This document shows, piece by piece, positions 1 through 34,635 of a stretch of DNA of 34,635 nt; the first letter of the stretch is position 1; each line of letters opens with the position of its first letter. The position numbers were made by a program, and so were the translations under genes. Source of the stretch: Tulasnella sp. 424 (lineage: Eukaryota; Basidiomycota; Agaricomycetes; Cantharellales; Tulasnellaceae); NCBI GenBank assembly GCA_019633425.1, contig WSUB01000286.1, positions 1-34,635 on the forward strand, read 5' to 3'. The notes below the pieces were generated by a model. It was not told where the DNA came from, ran no database searches, and saw nothing but the letters and a program-made list of their open reading frames with translations.

Positions 1-2657
1 CATCACTTTCTCACCCCAACATTATTGTTCTCGTCGGATTTGTCGAAGACATGCAAAAAGGAGACGTGTGGATGATTTTACCTTGGGAAGGGAATGGCAA
101 CGTTCGAGAATTTTTGCAGGGAGGCGAGTGGGATATTCCAGAGCGCATATCTCTCGTAAGTACGATCGACAATGCTAAGAAATATTTCCTTCATTGATCT
201 TTTGGTGTTTCTAGATTCAAGGTACGGCAAAAGGTCTAGAGTATCTGCATAGTCAACAACCTCCCATTTGTCATGGTGACCTTAAGTCTGTGAGTCCGAG
301 TCCCTGAGTGCATTTCTCAGCCTAATCCAATCTTCGGTCAGTTTAACATCCTTGTCAACTCCTCCAACAATGCGGTTATCACCGACTTTGGGTCAGCTCG
401 CATTCGACGAAGCCTTGCATCAGAAGAAAAGGACAATGGACCGGCTGGAGGTCGGGTTGTTGAAGAAACCGCGCAGGCGACTTCGCCAAAGATCCAATTT
501 AACCCCTCCACCATGGAGCTCACCTTGACCGGGCCGGGATTCTCTACACGATGGACAGCTCCTGAGGTGTTGAACAACGGGACCCAGGATTTACCCAGCG
601 ACATGTGGGCTTTGGGGTGGGTTTGTTGGGAAGTGAGTGAGAACACGGCTACTAGAACATACTATGTTCATCTTTTCATCACTCACATCTGCGCCACGTG
701 TCAGATTGTAACTGGTAGAATCCCCTTTGAAAATCTCAACCTCGAGTCGGTCATTATAGTCCACGCCATAAGGGGGAAATTGCCCGCGATTCGGGACGAC
801 GCCGACCTGTCCCTTGTTCTCTCCCTCTGCAATGCAATCTCGGGTTGTTGGCTCGTAGATCCAACCAAAAGGATCGATGCTTCCACTTTTCAGCAAAAGG
901 TTGACATTATGGTCAGTGCTTCGGTAGAGAGTTGGGTAATCGATTCTGAAGTGAATCTCTACTAGCCTTCCGCGACTCCTTCAGGTTATTCCGCTCCCGG
1001 TCAGAAGGTGCGGTCCGTGGACTTGCTCCTCGAGCTTGGGAGAACATACAACCTTCAGAACGATCTAGCGATGGCCGAATCCCACTTCCGGTCAGCCCTA
1101 GATGTTGCGAGTCGGACGAAAAATGACTCGGGCAAGGCGGATGCCTTGCTTTGCCTCGGCCGAGTCCGCCGCACTCAGTCGAGGTATCCGGAGGCGGAAA
1201 AGGCTTTCAAGGAAGCGCACGAGATCCACTCTCGCATAGGCAATGACGTGGGTGCTGCAAATGCGTTGCAAGGTCTGGGAGATATCTATGTGTTTCAGTC
1301 GAGGAAGCAGGAGGCGGAGAACGTTTTTAGGGAAGCGCACGAGATTAATTCTCGCATCCACTATCACTTGGGTGCCGCGGGCGCGTTGGAAGGTCTGGGA
1401 AGAGTATATCGCGCTCAGTCGAGGAATCAAGAGGCGGAGAAGGCTTTTAAGGAAGCGCACAGGATCCACTCTCACATCGGCCATGATCTAGGCGCTGCAA
1501 ACGCGTTGCATGGTCTAGGGACCATCTATGGCGCCCAGTCGAGGAATCAGGAGGCAGAGAAGGCTTTCAGGGAAGCGCGCGATATCTACTTGCGCATCGG
1601 CGATGACTTGGGCGCTGCAAACGCGCTGGACGGTCTGGGAGAAGTACACCGCGTTCAGTCGAGAGATCAGGAGGCGGAGATAGCTTTCAGGGAAGCGCAC
1701 GAGATCCACTCTCGTATCGGCAATGAATTGGGCGCTGCAACCACGTTGCAAGGTCTGGGAGAGGTTTACCGCTCGCAATCAATGAACCGGGAGGCTGAGA
1801 AGGCCTTCAACGACGCTCAAAATATCTACTCTCGCATTGGAGACCATCTCGGCACCGGCAACGCATTACGCGACCTCGCAACGCTTTATAGTGATCAGGG
1901 CAGATACGACGACGCGGAGGCATCCTACCGCCTCGCAGTCGCTTCTTACGATCGTGCCGATGAACCTGACCGTAAAGCCCAAACGCTACTAGCCCTCGGG
2001 GAAGAACATCATACCCAGGATGCATACCTCAAAGCCGAGGAGGCTGCCAACGAAGCCCTTGCCATTTGGATCAGCATGGACGACGAGGAAGGTCAAGCGG
2101 ATGCTTCATTGCTTTTGTCGAAGATTTTCAGGTCCCAGTCAAGGTACTCTGAAGCAAAAGAAGCGCTGGTTAAAGCTGAGGCTGCATATAACCGAATCGG
2201 CGCTGATGCGGCACGTGCAGCGACATTGGATGAGCTCGGCGATGTCCACTTCGCTCGGGGCACGTACGACGAAGCAGAGGAGTGTTACCGCCTTGCTCAA
2301 GCCATATTATCAAGCATGGGTGACGTCCATGGTGGAGCCAGGGAGTTGCGTAGTCTTGGGGAACTCTATATCGATCAAGGTCGACTCGACGAGGCGGTGG
2401 AGAGCTTCGCCGAAGCACGCGTCGCATTTGCTAGCATTGCCGACGAGGCCTGTGAGTCAAAGGCTGTAGCTGGACTAGCGAGAGCGTACGATTTACAAGG
2501 CAAGCTCACCGAGGCGAAGGCTGCTTGGGCGGAGGCTCACGAAATCTACGCGCAACTGGGCGGGACCACGAGTGACTCGGAGCAAGAATCAGGCGAGGAC
2601 GTAGGAACGGATTCGGAATCATGCGAGGACGTCGGAACTGATTCAGAATCAGAGTGA
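1..2657 (+). CDS. Protein kinase domain fused to 13 TPR repeats (5' partial)
   Basis: The 5' end lies outside the window, so the glycine loop and the VAIK lysine are missing. I read exons 3-155, 215-289, 342-632, 705-915 and 985-2657, all with GT-AG introns; about 800 residues are visible. Kinase motifs in order are HPNI, the catalytic loop HGDLKSFNILVN (Gly replaces the Arg of HRD, common in fungal TKL-like kinases), TDFGSAR and RWTAPE. The kinase lobe ends near PTKRIDAST. The donor at 916 (GTGCTT) is weak; I chose it because it restores the frame into the TPR part, so this junction is the least certain point. From 1071 on the protein is a solenoid of 40-residue TPRs, then an acidic tail with two GTDSES motifs. 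Such kinase-TPR fusions are common in Agaricomycetes. A role in protein-protein signalling is inferred; the substrate is unknown. Confidence 0.8.
1071..2630 (+). repeat. 13 tandem 120-bp coding repeats (TPR units)
   Basis: Equivalent codons (GAGGCGGAGAAGGCTTTC and variants) recur exactly every 120 nt, at 1071, 1191, 1311, 1431, 1551, 1671, 1791, 1911, 2031, 2151, 2271, 2391 and 2511. There is no indel across the thirteen units. Units from about 1191 to 1830 are very similar in DNA sequence, which suggests recent duplication or gene conversion. The outer units have diverged further. Confidence 0.9.
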
Positions 2658-3741
2658 CCAACTGTATCTGTGTTAGTGGGCCCTTTCCAGTCGCAGCAGC
2701 CCACTGCTTGTGGTGCACGAGGTATTTATAAGTCCGCATGCTGATGCGCCCCTCACATGTCTAACGACTGTCATTTTCCAGGCGATTCCTCATATTCTTC
2801 TTACGTTCTGCTGGCATATCTCCCGTAAATGTCTCTTTGGGTTATGTCCCATGTTGCTTACTGTACGGTGAACAGGTCTGCTCGTATTACCAGATATGTT
2901 TTGTAGCCCGGTTGCTTTTCTGTCTCCTATTCACCGCTTCGTAAACCAAAACTCTATATCCCTATCGACGTTCGACCGAGGGTCATAGCCTGGCGAGGTC
3001 CAGCACTCTCAAATGTGGGTTCGAGCGAGCAGCGACGAGAGTCCCTGATAATCAACGCCGGCACGACATCCCTGTGCATCTTGGTCAATTGTCTATATAC
3101 TGCGTCGCGGCTGGTCTCGTTTATATCTTGCTCTCTTAAGCCCACGTCGGCAAAAGCGCAAAAATCTCAAGTCCGCTGATAAAGCCTAAGACACCAAAGG
3201 AGACGTTCCTATCGCAATATCCCATCCCCATTCTCAGTTGGCTCAACTCGGACGCCTCTCGTCGAAAAATGATGCAGTATTCCCATGACCTCCCCTCTCC
3301 TTGCGAGAGCGAGCCTAGTTAACTCTGAACACTTTGCATTTCTTCTCTCTCTATAACGCAAACGCCAAGAATCTCGAAAAGAAACCACAAAGAAGAAATG
3401 AAAAGCGTCCGTTCGGCGAGATTATAACACCACACGCACGCAGGCGCTAGACGAGAAGGAAAAAGAACAAACCATCACGACTTTCGAAATAATAACGATC
3501 CAGAGCAGGACACGTGAAAAATGGCTATGGCAACAACGGGAAACAAAAGGCAAACGGAGGATCGACCCACTTACAGGGACGGAACGAAGTGAACAAAAAT
3601 AAAAAAAGGATGCGCCCATGTTCTGGACTTGAGATAACCGAGAAAAGGAGACGATGAAAGGAAATGACCGATGGAAGTTTTTTCGCACCGACCGATTGGG
3701 GTAATCGAGGAAACCACAACGAGGTGACGATCTATGCGCGT
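2658..3741. other. Intergenic, convergent 3' ends
   Basis: This stretch of about 1.1 kb lies between the stop of the kinase-TPR gene and the stop of the minus-strand Thr-rich protein gene. It must hold both 3' UTRs. Short open frames on both strands show no recognisable domain and no coherent exon chain. I see no RNA gene. Confidence 0.6.
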
Positions 3742-5132
3742 TTAGTAGTACCAAGAGCTCTGGAGGGACCACGTTTGCTTGCACTACGAGAAGGGAATTT
3801 TGTCAGCGATTTCGATTTCTGGAGCGAACTCGGACCCTCCAACTTACCGAAGACAAGCAATCCGAGAGCGCTGTCTCTTGCACGAGCTGCGTCTGAGTAG
3901 CGGTGGCAGTCTCAGTCTGGGTGGCAGTCGTAGCGTAGGTCAACGTCGCAGTTGAAGTGACAACGGCTGTCTGAGTGTGCTCGAGCGTCTTGGTGTTGTC
4001 AATGATCTCGGTCGACACCCAAACGCTGGTGTAAGTCGTGGGCACGATCATCGTCTTGGTCATGACGTCCGTGACGGTCGCGGTCTCCAGCATAGTCTTA
4101 GTAGCGGTGACGGTCGAGCTCAACGTCTTCTCAACGGTCTTGGTGTTGTCGATCACCTGGGTTGTGGTCCAGACTTTGACGTAGGTGGTGGGGACGAGCT
4201 TGGTCATGACGTCCGTGACGGTCGCGGTGTTGGTGACGGTGTCCTTCTCGGTGAGAGTGGTCGCTTCGACTTTGGTGGCGGTGTTGGTGACGGTCGCGGT
4301 CGCGGTGGACGTCATGACATGTTCGACGGTCTTGGTGTTGTCGATCACTTCGGTGGAAGTCCAGATCTTGGTCACGAGTTGGGTCATGATCTCCTTTTGG
4401 GTGGCGGTCATGGTCTCGGTCATGGTGGCGGTCATGACCTCGGTCATTGTTGCGGTCTACAAAGCCGACCTCGTCAGATGGGGGTCAGGACGAGGGAATG
4501 CCGAGCTAATACTCACTTGAGTGACGGTCGCCATCACAGTCATCGTCTCCTTCATGGTCACCGTGCTGGTGTATCCTCCATAGTTGTTGCAGTAGCCGCC
4601 CTGGTTGATGCTAAAAGAGGGAGCCAGCACGATCAGCCAAAATCGCTCGAAAACGCAAATCCGGAATACCCCCTCACATGTTATTGATGATGGTCTGGCC
4701 ATAGCATCCGTCGTAGTTGTACTAACGAAATCCGGAAAGTGTTGCGTCAGCAAATCACATCACGTGAACACCGGAAGAGAAGAAGGAGGGCGAAACAGAA
4801 GCGCGCCCCTCCCCAGATGTCTCAGGCTCACTCACCCAGTTGTCCTTGACGCACTGACCCATAGAATTCTTTGACCAGCCGTAGCCGCATCCGAGCTGTT
4901 GATACCCTCCGGCAGTCATGCTGGTGTAAGGCATGGCCGAATAGATGTCGTAGGTCTGGGTGGCAGCGGGCGCCGGAGTGGTAGTGGTCGCGGCGGCTTG
5001 GTAGGCGGCTTGAGGAGCAGCGCTGGTAGTCTCAGCGCTTGCGTAGGCTGTGGTGTACATTGGCATGACGTCGACGGCACTGGCAGCAGCGAAGCTGACG
5101 AGAGAGAGTGTGGCGAGGATTGCGGACTTCAT
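3742..5132 (-). CDS. Secreted Thr-rich repeat protein, probably cell-wall/extracellular
   Basis: Five exons join in frame: 5132-4836, 4721-4678, 4610-4517, 4456-3848 and 3783-3742, giving 361 residues. The start is the ATG in front of a clear signal peptide (MKSAILATLSLVSFAAASA). After a Thr/Ala-rich linker comes a Cys/Gly/Tyr-rich module of about 60 residues with Cys in the contexts LGCGYGW, GQCVKDNW, DGCYGQ and GYCNNY. Exon 4 is over 200 residues of Thr/Val-rich repeats in which a WTSTEVIDNTKTVEH-like motif occurs three times. The protein ends after two more Cys near the C-terminus, with no hydrophobic GPI tail. Heavy O-glycosylation and a wall or matrix location are inferred from composition. 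I do not recognise the family. Confidence 0.75.
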
Positions 5133-5776
5133 CTTGGCGGTTTATTCGAGAGAATTCGTGGTACGAGAAGAGAGTTAAGGAGAGTGTTGTAGAGTCGAGC
5201 GAAATAAAGTGTGTACGAAGTGCGATCTACGCGACGTGGAACTGGCTAGCAGTAGAGTTGAAGGAAAGTAGAGGAAAAAAGAGGGGGAACGCAAGCGTCC
5301 TGTAGAGATGGGGTTAGCTGACTGATTCGCTGTCAAAAGCTATAATGGGCGAATACGCACCAAAGATAAAAGGAGAAAGTAAGGAAAGAAGAGGAGAGAG
5401 GAAGGGGGACTGGAAAGCAGAGAGCTACTCCGAGGGGAAAAAAAGCTGTTTTATGGGGGTTCGGTGATAGCGGAGGTCTGGTTCTCCGTGGGAGTGACGG
5501 GAAGTGGCCTACGTATCCCAAGCAACAAGAAATAGCAACCATCGCTCTCTTTGCATTGCCATTCGATGGCATCCAACGCGCTGGCAATCGTTCAACCCTG
5601 TTAAAACAGAGTTCCAGGCCACCCACGGCAACAGACCCACATGTCGAAGATCGCCGGTTGTTTCTACATCTGACATTTGTTGCTCCTTCCCGACTTGCCC
5701 GATCGAACGTAAAAGCGAGAGCAAAAAAGAAAGAAGTGTATTACGAAATATAGATAGTTTCCGTCACCGTCGTTGT
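5133..5776. other. Intergenic: promoter of Thr-rich gene and 3' flank of carrier gene
   Basis: Both flanking genes are on the minus strand. The stretch therefore holds the upstream region of the secreted protein (next to 5133) and the 3' UTR of the mitochondrial carrier (next to 5776). The tracts at 5270-5450 are purine-rich on the plus strand, so pyrimidine-rich on the gene strand, as often seen near fungal transcription starts. No gene was found. Confidence 0.5.
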
Positions 5777-8700
5777 CTACTGAGACTCCCCTGGCGTTAT
5801 TACCGCACCCGCCGGTGACAGACCCGCTGATGATGCACCACCAGGTGTGATCTTCTTCCCAAAGTCGCCGTGCACGTCCAACAAAATCTTTAGTGCATTC
5901 CTGGCCCTCACCCGAGACATGTCCTCCGCTCCCCCACTGGTCAGCAGGGTCTCGAGCTTCTTCGGTTCTTCCCCGAATGGGTATGGAAGGTACTGTACAC
6001 ATCATCAGGTCCCCCATAATTAGCACCCAATCGTAATTGTAGTTCGTCATCGCAACCATATGAAATAGGCAACGCACCGTTTGCAAGTACTCGTACGCCA
6101 CCAAGGTGAAACCAAACTGTGGACTGCTGCGAATCACACGCGCGGGACCACCCTTGAAGAACGCGCGGAACCCTTCTTCAGTCCCTGGTCGCCGTATCTC
6201 TATTCAGTACCCAATACGTTGTCGTTGCCGCGCCTGAGCGTTGCACTCACAGATCTTTTGGGCACAATCAAAGAGACCCTTATATGAGGATTGGCCTTTT
6301 CGGGCTTCAACTTGCAGACGGGTCTTGATCACATCTGGCATGAAGAGCGTCAGTCAGGTATACTCTTTCCAGCACCGGACCGATCCCTTACCTGCTGGAG
6401 TGGCCAAGTAGGCAGCGGGCATACCCCTAAACAACGCCGAAATCCATCCCATCAGCATCCTCTCGCCACGCGAAACACACGGCCGACGGGGATAAGAAAA
6501 AAGCACTCACGCAATAGCAGCACTCATCAACATCTCACCGAAAGTCAACTTCTTGCCATTATACCCTTCACCGAACACGTCCTTCTTTAGATGTGCGTAT
6601 GCAGGGAAGTAAATCGCGGAGAAAGGCATGTCGCGGAGCAAACATGCCGAAGCGCCCTTGTACAGCCCGAGTAAACCGAGCTGACGAATGATGTGGACGG
6701 CTCCGCGGGGAGCTGCGCCTTCTAGTTTCGCGGCTTCGCCTTGCACTTGCAACCGGATTTTGCTATAAGAAGCAAGACAAGGCAAGGTTAACTCGGGGGG
6801 AAGGAATTGATTTTTTGGAAACATGCAACCCACACAATCTCAAGAGGATTAGTAAAGACCTAGATGAGACACCCCAAGTGAGTTAGACTTTTAGAAGTTT
6901 CGCTTGGCGGGTTCCACGTACCACTTGGCAACCACCAGCCGTTCCACCGGCAATGATCTCCCAAGGTAAAGTAATCCGTCCGGTCTCCGGATCGGTCGCC
7001 CGTCCACGAACGAGATCGTTCACAGTCAATTTGATGGCCTTTTCTGGCGCTACACCCTAAGAATAGTGGAAACAATCCCGCGTTCAGCATCCCGAGGGAC
7101 GAAATGCCGCTATAAACCAGGGAGGAGTACGTACGATAAGTTGAGGTCCCAACCCTCTGTAGAATCCAAGGAAGCCTTCGTTCCGGAAGACTTTTTGAAC
7201 GCAATCCATGCTGTTCTTGTACAAGAGTTGACCGACGACCGTGCTTCGTTGGTTTTGCATTCTAAAACGGAGTTCATATCACTGGTCGTTAGCGTTCTGT
7301 TCGAAACGCGTCAATCAGTATACACTCCGCACCGAGTCTGCATGCGTTTTCGACGAGAGTTGCCATGATTTAAATGTTGAGCTTCCAATCACATCTTTGT
7401 CAAACATCGTTGTCCACATACCTTGACTTGAAAAGGTGGTAAAGAAGATTATCAGCAAACATTGTTTCCAGTTTGCCAAATTTTCCGAAGCCACCTACCC
7501 AAATCAATCGGGTACACCACCCCAGCACCCAATCCACCGGCAAGACCACCCAACACAAAGCTATAAGCCGACTGGAAGAAACTATCCATGAAGCCCTTCT
7601 TCGGCTTAACATGGGTAGCTTCCACGTCCGCGGGACTCCTCCACTTCGGGTCCAACAAGTTGGCGAAATCCAACAGCGACAACCTATGCTGCGCCGGGTC
7701 ACCACGAGAAGCGAAATGGAAGATGATAGCAGCTTCCATAGGCGAGAACAACCCGTATCGAGTGGACGCGGCTGAATAGTTGAGGAAGTCGGTTTGGTCG
7801 ATTCGGCCGTCTTTGGATTTGGAGGTCGCTTCGCGAATGACGCGTTCGACCATGTCCATGTCCCGAATGACGTTGATGAACGCTTGGACTTCGCTGAATG
7901 AGATCTTTTGACCGGGGGAGAGCGTGCAGAGGGTCGGGAGACGCTCGATAACGGGTTCGGAGAGCTTGTGGCCCGCGAGGTCCTGCACAAAAAAAGCGGC
8001 ATTGCTGTTAGAAATCGCGTGTCGGGCAAAGAAGACATAAGTGACTGACGGTAATGATTCTCTTGAATTGCTCGGGAGTGATGAAACCATCTTCATTGGT
8101 GTCAAAGTACTTGAACGCCTGACGGAGTCGTTCGCCTTGCAAGCCCTTCATGAGCTGCGTGAATTGGTTGTAATTGAGGACATGGCGACCGTCCCGCTTG
8201 CCAAGGTACAACTTCACCCAGTCGCTGTAATGATAGTGATGGTATGTGATCAGAAATGGCTGGAGACGCGAGAGGTCAACAGGCCGTCGGCTCACCAGTC
8301 AAAGTTGAAGGGGATGCTATCAGGGCCGACGTTCTCCGAATAGACTTTCTTGAATTCGTCGAACGTGATGGTGCCACTACCATCTCTGTTGATTGATACC
8401 GCGCGTCAGCTAAACTGTCCTCGAATAACGGCAACGTAACGCGTGTTTTCGGGGCATTCGGACGGGCTCTTCCCGTCCATAGCACAGGTGAGAGGCGCGC
8501 CATGCTGGACGCACGGTACCCGCCCCTCAAGCCCCTGCCCCTGCCCGAAATGACAGTCCTTCCGATTCACGCAGCCACTGGGAATGTCCAAGGGAAAGAC
8601 ACGAGTAGGACTTACTCGTCAAAGTACTGGAAGGCAATCCAGTACTCAGCGTCAGGTCGCTTCAGCAGTGTCTCGAATACACTGAAATCGTCCCACGAGA

Positions 8701-9091
8701 CGAGCCCCCTTCGGGATGTGTCGGCCACACGGAATAGGACGCCAAACGACTCTCTGTCGATTCTGCTGAGGTCGCCTTGGGATGCGATAGCGCTGATGAA
8801 AGATTCTCGGTCGAGGAACCTGTGGCCAGCGCGGTCGAAAGTTAGAAAAGAGAAGGCGAAGTGATCGGTGTTAGTGGAAGCCGTCAACAGAGAATTTCAA
8901 TATGGACCAGTTGTCTGGCCATGAGCTACGCACTTCTGCCCGCTGAACTCCTTCGAGTTGGTGTCGAAGATACGTTTCCATCGCTTGAGTTCGGATTCTG
9001 GAGTGGCTAAGGACCGTGAAGCTGCTGCTAGCGGGCCCTTGGCGCCTTCAAGAGGTGCAGAGGGAGAAACGGCGTCGGTGCTGCTGGCCAT
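5777..9091 (-). CDS. AGC1: Mitochondrial aspartate/glutamate carrier with EF-hands (aralar/AGC type)
   Basis: It exchanges aspartate for glutamate across the inner mitochondrial membrane (SLC25A12/13 family; malate-aspartate shuttle). Fifteen exons give 700 residues: 9091-8934, 8819-8616, 8385-8296, 8224-8050, 7982-7499, 7426-7422, 7337-7333, 7261-7135, 7056-6922, 6859-6834, 6762-6511, 6426-6392, 6334-6251, 6184-6078 and 5992-5777. The N-terminal half is an EF-hand array. A canonical loop starts at D120 ([12 protein letters not shown]); a second at D192 ([12 protein letters not shown]) has Gln at the last position. From about residue 345 come three Solcar repeats with signatures PIDLVKTRM, NPLEIVKIRLQ and [11 protein letters not shown]. 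The length matches animal aralar/citrin (about 680 aa) and, unlike yeast Agc1p, it has the EF-hands. Two consecutive 5-nt exons encode the VKTR of the first signature; see findings. Confidence 0.93.
7333..7337 (-). other. 5-nt microexon 2 of the carrier gene
   Basis: On the minus strand the exon is ACTCG, between a TGCAG acceptor and a GTGCGG donor. It encodes Thr373 and the first two bases of Arg374, whose third base starts the next exon at 7261. The downstream intron is 71 nt (7262-7332). Without this exon the invariant TR of the carrier signature is lost and the frame breaks. Confidence 0.8.
7422..7426 (-). other. 5-nt microexon 1 of the carrier gene
   Basis: On the minus strand the exon is TCAAG, between a TTTTCAAG acceptor and a GTATGT donor. 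It finishes the Val371 codon (G+TC) and supplies Lys372. The introns on either side are 72 nt (7427-7498) and 84 nt (7338-7421). Confidence 0.8.
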
Positions 9092-9405
9092 CGGAGACTA
9101 CAAAGCCTTTCTAAAGAGATTAAGAGGAATAAGATGCGTGGACTACCGTCCGTCTATAGAGTCTATAGGCAGGTAGACAAGAAACTAAGGAAAGGGAGAG
9201 ACGTGGTGGGGGGAGATGAGAGTAGAGAGATGAGAGTTGTGTGTTGCGAGTGTGAAGTTGCTTGTCAAGGAAAAAGTCACTTCGCGAATTGCCGCCCAAT
9301 CCGTGCAACGCATAAGCCGGGAGAGAGTCGCGCATTCCACGCCTCCACAAACCTCCGAACTCCGGGGTAAAATATCTCCACATTCAACTACACACGTCTC
9401 GGGGA
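9092..9405. other. Intergenic: carrier promoter and TRM5 3' flank
   Basis: The 314-bp gap lies between two minus-strand genes. It should contain the carrier gene promoter and the TRM5 3' UTR. No distinct regulatory motif was recognised. Confidence 0.5.
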
Positions 9406-11414
9406 TTATCCTACAACGAGCGCAATATCCTTGGGCAGTCTGAAGCTGATGCAGTACATGTGCTTGTGAGGCGCCACATCCCGAACCAAATGGTAGTGAA
9501 CGTCCTCGCCATCCTTGCCCAAAGCACCTCCAAGGTATTCCTCGGCTCTCTGTTGAAACGCAAAATCCGAAACAATTTTTTTTTTCAGATGGACTTCCCC
9601 ATTTGGCAGTCGATGCACCTGTCTCACCTTCCGAAGATCCGCCCCAGCCGAGCCCACATCGAACTCCCGAGTGAACGCATAGCAATGTACCATCGGCATC
9701 CGGTCTCCATAAACTTGCTCGAACGCTCCAGGATCTTTCTCCTTCAACGGCGCAAGAACACCTCGGTAAGCATCGAGGAATTCGATAGCTGTTGCTGGCA
9801 AATTCATCACAAAGTGGTCCACGCGACGGCGAGGATTTGGTAAGGGAGCCTCCGTCTCTTTACCGATACCCCGAGCTCCGGCATTCCCGGACTCGCGGGC
9901 ACGTCGCTCCTCTTTTAGTCTCTTCTTAGCGAGGTTAGATGGCTCGGAAAATGGAATTGGGTCGTCCCAGATCTCTTGTACGGCTTCACGGATAAATACC
10001 CGACCGTCTCTGCAGGACGTTCGCAAGCGGTTGGTGACCTGCACACCGTGCCCATCAGACCAAGCCCCTATTCGCGACTCTCGAAGTCACATTTTACTCA
10101 CTTTATTTCGTTCTGCGTTACCTTTTAAAGCTGCAGCACTTTCCGGGTTCAAATCACTCCCCATAACGAAGCACCCTTTCTTTGCTGCAGGCACGGCGAA
10201 CGGACCGACACCCGCAAAGCCATCTACGATCACTTCGCCAGGCTGGAACATTTCGATGAGTCGCTTATGTTCAGCCTGGAGCCGCGAGTTCCAGTAAACC
10301 TTGCTAAAATCAAAGACAAAAGAGCAGTCGGATTCGTTCTGGTTGAAACAAAATATGGGATGAGATCAGAGAAGGGGCGGCTTTGTGTCGGGGGGTGACA
10401 TACCAGGACGACATTGAAGTCGGGTTCACCGGCTATGACTTCCATCTTGAAAACTCGGAATTCAGAGTCATGGTCGTCGATAGTATTGACCTTGTTAACT
10501 ACGGTTCTGATGTTCTTGTTTTTCTAGAAAACCTCGTGCTCGTGAGGGGCGGTTTTTGCGAGTGGAAACGAAGAACGGGGCTTACGTCCAACACGATCTG
10601 GCCAATTAAGTGCTTGTAAGGTAGATACTCGTCTCTAAGATTAAGGTGAGCTGTCGGATGGATTCTTTTTCAGCATTCTCTGAGATGTGACGGAAAGAGT
10701 CGCAGACCTACCGATGTGGCCAGTCGCCGCAAACGACGCTGGAGCCCCATCCGCCACCAGCTCGTATGGTAGTACAGATTGAATTATTTCACCTGAAGTG
10801 GGCACCCGTCAGGTTGTGTTACAAGAGGCATGCGAGATGGCGTGAAACGCGTACTTGTCGTCCAATAGTCATAATTTAGCTTGATGTCGAAATTTGTGAA
10901 ACCCAGCCCATTGTCGGAGATGTACTGGCGCGTCTCGGGGGGTAAAGCATCTGCTAGGACCGACCATCTCAGCTCTACTCGTGTGACCATGCACTACAAG
11001 AACCTCACCTTCGGTTCTACTTAGTAGCACAAGGCGGTTCGCAGGGTCATCCGGGTCCGGCTCGACGTTTCGGATGTTCGGCAGATCCACCAAGCACCTT
11101 TTGCAAGATGTACCCAGTATCAGTATAACGATTTTTGCACTGGCAACAGTCAAACCCACTCACTTCTTCACTTCATCCGCCTTCTTAAACTCGAGGGTCT
11201 TAGTAACCGGCACACGGACGGCCAGCACCGGCAACGTCCTCTTAAAGACACTCCGATCCAGCTCTGTCATACCATGATGCGGTGGGCAACTGATATCCAA
11301 AGACATTCCTCGCGTCGTTGTCCTCGTCGTGGTTACCGTGGAGAACCTGAAACCGGCAGTTGGTGGTCGGTGGTTTGTGAGTCGAGATCCAAAGCGCCCT
11401 AATGCCCGGATCAT
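9406..11414 (-). CDS. TRM5: tRNA (guanine-37-N1)-methyltransferase Trm5
   Basis: It makes m1G at tRNA position 37, next to the anticodon, using S-adenosylmethionine, and so prevents frameshifting. Nine exons: 11414-11164, 11097-11009, 10950-10855, 10792-10712, 10650-10586, 10523-10404, 10338-10102, 10038-9628 and 9549-9406, giving 497 residues (yeast Trm5 is 499). Family motifs are [20 protein letters not shown], the SAM site [17 protein letters not shown] (about 273-289), SDLNPES (about 295-301) and [18 protein letters not shown]. The first ATG (11414) adds a 36-residue Arg/Thr/Ser-rich segment without acidic residues, like a mitochondrial presequence. A second ATG at 11306 (MSLDIS) would give a cytosolic/nuclear form. 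The last intron (9550-9627, 78 nt) is in frame and stop-free, so its retention would add 26 residues. The gene is divergent from RPA190. Confidence 0.93.
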
Positions 11415-11658
11415 TTTCACAGCTTTTTGAATGGAGAGTCGTTTTGGGTTCGATTCGCCTCGGTGTCAGAAAGTTCCCAAACAGCGGTGTGATCGCACCC
11501 TGAGTAAAACAGGGACAAACACCAATTTTACCAAGCCGTCGTTCGCTTCAAGCAGCTCTTGATCCTTTCCCTTCCAGGACCTAGCTTTTTTATCGTGAGG
11601 GTCGCATAGAACTCGAACCTTCCTCCTGGGGCTCGTTCGCGAGGTTTGATATCTCGAA
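11415..11658. promoter_or_regulatory. Divergent promoter region, TRM5 / RPA190
   Basis: Only 244 bp separate the two start codons, so the promoters of both genes must overlap here. Both products serve the translation machinery (tRNA modification, rRNA synthesis), so co-regulation is possible but inferred. No specific operator was identified. Confidence 0.5.
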
Positions 11659-14600
11659 ATGGACATCTCGCTCTCTGTCCCAACGACCGTCAAGTCGGTC
11701 GCGTTCACCGGTCTCAGCGCACAAGACATCCGCCGAATTTCAGTCAAGCAAATCACGAACCCTCAGCTACTAGATGACTTAAACAGACCAACAGAAGGCG
11801 GCTTATATGATCCTGCCTTGGGACCACTTAACAAACACGATTTGTAGGCTTTCAATTGCGTGAACCACTGGAGCTCATGGTATCGCTAACAGAGAGCGTA
11901 TTTAGGTGCGGAACGTGTCGAATGAACAGTTTCACTTGCCCCGGTCATTTCGGGCATATCGAGCTTCCGTCTCCGCTCTTTCACCCACTGTACTTCGCCG
12001 ACATGTTCCGCCTGCTCGGCTGCGTCTGCATGTTCTGCCATCAGTTCAAGGCAGGAAAGTTGGCGGTGAGTCCGATTCCCCTTCTGCTATCTTACACCGC
12101 TTGATACCGATTGCTGCCCAGGTATCGAAATGCATCGCCCAGTTGCGACTTCTAGACCACGGTCTCATCGACGCGGCCGAAGCTGTCGAGGATGTCGTCA
12201 GCTCAGCACCAGGGAAGAAGTTGAAGCTGGACCTTGTCGACGACGAAGATGAGGAAGGAGAAATTGCAGGCACAGGAGATCCCAACGCGGTAGCAAAAGC
12301 TCTCGATAAATACGTTAAGCACCAGCTACGACGCGCCTCGGGCAGCAGGAGGGACGACTATCACGATTCCGTGGTGTACAACACACGAAAAGCCGTCATC
12401 AAAGCATTCTTGTACCTCAAGAACACCCGCTGCAAGTATTGCTCTGCGTGCGTGGCAGGCCGTCCTTGGAAAACCCCGAGGGTCGCTGACGAGTCGCGCA
12501 ATCCAGGAAAGCATACATGTTCCGAAAGGAAACCTACACCAAGCTCATCGAGTACGACCTCCCTCAAAAAGGCAAAGATACCAACACCATTTTGGGCGCT
12601 AAGCGACCAAACGTCCTCGCCAGTTCAACTACCCAGCACGACGAAAGTCAGCGAGACGAGGACGGAGACGACGAGATGAACTCTGAATCGGAGGAAGGGG
12701 AGGACATTCAGAACAGCGACGGTTCGGATTCCGACGACGATGAATCGAAAACGAGGAAGTCAAAGAAGGATGGCAAAATTCAAGGGGGGCCAGCAATCGA
12801 CTATCAAGGACGTGTCAAAGGGCCACGCGGGCGGAGTGAAAGACTCATCGTGCCCGAGGAAGCTCGCGCCCACATCCGTCGCCTATTCGAAAACGAGCAT
12901 ATCTTATGTGGTTTGATCTTTGGCCCTCACGGATCCCTCGCACCTATCGACGGCCTCGGCGTCTCTCCAGCCTCTGCAGACATGTTCTTCGTGGAGGTGG
13001 TCGCGATTCCACCATGTCGTTTCCGCCCACCCGCAGAACGGATGGGCCAGCTCATGGAACACCCTCAAAACACGCAGCTGGGCAAAGTTCTTAACTCCAC
13101 GTACACGGTGCGGGACTTGAACAAGCAGCTCAGGGAGTTGTCCGACAAGAACTCGAAGCTCGAGCGGATCCCGTTACCAAAAGAGCGAGACACCCTCATC
13201 CAGAAGCTGATCAACCAGCTGGTCCAGCTCCAAGTCGAGTATAACGTCTTCGTGGATAGTAGCAAAGCCCCTTCGCAAAACTTGAAAGGCTCGGTCCTTG
13301 CCCCAGGTGTGAAGAATATACTGGAGAAGAAAGCGGGGTTGTTCAGGAAGAACATGATGGGCAAGCGGGTCAACTACGCTGCTCGTTCCGTCATCTCTCC
13401 CGACGTCAACATCGAATCCAACGAAATCGGTATCCCTCCTGTCTTCGCCAGAAAGCTCACATTCCCCGAGCCTGTCACTCAGCATAACGTCCATCTTATG
13501 CGGCAGTTGGTCATCAACGGCCCTAAGAATTACCCCGGTGCAAATATGGTGCAGTACGAAGATGGCTCCATTCAGTCATTGGTACGTCTCCTTGTAAAAA
13601 TGGTTCGTCGCTTGTTAATAACGACATGGATGATCAGGAACGCATGACCCAAGAGCAACGGATCGCTTTGGCAAACCAGCTCTTGACGCCCCAAGAAGGA
13701 AAGAAAGCCGTGTTCGCTCAGGCTCATACGCTTTCCACGCGAACCATTGCCGTGCCGAAGAAAGTCTATCGGCATTTGCAAAGCGGCGACCAGCTTATTC
13801 TGAATCGTCAGCCAACGTTACATAAGCCAAGTATGATGGTTCACAAGGCCCGAGTGCTGAAAGGGGAAAAGACCATTAGGATGCACTACGCGAACTGGTT
13901 CGTTCATTCTCATCCAGTATTCCCGACTTCCTTCTGACGCTTTGACAATCTAGCAATTCCTACAATGGTACAGTGCGCCGTCGTCCAGGCTTGCGCTCTT
14001 GTGAACTGACATAATCTCCTCTACCCTTTAGCGGACTTTGACGGTGATGAGATGAATATCCATTTCCCTCGTATGTGCGAAGCATCGCCACAGGAGCCCG
14101 AGTCTGATGAATTTTTCTGTAGAGACGCAAGTCTCCCGCGCGGAGGCGAGGTTTATTGCAAGCACGGATAACCAATACCTCGTCCCAACCTCTGGAAACC
14201 CGCTCCGCGGTTTGATCCAAGATCATGTCGTTGCCGGCGTATGGATGACCTACAAGGAAACCTTCTTCACTCGCGAGGAGTATCAGCAGCTACTCTATGG
14301 TGCATTGAAACCTGAAGACAATTACACTGGCGGTGGAAGGATCCACACTGTCCCACCAGCGATCTGGAAACCAAAGCCGTTATGGACCGGGAAACAAATC
14401 GTAAGTTCCGTGCCAGTTCTTGGAGACAGTCCTCCTGATATCCGAACGTCACGAAGATCTCCACAATCATGAAGAACATCACACCCGAGACCGCAGCCGG
14501 CATGCACCTCTTCTCCCAATCCAAGATCCTTAACAGCCACTGGGGTCGTTACGCGTACACCAAGGATGTCAAGTTCAAGGACGGCTCGAAGATGACCATG

Positions 14601-17600
14601 AAGCTCGACGGGGACCAGTCCGTCATCTTCTACGATGGAGACCTCGTCTGCGGTGTCCTTGACAAGTCGCAGTATGGAGCGACAGCCTACGGCATGGTCC
14701 ACTCAGTCTACGAGCTCTATGGTGCCGAGACCGCGGGTCGCCTTCTCAGCATCCTCAGCCGGCTTTTCACGAAATTCCTCCAGCACCGCGCCTTTACCTG
14801 CCGTATGGATGACCTCCTTCTCACCCCCGAGGGCGATAAGGTCCGACGTCAGCAAATCGGGGAGGCGAGCGACTACGGTTTCAGAGCCGCAGTTGAAAAC
14901 TTCCCCGCGCTTAGGGAGATGGACACAAAGGGCCCGGCATTGGGAAAGCAGCTCAATATCCTTCTCGAAGAGGTGCTTCGTGACGATAAAAAGATGAATG
15001 ACCTGGACGTCACCGTTAAGAAGAAGATGGCTGGCTTGACTCAAGCCATCGCATCGGCTGCCATTCCGTCTGGACTCCACCGCCGCTTCCCCGATAACCA
15101 CATGCAAACGATGGTCATGTCAGGAGCGAAGGGATCTGCTGTCAACGCCAGGCAGATATCCTGTGGACTCGGCCAAACCGAGTTGGAAGGCCGACGTGTG
15201 CCACACATGGTCAGCGGCAAAACTCTTCCATCGTTCAAGCCATTCGAAACGGCGGCGATCGCCGGAGGCTACATCGCTAGCCGCTTCCTGACTGGCATCA
15301 AAGCTCAAGAGTTCTTCTTCCACTGTATGGCCGGTCGTGAGGGTCTTATTGACACCGCAGTGAAGACCAGTCGATCCGGTTACCTTCAGCGCTGTCTCAT
15401 CAAGCACCTCGAAGGGCTGCGAGTGCACTACGACAACACCGTTCGAGGAAGTGACTCCTCCGTCTTCCAATTTTTGTACGGCGGAGATGGTTTGGATGTA
15501 ACGAAGCAAATGCATCTCCATCAATTCGACTTCGCTGCTGCCAACATCAAATCACTCATTGATCAGGCGAAGCCAGCCGTTATCCTCGGGGCAGTTGACG
15601 ATGAAACAGCTGTCAAGCATATGAAGAAGGTTCTCAAACACGCTGATGAACCCAATCGATACCCACCCACCGTCTCTATCTACTCTCCGACACGATATCT
15701 CGGGAGCACGTCTGAACGGTTCGCGAAGGCGTTGGAAGGCTACGTTAAGAAGAATGTCGGCAAGACACTTGAAGACAAGAAGGCTGCATCAGACAATACC
15801 AAGCGTACAGACCTTCTCACCGGTCGCAAATTCAAAGATCTCATGAACATTCGCTACATGCGAGCCCTCGCAGAGCCTGGAGAGGCAATTGGGCTTCTAG
15901 CTGCTCAAGGGTGAGTACGGATCCCAGCTTCGTGTTTCTTGGGAATTCACAGCCTGCATTCAGCATTGGGGAGCCTTCGACCCAGATGACCCTTAATACC
16001 TTCCACTTTGCTGGTAAGCCCATTTAATCATTGGTGATATCCTATATTGAGGTTTTTTTTGCCATAGGCCATGGTGCCGCAAACGTGACACTCGGTATCC
16101 CTCGCCTTCGTGAGATCGTGATGACTGCGGCGAGGAAACCAGTTACCCCTACCATGACTCTTCCTATTACTCCTGGGCTTCCAAAATCTCGTGTTGAGTC
16201 GTTCTGCAAGAAGGCGAACCGATTATCACTTTCGGAAGTCGTCGACGAGGTTATCGTCACGGAGAGACTCGAAGTTGCCGGGGCCGATCTCAAGAAAACA
16301 TTCCATGTCAAACTCAAGTTCTTCCCCCAGGAACAATACGAGAAAGAGTACCTGGTTCGTCCGGCTGAAATACTCGAGGTAATGGGCGCTTCTTTCCCAG
16401 CCGTTCTGATCAAGGAGCTTGGGATCGAGTTGAAGAAGCTTGGGGAATCCTTCAAGGCACAGAAGACAGAAATTGGAGAAGGCAAGCAGATTAGGGAGAA
16501 CGTGGGTCGTGCGGGAGGTGACTCCGATGACGAAGGCGGTCGGGACGATGATGGAGCTGAGGAGGATGGCGTCGAGCTCGCGGACGTGGACGTAGATGAC
16601 GAAAAGGCCATGCGGAACAGAAAGGAGATGGATTTCGAAGACGAGGATGATGATCTGACCGACGACCAGGACGATGTTGCGGGCGGTAACGATACAGATG
16701 ACTTCGAGGCGGCATTTGACAGCGACAACCTTGATGGGCTCTCCCCGCGCCGCGAAAAGAAGCCGAGTAAGAAGGAAAAATGGAACAACAAACTTCTCGT
16801 CGCGCAGGATTTGTTCCGTAAGCAGGGTGGAGGTCGTGCTTATGATCTGCAGTTCCCCCGCGACGGTAAAGAATGCTCCTTCAAAGTCGAGGTAATATTT
16901 CCATTCGTCACGGATGATCCGCCCTTTGCTGATAACAACTTCCGCCAGTTTGACATCCACTCTCCCAAACTTCTTCTCGTCGGAATCATTGAGCGAGCCT
17001 GTACGAAAACTGTCATCCGTCATATCTCGGGCGTAAGCAGATGTCGAGAGTTCATCCCAGATAATAAGTCGCAAGGGGTATGTGCCTGATCTTTCAAATT
17101 ATGCCTGCCGGCCTGACGAAAGTGTACCGCAGCCGAAGTTCATGACTGAGGGGGTCAATCTCAAGGGCATGTGGAAGTATTGCCACGACGAAGCCGATCT
17201 CGATGCACTGGAATCAAACGACGTGTATGCCATGCTGCAGACCTACGGCGTTGAAAGTGCCCGCGAGACGATTATCCGCGAGATGGCCAACGTGTTTGGA
17301 GTCTACAGCATCAAAGTTGACCCTCGACATCTCATGCTCATTGCGGACTACATGGTGAGTTAAACATTTCGTATTACGTGCCTCGGACGGTTTCACTGAT
17401 CAACATTTCTTCATAGACTTTTGATGGCGGCTATAAAGCCTTCAGCCGGACGGGCATCAAAACCAATAGCTCTGTCTTGCTCAGAGCATCGTACGAATCC
17501 ACTGGAACGATGCTGGCGGAGGCGACTTTATACGGGGAGTTCGATCAGCTGACGTCGCCCGCAAGTAGTATCGTTCTCGGCCAACCACCACGCAACGGAA

Positions 17601-17644
17601 CGGGTTTGTTTGGAGTTTATGCTCCCGTGCCTGTATCCGCGTAA
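11659..17644 (+). CDS. RPA190: RNA polymerase I largest subunit (Rpa190/RPA1)
   Basis: Catalytic subunit of Pol I, which transcribes 35S pre-rRNA in the nucleolus. Thirteen exons: 11659-11843, 11906-12065, 12122-12447, 12507-13581, 13638-13897, 13954-13967, 14032-14070, 14123-14400, 14457-15910, 15964-16013, 16068-17077, 17133-17354 and 17417-17644, giving 1766 residues. Landmarks are the zinc-binding clamp (CGTCRMNSFTCPGHFGH, then CMFC and CKYC), clamp and rudder (KRVNYAARSVISPDVNI), the active-site loop NADFDGD (Asp675, 677, 679), the bridge helix (MAGREGLIDTAVKTSRSGYL), the trigger-loop region ([21 protein letters not shown]) and the C-terminal LTSPASSIVLGQPP. Acidic linkers near residues 250-290 and in exon 11 (DEDDDLTDDQDD) are of the kind typical of Pol I. 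A 14-nt exon lies immediately upstream of the active-site loop. Confidence 0.95.
13954..13967 (+). other. 14-nt microexon at the RPA190 active-site loop
   Basis: The exon CAATTCCTACAATG lies between a CTAG acceptor and a GTACAG donor. Joined to TG upstream and CG downstream it encodes C-N-S-Y-N-A, running straight into DFDGD. The frame breaks if it is skipped. Confidence 0.85.
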
Positions 17645-17894
17645 AAACGTATTCTTCGTGGTGGACTCGTACTGTTCGAAATTCTCTTTTTCCCGCTCCA
17701 GGGATATTTGTGCAAGGTACCAACAATGTATCCATTAGTGTTTTAGGAATAGTTTGCAAGTTTGCTTTCGGACTCGAGAATCAAATATCGTTACAACAAT
17801 CGTGTCCATGTGATTCAAGGATACCGCATAAGGGGAAACTTCAATACTCATAACCAAATGTCCAACCAACGGCTACCGGGGAGATGTGTGAACA

Positions 17895-20800
17895 TCACTT
17901 AGCGGGTCGCGAGCGCAATAGCTCAGCTGCCTTTGCCTCCCTCCATTCACACCCCTCCCGGAACTCGCATGTGTCGCACTTCCACGTATCTTCAAGGTCC
18001 ACTCCTCGTGGCTCTCGTTTGCTTTCCCAGAACTCGATGGCAGCCACGATCTGCTTCGTCAACAGCTCTCGGTCGAAAGAGAACTTCTTCGAGCCGATTA
18101 CGCCGGCGTCTCCATTGGTTGTAATGGCCGCGACAGGTTTTATTTTGGAATTTTCTGACACGGATGCTTAAAACGATCGTGAGACGAGTTCAGTACATCG
18201 ACGCTTGGAAGGACGGAGGCTTACTTGTGTCGATGGGCGTTGCTTTCTCCTTTCCCTTTCTTTTCGAACCTTCCTCTTGAACCTGATTCTTTTTCACGGG
18301 ACTGAGCGACGTAGCCGGAATCTCGAGAGCGGCAACCAGCTCATCAGGGATATCCTCAAACAGTGCCTCCCAATCCATATCGGATCCTTGCGAGGCTGAA
18401 ACGACGTCTGCAATATGGTCCTCCACGGCCTCATTCTGCAGAGCAATTTCATCCTTTTCCCCTCTTGGTGATGGGGCTCTTGATTCGGAAGTCGAAGAAG
18501 ATCCGGTCGCATCAGCAGGGGCTAGACGTGAGGATGAAGGTGGAGGAGTTGGAAGTGGAAGTGAATCCGGCACCTTGGCCTTCCCGCTATCGTCTCCTAA
18601 GTCGATTGTACCCGGTGGCTTGTAATCTGGGTCCTGAGAAGGCGATTCAAAGGGTGTATAGAACTCGGTGCCATTGCTACTTTGACTGTCACGAACGTGA
18701 CTCTTGAGGCTTTCCAGAATGGCATGTTGATACATTTGTTCTTCCGTAACGTCCAAGGCTTCAGGAGACATCGCTTCCTGAGTTGGGGATACCATTTGGT
18801 CGAGGGTTGTGAGGCGCAACGGGGCCTCTTTTGCTCCAAAGGAGGCTTGCTTATCCCCTGACTTGGTCTTCCCTTTTCCCTTTCCCTTGGTTCTCGTCCG
18901 TACTTCTTCTCTCATTCGATATATGAGCTCCAATTCGCCATCGATGGGCGCGTCAAGCTGAAGTCGGAGTCGCCTGACAGTGCTGTACCAACATTGTACC
19001 AGCTCGTCGAGGTTCGTCACTAGTCTGGAACCCACGGAGGAGCCTTGACTGCCATCCTTTTTTTCTTGACTACCTTGGCTACTCTTCTGAGAGGAGGCAG
19101 AGAACGCATCGAACGAGTCCAACAGTTCGGTCGCTTCCACGATGAATTCGTCCGAGAAGGTACGGGATGATATGAGGTGGAGGTGCTCCATGATCGCTGA
19201 GAAGGAGAAGGTGAAAGATAAGGGTGACGAAGAGGTACCAGACGAGGTAGTCGGTGGTAGTCGGGCGGCGCCTACGAGTTGACCCAACAGCTGATGGTAG
19301 AGCATCAGCTGGAGCCTGCCCGAAAGATCGTCCTTCGGCATGCTATTGACAGAGCGAGTCTTGGTGTCATTCAAGTGAAGGCGATAAGTTGACCTGTCTC
19401 CTCCTATTTGATCGGCGATTTGACTCGCAGAGGGTGATCCGCTTTCTTGGGATGCATTTGCACTGCGCATCTCAACCTCTGGAGGCGTGCTGCTCGGAGG
19501 ACCAGCGACTGTTGCTTCATCTTTGCTCTCTTGAGAGGCCCGTTTCATTTCAACATCCGAGTCATCGTCGACGTCGGAGTTGATGGAAATCACTCCAGCA
19601 GGGCTGCCGGTTAGGTCCAAACGCCGGGACTTTGACACCGCCCCCTTCGAGGGGCTGAAGTACGAGTCGATCTTCCGTTGTGACGAATCTTCGACTGTTG
19701 CTCTTGTCTTTCGTTTCCTGGGGGAGGGAGAAGGGGTTTGGGGGGGGGGGGATCTGAACCGAGGTGAATGTTTTGCCAAAGGTGAAGAAGCGGTTTCAGG
19801 AGCGGGGAGTCGATTTATCTCGTCCTAAGTAAGTCAGTGTGTATGAGGGATTGGTTTGTTATCGAGGATCGCTGTCGTAATTGAAAGGCCTCACGATGAT
19901 CCCAGTGACGTAGTAACCGTTGATGAAGCCCATGACGTGGAATTCTCGCTGCGCCAATCCGTTTGGTGAGTCTCACCAAAGTTCTCAATAGAGAGACACT
20001 TACACAAGTCCCAATGTCGATAAGCATTTGGAAGTGTGCGATCATATTCAGTAGCCTGAGGTCCACCAAGATCGTCAGTCTAATGCTTAGTCCAATGCTC
20101 CACCGAAAGTGAAAGTGACGCACCGCAGGGCAAATCTCTCCTCAGCAGTTTTCACCTTTACAATCACTTCGACGACTGGTAGGGCATCTTCTAGCTTTTT
20201 GTGGACGTGCTGTATAAAATTGGATGATTAGAAATCGTTGGTCTCCAGCGCTATTCTGAGCAGAAGACACGTGCCTGGCCTTGCTTCATGACCTTATCTG
20301 CATGGATGACCACGGTCTTTTGAACGGGGATGGCTTTTCCATGCTTACTGACAACAACTTCGTCCATATTTGCCCCTCGCCATCGCTGACCTAACAATAT
20401 TCAGTTAGTTCCGGGGCGCGTACCTCAAACCAAAGCACACATACTCACCTCGTAAGGAATAATCAAATTTGTATTCGCACCATGAAGGGGTTACGAGGTC
20501 GGTAACGCTGAATCTTCCCTTTGGTCTGAACAACTTCAACAAGCTAGCGGAGGGCACAGGGACCGGAGCCGCAGTTTCCGCCAGTGGAGGCTTCGATTCA
20601 TGCGTCGGAGCCGTTGACCGCTCCGCTTTGTCAGGGCTCGAGCTCCGAAGCAGAAGGGGCTTGGTTTTTGTCAAGGACCGTCTTGGGTTAGGACATCGAC
20701 TACTTCGGACATCGAGGGGTGAGCTTGACCGAGCAGAGGAGCGCTTGCTGGGTGTCGACTTGCGCGGGCGCGGTTGACGGCCACTACTCTTTGTAGTCCG

Positions 20801-21136
20801 ATCTGGCGACATGCTAGGTTCCGCTGAAGGTGGAACGTCGATCTCGTCGGTTTCGCTAGTATTTGTTTCTTCTGGCTCCGGCGGTTTTGCACGAGAGGTG
20901 GAGGCTTTTGAGGGGGATTCGATGGCGGTGAACTTGTCGCAGAGGTCATCGAACTCTTTTAAGTCTCCCTCGCCCAGTGGATGAAAATACACGTCGTATT
21001 CATCTGCGCTGTCAGTCATGTGACTACGAAAGGCAGGAAGAACTGCCGAGAGTCGGTGGCGGGACGCGCGTGTTGTGGTGGTTGTAGTGAATAAGTGGAT
21101 TATCGCGGTCACGTTTTGTTTGTTGACGTATCGCAT
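17895..21136 (-). CDS. EXO5: Exonuclease V (Exo5/Dem1), Fe-S nuclease with large disordered inserts
   Basis: A single-strand DNA exonuclease of the PD-(D/E)XK superfamily; yeast Dem1/Exo5 acts in mitochondria and human EXO5 in the nucleus. Seven exons: 21136-20449, 20390-20275, 20209-20124, 20055-20004, 19948-19895, 19824-18225 and 18154-17895, giving 951 residues against 585 in yeast and 373 in human. Core motifs are RFSVTDLVTPSWCEYKFDY, YYVTGIIDEINR, DTKTR (Asp486, Lys488) and LQLMLYHQLLGQL. The Fe-S ligands would be Cys220 plus Cys925, 928 and 934 (WKCDTCEFREGCEW). Intron 2 uses a GC donor (CAG/GCACGT at 20274). Ser/Pro-rich disordered inserts separate the catalytic motifs, and one carries a PIP-box-like QRKIDSYF. 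The N-terminus to the second ATG (MTDSADEYD) is basic and Thr-rich, like a mitochondrial presequence. Confidence 0.92.
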
Positions 21137-21410
21137 CCTCCTAAGGCTCCTCGGCCCTCAAATACCCTTCCGGTGATTTGCGTGTAACTTGAGGCCCCGT
21201 CAGCTGACTCGTTGGGAAAAGTCCGGGGGACAGGAGGCCTAGGACGAAACGAGCACGCAAGCGAGAAATAGTAGAACGTCAAACACTTCGATGACCAAAT
21301 GCGGTAATTTCCCGGCGGTGCTCCTTCGCCTCGGGAACCTAACCCGTCGTCGTCATAAGTCGCCGTTCTCGTTATTCAACCTTCATCCTCCTCCTCCACC
21401 AACCTCAACG
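21137..21410. promoter_or_regulatory. Divergent promoter region, EXO5 / NIPSNAP
   Basis: The 274 bp between two divergent start codons must carry both core promoters. The side next to the NIPSNAP gene is pyrimidine-rich (CCTCCTCCTCCACC near 21387), typical of fungal transcription starts. No specific binding site was recognised. Confidence 0.5.
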
Positions 21411-22797
21411 ATGATCACCAGACTCAGCAGCTCAGCTCTTCGTGTCCCATCCACTCTTTCAAGACTACCTCCAGTCGCTACTATCCAGTCTCGCGGTATC
21501 CTGCAGGTCGGTTTTGACGTCCCGGTGTGATCGGGTGGGGAACAGCCATGGCTCACTCGCACCCACGACGTCGCCCGGTCCACAGGCTATCCTCCACGGC
21601 TCTGAACAAGCCAAACAGGAAGGCGAAATCGAGACTCTTCAACATTCAAAGCTTGTCGGACGAGGAAAATACATTCATTCATTCGAAGGTGGCTTTTGCG
21701 CTCGCTCCTCGTCGGCCGTTGCAATTCTGATTTAGACTGACGCCGCCTCGTTTTCCGGCCGGTTTTTGCAGTTCATAGGGTAAAACCGGACCGCATCGAC
21801 GAATACAAGGCAGTAGCGTATGTGGGTTGCTCCTGCGGACACCGGCCCGTACTCTAACTGCCAGCATTCTCCAGGGAGAAATACTACACTGGCCTGGCCA
21901 AAGATGAATCCTTGAGCGTGAAGCTTACGGGTGGCTGGGAGACGACTATCGGCGCTCTTGATACTTATGGTGCGCGAGTCTTTATTCCTCGTTCCGAGGG
22001 CAGCTGGTGACATGTTCGTTCGCAGTGCACATCCTCGAATACGAGAATTACAAAGGCTACGATCACTCAACAGCTTTGATGAGCGAATCCAAGGTACTGC
22101 TCAACCAACTGTAGTCGTAATTGACGGCATCTAAGTGACGACCAAAATCACAGGAACACGCGGACCGCTTCAACGCAATGTTGCCGTTCCTCGAGAGCCG
22201 GAACCGCCAGTTGTGCCAGGAGTTCGCGTTCTGGGCTTCATCCCCACCCCACTCCAAGGGAGGTATATTCGAGCTTAGGACGTATACATTGCATCCCGGA
22301 ACTCTTTTGGAGTGGGAGCAAGCGTGGTAAGTTTTCCCCCGCCCCCCGCTTTTTCCTTCTTGCCGAGCTGATCGTCGTGACGTCGACCGCTCCCATAGGC
22401 GTCGAGGTATTGAAGCGCGTCGGAAGTTTGCGTTCCCCGTGGGCGCCTGGTTTTCCCAAGTTGGCCGTGAGTAATTGACCTGTCTTGACGGGTGAAGAGA
22501 TTGTTTCTGAACACTGCCCGTTCCCTTGTTCCCGTTCGCCCCTATAATTAGGCCTACACCAAGTCCATCACATGTGGCAGTATGATTCGATGGCAGAACG
22601 TAAGGCGGTCCGAGAGAAAGCTTGGACTGTAGATGGTTGGTCTAGCACTGTCGATAAGGTGAGGTGTCGTCCGCATTTATTCTGGCGCCTGTGACTCATT
22701 TCTCATCATTGTTCAACCTTACCCACAGACTTCCAAACTCGCTCAAGAAATGGAATCTAAGATCCTAGTGCCACTCAATTATAGCCCTCTCCGTTGA
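21411..22797 (+). CDS. NIPSNAP family mitochondrial protein
   Basis: Nine exons: 21411-21506, 21586-21688, 21772-21817, 21875-21969, 22026-22093, 22154-22326, 22399-22466, 22552-22658 and 22729-22797, giving 274 residues. The start MITRLSSSALRVPSTLSRLP is Ser/Arg-rich without acidic residues, fitting a mitochondrial presequence. Family motifs are QHSKLVGRGKYIHSFEVHRV, KPDRIDEYKAV, GGWETTIGALDTYVHILEYE, GGIFELRTYTLHPGTLLEWE and VGAWFSQVGRLHQVHHMWQY, i.e. two NIPSNAP ferredoxin-like domains. Animal NIPSNAPs are mitochondrial proteins implicated in mitophagy signalling; the molecular role of the fungal ones is not established. The first donor (GTCGGT) is weak, but every exon phase agrees. The gene is divergent from EXO5. 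Confidence 0.9.
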
Positions 22798-23144
22798 GCG
22801 AAGTGTCCCCCGGCATGGACGAACTCTTTTCCCTTTTACATCTGTACAATATACCCTGGCTAGCAGAAGTCGAATTTCGAGAAGGTGACCAATGAATGGA
22901 AGTGTTGGCGGGGAGAATGTTCTTGGGCGTCTGTATCCTTCGGTATATGAAGTCACGCAAGTTAAACGCGGCGAGCTCGTTTGTCCCTGAATTCTTCCAG
23001 CACTTTCCGCGATCGCCTTTGAAAAGGCAGCTGCCGCATCAGACTCCATCTCGTTTCTTCGATTCACACCCCCTTCTCTCTTTGAAATTCGTCCCCCTCC
23101 TCTAAGAAAATTTCCATCCCTTTTATTAGCGTCAATCTAACCGT
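22798..23144. other. Intergenic: NIPSNAP 3' flank and Cyp40 promoter
   Basis: The 347 bp lie between two plus-strand genes. The last 100 bp are C/T-rich (CCCCCTTCTCTC near 23070), as expected near a transcription start. No other gene is seen. Confidence 0.5.
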
Positions 23145-24564
23145 ATGACTTCGACCGCGCGGCCTCGAACGTACTTTGACATTACCCATGGTGGGCGGCC
23201 AGTGGGACGAGTAGGTAGGTTATTCGCTATATTATCCCTAATATTGAGTGCCTTGTTCCTAATGGTCCCTTTGTGGTGTTCTGTGGCGGTGTCGTCCAGT
23301 GTTCTCGGTGTACAATGATGCGGTTCCAAAGACAGCGGAGAACTTCCGGGCTTTATGTACCGGTGAAAAGGGTAGCACTTCAGACGGCAAGAAGCTATGC
23401 TATGAAGGATCGACGTTCCATCGTATTATTCGAAAGTGCGCCCGGTCCCCTGATTGCGTGGTTGGGCGGCCGACATGCTGACCTTTCCCTGTCCTAGTTT
23501 CATGATCCAAGGTGGTGACTTCACTGCTGGAAACGGCACTGGAGGCGTGTCCATTTACGGAGAAAAGTTCGAGGACGAGGCGTTCCCGTACAAGCATGAA
23601 CGGCCGATGCTTCTGTCCATGGCCAATGCTGGACCCAACACCAACGGATCTCAGGTGAGGATGTTGGTAGACACGGGAAGCACACACATTGCTTACTTCG
23701 TTTCTTCCGGCACTTTCATCGTCAGTTCTTCATCACTGTTACACCCACACCACACTTGGACGGCAAGCACGTCGTGTTTGGTGAAGTTATCAAGGGCAAA
23801 TCCGTCGTCCGGTACCTCGAGCGCGTACCCTGCAAAGCAGGAGATGCCCCCGAAGAGCCCGTAGTCATTGCGAAATCCGGTGAACTGGCTGAAGGAGAAG
23901 ACGATGGTGTGCCGGAGCAAAGCCCTGATGGTGACAAGTATGAAGACTATCCCGAGGACGAGAGTTCGGAGGGAGATGTTCAAGGAGACCCTGAACTCTG
24001 CGTCCAAATCGCTGAAAATATCAAGGCGGTGGCTACGCAGTTGTTCAAGCAGAAGAAGATTGCTGGTGCATTGGAGAAGTTCGAAAGTACGTGTCTCGTG
24101 GTGTTTGCCTGAAGACTCCAAAACGGAACTAAACGTCGCTCCTTTGTGTAGAATCCATCCGCTACCTTGATGTGCACCCAGTATTACCGGAATCGTCTCC
24201 TCAAGAGCTTAAAGACCGCTACAACAACATCCTCACCCCGCTCCTACTCAACTGCGCTCTTTGCGCTCTCCGCCTGCCCAAACCGAACAACCAGCTCGCC
24301 GTCACGTATGCCACTCGCTTGATTGCAAGACAGGACTCCGGGAAAGTGTCGTTAAAGGAAGAAGACAAAGGAAAAGTATACTACCGCCGGGCACTCGCAT
24401 ACATCGGGCTGCACCAAAATGAGGATGCGTGGGCGGATCTCTTGAAGGCGAAGGACGCAGCTCCGACCGATCCTGCTATTATCAAGGAGATTGCTACGCT
24501 GAAGGAAGCCCAGGAGGCGAAGAAGAAGAAGGAAAAGAGCGCGTACAAGAAGATGTTCCAATGA
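23145..24564 (+). CDS. Cyp40-type peptidyl-prolyl isomerase (cyclophilin + TPR), Hsp90 co-chaperone
   Basis: Five exons: 23145-23214, 23300-23435, 23498-23654, 23726-24086 and 24152-24564, giving 378 residues, the usual Cyp40 length. The N-terminal cyclophilin domain shows [55 protein letters not shown] and [12 protein letters not shown]. The residue matching cyclophilin A Trp121 is His, as in Cyp40, which predicts weak cyclosporin binding. The C-terminal half has TPR helices ([20 protein letters not shown] and [20 protein letters not shown]), then a lysine-rich end YKKMFQ. Family members (yeast Cpr6/Cpr7, human PPID) bind the Hsp90 MEEVD tail. The first intron has overlapping donors GTAGGTAGGT; only the second (23215) keeps frame. 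Confidence 0.93.
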
Positions 24565-25427
24565 CTGAGCAGCGCAGTTTCGAAGTGTTCGCGTCCTTTT
24601 GTGTACTTTCGAATACCCGTGTGGAATGAAACCCGAAAATGAACTTCAACCGCAGTGCTACCCCGCGTTCTGTATTTCTCGGATATTCTATGTTTCAACT
24701 GCGAGATATGGGAGCGAGGATACTTATACTGGGCCCTGGCGCGCAATGCCGACCGAAGAAAAGACTGAATAGCCACAGTTCAAACGTTCATAGACCCATC
24801 ATTTCAAGCGATTTCTTCCCGGGTGGCCCATGGTCAGCTGAGTGATTTTAGTTTGTGGCTAGATCACATCGCAAAGAGGTTTGTATTTGATTGTGTCGTT
24901 TAAATGGTGTCATGTCCGACCGGACGCTGAGAACAAGCGATGTCATGGTGGGACCTGTTTGCAGCATGGAACGAGGGGGACTGGGGCGATAATGAGAATC
25001 GTTATTGTTATCGTGGGCTAGCACTGTCGTTATTTGTAGTATGTGAGTATAAAGCGAAATACATGATAAGGGGGGTGGGGTACTCGGTAACAGTAACCTG
25101 TGGGGGTCGGGTGTCTAGCGACAATACAGGGTAGCGCTATGGTTACTAACCCGAATCCAGTAACAGGACCGGGATGGCGCCGGATAAGATCTCACCAAGC
25201 ATGCATCTCCTACTGTTGAACGAGCCATCGTTTGCTCATCGGGAACGACCGGAATCTTGAGAGGACCTGGGCCAGTTTGTAATTATGCTTAGCGTGATTG
25301 CCGTGTGTATTGGAAAAGACGGGGAATGGACATGTAAATTGAATGTAAAGTAAGTTAAGCATGATCAGCTACAAGCACTCTAGGGCGCGGGTATTATAAA
25401 AAAAGTACAGGCTCCCGATCAGCCGAG
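24565..25427. other. Intergenic, convergent 3' ends
   Basis: These 863 bp separate the stops of the plus-strand Cyp40 gene and the minus-strand PPPY protein. Only short, unconvincing open frames occur. No RNA gene, repeat or terminator structure could be supported. Confidence 0.55.
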
Positions 25428-26579
25428 CTACGGCCACCAACGTGCACCACAAAATGACCAGAAATAGGCAAACACAGGACTCAAAGTCGACATTAGTGTC
25501 TCGACGAAGCCGGTACTCCGGGTTGGACTCTTGATGGTAACGCTTCCTTCCCATGCTTCGGCCTCCACAATGTCTCCTGTCCATTCTTCATCCGTCATTC
25601 CTTTCACGTAACCCGCAGCCACCACATCGCCCACAAAATATTCGAAAATGGTGCTACCCGACCCTTCTGGCAGATATTGGCAGGAAACGAGGGTCGTAAA
25701 CGGTGCATCCAACTGGATTGGGTGTACGTAGGTGCTGCCTCGTTTGCGTATGCGTACGATACCGGAGAAGTCTGGTGGAAGGTTTATCGAAATGTGGCCA
25801 TGTGCTTCAGATCTCGCTATGATATGGATCTTTGCGCGAGATGAGTCTGAGCCGCGGGTCTGCAATCAGATCATGAGCGACAGATCATTGGCGAGCTAGG
25901 GCGTTGAACAGCTGGGACTTACAATATTCAAATCAACTGAACCGGATCCGGTTGCTGCTTCGACAATGCAACGTCGCGGAGTGCTTCCTTCAACGGTGAT
26001 CGATGCCCGAATATTGCCTGATTCCGTTTGGAAATTCCGAGTCCAACTCAGACTACGCACTGCGGTTTGATCCTCCGCAGAACGATTGATGGCATCATCG
26101 TCCGAGGATACAGTCCAAGTCCCATCTATGTCTCCTATCTGCCTTCGGGGGGAGAATGGAGGGAGGGTGGATGGTCCAGCGACGGGCTGCTCGTCGCCGG
26201 CATGGAGGGGGAGCGATGAATGCTGAGATGATATGGTACGGAAAGGAGACTGCACGGCAGAGTATGATATTGGAGGACATGAACGAGGGAGGAGCTTGGC
26301 GAGCTCGTCGCTGTTGGTATTTGAGAAATTGGAAAGGGATGCAGTATATGGGGGCGGCTGATCTTGAAGCTCAGGCTCGTCCTCTGTATCGCCTGATGAT
26401 CGTCGCGTTGTTGCCGGCTTGTTAAGGTGTAGCTGCAGGTAGTGATGGAGGAGCCCTGGACGAGGAGAGCCAGCGGTGGTGATTGATGCTGGGGTCCTCG
26501 GTGATGTCGGTGGTGGTGGTTGATGAGCCTGGCTACTGGCACTTGCTTCCTCATCGGCCTTTTCGTTGTATACAATCAT
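25428..26579 (-). CDS. Hypothetical PPPY-motif protein, possibly DUF7330-like
   Basis: Two exons, 26579-25923 and 25859-25428, join in phase 0 and give 362 residues. The N-terminal half is low-complexity (Pro/Ser/Thr) and contains QDQPPPYTAS, a PPxY motif of the kind bound by WW domains. The C-terminal half is predicted beta-rich: HGHISINLPPDFSGIVRIRK and the EGSVTIK region alternate polar and hydrophobic residues. That layout resembles the DUF7330 proteins common in Agaricomycetes, which I recall by pattern only. The end (LSPVFAYFWSFCGARWW) is hydrophobic; an unseen last intron could change it. The function is unknown. Confidence 0.6.
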
Positions 26580-27419
26580 GTTGGTCGCGGTTGGATCTTT
26601 GAAGAATACAGTGGTTTGCGCGTCTCTGACAACGACGAGAAAAACAAGAACCGAGATGGGATAGGCGGGTCGTCGGTGGGATCGCCGAAAGGCAAGCGAG
26701 AGAAATCCAGGTCAAAATATCTGTCGGGAGCGGCCATGTGGCGGACGAGAAAAAATCTGCGCAAATGGCCGCAGGAGGTCGTGCCCGCAGGAGAGGTGCG
26801 AAGAAAGCGAGAGAAACGTTGGGAGTTTTGCATCGAAAAAGTGCTGCGGAGCTGTGCTTTTGCTGCGATCGCCCCTGAGCCTCGCAGCAACTGGAACTAT
26901 TTCTCCGGATCATCTTTTCCATCACCAAGGACCATAAGTAGAGGTCCAAAGAAGTCCAAGACACGGAACATTTTGTTTTGTAGAAATTCTGATCCCCTAG
27001 ACTGCGTATGCCCTTTGAGCCCGCCGCAAAGGTGCCGCCGGGAGGCCCGGAACAAGAGTCATTACACCCGCTGGCCTTTGGAAGAACGCCGACCCAATCG
27101 CCCAAGACCTTCTGCCGCAAGCCGCAAGCCGCCAATATTAATGTGAAAGGACCGGAGAAGAGCCAGCAGCGACGAGAAGACGGAGGAGTTCGCTCGGCAA
27201 CGGCGGCATATCGAAGTGGGCGAAGTGACTTACGTGATGTTGGTTTTGTCTGTCGGCTGGTCACACCCGCTCCTGCATCCTCCTTCCTGTTCATCGCCAC
27301 TGGTCTCTCCTCTCCCGAAGACTCCTCCTCCTCCCCATCGTCTCTCTTTTACATCTACTAATTCGTGCTTCAGGCGTCACTTTTTCTTCTAGTCCTTCTT
27401 AAACCACCTTTTGAAAAAA
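26580..27419. promoter_or_regulatory. Divergent promoter region, PPPY protein / chitin deacetylase
   Basis: The 840 bp lie between divergent start codons. The last 120 bp before the chitin deacetylase ATG are strongly pyrimidine-rich (CCTCCTCCTCCCC near 27326), consistent with a fungal core promoter. A minus-strand open frame of about 250 codons covers most of the region but has no recognisable domain, so I do not call it a gene. Confidence 0.5.
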
Positions 27420-29483
27420 ATGGGTGGGTACCCAAAAGGAAAGGGTCATGTTGCGTATCTGAATCCTGACTGGCTTTTTCCCAAAGCTCTGCGTCGGTCT
27501 CTCGCAGTGTCTCTTGCTCTGCTCGCATTCGCCAACGCACAAGATGGCGGCCCACCCACCGGAGACACCACAGGAAAGCATACTTACAGCTGTGATGCTA
27601 CCAAGTGCAAGCTCCCCAATTGTGCTTGTGCCAGCACTTCACCTCCTGGAGGCCTCAGTCCTGTACGGAAATCGAATCACCGCGAGTTGGTGGATTGAAG
27701 CTGACATCTCGATTACAGCAAGACACGCCTATGTTTGTGCTATTCACGGCGTGAGTCGGAAGGGTCATTTGATGTCGGATCTGCGGCGGTGCTAATTTCA
27801 GCTCGCCTTTCTAGCGACGACGCCGTCCAGCCTTACACTATCAACTCCATCAACCAGTTCCTCGCCCAACGGAAGAATCCCAATGGCTGCCCCGTCAAGA
27901 TGACTTTCTTCACGTCGCTCGCTTACACCAACTATGCCAATGTAACTGATTGGTATGTTGCTGGGAACGAAATTGCCGATCATACGTGGGTATATTTGGA
28001 ACTTGGGCCGAACCTCAGGCGCTAATCGTTCTCTATCTCAGAATGACCCACATGGGCATGCCCACTGCCGATGAAGTGAACGGAAACCTCATTGCCCTGA
28101 ACTCTCTGGCGGGCATTCCTTTGTCTGAGATTCGCGGCTTCCGTGCTCCGTACCTGAACTTCAGTGCCGAAACACTGCAAATCGTCCACGACTCGCAGTT
28201 CGTTTTCGATTCCTCGGCCTCGTCATCTGTTCCAGTGACCGATCCAAACACGGATGCCTACTGGCCATACACTCTCGACAACGGTTTGGCAAACAGCTGT
28301 GACAACGAAGGAATTGAAGGCACTGTGTGCGACGGCAAGCCCGTCCTTCCTGGGCTCTGGGAAATCCCGATGTACTCGATTTTCGATGAACGTGGCGTTA
28401 ATGGCGTGCATCTCATGGACCCATGGCTGTAAGGCTCCTCGACCTGATCCCCGAGAACTTGGCTGATCGTAGTCCTCACAGAGATATCCCTCCTTCCGGA
28501 GGTACGACCTACAACGATTCCGCCACTTTGTCATGGATGCAGAGCACTTTCACTGCACATTGTACGTCTCCGCCACATTGATTACCGACGCTTGGTCCTC
28601 ACATCGCAACCTCAACTAGATAACGGCAACCGACAGCCGTTCGGTCTGTACACCCATCCTATTCACGTTGCTCCCAATGTCCCTGGTGTGACGACTCCAA
28701 ACGGCACCATTGCCATGATCAACCAATTCCTCGACTGGGCTCAAACGCAACAAAATGTCTGGATCGTCAGCAATTGGCAGCTTCTCCAATGGGTCCGCAA
28801 CCCCGTCCCCCTTTCCCAGTTGAACGACTTTGCGCCATTCAAGTGCCCAACTCCACAAGTCAACTCGAAGATTTGCAACGGTATCCCTGCCGATGAGGCT
28901 GGATTGATCCAGAACTGCATGTTCTCAGACTTCCCATTCCAAACTTGCGTATGTACCACGCACTCTTGTCCGATGGAGCTCGTTTTTCATATTCCTTTCC
29001 TTTCAGTACGGCTGCCCCACGGATGCTCCCACTCCCGATAACCCATTGCCAGCCCAAGCTCAGGCTACTGATGGTAGTCCCCTCCGCCACCGACGTAAGC
29101 ATTGCTCATATAGTGTATGCGGGTCTTCACAACTCTAACCTGGGTCTTCAGTCCCCGCAAACTGCAGTACGCCTTTCTGGGATCCTATTGCCGGCAACTG
29201 CTTGTGCACGTCCAGCGATTGCGCCTTCACTGATTCCTCAAAGCCGATCGGGGTACGGCTATCTACTCTATTAGTTGAACCCTCCAGCTAAAATTTCTCC
29301 CTCTCTCCTTAGCCAAACGGCGCTAACCTCACAGGCGGTGGAACCGGACAGCCCTCAAGCACGCCGACTCCATCATATGTTCCATTCAATGGTAACGATG
29401 CTCTCTCTTTGAGCCCTGCTTCCGTCTTCACCGGCGTGGCTTTGCTTTCTGGTTTCGCTGCCGGTGTCACCTTGTTGCTTTGA
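27420..29483 (+). CDS. Chitin deacetylase-like CE4 polysaccharide deacetylase, GPI-type C-terminus
   Basis: It would remove acetyl groups from chitin in the wall to make chitosan. Exons: 27420-27662, 27719-27750, 27815-27985, 28042-28428, 28482-28561, 28620-28948, 29007-29094, 29152-29252 and 29313-29483, giving 533 residues. CE4 motifs are TADDAV (Asp93 or Asp94, motif 1), HTMTH (His148 and His152, motif 2) and RAPY (183-186, motif 3). The spacer is Cys-rich, and the C-terminus is Ser/Thr-rich ending in a hydrophobic stretch (VALLSGFAAGVTLLL) as in GPI-anchored proteins. A 63-nt in-frame, stop-free candidate intron (27424-27486) begins after ATGG; removing it gives the far better signal peptide MALRRSLAVSLALLAFANA and 512 residues. 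Donors at 29074 and 29095 are in the same phase, so the seven residues between them may be optional. Confidence 0.92.
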
Positions 29484-29765
29484 TGAGTTTGGCCCAGGAC
29501 ATACTTAGCTCGTTTTTGTTCTCTCTGCGGACTTGTGTGCCGGACATTTTTATTTTCTTCCCCCCTTCTATCGCATAGCTCTCTCATGGCATACCACCCC
29601 ACCTCTCCATGAACACTTCTGTCGCTCTTTGTACCGATAAGGACTATCTAATACTACTTTGTCGGTCGTTTCTCGCATTACGGGCGTTTTGTGCACCACG
29701 TGCGAAACCGAACTCTACAGGACCCTGAACGAAAGTACTCTCCTCCAAAACTTTGCCATCCACAG

Positions 29766-31481
29766 ATGTCAGAACAACCCGGCTCAGCTACTGCCCCAAC
29801 AGCTAAACCACCAATAACGGACAATAGTCTTGTTCAGCAGCAAGCGCCAGATGCTACCGGACCAGCGATAACCGACGCGAAAGGTTCCCTCTGGGATAGC
29901 TTGACAGCGGGCAAGTGAGAGGAGTGATCACTTTCGGCCGTTCAAAGACTTACCAACGTGCCCTTAGCCCATATTTCTCAGCCGGTTTCGGCTTAATGGT
30001 GCGTGTTCTAGGACTTCCTAAATCAAGTTAGTCTGACTGATCTAGGCATTCAAAGGCCGTCGGTGTCGGTTTAGGTTTCCTTCGTCAAGGAGGCCTGGCA
30101 CTAGCAAACCTAGCGCAGCGTCGACTCGTCGTATCGCTTGAAGTCCCATCACGAGATGCCGCCTACCCGTGGTTTCTTCAGTGGATAGCCATGGAATCCA
30201 ACCGTAAAGCTGCTGCTGGAGGCCCGCCTTCACTTCGGCTTTGGAGTAACGCTTTAAGCGTGGAGACGTCGTACAAAAAGCACCTTAATGGCAGTGCAGA
30301 CGTGCTATTTAGTGTGGTTCCTGGCGTTGGAACTCATTTGTTCCGGTTCCGTGGAGCCTGGATGCAGGTTCGTTTTCGAGAACGTTTTGCCGGGACATCT
30401 GCCATCTAACGTTCTCCCAACCTCCAGCTGAAACGAGAGCGACAAACCCAAATGATGCCTGGACCTGTCGACGGTCGTCCCTTTGAGACCCTCAGCATTA
30501 CGACTCTCGCCAGAGACAAACACCTTTTCCCCGTTCTCCTTGAGGAAGCAAGACAGCTATATTCCGAAGCCGAACAAGGCGCTATGGTTGTTCACACTGC
30601 GATGGGAACAACTTGGCAGCGGTTCGGTCCGCCACGAACGAAACGAGACCTTCATAGCGTGATATTGGATGATGGGGTCGCGGAGCGGATTGAAAAGGAT
30701 ATCAAAGCCTTCATGCATCGGTCCCGATGGTATCGCGAAAGAGGTAATCCCCTAGAGATCAACTACCTCATTTTTGGTCAATTTTGACCGAATTCTTTCA
30801 ATTTGGTGTTTCTAGGCCTGCCGTATCGTCGGGGATACTTGCTACACGGACCTCCTGGAAGTGGGAAATCTTCGTTCATTCAAGCGCTGGCCGCTTCACT
30901 CAACTACGATCTTGCGATCATGAATCTATCACAACGCGGAATGATGGACGACAAACTTAATCATTTGCTTCTCAACGCCCCTGGTCGAAGCTTCATTCTC
31001 TTGGAAGACATTGACGCTGCATTCAACAAACGTGTCCAGAGTTCATCAGACGGGTATGGCTCTCATTTTTTCTGACGATGCTTCTCTTACCGATTCTGCT
31101 CAATCTAGCTACCAGTCCGGAGTCACATTTTCTGGATTGTTGAATGCTCTTGACGGCGTAGCGTCTGCCGAGGAGCGGATCCTCTTCATGACAACTAACC
31201 ACCTGGAACGCCTCGATCCTGCCCTCATTCGTCCCGGTCGCATCGACGTAACGGAACTCATCGACGATGCCTCCCCATCCCAAGCACGGAAACTCTTCCT
31301 TCGCTTCTATGCTGGAGAGCGAGATGAAGCAGGGTTGGAAAGTGATGCCAACGAAATTGCTCAACTGGTGCAGGAGAATGCAGTCGAAGGTCGACGCATT
31401 AGTATGGCGGCTCTCCAGGGGCATTTCATCCGACATCCCATTGACACCGTGGTCCAGTCTAAGAACGAGTTGTTCCCTTAA
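29766..31481 (+). CDS. BCS1: Mitochondrial AAA chaperone BCS1
   Basis: BCS1 inserts the Rieske Fe-S protein into respiratory complex III at the inner membrane. Six exons: 29766-29914, 29968-29998, 30056-30367, 30428-30743, 30816-31053 and 31109-31481, giving 472 residues. A membrane segment lies near residues 50-75 ([11 protein letters not shown], then [13 protein letters not shown]). A BCS1-specific domain follows ([20 protein letters not shown]), then the AAA domain: Walker [10 protein letters not shown] (Gly281-Ser289), Walker [12 protein letters not shown] (329-339), sensor [10 protein letters not shown] and arginine-finger region ALIRPGRID. Exon 2 is only 31 nt. I chose the acceptor at 30055 (CAAAG) because it keeps frame into [10 protein letters not shown]. 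The N-terminus is a disordered Pro/Thr/Gln stretch without a basic presequence, as expected for the internal-signal import of BCS1. Confidence 0.93.
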
Positions 31482-31940
31482 TTTCCAGGTTTCCTTCGTT
31501 CATTCTTCTGGATTCTTCTGGCCTCCTCGCCCTATCTCACATTTTCGTACTCAGATATATATCTCGGGTAGCGGCTTCTAGTTTCGATTTCTATGGGACG
31601 ACATGTCCGTCCAAATCACGGAGTTAAACGCGTTCGATTGGAACTGACGAAAGTGGGAACATCTGTTCAACCCATTCCAATTGGCGCATCATTCGGCCAT
31701 CCCTACCTTGGACTACGTTTGACGGTTGCGAGACATCAGCATTTCTTGTTGATGATGGCCATATAAGACTCGCGCTTCACAGGAACCGACGCCCTCCAAC
31801 AGCAATTCCCACAAGCTACTCATTCTCGTATCAAGTACAACTTCAAGCAAAACACACAAACACATAGATAAATTCTCAGCGGAGATGACAATCTCCGATA
31901 CTTCGACATAAACATCATAGGTTGACCGTTCCACACCATT
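31482..31940. other. Intergenic: BCS1 3' flank and start of the duplicated segment
   Basis: The stretch separates the convergent stops of BCS1 and of the first CaaX peptide gene. From about 31728 the sequence belongs to repeat copy 1. No further gene was found. Confidence 0.5.
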
Positions 31941-32190
31941 CTACATGATGAGGCACTGGCCCTGGCCAGTATTTCCTCCGTCGTCATAGGCTACGAAGAT
32001 CGCCGTGTCACCTGAAATGCATCACCGAGTAGGCGAGCCCGTCTCAGTAAAGACAAAACAGCATCGAGAGCATCAGATATACCTCACCTTCGTCATCGTG
32101 GTGAATGCCCTTTTCATTGGCTTCACAGATCGGGATTTCTCCGAGTGCGACGGTCCTGGATTCGATTCCCTTGTTCTCGGTATAAGGCAT
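31941..32190 (-). CDS. CaaX-ending small protein, putative lipopeptide mating-pheromone precursor, copy 1
   Basis: Two exons, 32190-32088 and 32011-31941, flank a 76-nt GTGAGG...CAG intron and encode 57 residues. The start MPYTENKG is the only ATG in frame after the TATA-like site. The protein ends in CLIM, a CaaX box (Cys54, two aliphatic residues, Met) for farnesylation, end cleavage and methylation. The stretch before the Cys (YDDGGNTGQGQ) is Gly-rich, as in mature basidiomycete pheromones. There is no signal peptide, which fits export by a Ste6-type transporter. Without splicing the frame stops soon after the donor. A paralogue with the same structure lies 1.66 kb away. The CaaX gene is well supported; the pheromone role is inferred, since no STE3 receptor is in the window. 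Confidence 0.7.
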
Positions 32191-32287
32191 GGCTTGTGAT
32201 AATTTAACTTGTTGAGGAAGAGGATTGGGTTCGGAGAAGACTTCGAATAAGAATTGAAGTTGATGGAAGACCAGCCCGTCATTCTCC

Positions 32288-32302
32288 TGCTCTTTATATG
32301 CA
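32288..32302 (-). promoter_or_regulatory. TATA-like box of CaaX peptide gene 1
   Basis: The minus strand reads GCATATAAAGAGCAG about 100 nt upstream of the ATG at 32190. The same element and surroundings are conserved in copy 2. Confidence 0.5.
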
Positions 32303-33019
32303 TCCCCAGCAGAGCCAACGGAAGACTCCGTAGCCTATGTCTCAAAACGACATATCAGCTGCTTAATCATTCGGAAGAGGAAAAGGTATGGGCGTGATAC
32401 GATCCACCCCCTGTGGTCGTCGCTCCCTGCCAATCTCCGAGTCCGAGCAAGCTGTTCGGAGACAAAAATAGAGACTCAAGATATCTGGGAGAGACAATCC
32501 ACGTCCGCAACGTAAGCGGATCTGCCTGGTCAGTGCTTTGGGCGGCCCTCCGTTTGTGGCTTATCTCGCATGCCGCTTGATCAGGAACCAAAGTGACCGG
32601 TCATCGCGTTAAACAGCTCCCTATATGTTCAAACAGTCGCATAAATTAGCGTATTTTAGAGCAACGTAAAGCCGCCGAGGACTTGCTCCCACCGAGAGAA
32701 CGACGATTTTATTCGTCAGCATGGAAGCAGATGTGTAGTGTCTAAAGATGAACAGCTTGGAAGAATATTGCGTAGACGCTACCTGTGATCCCAGCGACCT
32801 ACTTCGCGAGGTCAATAACAGGATATGTAAAGGGAACAGTGAGATACCCGAGGTTCTAGATCGGAACGGGAGTGGGCGGGTGAGCCGCCGTTTGACGTCT
32901 CGGGCAATACCGAGGCCGAGCATACCTCCAGTTGGTAAAAATCTGTCTGCTTTGCAATTCGGTAAAGCTCGTCTCCCCCGTTGACAAGATCAAATTTCCT
33001 GGTTAGGCTGACGATTCAA

Positions 33020-33291
33020 GTCAGGTGGACTTGCCCCATGATGCAAACGGGCCATGAGACACACCGAGCAGTGTGCGGATTCAAAGGGCTGATGAAGATG
33101 TGAAAGACCTGCCTGACGCACGGACGAGACGTAAGCTTTGATATCGTCGGCTTTCATGCGGCCCAACTTACTCGACATCTAAAAACAGCATATTGGTCTG
33201 CTCATCGAACGCTAAGCAAAAGTTTAAGCGCTCGGCTTCCACCGGTTAACACTACATGTTTGTTGCTCACCAACAGATTTGACGTCGAGCT
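33020..33291 (-). pseudogene. Possible remnant of a spliced gene, perhaps F-box-protein-like
   Basis: On the minus strand three open segments join with canonical splice sites: up to 33271 (LRIELDVKSV; donor GTGAGC), 33211-33172 (AFDEQTNMLFLDVE; donor GTAAGT), and from 33112 down (QVFHIFISPLNPHTARC) to a stop near 33020. The alternation of hydrophobic strands ending in a PHTA motif resembles the C-terminal part of many Agaricomycete F-box proteins. The 5' side meets the boundary of repeat copy 2 within about 100 bp, so the gene would be truncated. Support is weak: no domain could be confirmed. Confidence 0.25.
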
Positions 33292-33601
33292 CGATCCTAA
33301 GGCTCACTATTCTGTACCATCCGAGAGTTGGCAGGAAAAAAGATCGCTCGTTCGCAAAGTAAACTTTGGCAAGAGTTGAAATCGCGCTGCGAGACATCAG
33401 CATTTCTTGTTGACGATGGCCATATAAGACTCGCGCTTCACAGGAACCAACGCCCTCCGACAGCAATTTCCACAAGTTACTCATTCTCGTATCAGGTACA
33501 AATTCAAGCAAGATACACAAACACATAGATAAATTCTCAATGGAGATGCCAATCTCCGATATTTCAACATAAACATCACACGTTGATCGTTCTACACCAT
33601 T

Positions 33602-33845
33602 TTACATGATGAGGCAGTTGCCGCCGGAAGAATCACCACCGTCGTAGTCTACGAAGATCGCCGAGGCACCTGAGATGCATCACCGAGTAGGCGAGTCCGT
33701 CTCAGTAAAGACAAAACAGCATCGAGATCATCAAATATACCTCACCTTCGTCATCATAGTGAGTACCCTTTTCATTAGCTTCACAGATCGGGATTTCTCC
33801 GACTGCGACGGTCTGGGATTCGATTTCGATGTTGGTATGAGGCAT
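33602..33845 (-). CDS. CaaX-ending small protein, putative lipopeptide mating-pheromone precursor, copy 2
   Basis: Two exons, 33845-33746 and 33669-33602, with a 76-nt intron at the same place as in copy 1, encode 55 residues. The N-terminal part is conserved with copy 1 (both share GEIPICEANEKG). The end is again the CaaX box CLIM with Cys52, but the preceding stretch (YDGGDSSGGN) is different and one residue shorter. One codon is also missing near the start (MPHTNIEIES against MPYTENKGIES). Both splice sites, the stop and the CaaX are intact, so both copies look functional. The pheromone interpretation and its limits are as for copy 1; another kind of prenylated small protein cannot be excluded. 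Confidence 0.7.
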
Positions 33846-33872
33846 GGCTTGTGATAATTGAACTTGGTGAGG

Positions 33873-34106
33873 CTCGAAACCAGAAAGGTTTTACTGTGAG
33901 GCTGTTATAAAACATTCTGGTGCAATGGAGGAAAATCCAAGTGGCTCTGTAATCCGGAAGTTTACTGTTATTTATTTACAGGATTTTGCAACACATTCCC
34001 GGGTGCACACCCCAGATCCCGGAATGTTTTATTCCTGTCTCACAGGGAAAAGGGATTTTTTCCCAGATTTTCCGTTAAAGTTTCCCATTCGCGAGCTTCA
34101 CAGTGT
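33873..34106. mobile_element. 234-bp insertion in the leader of peptide gene 2 (MITE-like or remnant)
   Basis: The segment is absent from copy 1, where GAGGAAGAGG stands at this point. Its ends carry imperfect inverted sequences: CTGTGAGGCT on the left and, read on the other strand, CTGTGAAGCT on the right. An internal near-palindrome (CATTCCCGGG with CCCGGAATG) follows. GAGG is present on both sides, but copy 1 already has two GAGG, so a target-site duplication cannot be claimed. There is no coding capacity. It lies between the TATA-like box and the ATG of gene 2. Confidence 0.45.
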
Positions 34107-34178
34107 AGAGGATTGGGTTGAGGGAAGACTTCGAATAAGAATTGAAGTTGATGGAAGACCAGCTTGTCATTCTCCTGC

Positions 34179-34192
34179 TCTTTATATGCAAT
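34179..34192 (-). promoter_or_regulatory. TATA-like box of CaaX peptide gene 2
   Basis: The minus strand reads TTGCATATAAAGAG, identical in its core to the copy 1 element. It lies about 340 nt upstream of the ATG at 33845, or about 100 nt once the 234-bp insertion is subtracted. Confidence 0.45.
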
Positions 34193-34635
34193 CGCAGCAG
34201 AGCTAACGGAAAACTCCGTAACCTATGTCTCGAACGACATGTCAGCTGCTTAATCATTCGGAGGAGGAAAAGGTACAGGTGTGATGCGATCCACCCCCTG
34301 TGGTCGCCGCTCCCTGCCAATCTCCGAGTTCGAGCAAGCTGTTCGGAGACAAAAATTGAGACTCAAGATATATGGGAGAGACAATCCACGTCCGCAGCGT
34401 AAGCGGATCTGCCTGGTCAGTGCTTTGGGGGGCCCTCCGTTTGTGGCTTATCTCGCATGCCGCTTGACCAGGAACCAAAGTGACAGGTCATCGCGTTAAA
34501 CAGCTCCCTATATTTCAAACAGCTTGATGAAATAGTGTATTTCGGAGCAACGGAAAGTCGCCGAGGACTTGCTGCCACCGAGAGAACGATAATTTGTTGT
34601 CCGTCACCATGAAAGCAGATGGATAGTGTCCAAAC

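Follow-up and report, generated by a model that had tools for sequence, protein, structure and literature searches.

Two short genes at the right end of a contig of Tulasnella sp. 424 encode peptides that end in a CaaX box, which raises the question of whether they specify pheromone precursors and, if so, whether these belong to the B (P/R) mating-type locus or to a set of non-mating-type pheromones. The window analysed here is the whole contig, 34,635 bases in length. A sequence-only reading of it had described the pair as hidden, spliced genes for putative mating-pheromone precursors and had named both options. With modest confidence, the second is preferred: the two genes, A and B, form a tandem duplicate pair, and their products are probably farnesylated, secreted, pheromone-like lipopeptides of a non-mating-type rather than a B-locus kind.

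Gene structure

Both genes lie on the minus strand and comprise two exons. Exon 1 of gene A (32088–32190, with the ATG at 32190) contributes 34 codons and one nucleotide, and exon 2 (31941–32011) terminates in FVAYDDGGNTGQGQCLIM followed by the stop codon. The corresponding exons of gene B occupy 33746–33845 (ATG at 33845; 33 codons and one nucleotide) and 33602–33669, the latter terminating in FVDYDGGDSSGGNCLIM before the stop codon. The predicted GT–AG introns (32012–32087 in gene A and 33670–33745 in gene B) are found at the same place and share their length (76 nt), phase (1) and ends (GTGAGG...CAG). The resulting proteins of 57 (gene A) and 55 (gene B) residues both end in CLIM after a glycine-rich stretch. 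The two-exon arrangement had been described exactly so in the sequence-only reading, but the genes are not hidden as it had supposed: proteins identical to those of genes A and B, with the same splice, are already deposited as hypothetical proteins of Tulasnella sp. 424 (P0003, FRC04_006101, and P0001, FRC04_006102, respectively). Other ORFs of the window encode RNA polymerase Rpb1 domain 2 (12517–13647) and a BCS1-type AAA lid domain (31011–31481), both of them housekeeping neighbours.

A TATA-like element, assigned by consensus match only, is located at 32293–32298 (minus strand); it precedes the gene A start codon by 108 nt, and its conserved counterpart in gene B is 341 nt from the ATG because of a 234 bp insertion. 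ACAAWGG, a pheromone-response-like motif, does not occur in the 1000 nt upstream of gene A or in the 790 nt between gene B and the contig end. Upstream of the two canonical precursors of this genome described below, it occurs once in the 1000 nt of that on contig C257 and is absent from the 922 nt of that on contig C14.

Tandem duplication and divergence

Genes A and B each occupy one copy of a duplication of ∼1 kb. Unit 1 (31727–32747) extends from ∼0.2 kb downstream of gene A to ∼0.55 kb upstream of it, and unit 2 (33388–34635) contains gene B. The alignment of unit 2 to unit 1 reaches the last base of the contig, which thus ends inside the repeat, and the assembly probably broke there owing to the repeat.

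Identity between the units is 88% in exon 1, 78% in exon 2, 95% in the intron, 92% in the upstream flank (500 nt, with the insertion left out) and 92% in the downstream flank (214 nt). The exons have diverged more than the noncoding sequence (27 of 168 versus 63 of 788 positions differ; Fisher p = 0.002). Divergence is further raised in the glycine-rich stretch preceding the CaaX cysteine, where the two genes agree at 19 of 30 aligned nucleotides (63%; 11 differences, Cys codon included; Fisher p = 2 × 10−5), a segment that was picked after viewing the alignment and for which homogenized flanks would give the same picture. The exons differ by two indels, each of a single codon; the flanks also show single-base indels. 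The overall dN/dS between the genes is 0.76, the number of changes within individual regions being too small for a claim of selection. The exon 1 core GEIPICEANEKG carries two synonymous and no nonsynonymous differences. Synonymous as well as nonsynonymous changes are raised before the cysteine, and therefore only rapid change, and not positive selection, is claimed for this stretch.

The insertion (33873–34106) interrupts the gene B 5′ leader and has no counterpart in gene A. Its inverted repeats and its recurrence in the assembly, in five near-full-length copies on five contigs including this one, mark it as a MITE-like element; the four other copies are 87–98% identical, and the end facing gene B does not have the last bases present in them. 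Taken together, the duplication, the whole-codon exon indels and the retention of the core and of CLIM in a third paralog argue that genes A and B are genuine and represent more than a chance occurrence of reading frames.

Paralogs and database relatives

The third paralog, P0002 (FRC04_009461), is also from Tulasnella sp. 424. The core GEIPICEANEKG is invariant across the three proteins, and the expectation that homologs would keep the CaaX box was borne out, CLIM closing all three full-length paralogs. In the protein database P0002 is placed on a contig of 4557 bases, which is consistent with further copies of the unit, and P0001 and P0003 are assigned to two contigs each, the longest being of 74,866 bases. 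The genome assembly contains only two copies of the unit.

A homolog search with the gene B protein alone returned two proteins from two candidates. With an alignment of the three paralogs, four of 12 candidates were kept, namely the three Tulasnella sp. 424 proteins and P0004, a 48-residue ORF in a 601-base record, apparently exon 1 continuing into the intron. The protein searches found relatives of the CLIM peptides only inside their own family, and a PDB search with the alignment gave no matches. The literature matches listed for Tulasnella mating type, pheromone or STE3 included nothing on mating in this genus, and none of those listed concerned the CLIM-peptide family.

STE3 receptors and canonical precursors in the genome

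STE3-type receptors gave 15 matches in the assembly, none of them on the 34.6 kb contig that carries the pair, in agreement with the earlier observation that the window holds no receptor. Grouped by position, the matches correspond to five genes on four contigs of 110–305 kb: one each on C399, C391 and C257 and two on C47. The two genes on C47 (95–102 kb) are arranged in tandem and are ∼75% identical over 1.8 kb, with no recognizable precursor in the 30 kb scanned around them. Over 2.7 kb, the receptor regions C391:1–10000 and C399:1–10000 share ∼90% identity. The two contigs start in a common repeat, which in C399 is tandemly arranged with a unit of ∼0.9 kb and 96% identity; these regions could result from a recent duplication or derive from two haplotypes.

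A canonical precursor, beginning with MDNF and ending in PVDTDKPGGGYTYYCVIV, is encoded on the plus strand of C257 at a distance of 536 bp from the receptor match (42169–43365, minus strand). It scores 24.4 bits against the pheromone family PF08015, above the cut-off of 22. Rhizoctonia, whose Mfa pheromone gene is considered below, belongs to the same order as Tulasnella, the Cantharellales. A second canonical precursor, starting with MDAF and terminating in PVDADKADSRYTYYCTIA (MDAF...YTYYCTIA), is located on the minus strand of C14 at ∼38950–39078 and scores 18.2 bits, below the cut-off. As C14 is a 141 kb contig with no STE3 match, receptor-free precursors do occur in this genome. No further canonical precursor was recognizable in the receptor flanks that were scanned (C47 80–110 kb, the first 20 kb of C399 and of C391, and C257 30–60 kb), a scan that intron-split precursors could escape; four of the five STE3 genes are thus left with no recognizable canonical precursor in these flanks.

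Across the whole assembly PF08015 was matched at three places (E ≤ 10), none of them in the window. The C14 place, with 15.8 bits in this search, turned out to be the canonical precursor described above, while one on C425 (17.6 bits) has no CaaX-ended candidate in the surrounding 2 kb. The wider list of CaaX candidates was judged by eye. In the scans of the receptor flanks, MDxF ORFs lacking a CaaX end were dropped, and among seven entries that passed a filter, two on C47 and one at C257:35447 were discarded by eye as unlike precursors.

Resemblance to pheromone precursors

Met at the X position of a CaaX box favors farnesyl, and CLIM in all three paralogs is predicted to be a box fitting farnesylation. 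A Met in this position is found in none of 17 yardstick precursors, which amount to 16 different sequences, most of them retrieved by way of others in the set. All 17 begin with MDxF, and none of the three CLIM peptides does. The CLIM peptides also do not match PF08015 (0/3) or any other Pfam family at E ≤ 10; of seven yardstick precursors, all were listed by PF08015 and three exceeded the cut-off, the C14 sequence having itself been found through this family. The characterization as mating-pheromone precursors holds in part: the CaaX-ended glycine-rich architecture, the tandem copies, CLIM in the third homolog and a VDxD motif as in canonical precursors speak for it, and the absence of MDxF and PF08015 from all three proteins speaks against it.

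The motif, VDYD, precedes the cysteine by 12–13 residues in the gene B protein and P0002 and is represented by VAYD in the gene A protein; the two canonical precursors of the same genome have VDTD or VDAD at position −13. VDx[DE] at 11–17 residues before Cys is present in three of five Rhizopogon precursors taken from the available text of PMC5473757. It also occurs in seven of ten proteins retrieved with the canonical precursors and in none of 998 background cysteines, the latter drawn from the window and receptor regions, in six-frame stop-to-stop ORFs of at least 100 residues, many of which are not genes. Since the motif was noticed after viewing the alignments, this test is post hoc. The retrieval itself, with seven canonical queries, gave ten of 397 candidates, of which four are named as Rhizopogon vinicolor and one is partial; as one of the ten is an input sequence, they do not constitute independent yardsticks. 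A profile comparison in which no motif was supplied aligned the CLIM peptides with the seven canonical precursors such that VDYD stands opposite VDxD and the cysteines coincide (p = 0.015, with a probability of only 3%). Against the two Tulasnella canonical precursors alone, the CLIM profile gave a four-residue match of VDYD on VDTD (E = 0.28).

Each CLIM peptide has four or five glycines in the 12 residues before the cysteine. The charged pairs ER, EH and DK are absent from positions 10–15 before Cys in these peptides, a difference from the charged pairs of the precursors in the available text of PMC8305134, and a DE pair lies ∼20 residues before it. Similarly, the precursors in the accessible part of PMC8686365 have a Glu ∼10 residues upstream of the CaaX box, where the CLIM peptides have an Asp. 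An exon of the carboxyl methyltransferase ICMT was found in the genome, but the family also matches in five of 14 control genomes and so this proves little.

Proposed function

With no receptor gene on the contig of the pair, a non-mating-type set is the likely assignment, and of the two options originally named it is this one that fits better. The CLIM peptides are probably a lineage-specific, tandemly amplified, farnesylated and glycine-rich set of this type. In the proposed route, the CLIM cysteine would be farnesylated, LIM removed and the cysteine carboxymethylated. Cleavage in the vicinity of the acidic VDYD motif would take off the N-terminal part of the precursor, yielding a glycine-rich peptide of ∼11–13 residues with the lipidated cysteine at its end, which might be exported via a Ste6-like transporter and read by an STE3-type receptor. 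We infer transcription, splicing, prenylation, cleavage and export of the CLIM peptides, and a receptor for them.

The foremost alternative is that the products are small intracellular farnesylated proteins, with exon 1 as the working part and the glycine-rich stretch as a loose linker to the membrane anchor, as in the variable region of Ras. The invariance of the core among the three paralogs, with only synonymous differences between A and B, would suit a working part, the variable region would be just this linker, and the lack of a PF08015 match agrees. However, VDxD is placed as in the canonical precursors of the same genome, the CLIM proteins have no known domain, and both their size and their glycine-rich tail match those of precursors, which makes an intracellular role unlikely. 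The restriction of relatives to their own family and the absence of PDB matches are neutral in this respect.

The pair could also be B (P/R) pheromones that determine mating type, the receptor then lying in an unassembled array just past the point where the contig stops on the right. The termination of the contig within the repeat is compatible with this, as are the third copy on a 4557-base contig, the 74,866-base record that also carries the pair, the four STE3 genes with no recognizable canonical precursor in the scanned flanks and the location of the receptors within ∼15 kb of a contig end in three of the four receptor contigs. On the other hand, the receptor match on C257 has a precursor of the canonical MDxF type ∼0.5 kb away, and in Rhizoctonia the Mfa pheromone gene adjoins a receptor gene, according to the available text of PMC7884421. 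Moreover, an attempt to link the window end to the four receptor regions by shared sequence gave only one 18-base match (E = 0.92), attributable to chance, and three similar pro-regions with a single CaaX box resemble an amplified set and not divergent B specificities. Membership of a B cluster, as entertained in the sequence-only reading, appears unlikely. That the genes are decaying duplicates or untranslated models, as the faster divergence of the exons and the MITE in the gene B leader might suggest, is highly improbable given that the exon indels are of whole codons only, the splice sites and stop codons are intact and CLIM is kept in three copies.

A broader and distinctly more tentative proposal is that basidiomycete lipopeptide signals include a second structural class, represented by the CLIM peptides, that is intron-split, with an MPHT-type start, no MDxF and a CLIM end, and tandemly amplified in Tulasnella, the fast-changing glycine-rich mature peptides of which might serve orphan STE3 receptors in self-recognition or symbiosis and not in mating. 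A family with neither an MDxF start nor a Pfam match would be missed by the usual searches, with the possible result that signals of this sort are undercounted. The CLIM peptides A and B (with P0002) and the two canonical precursors can be set against five receptor genes in this genome, a small catalog by which the question of peptide–receptor pairing becomes directly testable.

Comparison with known systems

The C-terminus of Ras-type proteins consists of a hypervariable region and a CaaX box. The variable linker before the farnesylation box is a similarity to the CLIM proteins, which differ in having no Pfam domain and a whole length of only 55–57 residues. The canonical PF08015 precursors on C257 and C14 are likewise short and CaaX-ended with VDxD at −13 (12–13 residues in the CLIM peptides), but are encoded by single-exon genes, start with MDxF, carry DK at the motif, have YTYYC ahead of the aaX residues and match PF08015.

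Two kinds of CaaX precursor are distinguished for Agaricomycetes in the available texts of PMC8305134 and PMC4101180: divergent B-locus pheromones and more similar, glycine-rich non-mating-type sets. The non-mating-type peptides of A. bisporus are glycine-rich, of ∼11–13 residues, and their linkage to mating type is absent or loose; their precursors resemble the CLIM pair in length (44–54 residues), CaaX end, glycine-rich mature part and the existence of several similar copies (PMC8305134, as far as available). The pair shares with such sets the lack of a linked receptor on its contig. The C. cinerea consensus GGGSGNGAYC has GGSGN in common with P0002, a short, composition-biased likeness. In the portion of PMC8970355 available, CaaX hits far from STE3 genes were thrown out as false positives, a criterion under which genes A and B would also be lost.

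The non-mating-type precursors described in these texts start with MDS/AF or MDA/DF and contain internal charged pairs, whereas the CLIM pair starts with MPHT or MPYT, has an intron within the coding part, ends in CLIM and does not match PF08015. By its start, its coding-part intron and its CaaX box the pair departs from both known kinds of precursor; rather than a proven member of either, it may be a variant that works in the manner of the non-mating-type peptides.
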